A stretch of DNA of 52,036 nucleotides from Clostridia bacterium (GTDB taxonomy: Bacteria; Bacillota; DSM-521; Neomoorellales; Neomoorellaceae), in assembly GCA_030445865.1 (NCBI GenBank), contig JASUSV010000009.1, positions 1-52,036 on the forward strand, written 5' to 3'. A program made the position numbers and the translations under genes. A model generated the notes under the pieces. The model had not been told where the DNA came from, ran no database searches, and saw only the letters and a list, made by a program, of their open reading frames with translations. Of the stretch, positions 1 to 52,036 are shown piece by piece (within the stretch, counting starts at the first letter, position 1; every line of letters begins with the position of its first letter).

Positions 1-115
1 AAGGGCTACAGTATAATCCCTAAAGCCAGGAAGGAATAGGCCGTCAAACTAAAAATTTAAGTGGGGTCTCTTTTTGCCTACTAAAGCTTTACACGTACTT
101 TATTTTTTAAAAAGC

Positions 116-144
116 TTGCATGAGTAAAATGGGGGCTGTATAAT
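116..144 (+). promoter_or_regulatory. Sigma-A type promoter for the OsmC-family gene
   Basis: A -35 box TTGCAT (116-121) and a perfect -10 box TATAAT (139-144) are separated by exactly 17 bases. They lie 45 bases before the chosen GTG start of the OsmC-family gene. The rest of 1-189 holds no gene that can be supported. Confidence 0.7.
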
Positions 145-189
145 CGTATTAAATTTAACTACCTTATGATGCCTGGGAGGTTTAAAAGA

Positions 190-636
190 GTGAAGGTAAC
201 CGTTACCTGGGAAAATAAAATGAAATTTTATGCCACAGGGGATCTCTCGGGGCATAAAGTCGAAATTGACGCCGACCCGGAACACGGTGGAGAGGGGCTG
301 GGCGCCCGACCCTCGGAGCTGATTCTAATGGGTATGGCCGGCTGTACGGCATTAGACGTAATATCTATGCTTCAGAAAATGCGTTTACAACTTGAGTCCT
401 TTAGTGTGGAGGTAGAAGGCGAACGGGCTACCGAGCAACCCCGAGTGTTTACCAGAGCCAATATTTTTTATCGCTTCCAGGGCGAAAACTTACCGGCAGA
501 AAAAGTCGCGCGGGCAGTTAATTTATCTCTAGAGAAATATTGCGGTATGGTAAATACTTTAAAGAAGGCCATGCCACTTACTTATTGTCTGGAAATTAAC
601 GGCAACCGTAGCGAGGTTCGCCCTGTCCCAAAATAG
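190..636 (+). CDS. OsmC/Ohr-family peroxidase-like protein
   Basis: 148-residue protein of the OsmC family, whose members reduce organic hydroperoxides with two conserved cysteines. Both are visible: C52 in the motif MAGCTALD and C118 in EKYCGMV. The glycine-rich stretch and the PSELILMG helix before C52 are also typical. The GTG at 190 was chosen because GGGAGG at 175-180 sits 9 bases upstream; an in-frame ATG at 166 has no ribosome site. The gene has its own promoter and precedes lgt by 71 bases. A role in thiol-dependent peroxide detoxification in the cytoplasm follows from the family. Other OsmC subfamilies of unclear function (YhfA-like) cannot be excluded. Confidence 0.85.
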   Translation: MKVTVTWENKMKFYATGDLSGHKVEIDADPEHGGEGLGARPSELILMGMAGCTALDVISMLQKMRLQLESFSVEVEGERATEQPRVFTRANIFYRFQGENLPAEKVARAVNLSLEKYCGMVNTLKKAMPLTYCLEINGNRSEVRPVPK

Positions 637-707
637 GGGTATGAAATGATGCAGATAGTAAAAAATAAAATTACTGCTGGTTAATTCTGGCGCTGGGAGG
701 GGCATAG

Positions 708-1496
708 TTGTTAGTAGATCTTAACCCTGTTGTTTTTCAACTCGGCCCGCTGGCGGTGCGCTGGTACGGTATTTTTATGGCCCTTTCTTTCCTCGCCGGC
801 ACCTGGTATTTATATAACGAAGGGCGCCGCAGGGGACTAGAGGAAGATTTTCTTTTAAACTTGGCCATTCTGGTGATTATTGCCGGCGTAGTAGGAGCGC
901 GCCTCTTATTTGTACTGGCTAATTTCCCGGAATGGTTTATAAGAAACCCGTTGCAGATTTTAAAAATATACGAAGGCGGCCTGGCCTGGCATGGTGGGTT
1001 GCTGGGGGGTCTTCTGGCCGGCTGGTGGTATACGTGGCGCAAGGGTATAAGTTTTAATCTTTTGGCCGACTTGGCGGTTCCCGGACTGGCTGTTGGTTAT
1101 TTCATGATCCGCATTGCCAATATTTTTAACCAGGAAGTTCTGGGTAGACCGACGGATTTCTGGTTTGGACCCTGGCCGGCCCAGCCCATTGGTTCGTTTA
1201 TCGCCTTAATCCTCCTGCTGCGCTACTTTTATATGGAAAAGAAAGAGCCACCGGTTGGGTACCAGTTCTGGTCTTTTATCTTTTACCACCAGTTACTGCG
1301 CGGCCTAGTGGAGGAGACTATACGCGATAATCCTCTGGTCGTTTGGGGTTACATAGTGCCCCGCTGGGGCCTGGGCTTTTTCACTTTGGCCCAGCTCGCA
1401 ACTCCTTTCGTTATGACCTTTGCTTATTGGATGATGCGGCGCACCCGTTCAACACCGAGAGGGCGGAGGTACTGTTTAACAATAAGGGGTAAATAA
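708..1496 (+). CDS. lgt: Prolipoprotein diacylglyceryl transferase (divergent Lgt)
   Basis: 262-residue polytopic membrane protein that should transfer diacylglycerol from phosphatidylglycerol to the lipobox cysteine of prolipoproteins. The N-terminus (LGPLAVRWYGI), H95 in LAWHGG, and the R135-N138-N141-E143-G146 pattern fit Lgt. The copy is divergent: the usual GR pair before the asparagines reads IR, and the usual HPTQLYE segment is replaced by PAQPIGS. The TTG start at 708 follows GGGAGGGG. Substrates exist in this window: lipoproteins at 13894 and 22003. It is read as Lgt because topology and length match; a diverged paralogue with the standard lgt elsewhere is possible. Confidence 0.8.
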   Translation: MLVDLNPVVFQLGPLAVRWYGIFMALSFLAGTWYLYNEGRRRGLEEDFLLNLAILVIIAGVVGARLLFVLANFPEWFIRNPLQILKIYEGGLAWHGGLLGGLLAGWWYTWRKGISFNLLADLAVPGLAVGYFMIRIANIFNQEVLGRPTDFWFGPWPAQPIGSFIALILLLRYFYMEKKEPPVGYQFWSFIFYHQLLRGLVEETIRDNPLVVWGYIVPRWGLGFFTLAQLATPFVMTFAYWMMRRTRSTPRGRRYCLTIRGK

Positions 1497-1506
1497 AACT
1501 TCTTAA

Positions 1507-2853
1507 TTATACCAGGTAACGTATCAGCAAGGTTGCCAGGCTGGCATAGATCAGCAGGCCGGTAATATCTATTGAGGCGGAGATAAAAGGTGCCGAAGCA
1601 ACGGCCGGGTCGATACCTACCCGCTTAAAAAACATGGGGACGAGGGTACCCATGGTGGCGGCGGTAGTCATATTGCCAAGCATGGCTAGGCCTACTATCA
1701 ACCCCAGAACAGGCTTTTGCTGCCAGAATGAGGCTATCAGGCCGACCAGGACGCCGAAAAAAAGGCCGATGCTGGCACCCACGCTCACTTCTTTAAAAAC
1801 GGTAATCAGGGTCCGGTGGCTGTTAATTTGCCCTGTAGCCAGCCCGCGTACCGTAAGGGTGGCCGACTGGGTGCCTACGTTGCCTCCCATGCCCGTTAGT
1901 AAAGGAATAAAAAAGGCGAGGGCCACCATAGCTTGGAGTGCCTGTTCGATACCGCGTAAAACAACGCCAGCAACCATCCCTTCCAACATGGTGACGATCA
2001 GCCAGGGCAACCGGGAACGGAGGGCATTCCACAAGTGCCCTCTTTCTTCTTCTATATCGCTCGTCCCTGCCAGAAGGTAAATATCTTCTGTTGCCTCTTC
2101 TTGAATAACGTCGATTACATCATCGACGGTGACAATTCCCAGAAGTTTACGTTCGTGATCTACTACTGGGACCGCCAGGAAGTCGTAGCGTGAAACGATT
2201 CTGGCTACTTCTTCTTGGTCCATGTCCACGGTGACGCTTATAACTTTGCGGTGCATAATTTCGGAGATTAGTTTGGAAGTAGGGGCAATAATTAGTTCGC
2301 GCAAGGAAACTACGCCTACTAATTGATTTTGGGAATTAACTACGTAGATATAATATACGGTTTCGGCATCGGGTGCCGTTGCCCGTAGAATTTCAATAGC
2401 TTCGCCGGCCGTAATATCTTCTTTGATAGCTACGTATTCGGTGGTCATAAGACCGCCGGCGGTATCTGGGGGATATCCAAGGAGACCGCGCACGTCCCGG
2501 GCTTCTTCGCTTTCCATTAAACTTAACAGCCTGTCCTTAACATTGGTGGAAAGCTCCCCCAATATGTCGGCGGCATCATCGCTGGACATGGCTTCTAAAA
2601 TATCGGCCATGCGCTCTGGGCCCAATGCATTAATTACCGAAGCCAGGGCCTCGCGGCTCAATTCATTAAGAACTAATGCCGCCTTTTCAAGATCTAATTG
2701 ATCAAAAACTAAGGCTCTTTCGTCTGGTTCGAGGGTAGTCAAAAGGTCGGCTATATCAACCGGCTGGAGTTCCTTGAGCAGGTTCTGAAGATGGGGGATG
2801 CCTTTTTGAAGGCACGATTTGAATTGCGCCAGTAAATCGCCGTTCTTCGACAA
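1507..2853 (-). CDS. mgtE: Magnesium transporter MgtE
   Basis: About 449 residues with the full MgtE layout: an N-terminal helical superhelical domain (roughly 1-130, many DIADLL/DAADIL repeats), a CBS-domain pair (roughly 130-255, ending in VDDVIDVIQEEATEDIY), and five membrane segments in the last 180 residues. MgtE is a homodimeric Mg2+ channel gated by Mg2+ binding to the cytoplasmic domains. A TTG start at 2853 is preferred because AAGGAG lies 8 bases upstream; a GTG nine bases further upstream overlaps that ribosome site. It converges on lgt with only 10 bases between. The leader contains an unusual structured RNA, suggesting control by metal at the RNA level. Confidence 0.93.
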   Translation of the reverse strand: MSKNGDLLAQFKSCLQKGIPHLQNLLKELQPVDIADLLTTLEPDERALVFDQLDLEKAALVLNELSREALASVINALGPERMADILEAMSSDDAADILGELSTNVKDRLLSLMESEEARDVRGLLGYPPDTAGGLMTTEYVAIKEDITAGEAIEILRATAPDAETVYYIYVVNSQNQLVGVVSLRELIIAPTSKLISEIMHRKVISVTVDMDQEEVARIVSRYDFLAVPVVDHERKLLGIVTVDDVIDVIQEEATEDIYLLAGTSDIEEERGHLWNALRSRLPWLIVTMLEGMVAGVVLRGIEQALQAMVALAFFIPLLTGMGGNVGTQSATLTVRGLATGQINSHRTLITVFKEVSVGASIGLFFGVLVGLIASFWQQKPVLGLIVGLAMLGNMTTAATMGTLVPMFFKRVGIDPAVASAPFISASIDITGLLIYASLATLLIRYLV

Positions 2854-2862
2854 TGGTATCAC

Positions 2863-3015
2863 TCCTTTTCACGGGAGCGCCCACGCCGAAGAAAGGATCG
2901 ACCCGACCCCTTTTACGGCGACGGGGCCTCCCAGCTTAGTATGGCAGTTTGTATCCCGACCAGGGAATACTTTCCACTTAGGGGGCACCTCCTAGGTAGT
3001 ATGGGTTAAATATTT
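2863..3015 (-). ncRNA. Structured 5' leader of mgtE, candidate metal-responsive RNA
   Basis: On the minus strand the leader between promoter and mgtE start can form several helices. These are a hairpin at 2980-2997 (UAGGAGG with CCCCCUA, one mismatch), a hairpin at 2951-2970 (GUAU.CCC with GGG.AUAC), GGCCCC/GGGGUC (2923-2928 with 2905-2910), and an outer GGGAG/CUCCC (2928-2932 with 2873-2877). CGCCG at 2916-2920 lies in the third hairpin's loop and can pair with CGGCG at 2884-2888, giving a pseudoknot. Short pieces recall the M-box Mg2+ riboswitch (UGCCAUAC, and a UAGG...CCUA hairpin), but spacing and length do not match the standard M-box, so it is called only as a candidate. Confidence 0.5.
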
Positions 3016-3023
3016 CCTTTTTA

Positions 3024-3052
3024 AATCTATCAACCGCGGTTGCGGGTGTCAA
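3024..3052 (-). promoter_or_regulatory. Sigma-A type promoter of mgtE
   Basis: On the minus strand a perfect -35 TTGACA (forward 3047-3052) and a -10 TAGATT (forward 3024-3029) are separated by 17 bases. Transcription would start near 3016 and give a leader of about 160 bases before mgtE. Confidence 0.7.
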
Positions 3053-3079
3053 GATTTATAATAATAATCCTTTCAACTC

Positions 3080-3108
3080 TTGAGCCCAAGCCATTTTTAG
3101 GCTAAAAT
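3080..3108 (+). promoter_or_regulatory. Sigma-A type promoter of the HD-domain gene
   Basis: TTGAGC (3080-3085) and TAAAAT (3103-3108) with a 17-base spacer, 29 bases before the GTG start at 3138. It is divergent from the mgtE promoter. Confidence 0.55.
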
Positions 3109-3137
3109 AAAGAAGGCGGGAGAAAGGAAGGGCGTAG

Positions 3138-3716
3138 GTGTCGATTCTTGAAGTAACGCCACTTTTAGATAAATTGCGCACGCATAGTCTCGTTACTTAT
3201 CGCCATTCCTGTAATGTTGAAAAATTAACCAGGTCTCTAGCAGCCGGTTTAGGACTTCAAGAACAGGAGATTGAAGTCATATCTACGGCCGGCTTATTGC
3301 ATGACATTGGAAAAACTCGTATACGCCCTTCAATCCTTCATAAGGCTGCCAGTTTAACCCGAGAAGAATGGGAAATTATGCGCCTCCATCCCGAATACGG
3401 GATTGAAATCCTCTCTTGCAATGACCGCTTCGAGGCTATCCTCCCTTGCGTAGCCTACCACCATGAGCGCTGGGACGGCGGGGGTTACCATGGATTGAGT
3501 GCCGAGGAGATCCCCCTTGGCGCCAGAATTATTGCCCTGGCCGATGCCTTTGAGGCCATGACCTCCTCTCGCGCTTACCAATATTCCAAAAACTTGAGGC
3601 GTGCTATTCAAGAGTTGGAGGAGGGCGCCGGCAAACAGTTTGACCCCCGTTTAGTTCAGTTATTTTATGAAATCGCGCCCTCAGTGATCAAAAGTAATTG
3701 TTACCAGGCCAGTTAA
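3138..3716 (+). CDS. HD-GYP-like phosphohydrolase domain protein
   Basis: 192-residue stand-alone HD domain. The metal-binding H55-D56 pair is in LLHDIGK, further histidines in LHPEYG and AYHHERWDGGG, and the ALADAFEAMTS helix is typical of HD-GYP proteins that break down cyclic di-GMP. The GYP signature itself is altered: residues 116-118 read GYH followed by GL. No sensor, receiver or membrane domain is attached. The GTG start follows AAGGAAGGG. Family knowledge suggests cyclic dinucleotide hydrolysis, but the changed signature leaves activity and substrate open. It stands between mgtE and a zinc-ribbon gene and has its own promoter. Confidence 0.75.
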   Translation: MSILEVTPLLDKLRTHSLVTYRHSCNVEKLTRSLAAGLGLQEQEIEVISTAGLLHDIGKTRIRPSILHKAASLTREEWEIMRLHPEYGIEILSCNDRFEAILPCVAYHHERWDGGGYHGLSAEEIPLGARIIALADAFEAMTSSRAYQYSKNLRRAIQELEEGAGKQFDPRLVQLFYEIAPSVIKSNCYQAS

Positions 3717-3790
3717 GGCTTTAATAAAGCGGAGGGAACGGGGAAATAATAGGGGCGACTAAAGGATGTAATAAAGAAAGGAGAACATTT

Positions 3791-3955
3791 ATGGTCGAGG
3801 AAATTGCAGATAATGCCCCGCGAAGCTACCGTTGTAACCGCTGCGGCCATATTTTTGCCATTAAAGCCGGAAGTGATAATACTTGTCCCGTCTGCGGTTT
3901 TAATTGCGATCTCCATTTTTGTAAAATATTGGAAGCTTCGGATGAAGGTTATTAA
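3791..3955 (+). CDS. Small zinc-ribbon protein (54 residues)
   Basis: A short gene with a clear ribosome site (AAAGGAG just upstream of ATG 3791). The 54-residue product has two knuckles, CNRCG (C15, C18) and CPVCG (C32, C35), plus extra cysteines C39 and C44. This is the layout of a rubredoxin-like or zinc-ribbon metal site. It starts 74 bases after the HD-domain gene and ends 15 bases before queG, so it may be co-transcribed with either. Function is not known. A rubredoxin-type electron carrier is possible, but the second knuckle lacks the usual rubredoxin surroundings (CPxCG followed by acidic residues). Confidence 0.7.
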   Translation: MVEEIADNAPRSYRCNRCGHIFAIKAGSDNTCPVCGFNCDLHFCKILEASDEGY

Positions 3956-3970
3956 GTAGCATATGTTATA

Positions 3971-5083
3971 ATGAGCCTTACCCAGCGTTTCAAAACTTTC
4001 GCTTATGAACAGGGAATTGCCGCCATCGGTATAGCCCCGGCTGTATCCCTGGAGCGGGGGATCCGGACTTTAATCTCCAGGGAAAGGCGGGGCTTTTTCA
4101 CTCCTTTTGTGCGCGGTACACCAGTAGAACGCTGCACTCCTCTAAGTCTATTTCCCGGAGCCCGTTCTTTGATCGTCATTGCTTTAAGTTATTCGGCCAA
4201 AACCCCCTCCTGGCCTCCTCCCGGATTTGATGAAGGGATAATCTGCCGTAGTGCGAGGGGCTTGGATTACCATTACATTTTAACCGAGAAGCTAAAATGT
4301 CTGGCTGATTTTTTAAGACGCGAAGGAGGTTGCCGGGAGACCTATATTCAGGTAGATAACGGGCCGCTTTTGGAGCGCGAAGCAGCTTATCAGGCGGGGG
4401 TAGGATACTACGGTGAAAACTGTTCGATAATTATACCTACCTATGGCTCCTGGGTAGTATTAGGCATTCTTTTAGTAGACGTAGCTTTAGAATACGATCA
4501 TCCCCTTGAGCAGGGGTGCAGGGGCTGTCGCCGTTGCCTGGAGGCATGCCCAACAGGAGCCCTGGTAGAACCTTATGTCCTGAACCCCGCCCTTTGCCTT
4601 TCTTATCTCACCCAGATGCGCGGATTTATACCCCAGGAAGCGCGACCCCATTTTGCCAACCGCCTTTTCGGCTGCGATGTCTGCCAGGAAGTTTGCCCGG
4701 AAAATAATGAGATAAAGCAGGCCGGGGAAAATTTTGGTGCCCGACGGGAAGCCGCCTTCCCCAAATTGGGGGAAATATTGAAACTTGACAACCGTAGTTT
4801 TAGGCGATTATTCGGTAATACGGCAGCCGGCTGGCGCGGCAAGGGCATTTTACAGCGAAATGCCGCTCTGGCGATGGGCAACAGCGGCGACCGGAGTTGG
4901 GTACCCCTTTTGGCGGGTGCCCTGAAATCGCCTTCGGCAGTCTTGCGGGGCCATACGGCTTGGGCTTTAGGCCGGCTGGGTGGAAAGGCGGCCCGCAATT
5001 TCTTAGAGAGGGCTTTGATCTGGGAAGTCGATTCTAAGGTAAAAGGAGAAATAAAAAGAGCCCTGGACAGGGCCTTAGCTTAA
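3971..5083 (+). CDS. queG: Epoxyqueuosine reductase QueG
   Basis: 370-residue cobalamin-dependent iron-sulfur enzyme catalysing the last step of queuosine synthesis, reducing epoxyqueuosine in tRNA. Two [4Fe-4S] motifs are visible: C183-C186-C189-C193 and C235-C238-C242 with C209 as probable partner. D130 in YIQVDNGPLLER is the likely general acid. The last 80 residues form a HEAT-like repeat pair (ALAMGNSGDRSWVPLLAGAL, then WALGRLGGKAA) expected to bind tRNA. The ATG at 3971 has only a weak ribosome site. No other queuosine gene is in the window. Confidence 0.93.
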   Translation: MSLTQRFKTFAYEQGIAAIGIAPAVSLERGIRTLISRERRGFFTPFVRGTPVERCTPLSLFPGARSLIVIALSYSAKTPSWPPPGFDEGIICRSARGLDYHYILTEKLKCLADFLRREGGCRETYIQVDNGPLLEREAAYQAGVGYYGENCSIIIPTYGSWVVLGILLVDVALEYDHPLEQGCRGCRRCLEACPTGALVEPYVLNPALCLSYLTQMRGFIPQEARPHFANRLFGCDVCQEVCPENNEIKQAGENFGARREAAFPKLGEILKLDNRSFRRLFGNTAAGWRGKGILQRNAALAMGNSGDRSWVPLLAGALKSPSAVLRGHTAWALGRLGGKAARNFLERALIWEVDSKVKGEIKRALDRALA

Positions 5084-5087
5084 AAAG

Positions 5088-5822
5088 TTATTTCAGAAAT
5101 TTAAAAGCTTCCGGTTCGCTGACGAAGGCCTCGTAGAGGCCTTTATTTTTAACTACGGTTGTCGGCTGGGGCAGGGCAGGTGCAGCAACTAATTTCAAAG
5201 CGACCGAGTTCTGGTAATGGGGATTTTTACAAAAATCGCCTTTGCCCTTCTCGCTTTTAAGGTAATAGTAGGCAGCGCCGTGTTTTTCTCTGAAAGGTTC
5301 ATACAGGGAACTAAAGTTTCTTTCAATTAAATTGGCCATAACCAGCGGGCGGTCGCCGGTGTTAATGGTAACATGACCGTACCCGGGTGGGATAAAAACT
5401 TTGTCCCCCTTTTTGGCTTCTACAGCCATAATTTCTTCTACTTCACCGCTACGGTTATTCTTTTGCAAAAGATAAAAAGCTTCACCGTCGAGTACCTCAT
5501 AATATTCTGGATAACTTTCGGAGGAATGGGGTTTTAAGGGATGAAAATGGCCTACGGTCTTGATGTATTCCCGGCCTAAAGTTCCGGGCAAAATTACGGT
5601 AAGGTCATAGCGGATATCGTGTTGCAGGAAAAGATCCTGGTCTTTTTCCCAGCAAACGCCGCGGTACATATAATAGAGAGGCCTGTCGCTTGGAGTTATG
5701 GCTGCCTGCAGTACCGGGATAGCGTCCTTCAGGTAGCGGACATCGGGCTCAGGGTAAATTATGCCGCTGGCAAAAGTGAGCATCCCATCTGGCGCCATAT
5801 TTATGTGTTTGCCGTATTGCAT
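5088..5822 (-). CDS. Cupin-type glucose-6-phosphate isomerase (archaeal type)
   Basis: 244-residue cupin of the archaeal phosphoglucose isomerase family, which interconverts glucose-6-phosphate and fructose-6-phosphate with a bound metal. The family signature is complete: T89..GHFHP, six residues, then E102-S-Y-P-E-Y-Y-E, with H92, H94, E102 and H150 (in PPGYGH) as expected metal ligands. It is unrelated in fold to the usual bacterial Pgi. Start ATG 5822 follows AGGGAGG. It is convergent with queG (4 bases apart). No sugar genes are adjacent. Horizontal transfer from archaea is plausible but not shown by base composition here. Confidence 0.88.
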   Translation of the reverse strand: MQYGKHINMAPDGMLTFASGIIYPEPDVRYLKDAIPVLQAAITPSDRPLYYMYRGVCWEKDQDLFLQHDIRYDLTVILPGTLGREYIKTVGHFHPLKPHSSESYPEYYEVLDGEAFYLLQKNNRSGEVEEIMAVEAKKGDKVFIPPGYGHVTINTGDRPLVMANLIERNFSSLYEPFREKHGAAYYYLKSEKGKGDFCKNPHYQNSVALKLVAAPALPQPTTVVKNKGLYEAFVSEPEAFKFLK

Positions 5823-5836
5823 GGAGGAAAACCTCC
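5823..5836 (-). promoter_or_regulatory. Hairpin covering the ribosome site of the cupin isomerase gene
   Basis: Directly before the ATG, minus-strand GGAGG-TTTT-CCTCC forms a 5-bp hairpin with a 4-base loop. The 5' arm is the Shine-Dalgarno sequence, so the ribosome site can be hidden in mRNA. Confidence 0.5.
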
Positions 5837-5855
5837 CTGATGTATTGTCTTCTCC

Positions 5856-5884
5856 ATTATATCCCTAAAAAGGGCCAAACACAA
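5856..5884 (-). promoter_or_regulatory. Probable promoter of the cupin isomerase gene
   Basis: On the minus strand TATAAT (forward 5856-5861) lies 17 bases from a weak -35 TTGTGT (forward 5879-5884), about 35 bases before the ATG. Confidence 0.45.
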
Positions 5885-5904
5885 ACTTTTTGGAAATTTT
5901 TAGA

Positions 5905-6273
5905 TCAATGTTTCCCCTGCCCGTACATTTCCCGGAAAACCCGGGTGATAATTTCTTTCTCCTGCTCATTGAAGAGGCGGGTGACAGTAAATTCAACTAC
6001 GGTAGTAATCGAGCCGTCGGGTAGTTGGTAAACTTCGGATTTCACCACCCGGCCATAGCCGATGGCCTCTTCGCTTTTAGTAACGATCAATGCTTCCAGG
6101 CCGACCGGATGGGTCATTTTATGTCCCTGGCGAAAATACCCCAAAATAATATTGCCGCTAGATCGCTTCCATAAAAGTAAGTTTTCACCATCGCCTTTTT
6201 GATCTCCTGGTGCTGCCGGAAGTTCGTCTACGGGTAGCCGGATAAGCCAGGTAAATTCATATTTATAACCCAA
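5905..6273 (-). CDS. Conserved-looking protein of unknown function
   Basis: 123 residues with no recognised domain. It has no signal peptide or membrane helix. The pattern of alternating hydrophobic residues (YEFTWLIRL, NIILGYFRQG, EALIVTKSEEAIGYGRVVKSEVYQL, TTVVEFTVTRLF) suggests a mainly beta protein with a C-terminal helix. A TTG start at 6273 is supported by GAGGTG 7 bases upstream, and a TATAAT (minus strand, forward 6311-6316) lies ahead of it. It is divergent from prkA, whose promoter region it shares, and is followed by the cupin isomerase gene on the same strand after 82 bases. Confidence 0.7.
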   Translation of the reverse strand: MGYKYEFTWLIRLPVDELPAAPGDQKGDGENLLLWKRSSGNIILGYFRQGHKMTHPVGLEALIVTKSEEAIGYGRVVKSEVYQLPDGSITTVVEFTVTRLFNEQEKEIITRVFREMYGQGKH

Positions 6274-6351
6274 AATTTTTCACCTCGCCGTTATTTTTAC
6301 CTCCAGGAGTATTATAATACTTTTTCCTTCAAGATGCAGGTAGTGGCCGTC

Positions 6352-6380
6352 GTCTTTTTGCCCTCCCACCCACATATTAT
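6352..6380 (+). promoter_or_regulatory. Candidate sigma-E promoter of the prkA operon
   Basis: GTCTTTT (6352-6358), a 14-base spacer and CATATTAT (6373-6380) resemble the sporulation sigma-E pattern (about GTCATAT, 14, CATACAAT). The -35 match is partial. In Bacillus the homologous genes are expressed in the mother cell, which supports the reading. Confidence 0.4.
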
Positions 6381-6435
6381 AATACTACCAAGGTGCTATC
6401 ACTGCGAGCTTTCCAGAAAAGGGAGGGAAAGGGCA

Positions 6436-8328
6436 GTGAGGATTTTAGAACAACTTGAAAAGTATCGCCAGCAGGAAAAAAAGTTGACCTGGGAAGGAAC
6501 CTTTGCCGATTACCTGCAGTTGGTAATAGAAAATCCTAAGATAGCCCGCCTGGCCCATGCCCGCATTTATGACATGATTATAGCGGCGGGGGTAGAAGAA
6601 GTTAATGGTATTAAACGCTATAAATTTTTTGCCGATGAGATATTTGGCTTAGATCGCACGTTGGAAAAACTGGTAGAAGAATACCTCCATTCTGCCGCCC
6701 GGCGGCTTGATGTGCGAAAACGTATCCTCCTGCTTATGGGGCCGGTAAGTGGTGGAAAATCAACCCTGGTAACTATGTTGAAACGAGGCCTCGAACAATA
6801 TACGCGCACGGATGAGGGGGCGGTTTATGCCATCAAGGACTGCCCCATGCATGAAGAACCCCTTCATTTAATACCCAGGGAGTTGCGTCCCGAGTTCCAG
6901 AGGGAATACGGAATTTATATCGAAGGTAATCTCTGCCCTTACTGCCAGTTAATGTTAGAAGAAAAATATGGCGGCCGGGCCGAAGATGTACGGGTTCAGA
7001 GAATTGTTTTTTCGGAAGAAAAGCGGATAGGCATAGGCACCTTTAGCCCCTCGGATCCCAAATCCCAGGATATAGCCGATCTTACCGGGAGCATCGACTT
7101 TTCTACCATTGCTGAATACGGCTCGGAATCTGACCCCAGGGCCTACCGTTTTGACGGCGAACTCAACAAAGCCAATCGCGGCATCATGGAATTTCAAGAA
7201 ATGCTTAAATGTGATGAAAAATTCCTTTATAATCTCCTGAGCCTTTCTCAGGAGGGAAACTTCAAAGCCGGCCGTTTCGCTTTAATTTCCGCCGATGAAA
7301 TGATTGTCGCCCACACTAACGAGGCCGAATATCGGGCCTTTATCAGCAACCCTAAAAACGAAGCTCTGCGTTCCCGCATCCTGGTCATACCTATACCCTA
7401 TAACCTTAAAGTTAGCGAAGAGGTAAAAATTTATGAAAAACTAATCCGCCAGGCCGATATCGACGTACACATCGCTCCTTATGCCCTTTGGGCGGCGGCT
7501 ATTTTCTCCGTCCTTTCCCGCCTTAAAGAATCTAAGAAGCAGGGGATGGATCTCGTTAAAAAGATGAAGCTTTACGACGGCGAGGACGTAGAGGGCTTTA
7601 AGCAGAAGGACGTGGCCGAGTTAATGGCCGAGGCCGAAGGCGAGGGCATGAGCGGCGTCGATCCGCGCTACGTGATTAACCGCATCTCCAGCGCTTTGAT
7701 CACCAGCGATACCCGCTGCATTAATGCCCTGGATATATTGCGGGCCCTCAAAGACGGCCTTGACCAGCACCCCTCCATAACTAAAGAGGAAAAAGAACGC
7801 CTCCTTAATTTCCTGGCCCTGGCCCGCCAGGAATACGACGAGGTGGCCAAAAGAGAAGTCCAGCGGGCCTTCGTCTACTCCTACGAAGAATCCGCCCGGG
7901 CGCTCTTCAATAATTACTTGGATAATGTGGAAGCCTACGTCAACCACACTAAAGTAACCGATCCTATTACCGGCGAAGAGCTTGATCCCAACGAAAAATT
8001 AATGCGTTCCATTGAAGAGCAGATCGGCGTTACGGAAAATGCTAAAAAGGCTTTCCGCGAGGAGATCTTGATTCGCCTTTCTTCCTACGCCCGTAAAGGG
8101 AAGGTCTTCGACTATAACTCTCACGAGCGCCTGCGCGAGGCTATTGAGAAAAAGCTTTTTGCTGACTTAAAAGATGTAATTAAAATTACTACTTCCACCC
8201 GTACGCCCGATCCCGAACAATTGAAACGTATTAACGCCGTAATTGACCGCTTGATCAAAGAGCACGGTTACTGCCCCATCTGCGCCAATGAGCTTTTAAA
8301 ATACGCCGGCAGCCTGCTTAACCGTTGA
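6436..8328 (+). CDS. prkA: PrkA, serine protein kinase / AAA+ protein of sporulation
   Basis: 630-residue PrkA. The N-terminal AAA+ region holds the P-loop GPVSGGKST (102-110, K108), and the C-terminal part is the PrkA domain ending in a CPIC motif. PrkA was first described as a serine kinase; later work on homologues suggests ATP-dependent protease or chaperone activity, so the biochemical role is open. The GTG at 6436 is chosen because the family begins with RILEQLEKYR..EKKLTWEGTF, and GGGAGG lies 9 bases upstream; a 34-residue N-terminal extension from 6334 is not supported. First gene of the prkA-yhbH-spoVR operon. Confidence 0.95.
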   Translation: MRILEQLEKYRQQEKKLTWEGTFADYLQLVIENPKIARLAHARIYDMIIAAGVEEVNGIKRYKFFADEIFGLDRTLEKLVEEYLHSAARRLDVRKRILLLMGPVSGGKSTLVTMLKRGLEQYTRTDEGAVYAIKDCPMHEEPLHLIPRELRPEFQREYGIYIEGNLCPYCQLMLEEKYGGRAEDVRVQRIVFSEEKRIGIGTFSPSDPKSQDIADLTGSIDFSTIAEYGSESDPRAYRFDGELNKANRGIMEFQEMLKCDEKFLYNLLSLSQEGNFKAGRFALISADEMIVAHTNEAEYRAFISNPKNEALRSRILVIPIPYNLKVSEEVKIYEKLIRQADIDVHIAPYALWAAAIFSVLSRLKESKKQGMDLVKKMKLYDGEDVEGFKQKDVAELMAEAEGEGMSGVDPRYVINRISSALITSDTRCINALDILRALKDGLDQHPSITKEEKERLLNFLALARQEYDEVAKREVQRAFVYSYEESARALFNNYLDNVEAYVNHTKVTDPITGEELDPNEKLMRSIEEQIGVTENAKKAFREEILIRLSSYARKGKVFDYNSHERLREAIEKKLFADLKDVIKITTSTRTPDPEQLKRINAVIDRLIKEHGYCPICANELLKYAGSLLNR

Positions 8329-8339
8329 GGTGAGGGAGC

Positions 8340-9482
8340 ATGACCATCGATTTTAGCTTGAGCCGCGAGGACTGGTCGTTGCACCGTAAGGGCTACCTGG
8401 ATCAGCAGCGCCACAAGGAGAGGGTGCAGGAAGCCATTAGGAAAAATTTGCCCCAGATTATTGCCGAGGAAAGCATTATCTTGGCCGATGGGAAAAAGGT
8501 AGTTAAGGTGCCCATCCGCTCTTTAGAGGAATACCGCTTCCGCTTTAACCCTTACCAGGGGCGCTTTGCCGGGCAGGGCGGTGGCAATACTCAAAAAGGC
8601 GATGTCCTGGGGCGAGAAATTGGAGAAGGAGGGGTAGGAAAGGGGCCCGGCGCCGGCGACCAGCCCGGCGTGGATTACTTTGAGGCTGAAGTTAGCCTGG
8701 AAGAAATTGAGGAGCTGTTTTTCCGCGACTTAAAGTTGCCCTATTTAAAAGATAGACAGAAACATCGTATGAGTTTTAACGATTATGAGTTTCGCGAGGT
8801 CAGGCGCCACGGGCTTATGGGCAACCTGGATAAAAAGCGCACCATTTTAGAAAACCTTAAAAGGAATTGCCTCCATGGCCTGCCCCGTATAGGCGGTATC
8901 CAGCCGGAAGACCTGCGTTTTAAAACCTGGGAGGACAAAATTAAACCTGAAGTCAGCGCGGTAGTACTGGCCATGATGGACACTTCAGGTTCCATGGGCA
9001 ATTACGAAAAGTATATTGCCCGCACCTTTTTCTTCTGGGCGGTCCGTTTTTTGCGGACCAGATATAGCCAGGTAGAAATCGTTTTTATTGCCCACCATAC
9101 CCACGCTAGGGAAGTAACCGAAGAAGAATTTTTCACCAAGGGGGAGAGCGGCGGCACGCGCTGTTCTTCGGCCTACCGCCTGGCTCTGGATCTCATCTCC
9201 CAGCGCTACCCGCCTGCCGACTATAATATCTACCCCTTCCATTTTTCCGATGGTGATAACCTGCCTTCGGACAACGAAACCTGCATGGAGCTGGTGCGGG
9301 AGCTTCTCAAAGTCTGCAATATTTTCGGCTACGGCGAAATCGTCAACCCTTATTACCGGGCCAGCACCCTGATGAGCGCCCTCAAGAAAATAAATGATGA
9401 ACGCCTGGTTACGGTGGCTATAAAGGAGAAAAGCGATGTTTACACGGCCTTGCGGCAATTTTTTAGCGAAAAAGGGAGATGA
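8340..9482 (+). CDS. yhbH: YhbH/YeaH family sporulation protein (DUF444)
   Basis: 380 residues of the YeaH/YhbH family. The N-terminal region is basic and ends in a glycine-rich linker (about residues 77-105). The C-terminal half is a von Willebrand A-like domain with the metal-site motif DTSGSMG at 214-220. Loss of yhbH in Bacillus affects sporulation; the molecular role is unknown but it is nearly always beside prkA and spoVR, suggesting one complex or pathway. It begins 11 bases after prkA behind GAGGTGAGGG and overlaps or abuts spoVR. Confidence 0.93.
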   Translation: MTIDFSLSREDWSLHRKGYLDQQRHKERVQEAIRKNLPQIIAEESIILADGKKVVKVPIRSLEEYRFRFNPYQGRFAGQGGGNTQKGDVLGREIGEGGVGKGPGAGDQPGVDYFEAEVSLEEIEELFFRDLKLPYLKDRQKHRMSFNDYEFREVRRHGLMGNLDKKRTILENLKRNCLHGLPRIGGIQPEDLRFKTWEDKIKPEVSAVVLAMMDTSGSMGNYEKYIARTFFFWAVRFLRTRYSQVEIVFIAHHTHAREVTEEEFFTKGESGGTRCSSAYRLALDLISQRYPPADYNIYPFHFSDGDNLPSDNETCMELVRELLKVCNIFGYGEIVNPYYRASTLMSALKKINDERLVTVAIKEKSDVYTALRQFFSEKGR

Positions 9483-9484
9483 AG

Positions 9485-10885
9485 ATGAATCGGGAGCTTA
9501 AAGAATTGGAAAAGGCTATAGAGTTAATTCATGCCCAGGCCAAGGAATTTGGCCTGGATTTTTTTCCGGTGCATTTCGAACTCTGCCCCGCCGACGTAAT
9601 CTATACTTTTGGGGCGTACGGCATGCCCACGCGCTTTTCGCACTGGAGTTTTGGCAAAGCCTTTTACAAAATGAAGCTTCAGTACGATTATAACCTCAGC
9701 CGCATTTACGAGCTGGTAATCAACAACAACCCGTGTTATGCCTTTCTCCTGGAGGGCAATTCTTTAATTCAGAATAAGCTGGTAATAGCCCATGTTTACG
9801 GCCACAGCGATTTTTTTAAAAATAATTACCGTTTTTCTTCTACCCATCGCCAGATGGTGGAAACTATGGCCATCCATGCCGCAAAGATAAGGGAATATGA
9901 GTTTAAATACGGCTTTCGTGAAGTGGAAATATTTTTGGATGCGGCCTTATCCATTCAGGAACATATCGAGCCGCCCGGCCTGGCTTCGGGCAAAGCGGAA
10001 GGCGACGCCGATAAGGAAGAAGGGGCCCCTCCTCCTGCTACGCCTTACGATGACCTCTGGGCACTTGACCGTAAGGAAGCAACAAATGATAAAAATGAGC
10101 GTAACCGCAAGTTTCCCAGGCACCCCCAAAAAGATGTCCTGGCGTTTATTATGAAACACGCCGTGGATCTAGAAGAATGGCAGCGGGACATCCTGGCCAT
10201 GCTTCATGAGGAAATGCGCTACTTTTGGCCGCAGTTGGAAACCAAGATTTTAAACGAAGGCTGGGCTACTTACTGGCATAACCGCATTATGCGCTCCCTG
10301 GACTTAAACGAGGATGAAGCCGTGGAATTTGCCCGCCTTCATGCCATGATCCTGCAGCCGGGAAGGATGCAGATAAATCCTTATTATGTCGGGTTTAAAA
10401 TTTTAGAGGATATCGAGCGCCGCTGGGATAAACCTTCGGCAGAAGAAAGGGAGCGTTACGGCCGAGCTGGGGAGGAAGGGCGGCAAAAAATTTTTGAAGT
10501 ACGCGCTACGGAAACCGATATCTCTTTTTTGCGTAATTATCTTACCAAAGATTTGGTGGAGGAACTGGACCTCTACCTCTATCAAAAGATAGACAAGGAG
10601 TGGGTGGTAGTAGAAAAGGATTGGGAAAAAGTACGAGACGGCCTGGTGGACCGCCTGGTGAACTGCGGCTTTCCTTATATCGTGGTCGCCGACGCCGACT
10701 ACCAGCGCCGAGGAGAGCTTTACCTGTTGCATAAATACGAAGGCCTGGAACTGGATGTGCCTTACCTGGAAAAAACTTTGCATCATGTCTATCTTTTATG
10801 GGGGCGCCCAGTGCATTTAGAAACGGTGCTAGATGGCAAGCCGGCAGTTTTTAGCTATGATGGCAAGAAAAATACCCGCAGGTAA
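9485..10885 (+). CDS. spoVR: Stage V sporulation protein R (SpoVR)
   Basis: 466-residue SpoVR family protein, required for proper spore cortex in Bacillus. Family hallmarks include LKILNEGWATYWHNRIMRSL-type text around residues 255-275 and PHFELCPADVIY-like text near the N-terminus (here PVHFELCPAD). A central acidic/proline linker (about 165-190) is low complexity. The ATG at 9485 is preferred: GGGAG at 9474-9478 gives 6 bases of spacing, whereas the ATG at 9479, overlapping the yhbH stop, touches the ribosome site. Last gene of the three-gene sporulation operon. Confidence 0.94.
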   Translation: MNRELKELEKAIELIHAQAKEFGLDFFPVHFELCPADVIYTFGAYGMPTRFSHWSFGKAFYKMKLQYDYNLSRIYELVINNNPCYAFLLEGNSLIQNKLVIAHVYGHSDFFKNNYRFSSTHRQMVETMAIHAAKIREYEFKYGFREVEIFLDAALSIQEHIEPPGLASGKAEGDADKEEGAPPPATPYDDLWALDRKEATNDKNERNRKFPRHPQKDVLAFIMKHAVDLEEWQRDILAMLHEEMRYFWPQLETKILNEGWATYWHNRIMRSLDLNEDEAVEFARLHAMILQPGRMQINPYYVGFKILEDIERRWDKPSAEERERYGRAGEEGRQKIFEVRATETDISFLRNYLTKDLVEELDLYLYQKIDKEWVVVEKDWEKVRDGLVDRLVNCGFPYIVVADADYQRRGELYLLHKYEGLELDVPYLEKTLHHVYLLWGRPVHLETVLDGKPAVFSYDGKKNTRR

Positions 10886-10906
10886 GGCCTTAAAGCAGGA
10901 AACCTT

Positions 10907-10940
10907 TCATTTTTGCCGAAAATAAAAATGAGTTTATTAT
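10907..10940 (+). promoter_or_regulatory. Inverted repeat overlapping a promoter before the ligase gene
   Basis: TCATTTTT (10907-10914) and AAAAATGA (10924-10931) form a perfect 8-bp inverted repeat. It overlaps a possible -35 TTGCCG (10913-10918) and lies just before a -10 TATTAT (10935-10940, spacer 16). It could be an operator, or a weak terminator for spoVR, though only a short T-run follows. Confidence 0.4.
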
Positions 10941-10962
10941 AAACCACTTAGGGGGCGGGTAA

Positions 10963-12261
10963 GTGTACTGGAATCAAAAATATGAATGCATGCCGCGCGA
11001 AGAATTGAGGCAATTACAACTAGAGCGGCTGAAAGTTACGGTAGAACGGGCTTTTTATAACGTTCCCCACTACCGCCGCGCCTTTCAAGAGCTAGGGCTT
11101 GAACCGGGGGATATTAAGAGCCTGGAAGATTTGCAAAAGCTGCCTTTTACTACCAAGCAGGATCTTCGGGATAACTACCCTTATGGGATGTTTGCCGTGC
11201 CCATGAGCGAGGTAGTGCGCATACATTCCTCTTCAGGCACTACGGGCAAGCCTACGGTCGTGGGTTATACGCGCCGCGATATCGATACCTGGGCGGAGCT
11301 GATGGCCAGGGCCCTGGTCTGCGGCGGGGCTACGCGCAACGACATTATTCAAAATGCCTACGGCTACGGGCTCTTCACCGGCGGCCTGGGCATCCACTAC
11401 GGCGCCGAAAGAATCGGGGCTTCGGTAATCCCCATTTCCGGCGGCAATACCAAGCGCCAGGTCATGATTATGAAGGATTATTGTTCCACCATGCTAACCT
11501 GCACGCCTTCTTACGCCCTGCATATTGCCGAAGTCATGGAGGAAATGGGGGTTAAAAAAGAAGAGCTTAAGCTTAAATACGGCGTTTTTGGGGCCGAGCC
11601 CTGGTCCGATAATATGCGGCGGGAGATCGAGCGCAAGCTCGGCATTAGCGCCGTAGATATTTACGGCCTCAGCGAAGTGATCGGCCCCGGCGTAGCCATC
11701 GAGTGCCAGGAGAAAAACGGCTTGCACATTTTTGAAGACCATTTTATACCCGAGGTAATAGACCCCGATACCGGCCGGGTTTTGCCGCCGGGACAGGTAG
11801 GGGAGTTGGTTTTAACTTCCCTCACCAAGGAAGCGCTACCGGTTATCCGCTACCGCACCCGCGATATAACGGCCTTATTGGAAGGCGACTGCCCCTGCGG
11901 CCGTACCCACGTGCGCATGGCCAGGATTACCGGTCGGACGGACGATATGCTTATTATTCGCGGTGTTAACGTATTTCCTTCTCAGATTGAGAGCGTCTTA
12001 TTAGAAATGGGCGGGACGGAGCCCCATTACCTGCTAATTGTAGACCGCCAGGGCAGCCTGGATACTCTAGAAGTTCAGGTGGAAGTTTCCGAAGGCCTCT
12101 TTTCAGATGAAGTGAGGCGCCTGGAAGAACTCGAAGGCCGGATCAGGCAGGAATTGGAGAGCGTCTTGGGTATTTCGGTCAAGGTAACACTAGTTGAGCC
12201 CAAGACCATCGAGCGCAGTGAGGGTAAAGCCAAGCGGGTGCTGGACAAGCGTAAAATTTAG
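10963..12261 (+). CDS. paaK: Phenylacetate-CoA ligase family protein
   Basis: 432-residue AMP-forming acyl-CoA ligase of the PaaK family. The ATP-binding loop [10 protein letters not shown] is at 89-98, the [10 protein letters not shown] adenylate motif follows mid-protein, and the C-terminal domain has [21 protein letters not shown], typical of PaaK. It activates an aryl acetate such as phenylacetate or indoleacetate to its CoA ester. No ring-cleavage genes are nearby. The neighbours (double ACT protein, aminotransferase) suggest amino-acid-derived aryl acids as substrates. GTG start behind GGGGGCGGG. Confidence 0.88.
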
Positions 12262-12277
12262 AAGGAAGGGGTCTTCA

Positions 12278-12709
12278 ATGAAAATTAAACAGATTTCCGT
12301 ATTCCTGGAAAATAAATCGGGCAGGCTGGCGGCGGTAACGCGCTTGCTCGCCGCCCATCAGATTAATATCCGCGCCCTTTCTATTGCCGACACTTCGGAT
12401 TTCGGCATTTTACGCCTCATCGTTAACGACCCTGAAAAGGCTTACCGAGCTTTAAAGGAAGGCGGTTTTACGGTTAGTTTAACCGAGGTCATCGGAGTAG
12501 AAATGCCCGATAAACCCGGCGGGCTCAGCAGGGTCCTAACCTGCCTGGAAGAAGCCGGCATCAATATAGAATATCTCTATGCCTTCATAGGCAAAGGGGA
12601 CAACGGGGCTATGGTAATCTTCCGGGTAGAGGAACTGGATAGGGCCATAGAGGTATTAAATCAAGCCGGTATTAACGTTTTAGACGGCAACAAGATTTAC
12701 ACCATGTAA
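12278..12709 (+). CDS. Tandem ACT-domain protein
   Basis: 143 residues forming two ACT domains (about 1-68 and 69-143) and nothing else. ACT domains bind amino acids and usually regulate enzymes. The first begins KQISVFLENKSGRLAAVTRLL, cut here to its pattern of a beta strand, then NKSGRL, then a helix; the second has DKPGGLSRVLTCLEEAGI. Such stand-alone pairs are common next to phenylacetate-CoA ligase genes in anaerobes and probably sense an aromatic amino acid; that is inference. ATG at 12278 behind AAGGAAGGGG. It lies 16 bases after the ligase gene and 12 before the aminotransferase. Confidence 0.88.
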   Translation: MKIKQISVFLENKSGRLAAVTRLLAAHQINIRALSIADTSDFGILRLIVNDPEKAYRALKEGGFTVSLTEVIGVEMPDKPGGLSRVLTCLEEAGINIEYLYAFIGKGDNGAMVIFRVEELDRAIEVLNQAGINVLDGNKIYTM

Positions 12710-12721
12710 GGAGGATGGATT

Positions 12722-13825
12722 TTGTCTGGAACACCTAAATGCCGCGAAGCCATCTTAGAGATTAAGCCTTATGTGCCGGGCAAGCCTATTGAAGAAGTGC
12801 AGCGCGAATTGGGGATCCAGGACGTAATCAAAATGGCTTCTAACGAGAACCCCTTGGGTCCTTCGCCGGATGCGGTCCTGGCCTTGAGGGAGGCGGTAGA
12901 GCGGGTACACTTATATCCCGACGGCAACTGCTATTACCTCAAAGAAGCGCTGGCTGCCAGGTACGGCGTATCCGCCGAAAATATAATTATCGGCAACGGC
13001 ACCGATGAAATTTTAAAACTTCTGGCCGAAGCCTATATCAACCCTGGGGACGAGATAGTGGTAGCCGACCCGACTTTTTCGGAATACGAGTTTGCGGCCC
13101 AGGTCATGGCAGGCCGGGCGGTAAAGGTTCCCTGCCAGAACTTCCGCCACGATCTAAAAGCTATGGCTGCGGCCATCACTCCCCGGACGCGCCTGGTCTT
13201 TGTCTGTAATCCCAATAATCCTACCGGTACCATCGTAAGCCAAAAAGAAGTCGCCTCCTTTTTGGACAAGGTGCCGCCGGAAGTAATCGTCGTTTTTGAT
13301 GAAGCCTACAGCGAGTACGTGACGGCCGAGGATTACCCCGATACTCTGGCTTATATCAAAGAAGGCCGGCCCAACGTCATCGTGCTCCATACCTTTTCCA
13401 AGATTTACGGTCTGGCGGGTCTGCGCGTAGGCTACGGTCTAGCGGCGCCGGAAATTATCCGGGCCGTAAACCGCGTGCGCGAGCCCTTCAACGTCAACCT
13501 TCTGGCCCAGGTAGCCGCCCTCGCCGCCTTAAAAGACGAATTCCACGTTGCCAAAAGCCAGGAAGTTAATGCCCGCGGTAAGGAATTTCTTTACGGCGCT
13601 TTCAGCGCTTTAGGCTTGAAGTTCGTACCTACCGAGGCAAATTTCATTTTTGTGGATGTCGGCCGGGATAGCCGCGAAATTTTCCAAAAGCTGTTGCGGA
13701 AAGGCGTAATTGTACGTACAGGCGACATCTTCGGGTACCCCAATTACCTAAGAATTACTATAGGCACCCGCCGCCAAAATGAACGCCTGATTCAGTCCTT
13801 AAAAGAAATTTTAGCTGGGGACTAA
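12722..13825 (+). CDS. hisC: HisC-type aminotransferase (histidinol-phosphate or aromatic)
   Basis: 367-residue class I/II PLP aminotransferase of the HisC group. The Schiff-base lysine is K227 in HTFSKIYGLAGLRVGYG; D193 (VVFDEAY), the asparagine in CNPNNPTG (163-169) and R235 complete the PLP and carboxylate site. The TTG start follows AAGGAGG. HisC enzymes often also act on tyrosine and phenylalanine. Here it is grouped with a phenylacetate-CoA ligase and ACT protein, not with other his genes, so an aromatic amino acid role is at least as likely as histidine synthesis. Confidence 0.88.
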   Translation: MSGTPKCREAILEIKPYVPGKPIEEVQRELGIQDVIKMASNENPLGPSPDAVLALREAVERVHLYPDGNCYYLKEALAARYGVSAENIIIGNGTDEILKLLAEAYINPGDEIVVADPTFSEYEFAAQVMAGRAVKVPCQNFRHDLKAMAAAITPRTRLVFVCNPNNPTGTIVSQKEVASFLDKVPPEVIVVFDEAYSEYVTAEDYPDTLAYIKEGRPNVIVLHTFSKIYGLAGLRVGYGLAAPEIIRAVNRVREPFNVNLLAQVAALAALKDEFHVAKSQEVNARGKEFLYGAFSALGLKFVPTEANFIFVDVGRDSREIFQKLLRKGVIVRTGDIFGYPNYLRITIGTRRQNERLIQSLKEILAGD

Positions 13826-13840
13826 AAAAAGTAATATTTT

Positions 13841-13895
13841 CCTCCCCTGCTCGATATGAATGAATTAGTAAAAGGAGCAGAGGGGGGATTTTTTT
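13841..13895 (+). terminator. Terminator-like hairpin overlapping the gerM ribosome site and start
   Basis: CCTCCCC-TGCTC (13841-13852) pairs with GAGCA-(GA)-GGGGGG (13875-13887), followed by A and seven T (13889-13895). This is a rho-independent terminator form for the hisC operon. The 3' arm is also the GGGGGG ribosome site of the next gene, and the T-run includes the first two bases of its TTG start. Confidence 0.7.
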
Positions 13896-14490
13896 GTTGC
13901 GGCCCAGAAAGTTGACGGTAATATTTTTATTGTTGGCGGTAGTCCTGACCAGCGGTTGCGGCCTGGCCCAGCGTTTTGGAGCTAAAAGCGGGCAACCTGA
14001 GGCTCAGGTCCAGGTACCGGAGGCCAATGCGCGGCCTCTTGAAAAGGTTGAAGCCCAGGGCGGTGGCGAGACGCGCAAGGTGGTCCTTTATTTTGCCGAT
14101 CCAACCGGCCAGCGGCTGGTAGCCCAGGAACGGGAGATCCCTAAAGTAGAAGGTATAGCCCGGGCTACTATTCAGGAACTTATCAAGGGCCCCGGTCTCG
14201 AATCCAATCTTTTACCTACCATACCGGCAGGGACAGTCTTGAAAGACATTAACATCCGGCCGGACGGACTGGCCCGGGTAGATTTCAGCCGGGAACTGGT
14301 AGAGAACCATAGCGGCGGCTCCATTGGGGAGAATTTGACGGTTTATTCTATAGTCAATACCCTTACCCAGTTTCCGAGCGTCAAGAAGGTAGAAATTCTG
14401 GTGGAAGGTAAAAAAGTCAAAACCCTTGCCGGCCATGTAGATGTATCCGACCCCATAACCCGCAACGAGAATATTATCGCCAAGCAGTAG
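13894..14490 (+). CDS. GerMN-domain lipoprotein (GerM-like)
   Basis: 199 residues with a lipoprotein signal peptide: basic start, hydrophobic core and lipobox LTSGC with C22 as the lipidated residue. After a low-complexity linker (25-60) comes a GerMN domain (about 65-190; RKVVLYFADPTGQRLVAQER then VARATIQELIKGP). GerM in Bacillus acts at the spore envelope and in germination and is mother-cell expressed. The TTG at 13894 (or the next codon, TTG 13897) is supported by GGGGGG at 13882-13887. The gene stands alone between two terminators, and its ribosome site is buried in the upstream hairpin. Confidence 0.85.
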   Translation: MLRPRKLTVIFLLLAVVLTSGCGLAQRFGAKSGQPEAQVQVPEANARPLEKVEAQGGGETRKVVLYFADPTGQRLVAQEREIPKVEGIARATIQELIKGPGLESNLLPTIPAGTVLKDINIRPDGLARVDFSRELVENHSGGSIGENLTVYSIVNTLTQFPSVKKVEILVEGKKVKTLAGHVDVSDPITRNENIIAKQ

Positions 14491-14554
14491 CAGAGCACTT
14501 GGAGTTCTTCCAGCCGCATGCTGAAACAGGGATAATCAGAGGGATGTGATTAAT

Positions 14555-14580
14555 AAACCCCATCAGGGGTTTTTCTTTTT
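14555..14580 (+). terminator. Rho-independent terminator after the GerMN gene
   Basis: AAACCCC (14555-14561), loop ATCA, GGGGTTT (14566-14572) followed by a T-rich run. It precedes the amidase gene by 75 bases. Confidence 0.8.
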
Positions 14581-14654
14581 TCTACAAAATCCTTTTCCCT
14601 GGCAGGAAAGTCGACATAATGTGGCGAATAAGATCGGCCGGGGAGAGGATCTAA

Positions 14655-16451
14655 ATGATGTCGGTTCATTTAAAGCGGGCCTGGTGGCTCATATTATTTT
14701 GCCTCCTGTTTCTTGCCCGGCCTGCGCTGGCAGATCCTCAAGTTTACTTAAAACTGAACGGGGTAGAGGTTAAACCTGACTCGCCTCCTTACATAGATAA
14801 CAACGGCCGCACTCTGGTCCCTGTGCGCTTTATATCCGAACAGCTTGGGGCCAATGTTGACTGGATTGAAAGGGAACAAAAAGTCCTTATCCAGCGTCAA
14901 GCAACGGTTATTGAGCTCTGGATAGGCAAACCCACGGCTAGAGTCAATAACCGGGAAGTGCAGCTGGATACCGTACCTGTACTAAAAGAAGGTACCACCA
15001 TGGTACCGGTACGTTTTATCAGCCAGGCCTTTGGCGCTAAGGTTGACTGGGACCAGGCTTCGGCCACCGTAGCCATATGGCTGTTGCCGGAGCCCTCGGC
15101 CAGCCGGGTTCAGATTGCGGGCGATTGGGTTAATATCCGCAGCGGCCCCGGCCTGGGCTATGAGGTTATTGTCACTTTACCCCGGGGTACGGTTTTAGGT
15201 GTAACCGGTCTGGCCCCCGGCTGGTATAAGGTGAGCCTTCCTGAAGGTAAAAGCGGTTGGGTGGCTGCCGGTTTGGTCAAGGTAATAGAAGCAGTTCGCC
15301 CGGTCCCTCCCGACCGGGGGAGTGAACCGGTGCCCGAGGTTATAGGCATGGCAACAGTAGGCCCGAGCCCTGTCAACGTACGGGTAGGCCCCGGTTTGGA
15401 GCACCCTTCTATTGGCGAAGCCAGGCCTGGCCTGGAATTCCCGGTCATAGGACGGCAGGGGGACTGGTTGCAGGTCGCCCTAGCTAACGGCCACAAAGGC
15501 TGGATCGCCGGTTGGGTGGTTGATTTCTGGCCCCTTGAACGGGAACTATTAAAGATTACCGGCGTCGAAGTTAAAAAGAAGGCCGGAGAGATCCTGCTTA
15601 AAATTGTAGGTTCGGGCAGTTTTAATTATAAGAGTATGGAATTGAGTAATCCCAGGCGGCTGGTGCTGGATATACCGGGGGCAAAATTGGCCTTATCTTC
15701 GGGCCGAGAAGAAATGCCGGTTAATCAGGAGCCGGTAAGCAAAATACGCCTAGGCCAGTATACTACCGATACCGTCCGCATAGTAATAGATCTTTTAAGC
15801 GGTTACAGCCTGAACACCGAGAAGCTGGCGGCCGGAAATGGCTTTATTTTTCATATCACCAGGCCTACCATTAGGGGAAAGAAAATCGTCATCGATCCCG
15901 GCCACGGCGAAGATAGCGGCTTGCCCGACCCCGGCGCAATCGGTCCCACCGGTGTACAGGAAAAAGATGTAAATATGGCTATTGCCGCTCAGCTGGCGAA
16001 TATATTAAAAAATGAGGGGGTTGAAGTGATCTTAACCCGCAACGGCGACCGGACGCCTCTAAGCTTATACGGCCGGGCGGAACTGGCCAATGAAGTAGGC
16101 GCCGATGCCTTCGTTAGCATTCATTGCAATGCCTCGCCCAACCCGGCTATCGACGGCACCGCTACCTATTTTTACGCCCCTTTGGGCACGGACTTGGGAT
16201 GGCAACGCTGGCAACGCCAGCGCCTGGCGCAGTGCATCCAAAATAACCTGGTGGCCGCCATTGGCCGGCGGAATATAGGGGTTTTAGAGGCTAATTTTGC
16301 CGTCTTGCGTACTACCGCCATGCCCTCGGTGCTTGTGGAGACGGCTTTTATCTCCAACCCGGAAGAAGAAAGATTGCTGGCCAGCCCTGACTTCCGGTTA
16401 AAAATTGCCGCCGGTATTGCCGCCGGCCTTAAGGAATATTTTAGCAGTTAA
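14655..16451 (+). CDS. N-acetylmuramoyl-L-alanine amidase, multidomain
   Basis: 598-residue secreted cell-wall hydrolase. In order: signal peptide ending ALA (about 1-26), two copper-amine-oxidase-N-like domains (about 28-145; each with TLVPVRFIS or TMVPVRFIS), two SH3b domains (150-212 and 230-293), an AMIN domain (300-402) and an Amidase_3 catalytic domain (408-597). Zinc ligands H417 (DPGHG), E436 (VQEKD) and H490 (SIHCNA) and catalytic E562 (LVETAFISN) are all present. It cuts the bond between muramic acid and L-alanine in peptidoglycan. GGGAGAGGA precedes ATG 14655. It is next to the GerMN gene, consistent with a spore or cell-separation role. Confidence 0.92.
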   Translation: MMSVHLKRAWWLILFCLLFLARPALADPQVYLKLNGVEVKPDSPPYIDNNGRTLVPVRFISEQLGANVDWIEREQKVLIQRQATVIELWIGKPTARVNNREVQLDTVPVLKEGTTMVPVRFISQAFGAKVDWDQASATVAIWLLPEPSASRVQIAGDWVNIRSGPGLGYEVIVTLPRGTVLGVTGLAPGWYKVSLPEGKSGWVAAGLVKVIEAVRPVPPDRGSEPVPEVIGMATVGPSPVNVRVGPGLEHPSIGEARPGLEFPVIGRQGDWLQVALANGHKGWIAGWVVDFWPLERELLKITGVEVKKKAGEILLKIVGSGSFNYKSMELSNPRRLVLDIPGAKLALSSGREEMPVNQEPVSKIRLGQYTTDTVRIVIDLLSGYSLNTEKLAAGNGFIFHITRPTIRGKKIVIDPGHGEDSGLPDPGAIGPTGVQEKDVNMAIAAQLANILKNEGVEVILTRNGDRTPLSLYGRAELANEVGADAFVSIHCNASPNPAIDGTATYFYAPLGTDLGWQRWQRQRLAQCIQNNLVAAIGRRNIGVLEANFAVLRTTAMPSVLVETAFISNPEEERLLASPDFRLKIAAGIAAGLKEYFSS

Positions 16452-16455
16452 AGAT

Positions 16456-16484
16456 TTGCCCGGGAAAAGTTATTTTGTTAAAAT
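16456..16484 (+). promoter_or_regulatory. Sigma-A type promoter of the DUF2179 gene
   Basis: TTGCCC (16456-16461) and TAAAAT (16479-16484) with a 17-base spacer, in the gap after the amidase gene. Confidence 0.5.
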
Positions 16485-16529
16485 GGAAAAGTAATCAGGC
16501 TTTCAGGAGAGTAAATTTATAGTAACATC

Positions 16530-17054
16530 ATGTTAACCTTGATAGGCGGTTATTTTATAATATTTTTTGCCCGCGTAGCCGATGTTAGCCTGGCTACCCT
16601 GCGCATGCTCCTCCTGGTTCGCGCCAAGCGATTTTCTGCCGGGGCTATCGGGTTTTTCGAAGTGATTATCTATATTATAGCCCTGAAATTTGTTTTTGAC
16701 CGCTTAACCGATCCCCTAAGCCTTGTGTTTTATGCCCTGGGATTTGCTACCGGTAACATCGCCGGCAGTTATATCGAGGAAAAGCTGGCCATAGGTTATT
16801 TGACCGCCCAGGTAATACCCTGTGGGGATCCGGAGGGGTTAATTAATGTGTTGCGGGAGGCCGGTTTCGGCGTTACCGTATGGCAGGGCCTCGGCCGGGA
16901 AGGCCCGCACCCCGTTTTAAATATCAGCTTTCACCGCAAGGATTTAAAGAAACTCCAGGCGCTCGTTGATGACTGGGATGCTAAGGCCTTTATGGTGGTT
17001 CTGGAAACGCGTTTTACTCACGGGGGAATTTTTTTGCGGCGTAAAGGAAAGTAA
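16530..17054 (+). CDS. DUF2179 membrane protein (UPF0316/YebE-like)
   Basis: 174 residues: three hydrophobic segments in the first 85 residues (about 2-22, 38-58, 64-82), then a soluble DUF2179 domain (about 90-165) with AQVIPCGDPEGLINVLREAG and a final LETRFTHGGIF. DUF2179 proteins are suspected to sense or handle small ligands at the membrane; the function is not known. The ATG at 16530 is used, though the only good ribosome site (AGGAG at 16505-16509) is 20 bases away; an ATT codon at 16515 would fit that spacing better, so the true start is uncertain. 111 bases follow before murI with no gene. Confidence 0.8.
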   Translation: MLTLIGGYFIIFFARVADVSLATLRMLLLVRAKRFSAGAIGFFEVIIYIIALKFVFDRLTDPLSLVFYALGFATGNIAGSYIEEKLAIGYLTAQVIPCGDPEGLINVLREAGFGVTVWQGLGREGPHPVLNISFHRKDLKKLQALVDDWDAKAFMVVLETRFTHGGIFLRRKGK

Positions 17055-17165
17055 AAGGGCATACAATATTGAGGAGAGGAAAAAGAGCGCAGAAGCAGCA
17101 AACTGGGGGAAGCTGTTACCTGCCAGGCAGCGGCTCGAACTGCGCCGGTTAAGGAGTTGAGCGCT

Positions 17166-17978
17166 ATGCTGCCGGAACAACCAATAGGTATTTTTGATTC
17201 CGGTGTGGGGGGCCTGACGGTAGCAGCAGAAGTTTTCCGTCAGTTGCCGGAGGAGAGAATAATTTATTTTGGCGATACGGCCCACGTGCCGTACGGCTCT
17301 AAAAAAGTGGAGGAATTAAAAACTTATGCCGATCAAATCGTCGGCTTTTTAATTGCCCGGGGGGCCAAAGCCATAATCGATGCTTGCAACACCACGTCCG
17401 CAGTAGCCCTGCCTTTTTTAAGACAGAAATACTCCCTGCCTATTGTAGGAGTTATTGAACCAGGGGTAGAGGAGGCCGTCAAGGCCAGCAGGAATAAGCG
17501 CATCGGGGTGATAGCTACCGAAGCGACGGTGGCAAGCGAGGCCCATAAAAAAGCTTCCAAGACCATGGCGCCGGAAAGCCAGGTGTTTTTGCAGGCCTGC
17601 CCCCGACTGGTCCCTTTAATAGAAGGGGGCAAAGTAAGTGGCGAAGAAGTAAAGCAGGCCGTTGAAGAGTACCTGGCCCCTTTATTAGCAGAAGGAATCG
17701 ATACCTTGATTTTAGGGTGTACGCACTATCCTTTCTTGGAACCGCTCATCAGGGAGATTGTTGGCCCCGGCTTGAAGTTAATCGACCCGGCGGCTGCTAC
17801 CGTACGTAAGCTCCGGGAAATTTTGGCGAAAGCAGGGGCTCTTTGCAGGGGGCACGGCTCTAAAACCCATGATTTTTTCGTTAGCGGGGATCCCCAGGCT
17901 TTCAGCCGGGTAGGAAAGGCTTTGACGGGCTGGGACTTTCTAATAGGTACTCAAAAAGTTGATCTGGTAGAGGAGTAA
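17166..17978 (+). CDS. murI: Glutamate racemase
   Basis: 270-residue cofactor-independent racemase making D-glutamate for peptidoglycan in the cytoplasm. Substrate and catalytic residues are visible: D11-S12 (FDSGVGG), C74 in DACNTTSA and C185 in GCTHYPF, the two cysteines that exchange the alpha proton. The ATG at 17166 has AAGGAG 9 bases upstream; a TTG at 17157 abuts that site. It is followed after 6 bases by a 2-hydroxyacyl-CoA dehydratase-like gene, so both may be one transcript. Confidence 0.94.
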   Translation: MLPEQPIGIFDSGVGGLTVAAEVFRQLPEERIIYFGDTAHVPYGSKKVEELKTYADQIVGFLIARGAKAIIDACNTTSAVALPFLRQKYSLPIVGVIEPGVEEAVKASRNKRIGVIATEATVASEAHKKASKTMAPESQVFLQACPRLVPLIEGGKVSGEEVKQAVEEYLAPLLAEGIDTLILGCTHYPFLEPLIREIVGPGLKLIDPAAATVRKLREILAKAGALCRGHGSKTHDFFVSGDPQAFSRVGKALTGWDFLIGTQKVDLVEE

Positions 17979-17984
17979 TAAATT

Positions 17985-18959
17985 TTGCGGAAGATCGGCA
18001 TTACTACTACCGTACCGGTAGAAGTAATCTACGCCGCCGGCTGCGTGCCCGTAGATCTAAATAACGTTTTTATTACCGCACCAAGGCCGCAGGAACTGGT
18101 GGAAAAAGCCGAGATAGCCGGCTACCCGCGCAATACCTGCGGCTGGATTAAGGGGCTTTACGCTACTGCTTTGCATCTGGGCATTAAGGAAGTAATTGCC
18201 GTTACCCAGGGCGACTGCAGCAATACCCAAGCTTTAATGGAGACTTTGGAACTTGCCGGGGTCCGCATTATTCCTTTCGCCTTCCCCTACGACCGCGATG
18301 CCGCGATCTTGCGCCTGCAGATAGAAAGGCTCATGGACTACTTTGGCGTGAACTGGCCTCAGGTGGAGGAGGCCAAAAAGAGACTGGATGAAGTTAGAGC
18401 CCTGGTCTGGGAGCTGGACAGGCTTACCTGGGAAGAAGATCGGGTTGATGGTTTTACCAACCATCTCTACCAGGTAAGTTGCAGTGATTTTAACGGCGAT
18501 CCTGAGGGTTTTGCTGCTGAAGTTAGACGGTTGCTGCAAGAAATTAAAAAGAGAAAGCCGCGAACCGAAGAAGTGCGCTTAGGTTACCTGGGCGTGCCGC
18601 CCATTGTGCCCCAGCTTTATAACTACCTAGAAGAGCAGGGGGCGCGGGTTGTATTTAACGAAATTCAGCGCCAGTTTACCATGCCTTTTCCGGGCGTAGA
18701 TTTAATCGAGCAGTACCGCCGTTATACTTATCCCTATCACGTATTTGCGCGCCTGGAAGATATCCAACGCGAAATTAAAAGGCGGCGTTTAAAAGGGCTG
18801 ATCCATTATACCCAGAGCTTTTGTTTCCGGCAGATCGAAGACCTGATTTTTCGTCAAAAACTCAAGCTCCCTATTTTAACCCTGGAAGGGGATAAACCCG
18901 GCGATCTCGACGCGCGTAGCAAAATGCGCCTGGAAACTTTTATCGACATGTTGAGGTGA
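17985..18959 (+). CDS. Orphan 2-hydroxyacyl-CoA dehydratase D-subunit-like protein (HgdB family)
   Basis: 324 residues of the HgdB/BcrC-type family, iron-sulfur proteins that receive a high-energy electron from an ATPase activator and dehydrate 2-hydroxyacyl-CoA or reduce aromatic rings. Candidate cluster cysteines are C20 (YAAGCVPVD), C52 (NTCGWIKG), C78 (GDCSN) and C280 (SFCFRQ). The C-terminus (PILTLEGDKPG..SKMRLETFIDML) is typical. TTG start behind AGGAG. Unlike true dehydratases there is only one such subunit, directly followed by an activator gene and no acyl-CoA genes. The substrate is unknown; a reductive role unrelated to fermentation is possible. Confidence 0.85.
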   Translation: MRKIGITTTVPVEVIYAAGCVPVDLNNVFITAPRPQELVEKAEIAGYPRNTCGWIKGLYATALHLGIKEVIAVTQGDCSNTQALMETLELAGVRIIPFAFPYDRDAAILRLQIERLMDYFGVNWPQVEEAKKRLDEVRALVWELDRLTWEEDRVDGFTNHLYQVSCSDFNGDPEGFAAEVRRLLQEIKKRKPRTEEVRLGYLGVPPIVPQLYNYLEEQGARVVFNEIQRQFTMPFPGVDLIEQYRRYTYPYHVFARLEDIQREIKRRRLKGLIHYTQSFCFRQIEDLIFRQKLKLPILTLEGDKPGDLDARSKMRLETFIDMLR

Positions 18960-18966
18960 GGCTGCC

Positions 18967-19770
18967 GTGTATGCCGGCTTAGATCTGGGCAGCCGGAGCG
19001 TCAAGCTAGCTCTGCTGGCGGGAGATGAGATCAAAGAGTTGAGGCAGTATGACACTATAAAATTTTACCGCCAGTATGGCAGCCTAGTAGAAGGAAAGCT
19101 CTTGTTGGACTTTGAGGCTTTAAATTTGCCTCCCCTGCAGGGCCTGGTCGCTACCGGCTACGGTCGCCTGGCCGCCAGAATTGCGGGGGCAGAAGTCATT
19201 CCCGAGATAAAGGCCCATGTATTAGGTGCAGTATGGCAGACGGGGCTTGAAGATTTTACTTTGCTTGACTTAGGCGGGCAGGATAGCAAAATTATTATGG
19301 TTCGCCGGGGCCGCCTGGTGAATTTTTTAACTAACGACCGCTGCGCCGCCAGCTCCGGCCGTTACCTGGAGAATATGGCGGCAGTGTTGGGGATGACGGT
19401 GGAAGAATTGGGGCAGTACGCCGACGACCCGGTAGAATTAAGTTCTACCTGCGCCGTCTTTGGCGAGACCGAACTCGTGGGCAGGATCGTCGAGGGCCAT
19501 AGCCTGGCTTCCCTGGCGGCGGGAGTAAATTATACTATTTTTCACCGGGTGCGCCCTCTTTTAGAAAAGTATAAAAGCCCGGTAATAGTTTTTGCCGGCG
19601 GCGTGGCTAAAAATCAAGCCCTTCGCCGGATTTTAAAACGCGAGCTAAAGGTAGAAGTGGTCGTGCCTGCTTACCCGCAGTATAACGGCGCTTTAGGCTG
19701 CTGTCTTCAAGCAAAACAGGTCCGAAGCATCGTGAAGCAAAAAGGGGACAGAGTTTATGATCAGAAATGA
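18967..19770 (+). CDS. CoA-dehydratase activator ATPase (HgdC/BcrAD family)
   Basis: 267-residue ASKHA-fold ATPase. Phosphate loops [10 protein letters not shown] (4-13) and LDLGGQDSK (100-108) are visible. The bridging [4Fe-4S] cysteines of the homodimer are C126 (DRCAASSG) and C162 (STCAVFGE), and FAGGVAKN is the adenosine motif. It would hydrolyse ATP to push a low-potential electron into the HgdB-like partner just upstream (7 bases apart). GTG start behind GAGGTGAGG. Its end overlaps rph by 14 bases, tying this pair to the RNase PH transcript. Confidence 0.9.
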
Positions 19771-20530
19771 CGGCCGCCGGCCGGAGGAAATGCGGCCGGT
19801 GAAGATAATCCGCCATTATCTCAAGTACGCCGAGGGCTCGGTTTTAATTACCGTGGGAGATACCAAGGTAATCTGCAGCGCCAGCGTCGAGGAAAAGGTC
19901 CCACCTTTTTTAAAGGGTACGGGCAAGGGTTGGATAACGGCCGAATATGGCCTGTTGCCCCGCGCAACTATAGCAAGGACGCCACGAGATGTTAATAAAG
20001 GGCGCCCCGCCGGGCGGACCCAGGAAATCCAGCGCCTGATAGGCCGCGCCGCCCGTGCCGTGGTCGATTTGAAGGCTTTAGGCGAAAGGACCATCTGGCT
20101 GGATTGCGATGTGATTCAAGCCGACGGCGGTACCAGGACAGCGGCCATTACCGGAAGTTTTATAGCCCTGGCCGATGCCCTGGACTGGCTGCGGCAGCAG
20201 GGCTTTATTCCCGGGTTCCCCCTGCGGGATTTCCTGGCGGCCGTTAGCGTCGGCAAAGTTGATGGGGAGCTATTACTAGATCTGGCTTACGACGAAGATT
20301 CTCGCGCCGAGGTCGATATGAACGTAGTTATGACCGGCCGGAGAGAGATAGTAGAAGTGCAAGGTACGGCTGAAGGGCAGCCGTTTAGCAGGCAGGAAAT
20401 GAACGCTCTGCTCGACCTGGCTGCCGCGGGGATAGACAGGCTCATCGCTTATCAAAAAGAAATTTTGGGCGATCTCGCGAACAGGGTAGGCGGCGAAGAT
20501 GAGCAAGCTGGTGATAGCAACGCGGAATAA
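19757..20530 (+). CDS. rph: Ribonuclease PH
   Basis: 257-residue phosphorolytic 3'-5' exoribonuclease that trims tRNA 3' ends using phosphate. The family start ([15 protein letters not shown]), [30 protein letters not shown]-type text and [19 protein letters not shown] are all present. It begins inside the end of the activator gene and its own end overlaps the next gene by 32 bases, so translation is coupled. A cluster of tRNA genes follows 0.7 kb downstream, which is fitting but may be coincidence. Confidence 0.96.
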
Positions 20531-21101
20531 AGGTAAAGCCAAGGAATTTGGAGCGCTCCTGGCCGGATTGGGTTTAGAAATATATTCCCTGCTCGATTTT
20601 CCGGAGCTAATCTTGCCGCCGGAAACAGGGCGGACCTTTGAGGAAAACGCTATTTTAAAAGCCAGTTCAGTAAGAGACCAGACCGGCCTGGTCGCTCTGG
20701 GGGACGATTCCGGGCTGGAAGTCGAGGTTTTAAACGGCGCTCCCGGTATTTTTTCCTCCCGTTTTGCCGGCGAACCGCCAGATGATGAACGCAACAACCA
20801 GAAGCTGCTCGCTCTTTTAGCGCGCGTTCCGGAGGATAAGCGGAAGGCCCGTTTCCGTTGCGTCCTCGCTTTGGCCGGCGACGAAGGGAAAATGTATACG
20901 GCCGAAGGGCGTTTAGAGGGCTATATCGCCCTTGAACCTCGCGGTAGTTACGGATTCGGCTACGATCCGCTCTTTTATTTGCCGGAATACGGTCGTACTT
21001 TGGCCGAACTGGGTCCGGAGGTAAAAGATAAGATCAGCCACCGGGCGCGGGCGGTGCAAAATCTTTTGCCGGCGCTGAAAGAAGTTTTTGGCATTGATTA
21101 A
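20499..21101 (+). CDS. rdgB: XTP/dITP pyrophosphatase (RdgB/HAM1)
   Basis: 200-residue non-canonical purine nucleoside triphosphatase that removes XTP and dITP. Seen: the start [13 protein letters not shown], the central [20 protein letters not shown] with catalytic aspartate, [11 protein letters not shown], and the closing KISHRARAV. It overlaps rph by 32 bases, a common rph-rdgB arrangement in Firmicutes. The 139 bases after it (21102-21240) hold no gene, only the tRNA promoter. Confidence 0.95.
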
Positions 21102-21191
21102 ATCGGGGCTAGACAACCGGCGACATTGTATGCTAAAATACCCTAGCGCACGGAAATCTTAAATCTATTGTACCCCGGCCGACAAAAGGCT

Positions 21192-21220
21192 TTGACGAAA
21201 AAGGCAATTTACGTTATAAT
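21192..21220 (+). promoter_or_regulatory. Strong promoter of the tRNA cluster
   Basis: TTGACG (21192-21197), a 17-base spacer and perfect TATAAT (21215-21220) lie 20 bases before the first tRNA. Confidence 0.8.
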
Positions 21221-21240
21221 TTAATTAGCGTGCAAGCCCT

Positions 21241-21314
21241 GCGGGTGTAGCTCAATGGCAGAGCCCCAGCCTTCCAAGCTGGTTGTGTGGGTTCGATTCC
21301 CATCACCCGCTCCA
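21241..21314 (+). tRNA. tRNA-Gly(UCC)
   Basis: Acceptor GCGGGTG/CACCCGC, anticodon stem CCAGC/GCTGG with loop CTTCCAA (anticodon TCC), a T-arm with GGTTCGATT, and an encoded CCA. First gene of the cluster. Confidence 0.97.
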
Positions 21315-21337
21315 ATAATGTTATAATAATGTCACAG

Positions 21338-21414
21338 GCGCCTGTAGCTCAGCCGGACAGAGCAGCGGCCTTCTAAGCCGCGGGCCGCAGGTTCGAATCC
21401 TGCCAGGCGCGCCA
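21338..21414 (+). tRNA. tRNA-Arg(UCU)
   Basis: Acceptor GCGCCTG/CAGGCGC, anticodon stem GCGGC/GCCGC with loop CTTCTAA (anticodon TCT), encoded CCA. The short spacer from tRNA-Gly contains another TATAAT. Confidence 0.97.
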
Positions 21415-21441
21415 TTGCGCCATTATCTTAAAGAAAAGCGT

Positions 21442-21519
21442 GGTGGGTGTAGCTCAGTTGGTTAGAGCACCAGGTTGTGGCCCTGGGGGTCGTGGGTTCG
21501 AGTCCCATCTCCCACCCCA
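21442..21519 (+). tRNA. tRNA-His(GUG)
   Basis: The anticodon loop TTGTGGC (anticodon GTG) is closed by CCAGG/CCTGG. The extra G at 21442 can pair with C73, the hallmark G-1 of histidine tRNA. CCA is encoded. Confidence 0.96.
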
Positions 21520-21528
21520 AAATTTTGC

Positions 21529-21604
21529 TGGGGCGTAGCCAAGCGGTAAGGCAACGGACTTTGGATCCGTCATTTCGTTGGTTCGAATCCAGCCGCCCCA
21601 GCCA
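21529..21604 (+). tRNA. tRNA-Gln(UUG)
   Basis: Acceptor TGGGGCG/CGCCCCA, anticodon stem ACGGA/TCCGT with loop CTTTGGA (anticodon TTG), G discriminator, encoded CCA. Confidence 0.96.
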
Positions 21605-21612
21605 GTATACGT

Positions 21613-21688
21613 GGGCCATTAGCTCAGGAGGTAGAGCACCTGACTTTTAATCAGGGTGTCGGAGGTTCGAGTCCTCCATGGCTCACCA
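21613..21688 (+). tRNA. tRNA-Lys(UUU)
   Basis: Acceptor GGGCCAT/ATGGCTC with one G-T pair, anticodon stem CCTGA/TCAGG with loop CTTTTAA (anticodon TTT), A discriminator, encoded CCA. Confidence 0.96.
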
Positions 21689-21705
21689 TTTTTTTATTTT
21701 ATATT

Positions 21706-21790
21706 GCGGGCGTGGCGGAATGGCAGACGCGCCAGACTTAGGATCTGGTGGGGAACACCCGTGGAGGTTCAAATCCTCTCGCCCGCACCA
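21706..21790 (+). tRNA. tRNA-Leu(UAG)
   Basis: Long variable arm (GGGGAACACCCG region) as expected for leucine, acceptor GCGGGCG/CGCCCGC, anticodon stem CCAGA/TCTGG with loop CTTAGGA (anticodon TAG), encoded CCA. Confidence 0.96.
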
Positions 21791-21804
21791 TAGATAAATC
21801 AAGG

Positions 21805-21834
21805 AAAACCCGACTTTTAGGAGTCGGGTTTTTT
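21805..21834 (+). terminator. Terminator of the tRNA cluster
   Basis: AAAACCCGAC (21805-21814) pairs with GTCGGGTTTT (21823-21832), running into a T-rich tail. The following 21835-22002 carries no gene apart from the ribosome site of the next one. Confidence 0.88.
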
Positions 21835-22002
21835 GCTTTTATCCCCTGAGCCGCAGTGGAGGTAGAGAACCTGCGATCATGAGCATTAATAAGGATAACG
21901 TGCCAATTCCAGGCGTGAAAAGGTTGTGGCATTTTCTGGTACGCATAACTAGTAAAGGGGCGGTCAAGCTAAATACAGCAGGGAAAAAACGGAGGTGAAA
22001 AA

Positions 22003-22521
22003 ATGCGCTTTAAAAAGTTAAACCTGCTGCTAGGCGCCGCCCTGGGTATATTACTATTAGCGGCGGGCTGTACTCTGGCCCGCAAACCGGCCCCTCCGGC
22101 CCCACCCCCTTCGCGAACGGCTCCGGCACCTGCGCCTTCGCCACCGGCTCCGGCCCAAAAACCTCTGCCTACTTCACCAACTGAAGCTCACCGCCTGGCT
22201 GCCAAGCTGGCTGACGAGGCCCAGAAGACGCCGGGCGTTAAAGCAGCTACCGTAGTTTTATCCGGTAACACAGCCTTCGTAGGACTGGATCTCAAGAGCG
22301 AGGTCGAAGCCAGCCGCACGAGTGCCATCAAGAAAGAAGTAGTGGATAGGTTGAAAAGGGCTGAGCCGCGCCTGACAACCGTGAGCGTTACCAGCGATCC
22401 TGATACCGTAGCCAGGATCAAAAAAGTTGCCGAAGGCATCAGGGGCGGTAGACCGGTTACCGACTTCACCCGGGAATTGGCGGAAATCGCCCGACGAATT
22501 ACCCCTTCCACTACCCGTTAA
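22003..22521 (+). CDS. YhcN/YlaJ-type sporulation lipoprotein
   Basis: 172-residue lipoprotein: signal peptide with lipobox LAAGC (C23 lipidated), then a strongly proline/alanine-rich linker (about 28-60), then a compact C-terminal domain (about 62-165) with KLADEAQKTPGVKAATVVLSG and TAFVGLDLK. That domain resembles the YhcN/YlaJ spore lipoproteins, which contribute to spore coat or germination. GGAGGTG lies just before ATG 22003. It stands alone between the tRNA terminator and its own terminator. Family assignment rests on the domain pattern and gene context, not on a search. Confidence 0.75.
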   Translation: MRFKKLNLLLGAALGILLLAAGCTLARKPAPPAPPPSRTAPAPAPSPPAPAQKPLPTSPTEAHRLAAKLADEAQKTPGVKAATVVLSGNTAFVGLDLKSEVEASRTSAIKKEVVDRLKRAEPRLTTVSVTSDPDTVARIKKVAEGIRGGRPVTDFTRELAEIARRITPSTTR

Positions 22522-22532
22522 AGCCCTTACCG

Positions 22533-22563
22533 GCCCGGTTTAAAACTATAAAACCGGGCTTTT
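22533..22563 (+). terminator. Rho-independent terminator
   Basis: GCCCGGTTT (22533-22541) pairs with AAACCGGGC (22551-22559) followed by TTTTAATTT. It ends the YhcN-like lipoprotein transcript. Confidence 0.88.
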
Positions 22564-22586
22564 AATTTAATAAGAGGGCAGTTAGC

Positions 22587-22615
22587 TTGACGCGGCGAAA
22601 TCTATCTGTTAAGAT
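22587..22615 (+). promoter_or_regulatory. Promoter of trigger factor
   Basis: TTGACG (22587-22592) and TAAGAT (22610-22615) with a 17-base spacer, about 70 bases before the tig start. Confidence 0.65.
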
Positions 22616-22682
22616 TGCGAAAGGAAAAGTATAACGGCATTTATTGTCTTTGTTTTAAGGGAGCAGGGAGGAGCAAGCATAA

Positions 22683-24017
22683 ATGAAGTCTACGGTGGAA
22701 AAGCTAGATAGAAATCGGGTGGTTCTGGAAGTTGAGGTCGAAGAGCCTCAAGTTGCACGGGCAATCGATCAGGCTTATAAAAAGCTTGTGCGCCAGGTCA
22801 ACATTCCGGGGTTCCGTAAAGGCAAGGTACCCCGCTTTATTTTTGAACGTTATGTGGGTAAAGAGCCTTTATACAGTGAAGCCATCGAAATAATTATACC
22901 CCATGCCTACCAGGAGGCCCTGGCGGAAAATAAGATCGAGCCGATAGATATGCCCCAGTTTGAAATCGTTCAGGTTGAAGAAGGCCGGCCTTTTATTTTT
23001 AAAGCTACGGTTGAAGTAAAACCCGAAGTGAAACTGGGGCTTTATAAAGGTTTAGAAGTGACCAAACCGGAGGTTAAAGTCACCGAGGAGGATATCGACC
23101 GTTATTTAAAAGAACTGCAGGAGCGCTACGCCGAAATGGTGGTAGTGGAAGAAGGCCCGGTTCAGGTAGGAGATTTAGTATCTATAGACTTTAGCACCGT
23201 GGTAAACGGCGAGGAAAGGCCCGACCTGGAAGGGAAAGATCAACTGGTAGAGATCGGCTCGCAAATGTTTATACCCGGTTTCGAGGAGCAGTTGGTCGGC
23301 AGCAAGGTGGGCGAGGAAAGGGAGATAAAAATAACTTTCCCTGAGGATTACCGCGATAAGGAACTTGCAGGGAAGGAAGCGGTTTTTCGCGTTAAAGTTT
23401 TGGGAATTAAACGCAAGGAGTTAAAACCCATCGATGACGAATTTGCCCGCGACGTGAGCGAATGTGAAAATTTAGCCGAACTGCGCGAAGATATCCGGAG
23501 GCGACTGCTTAAGGCGCGTGAGGAGGCGGCCCGGGCGGCTGTTCGTAATCAGGCAGTTGCCAAAGCCGTGGAAGGGGCTGAGGTGGAATTGCCCCAGGTT
23601 TTGGTTAATCGCCGCCTCGATGTTTTAGTAAATGAACTGGAGCTGAATTTAAGGATACAGGGTCTTAAACTGGATAAGTTTTTAGCCGATTCCGGAAAAA
23701 CTATGGAAGAATTGCGCTCTGAGCTCAGGCCCCGCGCCGAGCTGGAAGTTAAGCGGGACCTTGTGCTGGAAGCCATAGCTAAGGCCGAAGGCATCGAGGT
23801 TACCCACGAAGATTTGGAGCAGGAAATAGAACGCCTGGCGCAGGCGTACCGTCAGGAAAAAGAAAAGATAAAAGAAACTTTGGCAGGGGATCTTGAAGGC
23901 CTAAAATATGATATTATGATAAAGAAGGCAATAAACTTTATTGAATCCCATTGCGTAGTCGTACCCCGGCAGGAAGAGGAGAAACAAGAGAAACAAGAGA
24001 AACAAGAAGAAGCGTAA
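22683..24017 (+). CDS. tig: Trigger factor (ribosome-bound chaperone, peptidyl-prolyl isomerase)
   Basis: 444 residues with the three trigger-factor parts: an N-terminal ribosome-binding domain with the signature GFRKGKVPR (about 43-51), an FKBP-type isomerase domain (about 150-245; GDLVSIDF, IPGFEEQLVG, KITFPEDY) and a helical chaperone C-domain. It binds L23 at the tunnel exit and shields nascent chains. The start follows AGGGAGGAG. The C-terminus ends in a short repeat, KQEKQEKQEE, encoded by a 9-base tandem repeat. It heads the tig-clpP-clpX block, the standard Firmicutes order. Confidence 0.97.
   Translation: MKSTVEKLDRNRVVLEVEVEEPQVARAIDQAYKKLVRQVNIPGFRKGKVPRFIFERYVGKEPLYSEAIEIIIPHAYQEALAENKIEPIDMPQFEIVQVEEGRPFIFKATVEVKPEVKLGLYKGLEVTKPEVKVTEEDIDRYLKELQERYAEMVVVEEGPVQVGDLVSIDFSTVVNGEERPDLEGKDQLVEIGSQMFIPGFEEQLVGSKVGEEREIKITFPEDYRDKELAGKEAVFRVKVLGIKRKELKPIDDEFARDVSECENLAELREDIRRRLLKAREEAARAAVRNQAVAKAVEGAEVELPQVLVNRRLDVLVNELELNLRIQGLKLDKFLADSGKTMEELRSELRPRAELEVKRDLVLEAIAKAEGIEVTHEDLEQEIERLAQAYRQEKEKIKETLAGDLEGLKYDIMIKKAINFIESHCVVVPRQEEEKQEKQEKQEEA
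23981..24007 (+). repeat. 9-base tandem repeat inside tig
   Basis: Three exact copies of GAAACAAGA in frame, coding for repeated KQE units at the C-terminus of trigger factor. Likely slippage-prone. Confidence 0.85.
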
Positions 24018-24100
24018 GAGGATTTCCCCGGTTTTTGGAGAATTGTTTTACCAGTATTTAGAAGGCACATGAGAGAGCTTAAATTGGAGGTGGGATACAA

Positions 24101-24700
24101 TTGTCCATCCTGGTACCAATAGTAGTAGAGCAGACTAATAGGGGAGAAAGAGCTTATGATATTTATTCCCGCCTGTTAAAAGACAGGATTATTTTCCTGG
24201 GAAGCGCTATCGACGATCATGTGGCTAATCTGGTAATTGCCCAGATGCTCTTTTTGGAGGCAGAGGACCCGGATAAAGACATTCACCTTTATATAAACAG
24301 CCCCGGCGGTTCTATTACTGCCGGAATGGCCATCTTTGACACCATGCAATATATCCGGCCCGACGTGTCCACCATTTGCGTGGGCTTGGCCGCCAGCATG
24401 GGGGCTTTCTTGCTGGCCGCCGGCGCCAAAGGTAAGCGGTATGCGCTACCTCATAGCGAAATCATGATTCACCAGCCTATGGGTGGGACGCAGGGCCAGG
24501 CTGTAGACATAGAAATCCACGCCAAACGTATTCTTAAAGTAAGGGATACTTTAAATAAGATTTTAAGCGATATTACCGGAAAGCCTTTAGAGGTAATTAC
24601 CAGAGACACGGACCGCGACTTTTTCATGACCGCGGAGGAAGCCAGGGAATATGGTCTGGTTGACGAAGTGATCACCAAGCGCGACCTGCCCAGGAAATAG
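24101..24700 (+). CDS. clpP: ATP-dependent Clp protease proteolytic subunit
   Basis: 199-residue ClpP serine peptidase, which forms a double heptamer ring capped by ClpX. The catalytic triad is visible: S99 (GLAASMGA), H124 (SEIMIHQP) and D173 (TDRDFFM). The short propeptide [20 protein letters not shown] is cut before use in related enzymes. TTG start behind TTGGAGGTGGG. It sits 83 bases after tig and 20 before clpX. Confidence 0.97.
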
Positions 24701-24720
24701 GGACAGCGAGGTGAATTTTC

Positions 24721-25980
24721 ATGTATAAATACACGGACGATAAGGGACAGTTAAAATGTTCCTTCTGCGGAAAACTCCAGGACCAGGTTAAGAAGCTGGT
24801 TGCCGGCCCTGGAGTATATATCTGTGACGAATGCATTGAGCTCTGCAACGAGATCATTGAGGAAGAGCTCAATGAAGACCTGAGCCTGGAAATGGGCGAA
24901 GTTCCCAAACCCAAAGAGATAAGAGAAATCCTTGACCAGTATGTTATTGGCCAGGATAAGGCCAAAAAAGCCTTGTCGGTGGCCGTTTATAACCACTATA
25001 AAAGGATTAATTTGGGCGTGAAGCTCGAAGATGTAGAGCTTCAAAAGAGCAATATTCTGATGATAGGGCCTACCGGGAGCGGTAAAACTCTTCTGGCCCA
25101 GACGCTGGCCAAAATTCTCAACGTGCCTTTCGCCATCGCTGATGCCACCTCGCTTACCGAAGCCGGTTATGTTGGCGAAGACGTAGAGAATATTTTGCTC
25201 AAACTTATTCAGGCCGCCGACTACGATGTGGAAAAGGCCGAAAAGGGCATTGTCTATATAGATGAGATAGACAAAATAGCCCGCAAGTCCGAGAACCCTT
25301 CCATCACGCGCGACGTTTCCGGCGAAGGGGTACAACAGGCTTTGCTCAAGATCCTGGAAGGTACGATTGCCAGCGTTCCGCCTCAGGGCGGCCGCAAGCA
25401 CCCGCACCAGGAATTTATCCAGTTAGATACCACGAACATTCTCTTTATTTGCGGCGGCGCCTTCGATGGCCTGGATAAAATAATTAAAAACCGCATCAGC
25501 AAGAAGACAATGGGCTTTGGCGCCGATATTAAAAGCAAACAGGATATTCAGGTGGGCGAGATTTTGAAGCATGTAATGCCGGCAGATTTATTGAAGTACG
25601 GCATGATTCCCGAATTTATAGGGCGCCTGCCTATTATCGTCACCTTAGACGCCTTAGACGAGCAGGCCTTAATCCGGGTGCTGGTCGAGCCGCGCAATGC
25701 TTTGGTGAAACAGTACCAGAAGCTCTTCGAAATGGACGGCGTAACCTTGGAATTTAAGGACGATGCCCTGGAAACCATAGCTAAAGAAGCTATTAAGCGG
25801 GAGACGGGCGCCCGGGGTTTGAGGGCCATCCTGGAGGAAGTTATGCTGGATGTAATGTATGAAATCCCTTCGCGGCCTAACGTCACTAAATGTATAATTA
25901 CCAAAGACGTTATCCTGCGTAAGGAAGAGCCCCTCTTGCTGACGGTGGAACGCAAGAAGAAAAAAGAAGAAACAGCGTAA
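24721..25980 (+). CDS. clpX: ClpX, AAA+ unfoldase of ClpXP
   Basis: 419 residues: an N-terminal zinc domain with C13, C16, C35, C38 (CSFC and CDEC), Walker A GPTGSGKT (116-123), Walker B VYIDEID, and the IGRLP stretch (IGF-loop region reads IGRLPIIV) plus C-terminal sensor 2 ([11 protein letters not shown]). It unfolds tagged proteins and feeds them into ClpP. GCGAGGTG precedes the ATG. A strong terminator follows immediately, closing the tig-clpP-clpX transcript. Confidence 0.97.
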
Positions 25981-26009
25981 GGCGGTAGCTTGAGCTACCG
26001 CCTATTTTA
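25981..26009 (+). terminator. Terminator after clpX
   Basis: A perfect 9-bp stem GGCGGTAGC (25981-25989) / GCTACCGCC (25994-26002) with a TTGA loop, then TATTTT. A possible promoter for lonB (TTGAGC 25990-25995, 18 bases, TATAAT 26014-26019) partly overlaps it. Confidence 0.88.
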
Positions 26010-26082
26010 TGGATATAATTTTCCTTTCCGGAAAAACTAGAGACACGACAGGGTTTGACGGAAAGGGGTTAGGATAAAGCGC

Positions 26083-27753
26083 ATGGATAATTTCGGCTCC
26101 AGTCTGGGTCTGTGGGGCTTTATCCAGATCTTTTTTGCTGTAGTGATCGGCCTCTATTTCTGGAATCTCTTGCGGAGCCAGCAAGGTAACCGTATAGCTA
26201 TTGAGCGGGAATCCCATAAGGAATTAGAAAAGCTACAGAAAATGCGGCAGATTTCCTTAAGCGAGCCTTTGGCCGCCAAGACGCGACCCGCCAATTTTAA
26301 TGAAATAATCGGCCAGGAAGAAGGCTTAAAGGCTTTACGGGCAGCCCTGTGCGGGCCCAACCCGCAGCACGTGCTCATCTACGGGCCTCCCGGCGTAGGC
26401 AAAACGGCCGCCGCCCGCCTGGTATTGGAGGAAGCCAAGCGCAACCCTCTCTCACCTTTTAAGGAAAACGCCCAGTTCATCGAAATAGATGGGGCCACCT
26501 CGCGATTTGACGAGCGGGGAATTGCCGATCCCCTTATAGGCTCCGTCCACGACCCTATTTACCAGGGGGCTGGCCCTATGGGCATGGCCGGCATTCCCCA
26601 GCCCAAGCCCGGAGCGGTTACCCGGGCCCATGGCGGCATACTATTTATCGACGAAATCGGCGAGCTCCACCCCATTCAAATTAATAAGTTGCTTAAAGTT
26701 CTTGAAGACCGGAAAGTTATGCTGGAAAGCGCCTATTACAGTTCCGAAGACAGCAATATCCCCAGCCATATCCATGATATCTTCCGCAACGGCCTCCCGG
26801 CAGATTTTCGTCTGGTCGGCGCCACTACGCGATTGCCGGAAGAAATACCGCCTGCCATTCGCTCACGCTGCCTGGAAATATTTTTCCGCCCCCTTTTCCC
26901 TGAAGAAATAGCCAAAATAGTGCGCAACGCGGCCCGTAAGATAGAAATGGAAATCGAAGATGAGGCCGTAGAGGTAATAAAAAATTTTGCCGGCAACGGC
27001 CGGGAGGCAGTCAACATGGTTCAGCTGGCCGCAGGGCTAGCTTTAACCGAGGGTTTACAGCGCATTACTAAGAGGTATGCCGAATGGGTAGCCACAAGCG
27101 GCCAGTTTACGCCCCGCCGGGAAGGCAAAATACCCCCGGAACCCCAGGTGGGAGTAGTAAACGGGCTGGCCGTTGTAGGGCCCAATATGGGTACGCTAGT
27201 AGAACTCGAGGCCACCGTTTTTTACGTGGGAGACAAAAAGGGACAGGTAAGCGTAACCGGCGTAATAGAAGAAGAAGAGATGGGCGGTTTAGGCGGCCGA
27301 CGGGTGCGGCGGCGCAGTATGGCCCGCAGCGCGGTCGATAATGTTCTCACCGTCCTGCGCCGCTTGCTGGATATCGATCCCAGAGATTATGACATTCACC
27401 TCAACTTTCCCGGCGGTGTACCCATAGACGGGCCGTCGGCGGGGGTAAGCATGCTTACGGCCATTTATTCGGCTTTCACCGAAAGGCCGGTAGACAATCG
27501 AGTGGCCATGACGGGCGAGCTTTCTATTAGGGGGGCCACCAGGCCGGTGGGAGGTGTGGTGGCTAAAATTGAAGCCGCACGCCTGGCCGGTGTCAAAAAG
27601 GTTTTAATTCCTAAAGACAACTGGCAGGATATCTACCGCGATTATAAGGACATTACCGTTATACCGGTGCGGTGGATAAGCGAGGTTTTACAGCACGCTC
27701 TCTGCCCAGCAGACATTACCTGTTGCAAAGCCTCCACTTGTCCCGTAGAATAG
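26083..27753 (+). CDS. lonB: ATP-dependent protease LonB (sporulation type)
   Basis: 556-residue membrane-anchored Lon relative: an N-terminal membrane helix (about 10-29), an AAA+ module with Walker A GPPGVGKT (101-108) and Walker B ILFIDEIGEL, and a C-terminal Lon peptidase domain with catalytic S452 (DGPSAGVS) and K495 (GVVAKIEAA), 43 residues apart as in Lon. In Bacillus, LonB is a forespore protease. The C-terminal tail is odd: four cysteines (C541, C547, C548, C553) in the last 16 residues. Ribosome site GAAAGGGG. It lies between clpX and lonA, the usual clostridial and bacillar order. Confidence 0.95.
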   Translation: MDNFGSSLGLWGFIQIFFAVVIGLYFWNLLRSQQGNRIAIERESHKELEKLQKMRQISLSEPLAAKTRPANFNEIIGQEEGLKALRAALCGPNPQHVLIYGPPGVGKTAAARLVLEEAKRNPLSPFKENAQFIEIDGATSRFDERGIADPLIGSVHDPIYQGAGPMGMAGIPQPKPGAVTRAHGGILFIDEIGELHPIQINKLLKVLEDRKVMLESAYYSSEDSNIPSHIHDIFRNGLPADFRLVGATTRLPEEIPPAIRSRCLEIFFRPLFPEEIAKIVRNAARKIEMEIEDEAVEVIKNFAGNGREAVNMVQLAAGLALTEGLQRITKRYAEWVATSGQFTPRREGKIPPEPQVGVVNGLAVVGPNMGTLVELEATVFYVGDKKGQVSVTGVIEEEEMGGLGGRRVRRRSMARSAVDNVLTVLRRLLDIDPRDYDIHLNFPGGVPIDGPSAGVSMLTAIYSAFTERPVDNRVAMTGELSIRGATRPVGGVVAKIEAARLAGVKKVLIPKDNWQDIYRDYKDITVIPVRWISEVLQHALCPADITCCKASTCPVE

Positions 27754-27766
27754 GTTAGAATATTAT
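27738..27766 (+). promoter_or_regulatory. Possible promoter of lonA
   Basis: TTGTCC (27738-27743) and TATTAT (27761-27766), spacer 17, at the end of lonB. No terminator separates the two lon genes, so read-through is also likely. Confidence 0.45.
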
Positions 27767-27813
27767 TATGGAAAGTTGAGCACAGCGGGAGCTTCTTGTG
27801 GAGGTGTGAAAAT

Positions 27814-30120
27814 TTGCCCAGAGTCATCCCTTTACTGCCTTTAAGAGGAGTCGTGGTGTTTCCCTATACGGTTATCCACCTGGATGTCGGACGGGAGCGT
27901 TCCATAAAGGCTATAGAAGAAGCCATGATTCATGACCGGGCCATTTTTTTAGCCATGCAGAAGGAGGCCCAGACCGACGATCCCGGCCAGCGGGATATTT
28001 ATCCTACGGGCACGGTGGCTGAAATTAAACAATTACTAAAATTGCCCGGCGGGACGATCCGTATCCTGGTTGAGGGTATAAATAGAGCTAAAATACTGCG
28101 TTATTTAAGCTACGATCCTTACCTTAAAGTAGAAATAGAGGAATTCCCCAGCCTGGTTGAAAACGACAACGAAATCGAAGCGTTAATGCGCAATCTTATT
28201 AACGAATTTGAGCATTATGTAAAAATGTCCAAAAAGATCCCGCCAGAAACTCTGGTTTCGATTGTAAGTTTGGAGGAGCCGGGGCAGCTTGCCGACGTAA
28301 TCGCCTCCCATCTCACTTTAAAGCTGACGGATAAGCAGGAACTCCTGGAAGCCGTGAGCGTGAAAAAGAGGCTTGAGCTTTTGTGCCAAATCCTGGCCAA
28401 TGAGATGGAGATCCTGGAACTCGAACGCAAAATTAATATGCGGGTCCGTAAACAGATGGAAAAGACCCAGAAGGAATATTACCTACGCGAACAGATGAAG
28501 GCCATCCAGAAAGAACTAGGCGAAAAGGACGAACGGGTGGCCGAAGGCGAAGAGCTGCGGGAACGTATTGCCAAAGCGAGGTTGCCTAAAGAAGTAAGGG
28601 AAAGGGCGCTCAAGGAAGTTGAAAAACTGGAAAAAATGCCACCTATGGCCGCCGAAGCTACGGTGGTCCGCAATTATCTGGACTGGATTTTAGCCCTGCC
28701 CTGGCGCAAGCAGACGCGGGACCGGCTGGATGTTAAGGTTGCCGAAAAGATCCTGGATGAAGACCATTATGGGCTGAGGGAAGTTAAAGACCGTATTCTG
28801 GAATACCTAGCCATCAGGCAACTTAATAAAAAATTAAAGGGTCCCATCCTTTGCTTTGTCGGGCCCCCGGGTGTAGGTAAGACTTCTCTGGCCAAATCTA
28901 TTGCCCGGTCGCTGCAGCGCAAGTTCGTGCGAATTTCTTTGGGCGGCGTCAGGGATGAGGCCGAGATCCGGGGCCACCGGAGGACTTATGTCGGGGCCTT
29001 GCCCGGCCGCATTATTCAGGGTATGAAGCAGGCCGGCACCTGCAACCCGGTCTTCCTCCTGGACGAAATAGATAAAATGAGTTCTGATTTTCGAGGCGAC
29101 CCGGCCTCGGCTTTGCTCGAAGTCCTGGACCCCGAGCAAAATCATATGTTTAGCGACCACTATATTGAAGCTCCCTACGATCTCTCTAAAGTAATGTTTA
29201 TCACTACGGCCAACGTGGAATATTCTATTCCTCGGCCTTTATTGGACCGCATGGAAGTTATTCGCATACCGGGTTATACCGATGAAGAAAAGCTAAAAAT
29301 TGCCGAGTTGCACTTATTGCCCAAGCAAATTAAGGAGCACGGGCTCAAGAAAGAACAGCTTGTGGTTTCCGAGAATGCCTTAAGGCGCATCATCCGGGAA
29401 TACACCCGGGAGGCTGGGGTTCGCAACCTGGAGCGCCAGCTTGCGGCCATCTGCCGTAAGACGGCGCGGGATATTGTTTCGGGCAAAATCCAGGTGGCCA
29501 AGGTGACGGCCCAAAATCTTGAATATTACCTCGGCGTTCCCCGTTACCGGCATACCGAGGCCGAAACCAACGAAGTAGTGGGAGTCGCAACCGGTCTTGC
29601 CTGGACGGAAGTCGGCGGCGAAGTGTTAAATGTGGAAGTTGCGGCCTTGAAGGGCAAGGGCAACCTTACCTTAACGGGCAAGCTGGGGGATGTAATGAAG
29701 GAGTCGGCCCAGGCGGCTTTCAGCTATATCCGTTCGCGGGCTGCCGAACTCAATATTCCAGAAGACTTTTACGAAAAATACGACCTGCATATCCATGTGC
29801 CCGAAGGGGCCATACCTAAGGACGGGCCCTCGGCAGGTATTACTATGGCCACCGCGTTAGCCTCTTGCCTGTCAGGCAGGCCCGTACGGCGGGATGTGGC
29901 CATGACAGGTGAGATCACTTTAAGGGGCCGGGTGCTGCCGGTAGGCGGGATTAAAGAAAAAGTCCTGGCTGCCCACCGGGCGGCTATTAAACAGGTGATC
30001 TTGCCCAAGCAAAATGAAAAGAACCTGGAAGAAATCCCGAATAATATCAAGCGTAAGATGAAGTTTATTTTTGTCGAACACATGGACGAAGTTTTAAAGC
30101 ACGCCCTGGTCAATAACTAG
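27814..30120 (+). CDS. lon: ATP-dependent protease La (Lon)
   Basis: 768-residue soluble Lon. It has the N-terminal LAN domain ([16 protein letters not shown]), the AAA+ module with Walker A GPPGVGKT (350-357), and the peptidase domain with S673 (DGPSAGIT) and K716 ([10 protein letters not shown]), spaced 43 residues like the E. coli dyad. It degrades misfolded and regulatory proteins in the cytoplasm. The TTG at 27814 is preferred over TTG 27796 because GGAGG at 27800-27804 lies 9 bases upstream of it and inside the longer reading. Confidence 0.97.
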
Positions 30121-30125
30121 TTTAT

Positions 30126-30166
30126 GGGGTTGCCCCCGATTTTGCACGGGGGATAAACCCCTTTTT
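30126..30166 (+). terminator. Terminator after lon
   Basis: Nested stem: outer GGGGTT (30126-30131) / AACCCC (30156-30161), inner CCCCCG/CGGGGG, followed by TTTTT. Confidence 0.85.
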
Positions 30167-30174
30167 GTTCAAGC

Positions 30175-30204
30175 TTGACATTAACTGGCGAAAATCGTTA
30201 AGAT
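30175..30204 (+). promoter_or_regulatory. Promoter of valS-folC
   Basis: Perfect TTGACA (30175-30180), an 18-base spacer and TAAGAT (30199-30204). Transcription would begin near 30212, giving a leader of about 77 bases to valS. Confidence 0.75.
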
Positions 30205-30226
30205 AAATACTGAAGCACAAGGGCTT

Positions 30227-30262
30227 CCCTCGCCGGCAAATCAGGGGTGAGGGGTTTTTTTT
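30227..30262 (+). terminator. Terminator-like hairpin in the valS leader (attenuator candidate)
   Basis: CCCTCGCC (30227-30234) pairs with GGTGAGGG (30246-30253), followed directly by eight T (30255-30262). It lies only about 15 bases after the predicted transcript start and before the valS ribosome site. A smaller GAAGC/GCTTC hairpin lies just 5'. No T-box sequence (AGGGTGG-type) is present. Confidence 0.65.
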
Positions 30263-30288
30263 AAGAACAGCCCGGAGGAGGATTTTTC

Positions 30289-32934
30289 TTGACGCAAGCC
30301 GGAATGTTGGCACCTGCCTATAATCCCCAGGAAGTAGAAAGGCGCTGGTATACTTACTGGGAAGAAAAAGGGTATTTTAAGGCCCCTATAAATGAAAAAG
30401 ACAAATCTTTTAGCATTGTTATGCCCCCGCCTAATGTCACCGGGAGTTTGCACCTGGGGCATGCTTTGGACAATACTATGCAGGACATTCTCGTGCGCTG
30501 GCACCGTTTACGCGGGGAAGCCACTTTATGGCTTCCGGGCACCGATCATGCCGGTATTGCTACCCAGGCCAGGGTAGAAGAAGAATTGGCTAAGGAAGGC
30601 CTTTCCAAGTACGACCTGGGGCGCGAGAAATTCCTTCAAAGAGTATGGGAATGGAAGCACCTTTACGGTACCAAAATTACCAGCCAGTTAAGGTTGCTGG
30701 GGGCTTCCTGTGACTGGAGCCGCGAACGCTTTACCATGGACGAGGGTTGTTCGCGCGCCGTACGGGAAGTTTTTGTTCGCCTTTATGAGAAAGGCCTTAT
30801 TTACCGGGGAAACTATATTATTAACTGGTGCCCCCACTGCCATACGACTATCTCCGACATTGAGGTGGAGCACGAAGAAGAAACCGGATACCTCTACTAC
30901 ATTCTCTATCCCTTTAAGGACGGGGAAGGCGGTATCATAGTCGCTACTACCCGCCCCGAAACTATGCTGGGCGATACGGCTGTGGCAGTTCACCCTGACG
31001 ATGAGCGCTACCGTGACCAGGTAGGAAGAACGCTGGTGTTGCCTTTGCTCAACCGGGAAATCCCGGTTATTGCCGACGCTTACGTTGATCCCGATTTTGG
31101 TACAGGCGCGGTCAAGATTACGCCTGCCCACGATCCCAACGACTTTGAAGTGGCCAGGCGGCATGGACTTCCGGAGATCACCGTAATCGGGCGCGACGCG
31201 GTGATGACGGAGGAAGCCGGCCCTTATGCCGGCATGGAGCGCTATACCTGCCGCGAACAGGTCGTCCGCGATTTAAAGGCCCAGGGTTTTTTAGTCAAGA
31301 TTGAAGAGCACCGGCATGCCGTGGGGCACTGTTACCGCTGCCACACGATAATCGAGCCCCTCGTTTCCCAACAATGGTTCGTCCGCATGGCGCCGCTGGC
31401 CCGGCCGGCTATGGAAGCGGCCAAAGAAGGCCGGGTGCGTTTTGTTCCGGAAAGGTTTACCAAGATTTATTTAAACTGGCTGGAAAATATTCGCGACTGG
31501 TGCATTTCCCGCCAGCTCTGGTGGGGACACCGCATACCCGTCTGGTACTGCCAGCAGTGCGGTGAAGTAATATGCAGCGTGGATGACCCCGAGGAGTGCT
31601 CCGCGTGCGGCAGCACAGCCCTGGAGCAAGATCCTGACGTTTTGGACACCTGGTTCAGTTCCGCCCTCTGGCCCTTTTCTACTATGGGCTGGCCAGAAAA
31701 AACGCCTGAACTCAAGCAATACTACCCCACTTCGGTTCTGGTCACCGGTCGAGATATCATTTTCTTCTGGGTGGCCCGCATGCTTTTCATGGGCCTGGAG
31801 TTCATGCGGGAAGTCCCATTCCGGGAAGTATTAATCCACGGCCTGGTGCTCGATGCCCAGGGGCGTAAAATGAGCAAATCCCTGGGCAACGGCGTGGATC
31901 CCATTGAGGTTATCGAGCAATATGGCGCCGATACCCTGCGTTTTATGCTGGTGACCGGTAATACTCCCGGCAACGATCTGCGTTTCCGACCGGAAAGACT
32001 GGAGGCTACGCGTAATTTTTGCAATAAGATCTGGAATGCCGCCCGTTTTGTTTTGATGAATTTAGAGGGTTACCGGCCCGGAAAGTACGAGCCGGAGTTC
32101 ACTCTGGCCGACCGTTGGATTTTAAGCCGTTTAAACGGCCTTATTGCGGCAGTAACTTCCAGGCTAGAGGAGTACGAGCTAGGCCAGGCCGCCGAACTGC
32201 TCTACGACTTTTTCTGGGGCGAATTCTGCGACTGGTATATTGAACTCGCCAAACCGCGCCTTTATAGAGGTAATCCCAAAGAAAAGTTTACGGCCCAACA
32301 AGTTTTGTTGACGGTTCTCGATAAAAGCCTTACCCTCCTGCACCCTTTTATGCCCTTTATTACCGAAGAAATCTGGCAGAAGTTGCCGGGCAGCGGCGAG
32401 AGCATTATGGTAAGCAATTGGCCGGCTCCGGACTTGGAGGCCATCGAACCTGCAGTCGAGGCCGAGATGGAAAGGGTTATGGAGATAGTACGATCGATAC
32501 GCAACCTTCGCAGCGAAATGAATGTGCCGCCGGGGCGGAAAGCGGGGGTAATACTCGTAGCCGGGGAGGACCATATCCGGCAATCGCTGGTCGGGGTTGC
32601 CTCCTACCTGGAAACGCTGGCGCAGGCCGCGCCGGTGCAGGTGCTGGCTGAGCTTGAACAGCCGCCGGCCAAAGCTGCTACTGCTGTAGCTGCGGGCGTA
32701 AAAATCTATTTGCCCCTGGAGGGGTTAATCGACGTGGGGTTAGAAATAAGCCGTTTGGTGAAGGAAGTCCAGGCGGTTAAAAGTGAGCTGCAGAAGGTAA
32801 AGAGAAAACTTCAGAATCCGGATTTCCGGCTTAAAGCTCCGGCAGAAATAGTGGCCAAGGAAGAGGCGAAAGCCCGCGAGCTGGAAGCTAAGGAAATTGC
32901 TTTGACCGAGAGGATCGAGTTTCTCAGGGGTTAG
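30289..32934 (+). CDS. valS: Valyl-tRNA synthetase
   Basis: 881-residue class I synthetase joining valine to tRNA-Val. HIGH motif HLGH at 55-58, KMSKS at 527-531, an editing domain in between with ATTRPETMLGDTAV, a zinc-ribbon-like pair of CxxC motifs (CQQC, CSAC at roughly 420-445), and a C-terminal coiled coil (about 820-881) rich in charged residues. TTG start behind GGAGGAGG. Expression is probably controlled by the short leader hairpin. folC begins immediately after its stop codon. Confidence 0.97.
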   Translation: MTQAGMLAPAYNPQEVERRWYTYWEEKGYFKAPINEKDKSFSIVMPPPNVTGSLHLGHALDNTMQDILVRWHRLRGEATLWLPGTDHAGIATQARVEEELAKEGLSKYDLGREKFLQRVWEWKHLYGTKITSQLRLLGASCDWSRERFTMDEGCSRAVREVFVRLYEKGLIYRGNYIINWCPHCHTTISDIEVEHEEETGYLYYILYPFKDGEGGIIVATTRPETMLGDTAVAVHPDDERYRDQVGRTLVLPLLNREIPVIADAYVDPDFGTGAVKITPAHDPNDFEVARRHGLPEITVIGRDAVMTEEAGPYAGMERYTCREQVVRDLKAQGFLVKIEEHRHAVGHCYRCHTIIEPLVSQQWFVRMAPLARPAMEAAKEGRVRFVPERFTKIYLNWLENIRDWCISRQLWWGHRIPVWYCQQCGEVICSVDDPEECSACGSTALEQDPDVLDTWFSSALWPFSTMGWPEKTPELKQYYPTSVLVTGRDIIFFWVARMLFMGLEFMREVPFREVLIHGLVLDAQGRKMSKSLGNGVDPIEVIEQYGADTLRFMLVTGNTPGNDLRFRPERLEATRNFCNKIWNAARFVLMNLEGYRPGKYEPEFTLADRWILSRLNGLIAAVTSRLEEYELGQAAELLYDFFWGEFCDWYIELAKPRLYRGNPKEKFTAQQVLLTVLDKSLTLLHPFMPFITEEIWQKLPGSGESIMVSNWPAPDLEAIEPAVEAEMERVMEIVRSIRNLRSEMNVPPGRKAGVILVAGEDHIRQSLVGVASYLETLAQAAPVQVLAELEQPPAKAATAVAAGVKIYLPLEGLIDVGLEISRLVKEVQAVKSELQKVKRKLQNPDFRLKAPAEIVAKEEAKARELEAKEIALTERIEFLRG

Positions 32935-34242
32935 GTGGCGAATTTGAATTACCCCGAGGCGCTTATATACCTGGAACAACTGACCAAATTTGGGTTTAAC
33001 TTTGGACTGCAGCGCATCCAGGAGCTAATGGCTCGTTTAGGGCACCCCGAAGAAAAGCTCCGCTACATCCATATTGCCGGCACTAACGGCAAAGGTTCGG
33101 TGGCTGCTATGACGAGCGCCATCCTCCAAGAGGCAGGCCTAAGGGTGGGTCTCTTTACTTCCCCACACCTGCACCGCTGGACCGAGCGCATCCGCCTCAA
33201 CGGCGCGGAAATTTCAGAAGACCAGGTGGCCGCCCTTATTACAAGCCTGCGCCCCTTACTCGAAGCCATGGTGGCCGAAGGGTTTGAGCACCCGACGGAA
33301 TTTGAAGTGAGCACAGCCGTCGCCCTGGAATATTTTGCCCGGGAAAAAGCTGATATAGTTGTTTTAGAGGTCGGCCTGGGGGGAGCTATTGATTCCACCA
33401 ATGTTATCCCCAGCTCCCTGGTCAGCGTAATCACCAACGTAGGCCTGGACCATATGGATTATCTCGGCCGGACGCTGCCGGAGATAGCCCGGGTCAAGGC
33501 GGGGATAATTAAACCTGGCGGCGTGGTAGTTACGGCAACCTCCAGAGCAGAGGCCAGGGAAGTGATCGAAGCCGTCTGCCGGGAGCAAAAGGCCACCCTC
33601 TATGAGGTAGGGAGGGACGTTACCTGGCAGGAGAAAGAAGTTTCCCTTGAAGGAGCCAGGTTTGATTTGCACGGCCTCCTGGCCGACTATCGGGATTTAA
33701 AAGTAGGGCTTTTAGGCCGCCACCAAATAATTAATGCGGCCACGGCGGCGGCGACGGTGGAGGCGGCGGTTAAACACCATGGCCTCCCGGTTAGGGAAAA
33801 GCATTTACGCCTGGGACTAGCGCAGGCTAAATGGCCGGCGCGTCTGGAAATAATGAAGCGCAATCCGCTGGTAATTATCGATGGGGCCCATAATTACGAC
33901 GGGGCCCTTACTTTACGTCGGGCTCTGGAAGATTTATTTACCTGGCGCCGTCTGGTACTGGTTTTGAGCATGCTGGCGGATAAAGAAAGGGAAAAAGTAA
34001 TGCAATTGCTCGCGCCCCTGGCCGATGCCGTGATCGTAACCAAACCGCCCAATCCGCGGGCCGGGAACTGGCAGGATTTGGCGGTAATAGCCCGGCGTTG
34101 GGTGGCCGATGTAGAGATAGAAGAAAAACTTCCCAGAGCTTTAAATTTAGCATTTAGTAAAGCGGGGCCGAAAGATTTAATTTGTATAACCGGATCTTTG
34201 TACATGGTTGCTGATGCCAGAGAATTGCTGTTAAAGGGATAA
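32935..34242 (+). CDS. folC: Folylpolyglutamate / dihydrofolate synthase
   Basis: 435-residue Mur-ligase-fold enzyme adding glutamate to folates. P-loop GTNGKGS at 49-55, VLEVGLGGAIDSTNVI mid-protein with the family's metal-site text, and IIDGAHNYDGA in the C-terminal domain. The GTG directly after the valS stop is given as start; TTG 32944 is an alternative with similar ribosome-site support. The valS-folC pairing is standard in Firmicutes and implies co-transcription. Confidence 0.95.
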   Translation: MANLNYPEALIYLEQLTKFGFNFGLQRIQELMARLGHPEEKLRYIHIAGTNGKGSVAAMTSAILQEAGLRVGLFTSPHLHRWTERIRLNGAEISEDQVAALITSLRPLLEAMVAEGFEHPTEFEVSTAVALEYFAREKADIVVLEVGLGGAIDSTNVIPSSLVSVITNVGLDHMDYLGRTLPEIARVKAGIIKPGGVVVTATSRAEAREVIEAVCREQKATLYEVGRDVTWQEKEVSLEGARFDLHGLLADYRDLKVGLLGRHQIINAATAAATVEAAVKHHGLPVREKHLRLGLAQAKWPARLEIMKRNPLVIIDGAHNYDGALTLRRALEDLFTWRRLVLVLSMLADKEREKVMQLLAPLADAVIVTKPPNPRAGNWQDLAVIARRWVADVEIEEKLPRALNLAFSKAGPKDLICITGSLYMVADARELLLKG

Positions 34243-34289
34243 AAAAGAGGATTTTATGTTTCTAACGGCGAATATTCTTTTAATTACTT

Positions 34290-34308
34290 TTGTGAAATAG
34301 ATAATGAG
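34290..34308 (+). promoter_or_regulatory. Possible Rex half-site upstream of rex
   Basis: TTGTGAAAT (34290-34298) matches one half of the Rex operator (TTGTGAA-N4-TTCACAA class), but the other half (ATAATGAGT) is poor. It lies 43 bases before the rex start and would fit autoregulation only if Rex tolerates the weak half. Confidence 0.3.
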
Positions 34309-34340
34309 TAATTCTTCAACCTTTAAGGAGGAGCTTTTTC

Positions 34341-34997
34341 ATGAAGAAATTGAAAATCCCGGAGGCTACAGTTGAACGTCTTTCCGTTTATTCGCGTTTT
34401 TTAGCCCAGGCCGACCGCAAAGGCATCGTGACCATCTCTTCCGGCGAAATTGCTGAAGGCGTGGGCGTCAGCCCGGCCCAGGTTCGCAAGGACCTGGCCT
34501 ATTTCGGCGAGTTCGGCACCCGTGGGGTAGGGTATAACGTTAAAGATCTTTACTGGCATATCATTAAAATCCTCGGCCTAAATACTACCTGGCCTATTGT
34601 AATCATCGGCGCGGGTAATTTGGGTACCGCCCTTTCAATGTACGGCGGCTTCCGCGAGCGGGGGTTTAAGGTAGTGGGGATCTTTGATAACGCTCCCCAC
34701 AAAATCGGTTACCGTCTGAACGGGATTGAGATTTACCCTATAGACAGGCTGGCGGAAATAATCGAGCGGGAGAAGGCGCAGATCGCCATTATCGCCGTAC
34801 CGGCCGAGCATGCCCAGGAAGTAGCTGACATGCTGGCCAAGACTTCTATTCGCGCTATTTTAAATTTTGCCCCCAGAGTTTTGACGGTGCCGGAGCATAT
34901 CGAGCTCCGCAATGTAGATCTTTCTGTGCATCTGGAGATCCTCACCTTTAATTTGGGATTCCGCCGTACGGCCCGGGCTGTGGGTGTGCTGCGCTAA
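34341..34997 (+). CDS. rex: Redox-sensing transcriptional repressor Rex
   Basis: 218 residues: an N-terminal winged helix with [20 protein letters not shown] (recognition helix about 43-62) and a Rossmann domain with the NAD(H) loop GAGNLG (90-95), ending in a domain-swapped helix. Rex senses the NADH/NAD+ ratio and represses fermentation and respiration genes when NADH is low. Strong AAGGAGGAG before the ATG. No typical Rex targets are in the window. It is directly followed by maf without any gap. Confidence 0.96.
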
Positions 34998-35609
34998 ATG
35001 GCCCGGCTTATCCTGGCTTCGGCATCGCCCCGGCGCCGGGTGCTGCTTGAACAATTGGGGCTCGAGTTTACTATCCGTCCTGCCCGGATTCGCGAAGAAG
35101 ATTTTGTTGCCTATCCCCCGGCGCAGCGGGTAGAAAAGCTGGCGCTGGCTAAAGCGAGGGCCGTAACCGCCGATTTAAAAGCAGGTGAAGTTATCCTCGG
35201 TGCGGATACCATTGTGGTTTGCCAGGGGCGGGTGCTGGGTAAACCCTCTTCGGCGGAACAAGCTTTCGAAATGCTTTCTTTTTTAAGCGGCAAGTTACAT
35301 CAAGTTTATACCGGGCTTGCTCTGATAGGAGGCAACCCGGAGAAGCAGGTTTTGACCTACGAATGTACCTCGGTGTTATTCCGAACCCTAACCGCCCCGG
35401 AGATCGCCGCTTACGTAGCCACAGGTGAGCCGTTAGATAAGGCCGGCGGTTACGGTATCCAGGGCAAGGGGGCCGCCTTGGTAAAAGCCGTCTACGGCTG
35501 TTACTTCAATGTGGTGGGCCTGCCGCTGGCCAGGCTTGTGCCCTTACTAGCGGAATTCGGCGTCTATGTCTGGGGGAACGAGGAAATCGAGTTTGGAGGT
35601 CAAGTATGA
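34998..35609 (+). CDS. maf: Maf-type nucleotide pyrophosphatase
   Basis: 203 residues of the Maf/HAM1-like family, which hydrolyse modified or canonical dTTP/UTP and are linked to septum inhibition and damage control. Signature LILASASPRRRVLLEQLG at the N-terminus, the catalytic GADTIV region (ILGADTIVV), LGKP, and DKAGGYGIQGKG. Its ATG follows the rex stop directly and its end overlaps radC by 4 bases. The maf-radC-mreB order is the classical Firmicutes arrangement. Confidence 0.95.
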   Translation: MARLILASASPRRRVLLEQLGLEFTIRPARIREEDFVAYPPAQRVEKLALAKARAVTADLKAGEVILGADTIVVCQGRVLGKPSSAEQAFEMLSFLSGKLHQVYTGLALIGGNPEKQVLTYECTSVLFRTLTAPEIAAYVATGEPLDKAGGYGIQGKGAALVKAVYGCYFNVVGLPLARLVPLLAEFGVYVWGNEEIEFGGQV

Positions 35610-36289
35610 GCGAGTGGGTTACTATAAAAGAAATGCCTAGAGAACTGCGGCCGCGCGAGCGCCTTCAAACCTTCGGCGCCCAGGCCCTTTCCGACGGCGA
35701 ACTGTTGGCCCTTTTAATCCGGACGGGAACCAAAAAGGAGACGGCCCTGGACCTGGCGAGAAAATTATTGTCTTCACCTCAAGGGTTACGTTTCATTGCC
35801 GAAGCTTCTTTAGAAGAACTTAAAAAACAAAAAGGTATAGGTCTAGCCAAAGCCTGCCAGTTAAAAGCTGCCATCGAATTAGGCCGCCGCCTGGCGGCTT
35901 ATATGCAAGAAAGGATTTCGGTAAGATCCCCCCGGGACGTAGTCAATTTGCTCATAGATGAAATGCGCTTTCTGGACCGCGAACACTTTCGTACCGTCTC
36001 TTTGAATACCAAGAACCAAGTTCTGGCCATCAATACCGTTTCGGTAGGCAGTTTAAATTCTTCCATCGTCCATCCCCGTGAGGTTTTTAAAGATCCTATT
36101 AGGCACAGCGCTGCGGCCGTGGTACTGGTCCATAACCACCCCAGCGGCGACCCGGAGCCTAGCCAAGAAGATTTAATGGTTACGCGGCGGCTGGCAGAGG
36201 CGGGCAAAATTTTGGGGATCGAAGTCCTCGACCACCTAGTACTGGGCGATGGTCGCTATGTGAGTTTTAAGGAGCGGAACCTGTTTTAA
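35606..36289 (+). CDS. radC: RadC family JAB1/MPN-domain protein
   Basis: 227 residues: a helix-hairpin-helix part (about 60-95; KQKGIGLAKACQLKAAIELG region) and an MPN+ domain with the metal motif H176-x-H178-x7-S186-x2-D189 (VHNHPSGDPEPSQED). Once thought to be a DNA repair protein, its real role is unsettled; the motif predicts a metal hydrolase. Start ATGA overlap with maf. It ends the rex-maf-radC group. Confidence 0.95.
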   Translation: MSEWVTIKEMPRELRPRERLQTFGAQALSDGELLALLIRTGTKKETALDLARKLLSSPQGLRFIAEASLEELKKQKGIGLAKACQLKAAIELGRRLAAYMQERISVRSPRDVVNLLIDEMRFLDREHFRTVSLNTKNQVLAINTVSVGSLNSSIVHPREVFKDPIRHSAAAVVLVHNHPSGDPEPSQEDLMVTRRLAEAGKILGIEVLDHLVLGDGRYVSFKERNLF

Positions 36290-36305
36290 GAGGTATAACC
36301 TGCCA

Positions 36306-36335
36306 TTGCCGCCTGATGTCAACGTATATTATAAT
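36306..36335 (+). promoter_or_regulatory. Promoter of the mreB operon
   Basis: TTGCCG (36306-36311) and perfect TATAAT (36330-36335), spacer 18, 37 bases before the mreB start. Confidence 0.6.
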
Positions 36336-36371
36336 GTATGGGCGAAATTTTTTAGGGAGGAACTTTAGTAG

Positions 36372-37412
36372 ATGTTTTTTGTCCGCGATTTAGGGATAGA
36401 TCTCGGAACGGCCAATACTCTGGTGCATGTTCGCAATAAAGGGATCGTCCTACGGGAACCCTCGGTAGTTGCTGTTCAACGCGATACCGGCGCCGTCCTG
36501 GCTGTAGGCGAAGAAGCTAAGAGGATGATCGGCCGTACGCCGGGGAATATAGTAGCCATCAGGCCCTTAAAAGACGGCGTTATTGCCGATTTTGATGTTA
36601 CCCAGAGTATGTTGCGCTATTTTATTGAAAAAACCGTCAGCCGCGGTTTTTTTATCCGGCCGCGGGTAGTAATAGGTGTGCCCTCGGGGGTTACGGCGGT
36701 AGAGGAAAGGGCTGTGCGCGAGGCGGCTATGCAGGCAGGGGCTAAAGAGGCTTACCTGATTGAAGAGCCGATGGCAGCGGCCATAGGCGCCGGACTCCCG
36801 GTTCATGAGCCGACGGGTAGTATGGTTGCGGATATCGGCGGCGGGACCACGGAAGTGGCGGTTATATCCCTGGGGGGTATAGTGACCAGCCGTTCCATCC
36901 GCATCGGCGGCGATGAAATGGACGAGGCTATTATGCAACATATTAAAAGAGTTTATAATTTAATGATCGGCGAGCGCACGGCTGAGGAAATTAAAATTGA
37001 GATCGGCGCTGCTTATTTTGGCGATACCGAGGCCGACCAGGAGAGAAAAAGAAGGGTTTATTCTGTCAGGGGCCGCGACCTGGTTACCGGCCTGCCGAAG
37101 ACGGTGGAAGTAACGGCGGAAGAGATCAAGGAGGCGCTTTCCGAGCCGGTAGCCAGTATTCTGGAAGCCATAAAAGTCTGCCTGGAGAGAACGCCGCCTG
37201 AACTGGCAGCCGATCTCATGGACCGGGGCATCGTCCTGGCCGGAGGCGGCGCCCTGCTCTGGGGACTGGACCGCCTGGTCAGCAAGGAGACCGGCATGCC
37301 GGTGAATCTGGCAGAAGATCCTTTAACGGCGGTTGCCGTTGGGACGGGAAAAGTGCTTGAGAATATCGAAGTCTTGAAGCGGGTATTGCTGCCTGCCAGG
37401 CGCTCCGGTTAA
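36372..37412 (+). CDS. mreB: Rod shape-determining protein MreB
   Basis: 346-residue bacterial actin. Phosphate-1 motif [13 protein letters not shown] near the start, connect-1 and phosphate-2 ([18 protein letters not shown]) and the adenosine motif ([14 protein letters not shown]) are present. It polymerises under the membrane and directs the elongasome (MreC, MreD, RodA, PBP2), all encoded just downstream. The start follows GGGAGGAAC. First gene of the mreBCD-pbp2 operon. Confidence 0.97.
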
Positions 37413-37428
37413 AAGGCGGTGATTTTTT

Positions 37429-38349
37429 GTGGGCCAGCGTTGGCGAAAAATATGGCAGCCGTTGGCCCTCGGTGCCGCCGTTGTTTTCCTTTTGGGGTTG
37501 ATACGCTGGTCGGGTTTTGAACGCGACCGGCTGAGCCAGGCGGAGAGGTGGCTGCGTGAGGCCATAGTCCCTTTGAGTGCTAAAATTGAATGGACGGCGG
37601 CAAAAACAGCTCGCTTCTTTAATTCTTTTAAGTCTTATAACCGGCTCCAGGCTGAAAACGTGGCTTTAAAAGCGAGAATCCAGGAGCTAGAGACCAGGCT
37701 CGTTCAATTAGAAGAATATCGCCAGGAAAATCTCAGGCTGCGCGAAATTCTGCGTTACCAGCAAGACCAGGCGGGTAAATATAGTTTTTTAGTAGCCCCT
37801 TTAGTGGGTCGAAGTCCCAGTAACTGGTACAGCACTATAATAATAGGGCGCGGCAGTAAAGATGGCTTGAAGAAAAACCAAGCGGTAGTAACGGCTCAGG
37901 GCCTGGTAGGGAGGATTATTGCAACTACCGATAGGACCGCCGAGGTGCTTTTGCTCCTGGACCGCGAAAGTGCTGTAGGGGGCCTGGCTCAGGAAAGCCG
38001 GGTTGTAGGGGTGGTTGAGGGAAGCCCGGATCACCGGGGATACCTCCAGATGATCCATTTAGCCCATAATGCGCCGCTGAGCGAGGGAGAAATAGTTATT
38101 ACTTCAGGGCTAGGGGGCATTTTCCCCAAGGGGCTGCCTATAGGAGTGGTAACGGAGATCCTGCTCGAACCCGAGGGATTGACAAAAAGAGCCATTATTC
38201 GTCCAGCGGTAGATTTTGAGCGTATGGAAGAAGTACTGGTTATTACCGGGGTTAAGGCAGATGCAGGTCCTGGGTTTGGTACTGCTTGGAATTCTATTAC
38301 TGGTTCTGGAATCAAGCCTCTTTTATCACCTGAAAGTGGCGGGGGTTAG
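37429..38349 (+). CDS. mreC: Rod shape-determining protein MreC
   Basis: 306 residues: one membrane helix (about 13-31), a coiled coil (about 65-105; LQAENVALKARIQELETRL-type heptads) and the two beta-barrel domains of periplasmic-side MreC (LVGRSPSNWYSTIIIGRGSKDGL, then ITSGLGGIFPKGLPIGVV). It links MreB to PBP2 outside the membrane. GTG start behind AAGGCGG. The C-terminal 30 residues run on into mreD: the two genes overlap by about 89 bases in different frames. Confidence 0.95.
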   Translation: MGQRWRKIWQPLALGAAVVFLLGLIRWSGFERDRLSQAERWLREAIVPLSAKIEWTAAKTARFFNSFKSYNRLQAENVALKARIQELETRLVQLEEYRQENLRLREILRYQQDQAGKYSFLVAPLVGRSPSNWYSTIIIGRGSKDGLKKNQAVVTAQGLVGRIIATTDRTAEVLLLLDRESAVGGLAQESRVVGVVEGSPDHRGYLQMIHLAHNAPLSEGEIVITSGLGGIFPKGLPIGVVTEILLEPEGLTKRAIIRPAVDFERMEEVLVITGVKADAGPGFGTAWNSITGSGIKPLLSPESGGG

Positions 38350-38770
38350 GCCTGACTTATTGTTGATTGTAGTAGTATTTTACGGCCTGCAGAGGGGGCG
38401 TACTAAAGGTTTTTTGTTGGGCCTGATATATGGAGGGTTAGAAGATTTAATTTCAGGCCATTTCCTGGGCAGCAACGCCCTTATAAAATTGATTATCGGA
38501 TTTTTTTCCGGAGTGGCCCAGGATAGGTTAAACCGCGACAACATTTATGTGTTTATTTTTTTAGTGTTGGTAGCAACCTTGGCGAAGTTCGTTTTGTTTT
38601 TTATGCTTGTCGCCACCTCGTATGCCTGGCTGCCGGCTTTGTGCGACATCCTTTTGCCCGAAATGGCTTATAACGGTGCCATGGCTTTTTTAGCGAGCGG
38701 TTTTCGCCAGGAGGGAGGAGACCTTTTAAAATGGCTGGCCGGGAAAAAGAGGCGTGGAGGGGAAAGTTGA
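38261..38770 (+). CDS. mreD: Rod shape-determining protein MreD
   Basis: 170-residue membrane protein with about five helices (LVLLGILLLVLESSLF, DLLLIVVVFYGLQ, the GGLEDLISGHFLGSNAL region, VFIFLVLVATLAKFVLFF, and a C-terminal one). It is part of the elongasome. The ATG at 38261 is chosen from the family start (short N-tail then helix); a longer reading from 38216 adds a 15-residue hydrophilic lead. Its start lies about 89 bases inside mreC and its end overlaps pbp2 by 40, so the three genes are translationally linked. Confidence 0.92.
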   Translation: MQVLGLVLLGILLLVLESSLFYHLKVAGVRPDLLLIVVVFYGLQRGRTKGFLLGLIYGGLEDLISGHFLGSNALIKLIIGFFSGVAQDRLNRDNIYVFIFLVLVATLAKFVLFFMLVATSYAWLPALCDILLPEMAYNGAMAFLASGFRQEGGDLLKWLAGKKRRGGES

Positions 38771-40806
38771 AATCCAGGCTGACGGGTTTTACCGTGGCCC
38801 TTACTTTTATTTTTTCCGTGCTTGCCACGCGCCTCTTTTACCTTCAGGTAGTGAGCGCCGAGGAATTTGCCAAGCAGTCCAGCGAAAACAGCATTAGGAT
38901 TATTCCCATTGAGGCGCGGCGCGGCGACATTTTTGATCGCCAGGGAAATCTGCTGGCGACCAGCAAGCCCGTCTTTGCTATTTCCCTGGCCAATATACCT
39001 GATAAAGAGTTGGATGCTACGGTAAACAAATTGGCAGCCCTTTTAGGAGATCCCCTGCTCACACCGGAAAGTGTACGTGAGAAAATCAAGACCAACCCCC
39101 GCCGCTATGAACCGGTGATTATTAAAAGGATTCCAGCTGATGCCGAGGGTATGGCCGCCATCACCCGCCTGGAGGAACACCGCCTGGAGCTTCCCGGCGT
39201 GAATATCACAACCGAACCCTTGCGTTTTTACCCCCACGGCTCCCTGGCCGGGCATATCCTGGGTTATGTGGGCCAGATTACCCAAAAAGAGCTTGAAGAA
39301 AGAAAGGCAGATAATTACCGCCTGACGGCTAAAATCGGTAAGACCGGTATTGAGCGGTATCTAGAATACGATAACCAGGGTGGAGAGGAGATAGGTTTAA
39401 GAGGCAAAGACGGGGCCCAGCAGGTAGAAGTGAATGCCTATAACCGAAAAATCCGGGATCTGGTCACCATTCCACCTAGGCCCGGCGACAACGTTATCCT
39501 CACCCTCGATCTCGGTTTGCAGCAAACCCTGGAGCAGGCTATGGATGAAGTTATACAGCAGGCGAAAAAAAATAACCCTAAAGCCGGCGCCGGGGCGGCC
39601 GTGGTTATAGATGTTAAAACGGGCGCCATCCTGGCCATTGCCAGCAAGCCCAATCTCAACCCTAATGATTTTGTGGACGGTTCTTTTGAGAAAAAACAAA
39701 ATTACTATAACGATATACACCTGATGCCCGGATTTAACAGGGCCGTCCAAGGCACCTACCCACCCGGTTCTACTTTTAAGCCCATTACGGCTATGGCTGC
39801 TTTATCTTCAGGCAACGTCCTACCCGAAGACAGCGTTCTTTGCAGCGGCGGTTACTGGAGGCCCGGAGGGATAACCTGCTGGCAGTCTCACGGCCGGGTG
39901 GACCTGGAGCGCGCTATGGCCACTTCTTGTAATACCTACTTCCAATGGGCCGGGGAGCAGGCGGGGATTAAAAAGATAGTCGAGGTAGCGCGCCAGTTTG
40001 GTTTAGGCCAGCCTACGGGCGCTTTGGGCATTCTCGGCGAAGCGAGCGGGATTTTGCCGTCGCCGGATTGGAAGAGAGAGGTAGCCGCTGCCGAGGTAAA
40101 CCGCCGCTACCAGTCTTTAAGAGAGGGATTGGAAAAGAAGTATAATACTCTCTTATCCAAAGCCTCGCCTACCGAACGCGAACGGCTCCTGCGCGCTAAA
40201 GAGCAGGAGTTGAGCTACCTGGAAGCCCAGTACAGGATCGACTATAACTTTGAGACAGGCTGGCATCCCTTTGACACTTATAACACTTCTATTGGCCAGG
40301 GTTCCAACAACTACACGATGCTGCAACTGGCCAATTACGTCGCCACCCTGGCTAACGGCGGAACGCGTTGGCGCCCCTATATCGTTGAGAAAGTAATTTC
40401 GGCCAGGGGAGAGATTAAGCAAGAGTTTAGACCAGAGGTTATGGAGAAGGTGCAGATAGCCCCTGAAATTATGGCTGCCGTACGCAAAAGCATGCTGGCG
40501 GTTACGCAGCCCGGCGGGACGGCTTCTTTTCTTTTTAATAATTTCCCTCCCTATATCCGCGTCGCGGCTAAGACAGGTACGGCTCAAACGGGCCGCGGGG
40601 GTGACGATCCGGATAAAGATTATCACGGTTTATTTATTGCCTTTGCTCCTTATGACGATCCCCAAATTGCCTTTGCCGGCGTAATTGAATATGCCCGGCA
40701 CGGAGGAGATTCTGCCGGTCTGGTTGCCAAGGCGGTTTTGGAAAAATATTTCGGTCTGACACCAACAGGACAAAGGGAGCTTCTGGACGGCCGGGCGGTG
40801 GAATAA
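38731..40806 (+). CDS. mrdA: Penicillin-binding protein 2 (elongation transpeptidase)
   Basis: 691-residue class B PBP: an N-terminal membrane helix (about 17-37), a dimerisation domain, and a transpeptidase domain with S347-T-F-K350, S399-C-N401 and K614-T-G616. It cross-links peptidoglycan during side-wall growth with RodA. Between SxN and KTG lies an unusually charged insertion of about 60 residues (roughly 450-512; VNRRYQSLREGLEKKY then ERLLRAKEQELSYLEAQ) that looks like a coiled coil. GGAGGAG precedes ATG 38731 by 10 bases. Last gene before the minCDE set. Confidence 0.95.
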   Translation: MAGREKEAWRGKLKSRLTGFTVALTFIFSVLATRLFYLQVVSAEEFAKQSSENSIRIIPIEARRGDIFDRQGNLLATSKPVFAISLANIPDKELDATVNKLAALLGDPLLTPESVREKIKTNPRRYEPVIIKRIPADAEGMAAITRLEEHRLELPGVNITTEPLRFYPHGSLAGHILGYVGQITQKELEERKADNYRLTAKIGKTGIERYLEYDNQGGEEIGLRGKDGAQQVEVNAYNRKIRDLVTIPPRPGDNVILTLDLGLQQTLEQAMDEVIQQAKKNNPKAGAGAAVVIDVKTGAILAIASKPNLNPNDFVDGSFEKKQNYYNDIHLMPGFNRAVQGTYPPGSTFKPITAMAALSSGNVLPEDSVLCSGGYWRPGGITCWQSHGRVDLERAMATSCNTYFQWAGEQAGIKKIVEVARQFGLGQPTGALGILGEASGILPSPDWKREVAAAEVNRRYQSLREGLEKKYNTLLSKASPTERERLLRAKEQELSYLEAQYRIDYNFETGWHPFDTYNTSIGQGSNNYTMLQLANYVATLANGGTRWRPYIVEKVISARGEIKQEFRPEVMEKVQIAPEIMAAVRKSMLAVTQPGGTASFLFNNFPPYIRVAAKTGTAQTGRGGDDPDKDYHGLFIAFAPYDDPQIAFAGVIEYARHGGDSAGLVAKAVLEKYFGLTPTGQRELLDGRAVE

Positions 40807-40818
40807 GGGGGTGGAATA

Positions 40819-41115
40819 ATGTCTAAAAATGTTTTACGGTGCCGGATTAAAGCCGAAAAAAGGCCTCCTCATTTAGGTTGTGGTGGCAGGATTTGCCTTA
40901 ACCGCGTAGAATCTTTAAAAAGGGCGGGAGACTGCGGTTGCAAGGGAGGAGAGCCTTTTGTCCGGCGTGTTTCAAGAGTGCTTCTTTGTGCTGGAAAAGG
41001 AGGGGCTAACCTCTATTCCAACCAGAGACAATCATACTTTGCTCGTCAAGCGCACGGTACGCTCAGGCCAGCGCATAACCTATGCCGGGAATATCGTTAT
41101 TATGGGGGATGTTAA
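40819..41115 (+). other. Short cysteine-containing reading frame before minC, doubtful gene
   Basis: A frame of 98 codons starting at ATG 40819 behind a good ribosome site (AAGGGGGTGG). The first 46 residues are basic and hold five cysteines (LGCGGRIC, GDCGCKGG), matching nothing recognised. From 40958 on it runs out of frame over minC. It occupies the place where the N-terminal half of MinC would be encoded. It may be a degraded minC 5' end, a small leader peptide coupling translation into minC, or chance. Confidence 0.25.
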
Positions 41116-41374
41116 TCCTGGCGGCGAGGTTATAGCCGAAGGCAGTGTCATCGTCATGGGTGACTTAAAGGGTGTGGTGCATGCCGGGTCCAGCGGCGAT
41201 GAAAAGGCGGTAGTTATTGCTTTTCGTTTGAAGCCCATCCAGTTGCGTATTGCCGGCTTTATTACCCGTTCGCCTGACGAAGGCGAAAGCCGGAGCGATC
41301 ATCCGGAAATTGCCCACATCCAGGATGGCAATGTGGTCATCGAAAAATATCACCCGGGTTGCGAAAAAATTTAG
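40958..41374 (+). CDS. minC: MinC, C-terminal domain only
   Basis: 138 residues covering the right-handed beta-helix C-domain of MinC (VKRTVRSGQRITYAGNIVI, GDVNPGGEVIAEGSVIVMGDLKG in shortened form, LKPIQLRIAGFITR), which dimerises and binds MinD. The N-terminal FtsZ-inhibiting domain (about 100 residues in usual MinC of 210-230) is absent. The TTG at 40958 has a strong GGGAGGAG 6 bases upstream, and the frame is closed by a stop at 40916, so no longer form exists without a frameshift. 29 bases before minD. Confidence 0.85.
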   Translation: MSGVFQECFFVLEKEGLTSIPTRDNHTLLVKRTVRSGQRITYAGNIVIMGDVNPGGEVIAEGSVIVMGDLKGVVHAGSSGDEKAVVIAFRLKPIQLRIAGFITRSPDEGESRSDHPEIAHIQDGNVVIEKYHPGCEKI

Positions 41375-41403
41375 ATGGATAACTTAAAAAGAGGAGGAAA
41401 AAT

Positions 41404-42198
41404 ATGGGTGAAGTGATCGTTGTCACTTCAGGCAAAGGTGGAGTAGGTAAAACTACTACTACGGCTAATCTGGGCACCGGTTTGGCTATGCTGGGCAAAA
41501 GGGTCGTAATGGTAGATACGGACATCGGGTTGCGCAATTTAGATGTAGTAATGGGCCTGGAAAACCGCATCGTCTATGACCTGGTAGATGTAGTCGAGGG
41601 CCGCTGCCGGCTGAAACAGGCCCTTATAAAAGATAAACGCTTTGAAAACCTTTTTTTATTGCCTGCCAATCAGACCAAAGATAAAACGGCGGTTAACAGG
41701 GTTCAGATGCAGGAATTAACCAAAAAACTCAAGGAAGATTTCGAATTTGTTTTGATTGATTGCCCGGCGGGCATCGAAATGGGATTCCGCAACGCGATTG
41801 CTGGCGCTGAAAAGGCGCTGGTGGTGACTACGCCCGAAGTTGCCGCCGTCCGCGATGCCGACCGCATAATTGGCCTTTTGGAAGCCGAGGAAATGCTCCC
41901 TCCCCGGCTTATCATTAACCGGGTGCGGCTGGACATGGTTAAAAAAGGCGATATGATGGATATAGAAGATATTTTAGATATTCTGGCCATTGACTTAATC
42001 GGGGTGGTCCCGGAGGATGAGTACATAATCGTTTCTACCAACAAGGGCGAACCGGCTGTTTTGGAAAAACATTCACGCGCCGGGCAGGCCTATCAGAATA
42101 TATCCCGTCGTCTGCTTGGAGAAGAAGTTCCAATCATGGACTTAGAGGCAAGCGGAGGTTTAATGGCCAGGATTAAAAAGTTATTCGGTTGGGGATAA
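41404..42198 (+). CDS. minD: Septum site-determining ATPase MinD
   Basis: 264-residue ParA-family ATPase with deviant Walker A GKGGVGKTTT (10-19) and a C-terminal amphipathic membrane-targeting helix (LMARIKKLFGW). With ATP it dimerises on the membrane, recruits MinC and is released by MinE. GAGGAGG precedes the ATG. Between minC and minE in one operon. Confidence 0.97.
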   Translation: MGEVIVVTSGKGGVGKTTTTANLGTGLAMLGKRVVMVDTDIGLRNLDVVMGLENRIVYDLVDVVEGRCRLKQALIKDKRFENLFLLPANQTKDKTAVNRVQMQELTKKLKEDFEFVLIDCPAGIEMGFRNAIAGAEKALVVTTPEVAAVRDADRIIGLLEAEEMLPPRLIINRVRLDMVKKGDMMDIEDILDILAIDLIGVVPEDEYIIVSTNKGEPAVLEKHSRAGQAYQNISRRLLGEEVPIMDLEASGGLMARIKKLFGWG

Positions 42199-42216
42199 GC
42201 GAGAGGGGGCGCGGCT

Positions 42217-42489
42217 TTGTTAGAATTTTTACAGCGTTTTTTTGCTCGCGAAACTACCACCAGCAAAATGATAGCCAAGGAACGTCTCCGGCTGGTATTA
42301 ATTCAAGACCGGGCAGATTTAACACCAGGGTTGCTCCAGGCTTTAAAAGAAGATCTTATAAAAGTGATCTCGGAGTATTTGGAAATCGACACCGGCGGCC
42401 TGGAGGTGGCGTTTAACCGGGAGAGGGACTCTGTGGCTTTGGTAGCCAATATTCCGGTACTTAAAGTAAAGCGAACCCTTAAGCCTTAA
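42217..42489 (+). CDS. minE: Cell division topological specificity factor MinE
   Basis: 90 residues: an N-terminal membrane/MinD-contact part (LEFLQRFFARETTTSKMIAKERL then LVLIQDRA, about 2-32) and a C-terminal dimerisation domain (LIKVISEYLEID onward). It stimulates MinD ATPase and sets up pole-to-pole oscillation. TTG start behind GAGAGGGGGC. Presence of MinE rather than only DivIVA-type positioning is usual for Clostridia of this group. Confidence 0.93.
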   Translation: MLEFLQRFFARETTTSKMIAKERLRLVLIQDRADLTPGLLQALKEDLIKVISEYLEIDTGGLEVAFNRERDSVALVANIPVLKVKRTLKP

Positions 42490-42564
42490 TTTTGCGGTCG
42501 GTTTCAGCTGGGAAGCGGAAACATCGGAAGGCCCACCGTCTATTTTTTGGATTGTAGGGGAGAT

Positions 42565-42588
42565 CCGCCTGAGGGCGGGTTTTTCTTT
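42565..42588 (+). terminator. Terminator after minE
   Basis: CCGCC (42565-42569) with GGCGG (42574-42578) followed by TTTTTCTTTT. It lies before the rodA region; a TATAAT at 42603-42608 without a good -35 may start rodA. Confidence 0.7.
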
Positions 42589-42638
42589 TGGCTGGGTTGG
42601 GTTATAATGTTGGTGGCATAGTTTTGGGAGGGCGAGAG

Positions 42639-43775
42639 ATGGTCGGGCGGCGTTTGTGGCGTAACCTGGACTACCCTTTCATAGGAAGTATAATAGCCAT
42701 CCTAGCGCTTAGTTTGGTAGTCCTTAATAGCGCCGCGGCGGGCATTTCTGCCGACCCTGACTATTATGTAAAAAGACAGTTCCTCTGGATTATCCTCGGT
42801 TTCGGCGCCATGCTGGCTGCAATTAAGGTAGACTACCAGGTTCTGCGTCGTTATCACCTGCCAATTTATTTGTTTAATCTAGCTTTACTGGTTGCCGTTT
42901 TACTGGTGGGTAATGAAGCCAAGGGCGCCCAGCGCTGGATTGCCCTGGGCTCTTTTATCTTTCAGCCCTCCGAGTTTGCCAAGATCTCTGTGATTATCAC
43001 TTTAAGCCGTTTGCTGGAAGCCCGCCAGGGCCGCCTCAATAACCTGAAAGATCTGGTTATGCCTTTTTTACACATCGCCTTACCCATGTTGCTGATTTTG
43101 GTCCAGCCCGACCTGGGGACGGCTTTAGTATTGATGGCCATCCTTTTGGGTATGCTTTACCTGGCCGGCGCCAACACCGCTTTGCTGGCTAAATTAATAA
43201 TTACCGGCGGCGTCCTGGTTTCTTTTGCCCTTTTTGCTCACTTTCACTACGGCCTACCCCTCCCCCTCAAAGAATATCAGTTACAGCGCCTGGTTGTATT
43301 TTTAAACCCCTATAACGACGGCGAAGGGGGACTCGGGGCAGGCTACCACATCATCCAGTCTCAGATAGCCATTGGCTCTGGAGGCATTTGGGGTAAAGGC
43401 CTGCATCAGGGCTCCCAGGTCCACTTAAATTTTTTGCCCGAGCACCACACCGACTTTATTTTTTCGGTTGTGGGTGAAGAGCTGGGGTTTATCCGCACGC
43501 TGGGAGTGCTCGGCCTTTACTTTATTCTGCTTTACCGAACCTTACATATAGCCGGGCGGGCTAAAGATATGTTTGGGGCTTTACTGGCCGGCGGCGTGGC
43601 TTCTCTTTTCGCCTTCCATCTTTTAGTGAACATCGGTATGACCATCGGGATTATGCCGGTAACCGGTATACCCTTACCGCTTTTTAGCTACGGCGGTAGC
43701 GCTATGTTGAGCAACCTTCTTTCCCTGGGCCTAGTCTTGAACGTAAATTTAAGGCGGCAAAAAATTCCCTTTTAA
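42639..43775 (+). CDS. rodA: RodA, peptidoglycan glycosyltransferase (SEDS family)
   Basis: 378-residue SEDS protein with about ten membrane helices. Family text seen: GAQRWIALGSFIFQPSEFAKI, VQPDLGTALVLM, GKGLHQGSQVHLNFLPEHHTDFIFSVVGEE in pieces, and the C-terminal PLPLFSYGGSAML. It polymerises glycan strands with PBP2 during elongation. The ATG at 42639 has GGGAGGG 6 bases upstream; a reading from 42588 starts inside the terminator. RodA rather than FtsW is inferred from the pbp2/mre neighbourhood. Confidence 0.94.
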   Translation: MVGRRLWRNLDYPFIGSIIAILALSLVVLNSAAAGISADPDYYVKRQFLWIILGFGAMLAAIKVDYQVLRRYHLPIYLFNLALLVAVLLVGNEAKGAQRWIALGSFIFQPSEFAKISVIITLSRLLEARQGRLNNLKDLVMPFLHIALPMLLILVQPDLGTALVLMAILLGMLYLAGANTALLAKLIITGGVLVSFALFAHFHYGLPLPLKEYQLQRLVVFLNPYNDGEGGLGAGYHIIQSQIAIGSGGIWGKGLHQGSQVHLNFLPEHHTDFIFSVVGEELGFIRTLGVLGLYFILLYRTLHIAGRAKDMFGALLAGGVASLFAFHLLVNIGMTIGIMPVTGIPLPLFSYGGSAMLSNLLSLGLVLNVNLRRQKIPF

Positions 43776-43788
43776 GGTTAGAGGGATG

Positions 43789-43817
43789 TTGACAAGTTTT
43801 GGACGCTTTTATATTAT
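43789..43817 (+). promoter_or_regulatory. Promoter of groESL
   Basis: Perfect TTGACA (43789-43794), 17-base spacer and TATTAT (43812-43817), immediately before the CIRCE element. Confidence 0.75.
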
Positions 43818-43829
43818 ATTTATTGGTTA

Positions 43830-43856
43830 TTAGCACTTAATCTCGGTGAGTGCTAA
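43830..43856 (+). promoter_or_regulatory. CIRCE element (HrcA operator)
   Basis: TTAGCACTT-N9-GAGTGCTAA, one base away from the perfect CIRCE inverted repeat (TTAGCACTC-N9-GAGTGCTAA). HrcA binds it to repress heat-shock genes. It lies between the groESL promoter and the groES ribosome site. Confidence 0.97.
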
Positions 43857-43881
43857 CAAATAATCCGAAAGGAGGAAACAT

Positions 43882-44166
43882 ATGCTAAAACCGTTAGGCG
43901 ATCGGGTAGTACTTAAGGTCCTGTCAGGAGAAGAAAGAACCCAAGGAGGTATTGTCCTTCCTGATACCGCCAAAGAAAAGCCTCAGGAAGGGGAAGTTAT
44001 TGCCGTCGGACCGGGGAGAATCCTCGATAACGGCACCAGGGTGGCTCCTGAGGTTAAAAAAGGCGACCGCGTAGTTTTTGCCAAATACAGCGGCACGGAA
44101 GTCAAGGTAGGCGGCGAGGAATATTTGATTATCAGGGAATCTGATATTCTGGCCATTAAAGAATAA
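43882..44166 (+). CDS. groES: Co-chaperonin GroES
   Basis: 94-residue heptameric lid of Gro[15 protein letters not shown] start, mobile loop (about 17-32, [18 protein letters not shown] in part) and [25 protein letters not shown] end are all standard. AAAGGAGG before the ATG. It is controlled by CIRCE and followed 27 bases later by groEL. Confidence 0.98.
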
Positions 44167-44193
44167 TAAAGTTAAAGGAGGAGGCAAGACCCA

Positions 44194-45807
44194 ATGGCTG
44201 CTAAACAGCTAGCTTTTGATGTAGAAGCCAGGCGTGCCCTGGAAAAAGGTGTCAATGCAGTAGCCCAGGCGGTGAAAGTTACTCTCGGGCCTAAGGGCCG
44301 TAATGTAGTCCTGGAGCGTAAATTTGGTTCTCCGGTGATCACCAAAGACGGGGTTACCGTGGCCAAGGAAATCGAGCTTGAGGATCCCAACGAGAATATG
44401 GGAGCTCAACTGTGCCGGGAAGTTGCTTCTAAGACCAACGATGTTGCCGGCGATGGGACGACCACTGCTACCGTTTTGGCCCAGGCCATTATGCTGGAGG
44501 GCCTGAAGAACGTTGCGGCTGGCGCCAACCCCATTTTTATTAAAAAAGGCATTGACCGGGCGGTAGGTGCGGTAGTAGAAGAAATTAAAAAGATGAGCAT
44601 TCCGGTGGAATCCCGCGAGAGCATTGCCCACGTCGCGGCCATCGCCGCCAACGAGCGCGAGATCGGCGAATTAATTGCCGAGGCCATGGAAAAGGTGGGC
44701 AAAGACGGTGTTATTACCGTAGAGGAATCTAAAGGAATGACTACTACCGTCGAAGTAGTAGAGGGTATGGAATTCGATCGCGGCTATGTCTCGCCTTACT
44801 TTGTTACCAACGCCGAGGCCATGGAAGTAGAGCTGGAAGAGCCGTATATACTTATCCACGAAAAGAAGATTTCGGCCATTAACGACCTGCTCCCCTTACT
44901 GGAAAAAGTCGTCCGCACTGGCAAGCCCCTGCTGATTATTGCCGAAGACATCGAAGGCGAGGCCCTGGCCACCCTTGTAGTTAATAAATTGCGCGGCACG
45001 CTCTCCTGTGCGGCCGTCAAGGCGCCCGGCTTTGGCGACCGGCGTAAGGCCATGATGGAGGACATAGCTATTCTCACGGCCGGCACCTTTATCTCGGAAG
45101 ATCTGGGGGTTAAGCTGGAGAACGTCGATCTGAATATGCTGGGCCGGGCCAAGAAAGTCAAGATTACTAAAGAAAAAACCACTATCGTCGAAGGTTACGG
45201 TTCTAAAGAAGCGGTGGCCGGACGCGTAGCCCAGATTAAGAAACAGATTGAAGAAACGGATTCCGATTACGATCGCGAGAAATTACAGGAACGCCTGGCC
45301 AAACTGGCAGGCGGCGTAGCCGTAATCAAGGTCGGCGCTGCTACCGAAACCGAACTTAAAGAAAAGAAACACCGGGTAGAAGATGCCCTAGCCGCAACCC
45401 GCGCGGCAGTAGAGGAGGGTATTGTCCCTGGCGGCGGCGCTGCCCTGGTGCATGCCATACCTGCTTTGGACAATATTAAAGCTGAAGGCGACGAGGCGGT
45501 AGGCGTACGGATCGTCCGGCGGGCTCTGGAAGAGCCTTTGCGGCAGATTGCTGCTAACGCTGGACTGGAAGGATCGGTAATCGTCGAGCGAGTAAAATCG
45601 GAGGGCGGTAATATCGGTTTCGATGTCGTGACCGAACAATATGTGGATATGATCAAGGCCGGTATTGTCGACCCGGCGAAAGTAACCAGGAGCGCCCTGG
45701 AGAACGCGGCCAGCATAGCTTCCATGCTGCTGACCACCGAGGCCCTGGTTTCCGAGATACCCAAGAAAGAAAAGAACCCGCCTATGCCGCCGAACATGGA
45801 TTATTAA
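44194..45807 (+). CDS. groEL: Chaperonin GroEL
   Basis: 537-residue chaperonin forming double seven-membered rings. ATP-site text [22 protein letters not shown] and the signature [12 protein letters not shown]-type region (here [15 protein letters not shown]) are present. The C-terminus ends PPMPPNMDY without the usual glycine-glycine-methionine repeats. AAAGGAGGAGG precedes the ATG. A strong terminator follows. Confidence 0.98.
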
Positions 45808-45817
45808 AGGTTGCCTT

Positions 45818-45847
45818 AAACGGTGCGCCAAAAAGCGCACCGTTTTT
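45818..45847 (+). terminator. Terminator after groEL
   Basis: AAACGGTGCGC (45818-45828) pairs with GCGCACCGTTT (45835-45845), ending in TTTTT. Confidence 0.9.
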
Positions 45848-45880
45848 GTGACTCCAAAGAGTATGATTTCCAGGTAAGGT

Positions 45881-45909
45881 GTCATAAGTAGCTCCCGGCA
45901 GCATATATT
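45881..45909 (+). promoter_or_regulatory. Sigma-E type sporulation promoter of spoIVFA-spoIVFB
   Basis: GTCATAA (45881-45887), a 14-base spacer and CATATATT (45902-45909) match the mother-cell sigma-E pattern closely. The location before spoIVF genes, which are sigma-E controlled in Bacillus, strengthens the call. Confidence 0.65.
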
Positions 45910-45945
45910 TTTATAATAAGCTATGCTTGTCCGGGGGCGATTTTT

Positions 45946-46683
45946 ATGCGTGAAAACTGGGATTGGGAAGACCTTAAGGGAGCTCCTTTAGGTGGTTTTC
46001 CCGACGGTAACCGGCCCTTACCGCGGCCGCCCTGGGGGCGGTACTGGTGGGGCCGAATTGTGGGGGCCCTGGTTTTATTTGTGGCCATCACTATCGTCTT
46101 TCGCCTGGAAACCCCCCTGGCCAGGGATTTGCAGGCTTCTGTCCGTTATTACCTGGCGGATTCGGGCGCCGATTGGACTCCGGCCGTTACGGCCCTGGCC
46201 CGCTCTGCCCTCTGGCTGGATAGCTACGACCGCTGGGTATTTCACGGCCTGCAAAAACAAGAGGACGCCTGGCCGGTTTTCGGTAAAACGGTGGGGCTTA
46301 TGTTGCCGTTAGAAGGCGAAGTTATAAGGCCTTTTGGCTGGGAGCAGTCCCCGGTGGACAAGAATAAGCGCTTTCACGGCGGCATCGATATTGAGGGGCT
46401 TCCCCATGCGCCGGTGAAGGCTGCTTACCATGGCAAAGTAAAAGACGTGCGCCGGGATGCGGCCTTGGGCCTTTTGGTGGAAATCGATCACGGGGGCAAT
46501 GTCATTGCGCTTTATGCCAATCTGGGCGAGGCCAGGGTGGTGTCGGGGCAGGAAGTAAGGCAGGGTGATGTGGTGGGCGTGCTACCCGGGGGACCCAGGC
46601 CCTATTTACATTTTGAAGTTCGCAAAAACGGGGAGGCGGTAAACCCTGATCTTTACCTTCTTCTAAAATCGCCCCCCAGGTGA
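45946..46683 (+). CDS. spoIVFA: SpoIVFA-like membrane protein with M23 peptidase domain
   Basis: 245 residues: a cytoplasmic proline-rich N-terminus, one membrane helix (about 37-55), a spacer, and a LytM/M23 domain (about 120-240; PFGWEQSPVDKNKRFHGGID). In SpoIVFA this domain holds the SpoIVFB protease inactive until signalled. Here H and D of HGGID remain, but the second metal motif reads YLHFE instead of HLHFE, so it is probably not catalytic, as expected for a regulator. It precedes spoIVFB by 7 bases, behind a sigma-E-like promoter. Confidence 0.82.
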   Translation: MRENWDWEDLKGAPLGGFPDGNRPLPRPPWGRYWWGRIVGALVLFVAITIVFRLETPLARDLQASVRYYLADSGADWTPAVTALARSALWLDSYDRWVFHGLQKQEDAWPVFGKTVGLMLPLEGEVIRPFGWEQSPVDKNKRFHGGIDIEGLPHAPVKAAYHGKVKDVRRDAALGLLVEIDHGGNVIALYANLGEARVVSGQEVRQGDVVGVLPGGPRPYLHFEVRKNGEAVNPDLYLLLKSPPR

Positions 46684-46690
46684 TCGGTTT

Positions 46691-47563
46691 ATGCGCCTAG
46701 GGCCTAGGTTCGGGGTAGAAGTCATTTTAAACGACTACTTTTTAATACTCCTGGGAGTTTATTTCTTACTGGGGGTAGCTCCCCAGGCCTTGCTCCTTTT
46801 TCTGGCCGTAAGCTTACATGAACTAGCCCACGTTTTGGCCGGCTGCCGGTGCGGCATAAAGCCGCTGGCAGTCGAATTGTTGCCTTTCGGCGGGGTAGCC
46901 AGGTTTACTGCCCCGCCCTCTTCCTGGTGGCTGACAACTGCAGCCATAGCTCTGGCCGGACCCCTGAGCAGCCTTATCCTGGCTGCTTTGGCCGCCTGGA
47001 TTATGAACTTAGCCGGCGATCCTGTAAGGAAATGGCTTGCTTTTTTTGTCCAAGTCAACCTCATGCTGGGTTTTTTTAATTTATTGCCGGCGCTCCCCCT
47101 GGACGGTGGCTACCTCTTTCGTGCCCTGCGTTTGCCGGCCGTTGGCCTAGGGCGGGCCACCCGTGAAGCAGTCCGCCTGGGCCAGGGGCTGGCATTATTT
47201 TTAGCTCTAATTACCGCGGTCGGTTTTTACTACCGTGTCGTTGATCTGCAAGGTTGCGTTCTGGCTGGATTTTTATTTTTAAAAGCTCGCCAGGAAGAGG
47301 AGGTGACGGTCTATTTGTTCTGGCGCTATTTTTTAACCGGTGGCGTTAAACCAGATAAACAGCCGCGTCAGACCCTCATATTGGTCGCTAATAAAAAGCT
47401 GCGCCTCTCGGCCCTCTGGAGGAACTTTGTTCCCGGACGCTATCATCTCGTCGCCGTCCTCGGCGATAGAGGCAAAATAGCCGGCTTTATCAGCGAAGAG
47501 CAGCTGCGTGAGATGATTTTGACGGGCAATAGCCAGGCTTCTCTGGAAGAACTTCTGAAGTGA
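46691..47563 (+). CDS. spoIVFB: Site-2 intramembrane protease SpoIVFB
   Basis: 290-residue polytopic zinc protease: HELAH (about 45-49) gives two zinc histidines and the catalytic glutamate, and NLLPALPLDGG carries the third ligand. After about six helices, the C-terminal 90 residues form a soluble CBS-like domain (LAVLGDRGKIAGFISEEQL-like text, here VAVLGDRGKIAG). In Bacillus it cleaves pro-sigma-K in the outer forespore membrane and ATP binding to the CBS domain controls it. Pairing with a SpoIVFA-like gene supports the same role. The ribosome site is weak, suggesting coupling. Confidence 0.9.
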   Translation: MRLGPRFGVEVILNDYFLILLGVYFLLGVAPQALLLFLAVSLHELAHVLAGCRCGIKPLAVELLPFGGVARFTAPPSSWWLTTAAIALAGPLSSLILAALAAWIMNLAGDPVRKWLAFFVQVNLMLGFFNLLPALPLDGGYLFRALRLPAVGLGRATREAVRLGQGLALFLALITAVGFYYRVVDLQGCVLAGFLFLKARQEEEVTVYLFWRYFLTGGVKPDKQPRQTLILVANKKLRLSALWRNFVPGRYHLVAVLGDRGKIAGFISEEQLREMILTGNSQASLEELLK

Positions 47564-47663
47564 ACCGTTATCTCTTTCCTATTTTTATTGGAGGCTGTAT
47601 TTCTGCTTTATTTCCTGATATACTATTTCTGGTAAGAGTTAGCGATGATAGGGAGAGAACTGG

Positions 47664-49529
47664 TTGTCTCATTTGAGGGAATATATACTGAAGAACATCC
47701 TGGACCAAGTAGAAAAACCAGCCCGCTACCTGGGCACCGAATGGAATAGCGTTCATAAAGACTGGGATAGCGCTCAGGTACGTATGGCTTTTGTTTTCCC
47801 CGACCTTTATGAAGTCGGCATGTCGCATCTAGGGCTGGCCATCCTTTACGGCCTTATTAACGCTGAGGAAGACCTGCTTTTAGAGCGGGTTTTTGCCCCC
47901 GGCCTGGATATGGAAGCCAGGCTAAGGGAGGAAGGGATCCCTCTTTTTAGCCTGGAATCTTACCGGCCCCTGAAGGATTTCGATGTCATCGGTTTTACGC
48001 TCCAGTATGAAATGACCTATACTACCGTTTTAAATATACTTGCGCTGGCCGGTATACCCTTAAGGGCAGAAAATAGAGAGGCTACGGCGCCGCTGGTCAT
48101 TGGAGGCGGGCCCTGCGCTGCCAACCCGGAACCGCTGGCCCCTTTTTTTGACTGCTTCCTCCTGGGCGACGGCGAAGAACTCCTGCCCGAATTTTTGCGC
48201 CTGATCGGGAAACTTAAAAAAGGTCCCCGGAATAGGGCCGACCGCCAGGAGGTTTTAAGGGAGGCGGTTAAGCTACCAGGTGTTTACGTCCCTTCCTTTT
48301 ACGAGGTGACTTACCGGCCTGATGGAGTTATAGATAATATACGGCCGCAGGGGCCGGGAGTACCGGAGAAAGTAAAGAAGCGAGTGGTGGCCGACCTGGA
48401 AAAGGCCTTTTTCCCCACGCGGCCCATCGTACCTTTTATCGAAGCGGTGCACGACCGCATCATGTTGGAGGTTATGCGGGGCTGCACACGCGGTTGCCGT
48501 TTCTGCCAGGCCGGGATCCTCTACCGGCCGGTGCGGGAACGGGGGGTAGAAGTTCTTTTACGCCAGGCGGCGGAGATTTTTAAGGCTACCGGCCACGAGG
48601 AAATAGCACTTACTTCTTTAAGCACGGCCGATTATTCTTGCGTGGAAGAGCTGGCCCAGAAGCTGGCCCGGGAATATGCCGATAAGGGTGTAAGCCTTTC
48701 CCTGCCTTCCCTCCGGGTGGATGCCTTCAGCGTGCGTCTGGCAGAGGCCATCCAGAAAGTGCGCAAATCTACCCTGACTTTTGCACCCGAAGCCGGCACC
48801 CAGCGGTTGCGGGACGTAATCAACAAGGGCGTCACGGAAGAAGACCTTTTTGCCGCGGTTACGGCAGCTTTTGAAGCCGGCTGGCGCAGTGTAAAACTCT
48901 ATTTTATGCTGGGGCTGCCCACCGAAACTTATGCCGACCTTGACGGGATTGCCATCCTGGCCAAGGAAGTTCTCTTCAGGGGACGCCGGCTGGCCAAAAA
49001 CGGGCAAAAAATAAGGGTAACGGTCAGCGCTTCTTCTTTTGTACCCAAAGCCCATACGGCTTTTCAATGGGAACCGCAGGAGGATATTGAAGAGCTTAAA
49101 GCCAAGCAAAATTACCTGCGCAGCCGCCTCGCGGGCCGCGGTCTGGAATTCAACTGGCACCAGGCGGAAGTTAGTTTTATTGAAGCCGTGCTCTCCAGAG
49201 GCGACCGCCGCCTGGCTGATGTTTTAGAAGCGGCGTGGCGGCTGGGGGCGAAGTTCGACGGCTGGACGGAACATTTCAATTATAATGTCTGGCAGGAAGC
49301 CTTTAAATCTAAAGGGATAGATCCTGCTTTTTATGCCAACCGCCGCCGGGATTATGCTGAAATAATGCCCTGGGATCACCTGGATTTCGGCGTAACTAAA
49401 GGGTTCTTGCAACGTGAACACCGTTTGGCTTTATCAGGAGTCCAGACCGCCGACTGCCGTTCAGGACGCTGCCATGGATGCGGCGTCTGCCCCGGCCTGG
49501 GAGTAGCGCTGGATCTGAAGAAAGCCTGA
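47664..49529 (+). CDS. Radical SAM protein with B12-binding-like N-terminus (TIGR03960 family)
   Basis: 621 residues. The N-terminal part (about 1-230) resembles a cobalamin-binding fold (VFPDLYEVGMSHLG, then LVIGGGPCAANPEP). The radical SAM core follows with C274-x3-C278-x2-C281 (CTRGCRFCQ). The C-terminus has cysteine-rich CRSGRCHGCGVCPGLG. Members are nearly always beside a DUF2344 gene and near rng and rplU; the joint substrate is unknown, with a ribosome or RNA link suspected from context. TTG start. Here the partner gene is separated by an unusual 167-base spacer. Confidence 0.9.
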   Translation: MSHLREYILKNILDQVEKPARYLGTEWNSVHKDWDSAQVRMAFVFPDLYEVGMSHLGLAILYGLINAEEDLLLERVFAPGLDMEARLREEGIPLFSLESYRPLKDFDVIGFTLQYEMTYTTVLNILALAGIPLRAENREATAPLVIGGGPCAANPEPLAPFFDCFLLGDGEELLPEFLRLIGKLKKGPRNRADRQEVLREAVKLPGVYVPSFYEVTYRPDGVIDNIRPQGPGVPEKVKKRVVADLEKAFFPTRPIVPFIEAVHDRIMLEVMRGCTRGCRFCQAGILYRPVRERGVEVLLRQAAEIFKATGHEEIALTSLSTADYSCVEELAQKLAREYADKGVSLSLPSLRVDAFSVRLAEAIQKVRKSTLTFAPEAGTQRLRDVINKGVTEEDLFAAVTAAFEAGWRSVKLYFMLGLPTETYADLDGIAILAKEVLFRGRRLAKNGQKIRVTVSASSFVPKAHTAFQWEPQEDIEELKAKQNYLRSRLAGRGLEFNWHQAEVSFIEAVLSRGDRRLADVLEAAWRLGAKFDGWTEHFNYNVWQEAFKSKGIDPAFYANRRRDYAEIMPWDHLDFGVTKGFLQREHRLALSGVQTADCRSGRCHGCGVCPGLGVALDLKKA

Positions 49530-49696
49530 AAGTTGCTTGGTTTCCTTACAGAAAGCGTTGCCCAGCGCCGGGAGCTGAGGAGGCGAGGGAGCCATACGGA
49601 TCGCTGGTAAGCCCTAAGACACCGGCGCCAGCGTGGCATGGGGAACGTTTCGGAAGTATCCGAATTAAGTTAGGTGGCGTGGGAGTTGATTTAAGG
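49530..49696 (+). ncRNA. Highly structured non-coding spacer, candidate RNA element
   Basis: Between the radical SAM gene and its DUF2344 partner. Nested pairing is seen: GAAA-(G)-CGTT-(G)-CCC (49551-49563) with GGGGAACGTTTC (49640-49651); GCGCCGG (49565-49571) with CCGGCGC (49622-49628); AGGG (49586-49589) with CCCT (49612-49615); CCA (49592-49594) with TGG (49605-49607). A separate perfect hairpin TTCGGA-AGTA-TCCGAA (49650-49665) shares two bases with the outer stem. The spacer has no ribosome-site-led gene and no T-box, known riboswitch core or intron domain V that I can recognise. Confidence 0.45.
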
Positions 49697-50362
49697 TTGC
49701 GCCTTCGTCTTCAATATACCAAACTAGGTCCTGCTCGCTTTTTAGGCCACCTCGACTTAATGCGGCTTTTCCAGCGGGCGGCCAGGCGGGCGGATCTGCC
49801 TTTAGCTTATAGCGCCGGCTTTAACCCCCATCCAAAACTGGCCCTGGGCCCGGCCCTGCCGTTAGGCATGGAAAGCGAAGCCGAATACCTCGACCTGGAA
49901 TGTACCCAGGAAATACCGGCCCGGGAAGTGCAAGGGCGCCTTCAGGAGCAGCTTCCGGAGGGCATCAGCGTACGAAAGGCAAAAGTTATAGATTCGCAAA
50001 CCGAATCCCTTGCGGCTGCCATAAAATGCGCCGCCTACAGAGCGGAGTTGCCGCCGGATGTCCCGAAGAATAAAGTCGAAGAAGCTATTAGCCGCCTGTC
50101 CTCCCAGGAAAAAGTATTGGTTAAACGTAAAGATAAAGAAGTTGACATTCGGCAGGGTATTTATGATCTGAAGATCGAAGGCGACGGCGGCGTTTTTTTA
50201 TATATGCTTGTGGCCTGCAGCCAACGTTTAAACGTTCGTCCTACCGAAGTAATGGAGGCCTTGGGCCTGAGAGCTACAAAGCCTTATGTGTGCCGCAGCG
50301 GCCTTTTTATTAGTTGCAGTCCACCTTTGGTAACTCCTTTGAACGAAATTTTTGGAAGGTAG
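49697..50362 (+). CDS. DUF2344 (TIGR03936) partner of the radical SAM protein
   Basis: About 221 residues of the DUF2344 family, seen as a separate gene or as the C-terminal part of the radical SAM protein. Typical start RLRLQYTKLGPARFLGHLDLM (shortened), then LPLAYSAGFNPHPKLALG. The frame is open back to 49478, but the family start and GGGAG at 49681-49685 favour TTG 49697; GTG 49679 is an alternative. Function unknown. It ends 2 bases before rng. Confidence 0.85.
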   Translation: MRLRLQYTKLGPARFLGHLDLMRLFQRAARRADLPLAYSAGFNPHPKLALGPALPLGMESEAEYLDLECTQEIPAREVQGRLQEQLPEGISVRKAKVIDSQTESLAAAIKCAAYRAELPPDVPKNKVEEAISRLSSQEKVLVKRKDKEVDIRQGIYDLKIEGDGGVFLYMLVACSQRLNVRPTEVMEALGLRATKPYVCRSGLFISCSPPLVTPLNEIFGR

Positions 50363-50364
50363 AT

Positions 50365-51846
50365 ATGGTGACCAAAGAAATTTTAGTTCAAATGGATGCC
50401 GGCGAAATAGCCGTAGCTGTTCTTGAGAACGGGCGCTTGGTAGAAATTTACCTGGAGCGATCCGACAGCCAGCGCCTGGTTGGGAATATTTATAAAGGCA
50501 AGGTAATTAACGTTCTGCCCGGCATGCAAGCGGCCTTTGTAGATATAGGGCTGGAGAAAAATGCCTTTCTTTATGTAGGCGATGTTGTGGCTTTCGAAGG
50601 GGAAGGAGAAAAACCTCCTAGGAATTACTTGCAAATCAATGACATACTTAAAGAGGGCCAGGAAATTCTGGTGCAGGTCGCCAAGGAACCCCTTGGTTCT
50701 AAAGGGGCAAGGGTTACCACCCATATTTCTCTTCCCGGTCACTATGTAGTTTTAATGCCCACGGTCAATTACATTGGCATTTCGCGGCGGATTACCGATG
50801 AGGCCGAACGAGACCGCCTTAGAGCTTTGGCCCAGCGAGTCAAACCCCGCGGCATGGGCCTGATTATACGCACGGCTGCCGAGCACGTTACTTTAGGAGA
50901 ACTCCGCGCCGATGTAGAGAGCTTAAACCAGACCTGGAAGAAAGTCCGCCAGGCTGCCAGGCGCGGTAAGGTGCCTCGCCTGGTGTACCAGGATCTCGGA
51001 CTTTTGGAGAGGGTTTTTCGGGATCTGTGCAGCGAAGATGTCGAGCGCCTGCTAACTAACGATCGGACTATTTACGGGCAAATAAGTCAGCTGTTGCGTA
51101 CCAGCCATCCTGGCTTAAAAAACAGGTTATATTTGCGCGAAGGAGCCGATCTCTTCGGCCTCTACGGGATTTATAGCGAAATCGATCAAGCTTTAAAACG
51201 CAAAGTTTGGCTGAAATGCGGCGGGTACTTGATAATTGACCAGATGGAGGCTCTGACGGCCATAGATGTGAATACTGGCAAATATGTTGGCCGCCACAAT
51301 CTGGAAGAAACTATCTTGCGCACCAATATGGAGGCCGCTGTCGAGGTAGCCAGGCAATTACGCCTGCGCAACATCGGCGGCATTATCATTGTGGATTTTA
51401 TTGATATGGAGCAGCCGGCCCATCGAGAACGGGTTTTGTCTCTTCTGGAAGAAGAATTAAAAAAAGATAAAACCAGGAGTCAGGTTCTAGGGTTAACTAG
51501 ATTAGGTTTGGTAGAAATCACCCGCAAAAAAGCGCGCCCTGCCCTAGGGAATTTCCTGCAGCGTGATTGCCCTTACTGCCACGGCACCGGTAAAGTTTTA
51601 TCCGAAGAGACTATAGCCCACCAGGCCAAAAGAGAAATCTTTTCTCTAGCCTCCAAGACCAAGGCCCCGGCCATCCTCATCGAAGCCAATATAGCGGTTG
51701 CCCAGTTGCTGGAAAACGACTTTGCCCGATTGGAGGAACGTTGCGGCAAGAAGCTGGTTATTCGCGCTTCCTCTGAACTGCCCCTGCAAAATGTGCGCTT
51801 AAAGGAACTACATGATTGGGAGCCGGCCCGTGCTGGCAAGAAGTAA
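50365..51846 (+). CDS. rng: Ribonuclease G (RNase E/G family)
   Basis: 493-residue endoribonuclease that processes rRNA and decays mRNA. N-terminal S1 RNA-binding domain (about 38-120; GNIYKGKVINVLPGMQAAFVDIG in part), catalytic metal residues D301 (AIDVNTG) and D344 (IVDFIDM), and the zinc-link C402-P-Y-C405. Short form without the RNase E scaffold. ATG at 50365 behind GGAAGG. In Firmicutes it usually precedes rplU-rpmA; here an intron-like RNA begins 20 bases after its stop. Confidence 0.96.
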   Translation: MVTKEILVQMDAGEIAVAVLENGRLVEIYLERSDSQRLVGNIYKGKVINVLPGMQAAFVDIGLEKNAFLYVGDVVAFEGEGEKPPRNYLQINDILKEGQEILVQVAKEPLGSKGARVTTHISLPGHYVVLMPTVNYIGISRRITDEAERDRLRALAQRVKPRGMGLIIRTAAEHVTLGELRADVESLNQTWKKVRQAARRGKVPRLVYQDLGLLERVFRDLCSEDVERLLTNDRTIYGQISQLLRTSHPGLKNRLYLREGADLFGLYGIYSEIDQALKRKVWLKCGGYLIIDQMEALTAIDVNTGKYVGRHNLEETILRTNMEAAVEVARQLRLRNIGGIIIVDFIDMEQPAHRERVLSLLEEELKKDKTRSQVLGLTRLGLVEITRKKARPALGNFLQRDCPYCHGTGKVLSEETIAHQAKREIFSLASKTKAPAILIEANIAVAQLLENDFARLEERCGKKLVIRASSELPLQNVRLKELHDWEPARAGKK

Positions 51847-51866
51847 CCCGATGCCGGCGAGACACG

Positions 51867-52036
51867 GTGCTGGCGACTGGGTCATCCCCAGTTTTCGCTG
51901 GGGGAGGCCTGCTTTGGCTTGAAAGCGAGCGACTAAACCCGAGCGGTAGCCAAACTTAACGAGGCCGAAAGCGGAGGCGGACCCGAGGGCATGAGACCTT
52001 CGGCCGGCAACTGAGACAGGAGGTCGAATTTGCCGG
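51867..52036 (+). mobile_element. Probable group II intron, 5' part, cut by the window end
   Basis: From GTGCT at 51867 (close to the GTGYG intron start) the sequence is GC-rich, non-coding and strongly folded. Features are a CCCCAG/CTGGGG hairpin (51886-51902), a CCGAAAGCGG stem-loop (51964-51973), and CCGGCAA (52004-52010) pairing perfectly with TTGCCGG (52030-52036). The wording AACTTAACGAGGCCGAAAGCGG and GAGACAGGAGGTCGAATT (given in parts) recalls domain I of bacterial group II introns. No reverse-transcriptase gene is inside the window; it would lie beyond the end. An L21 leader is the main alternative, given the rng-rplU context. Confidence 0.55.

Follow-up and report, generated by a model that had tools for sequence, protein, structure and literature searches.

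A probable MITE remnant between two normally tight genes of a Clostridia bacterium, from a family placed just upstream of Shine-Dalgarno sites

Most bacterial MITEs are shorter than 200 bp, rich in A+T and bounded by TA ends (PMC2229807). The Correia elements, which carry promoters, are located upstream of genes (PMC10969869), and the site-specificity of Tn7 has been described as well (PMC10969869). The element studied here, from a Clostridia bacterium, belongs to a family of small, apparently non-coding transposons which shares features with each of these systems and lies at a nearly constant position before genes. It was found in the window, by which we mean the whole stretch of 52,036 nucleotides that was analysed; elsewhere in the window, at 21241-21787, six tRNA genes are clustered (Rfam).

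The starting point is a junction between two genes and its immediate surroundings:

47664..49529, + strand: TIGR03960 B12-binding radical SAM gene, the upstream neighbour (NCBIfam, E 1.4e-257)
49530..49696, + strand: spacer, an insertion missing from the tight junction of relatives (sequence and comparison with relatives)
49681..49685, + strand: GGGAG, the likely Shine-Dalgarno (SD) site for TTG 49697, 36 nt downstream of the right end of the element (read from the sequence)
49697..50362, + strand: TIGR03936 (DUF2344) gene, the downstream neighbour (NCBIfam, E 1.2e-63)

An RNase E/G-family gene comes next. Alignment with relatives places the start of the TIGR03936 gene at TTG 49697, with an in-frame GTG at 49679 as the alternative, and the junction gaps, first counted to the initial residue of the GTG-start reading, were recounted 18 nt further on, to the residue that corresponds to TTG 49697. 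On this basis the two genes overlap by 1-23 nt in 15 of the 19 relatives and are separated by 8-17 nt in 3, while the remaining one (L178) has an insertion of its own; that is, they overlap or lie at most 17 nt apart in 18 of the 19, versus 167 nt in the window. The claim of the initial annotation that a 167-base spacer splits a normally tight gene pair is thereby borne out, and since the tight or overlapping junctions of the relatives have no such spacer, the block 49530-49696 is an insertion in this genome. The insertion at the L178 junction (genome G015) is a different one; its GAAGAATGAAAACAGCGG is similar to how the elements of genus g7 look at their left end.

The right part of the spacer, 49587-49660, has about 40 matches in its own genome, at 73-85% identity, and many in G018, the genome of another family in the same order; the search for further copies proposed in the initial annotation thus reveals a dispersed repeat. 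Altogether this genome holds about 60 sites (62 right ends scanned, solo ends included), the copies being related to one another and their counts not counts of independent events. Intact copies, from the fetched loci, are about 255 bp long with the consensus GGTGC[T/A]TCCGAAAGAAGTATGAAAATGCCGGGGATGCTGGCG ... CGCCAGCGCCCCGGCATGGGGAATGTTTCGGAAGCATC, and carry imperfect 13-bp terminal inverted repeats, GGTGCTTCCGAAA...TTTCGGAAGCATC. Among 36 copies the length varies between 246 and 260 bp; the values do not fall on multiples of three, and no common reading frame is kept. Over the same number of copies the flanks are 75% identical in the 8-bp register, against 29% for shuffled pairs, and identity drops to 49% at 7 bp and 37% at 9 bp. 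Because of the imperfect terminal inverted repeats and the clear 8-bp target duplications we class the family as a MITE, here called type 1. Short copies of about 97 bp lack an inner part which has GCTGGCG on both sides, and solo right ends exist too. No description of the family was found in a search of the open-licence literature, and a right-end pattern scan of GTDB r220 genomes and IMG/VR (own and near genomes excluded; the pattern is too strict for G018) returned no match. Two further arrangements were seen among the copies. Some type-1 elements of G018 (L098, L099) hold a nested insertion with ends cccagcactcaac / gttgagtgctggg, and at locus L049 a T-box leader (4321-4598; Rfam, E 1.2e-21) is followed directly by a type-1 element (4622-4875) and then by an aroF-like gene (by reading), the MITE lying between the T-box terminator and the gene and the T-box match being a separate neighbouring leader.

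Comparison of the spacer with these copies delimits what is present in the window:

49565..49660, + strand: probable remnant of the right-hand part of a type-1 MITE (own-genome matches and profile alignment; left border approximate, 49587-49660 secure)
49648..49660, + strand: right terminal inverted repeat TTTCGGAAGTATC (consensus TTTCGGAAGCATC; comparison with family copies)
49661..49668, + strand: expected site of the right-hand 8-bp target duplication, CGAATTAA (position from the family, and sequence)

The right terminus and roughly 95 bases inward are thus retained, and no left partner of the target duplication, left terminus or left part of the core described below can be recognised; upstream of about 49560 the profile alignment enters coding sequence and is not trusted. 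An old type-1 copy would have inserted between two genes whose ends overlap in relatives; its left end, the target duplication and the left part of the core would have disappeared later. Taken as a whole, a decayed half of a non-autonomous MITE, in sense placement before an SD site and stemming from an old insertion at the junction, is the best explanation of the spacer, and we hold it to be very probable. Apart from keeping the two genes apart, what is left of the element probably has little effect.

The pairings named in the initial annotation can all be read in the sequence: GCGCCGG/CCGGCGC (49565-49571/49622-49628) is perfect, GAAAGCGTTGCCC/GGGGAACGTTTC (49551-49563/49640-49651) has bulges, and AGGG/CCCT and TTCGG/CCGAA pair at 49586-49589/49612-49615 and 49649-49653/49660-49664. 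These pairings, together with the position of the spacer in the leader, might suggest a functional cis-acting leader RNA (attenuator or riboswitch-like) of the TIGR03936-rng unit. The RNA fold of the segment is, however, no better than chance, its MFE being -55.5 where dinucleotide shuffles average -54.1 (z = -0.34) and 70 of 200 shuffles being at least as stable. Rfam gives no match for the spacer and, at relaxed thresholds, nothing but chance matches for the element, nor do its covariance models match the full copies or the core-bearing loci. Dozens of unrelated genes are moreover preceded by the same sequence, the relatives lack the spacer and the element has no terminator-like site, so that a leader RNA of this kind is scarcely credible. 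Among the three options that had been offered for the spacer, a cis-regulatory RNA and a processed small RNA find no support in the window copy, whose fold is at chance level and whose left part of the conserved core is gone. The remnant of an inserted mobile element is the one that stands, on the strength of some 40 dispersed copies, of terminal inverted repeats and 8-bp duplications on intact copies, and of relatives free of the spacer.

The placement of the type-1 copies follows a clear rule. A co-oriented gene is faced by 52 of the 57 right ends in this genome, the gene calls being simple and some of the exceptions being short genes missed by the caller. A start codon with an SD site lies 19-40 nt downstream of 49 of the 62 right ends (solo ends included), with a median of 25, and the same placement is expected for 4.4% of random intergenic strand-positions; in G018, 18 of 25 right ends have a start 20-28 nt downstream. 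The P values computed for the comparison with random positions take the copies to be independent and are generous in this respect. The element is followed by the 8-bp A/T-rich duplication, about 3 nt and then the G-rich SD. Whether by insertion or by survival, nearly all type-1 copies point their right end at a gene and stop about 25 nt ahead of its start codon. The downstream proteins are diverse, including atpD, rpmF, trpS, hemB, relA, purD and clpC (read from the N-termini alone), and as hemB is the sole clear case of a tagged gene shared by this genome and G018, the sites have largely been filled independently.

We are inclined to regard this placement as mainly a property of insertion, in which the transposition complex would settle, always in one polarity, at the upstream edge of the SD region. 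Our reason is that, of the 14 copies whose duplications are perfect, 12 are already found 22-27 nt ahead of a called start; their positions are mild evidence for targeting over selection. Tagged and untagged genes have the same SD composition, so that a motif in the target DNA is not directly indicated. Possible, though doubtful, is that insertion is random and that only sense copies just upstream of an SD survive, the hairpin being harmless or helpful there; it may, for example, keep the SD unpaired or stabilise the mRNA, and the copies would then be co-opted leader elements. The diversity of the tagged genes, many of them apparently essential, the constant distance of the solo right ends and the apparently independent tagging of hemB in both genomes all fit such survival, as does the finding that the orientation of ERIC elements matters for their effects on mRNA stability (PMC2229807). 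Against this, a copy in antisense or in a 3' region would be expected to be neutral, yet hardly any such copies are seen, and the youngest copies already follow the placement rule.

The distance between the right end and the start codon would also suit a promoter, and the elements could be imagined as mobile promoters whose right end drives the gene behind, as Correia elements do. We consider this very unlikely, as the searches of the element for promoters (sigma-70-type) and terminators found none, the sigma-70 pattern, the only one searched, being absent from the window copy and from one intact copy. As to its mobiliser, the type-1 MITE would presumably be moved in trans by a DDE transposase. 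No autonomous IS with type-1 ends is present in the assembled genome, which is weak evidence because the assembly breaks at many such repeats. An ISL3 transposase was considered and rejected, since the ends of the ISL3 elements found in relatives are different and this genome has no ISL3 transposase. Several contigs of this genome start or stop inside these MITE repeats, which probably explains the fragmented assembly.

The window itself ends within another MITE of this genome:

51877..52036, + strand: second MITE type (ends CTGGGTTATCCCC...), cut by the contig end (96% identical to the type-2 consensus)
51973-52036, + strand: core in the second MITE (core model 52.7 bits, E 1.5e-10)

This type 2, present in this genome and in G005, has ends CTGAGTTATCCCC and 9-bp duplications such as ATTATTCAT. 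It shares with type 1 the core and the long-hairpin build, and differs from it in its termini, in the length of its duplication and in having no fixed distance to start codons, the latter in a small sample. Its ends presumably resemble those of IS10/IS50-type IS4 elements. Another core-bearing form, found in more than one genus (L134, L135, L136, L216), starts with GACCCTCATRCCGCTAA and partly ends with ...AGGGTAGAA. A type-2 element in a record labelled as a Klebsiella plasmid (L219, NZ_CP061968.1) was set aside as what looks like an assembly or contamination artefact; the record is 27 kb long and unannotated, and the element lies within an inverted duplication.

Within the same taxonomic order, the middle of the full-length type-1 element is common to type 2 and to the forms in genus g7. 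The alignment of this 80-nt core fits a stem and two arms, the second with an inner helix, with conserved loops, and contains 45 cells with both-sided changes, where shuffles give 14.1 and slid structures no more than 4. With 36 distinct core sequences both-sided changes occur at 19 of the 21 pairs and in 129 cells, against 31.6 when shuffled and at most 22 when slid; this alignment was built with the covariance model and leans towards it, the slid controls still being far below. Judged from these alignments, the pairing of the core is conserved with compensatory changes, and the covariation is very strong. Across the phylum, the covariance model detects the core in 46 of 267 genera (64 of 398 genomes), several copies per genome being common among the matches listed; a scan of IMG/VR (own and near genomes excluded) gave no match.

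Whether the core acts as RNA is a separate matter. In an early count G-U far outnumbered A-C, and the type-1 copies folded better on the sense strand. Neither was taken as proof of RNA, because the structure came from RNA energies, which are biased towards G-U, and because the copies are close relatives of one another; once the core is fixed, G-U and A-C no longer differ. As G-U cells are rare (7, versus 5 for A-C, with no G-U excess) and the difference between sense and antisense folds of distant core copies is within the control range, the core is not claimed as RNA. The core pairs might also be maintained by a DNA hairpin or through templated correction from one palindrome arm to the other. 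A broader proposal, which at present we judge unlikely, would be a superfamily of leader-homing mobile elements spread over many genera of the phylum, built round a conserved folded core (RNA or ssDNA) that aids its own mobility, with one branch inserting genome-wide at the upstream edges of SD sites with fixed polarity.

A MITE that tags dozens of genes at one position and with one polarity, even inside seemingly essential operons, amounts to an unusual natural experiment which bears on insertion targeting and on the effects of leaders on translation. Likewise, a covarying core found in MITEs with different ends and in at least 46 genera, with no Rfam entry, is a concrete and testable structured element.

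Compared with the known systems, the type-1 MITE is like the bacterial MITEs RUP, ERIC/IRU, Correia and YPAL in being short, apparently non-coding and foldable, with terminal inverted repeats, target duplications and many intergenic copies (PMC2229807, PMC10969869). It is unlike most of them in its length of about 255 bp, its G+C richness and its 8-bp duplications, and also in its constant position and sense orientation ahead of the SD and its conserved three-way-junction core. Like type 1, the Correia elements of Neisseria are found predominantly immediately upstream of genes (PMC10969869), but they carry promoters, whereas no sigma-70-type promoter was found in the type-1 MITE. A single likeness links the family with Tn7 (attTn7), namely the fixed distance and polarity relative to a landmark of the gene. 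Tn7 insertion has a fixed polarity; in contrast to Tn7 and its one site, the type-1 MITE occupies dozens, and these lie upstream of genes.
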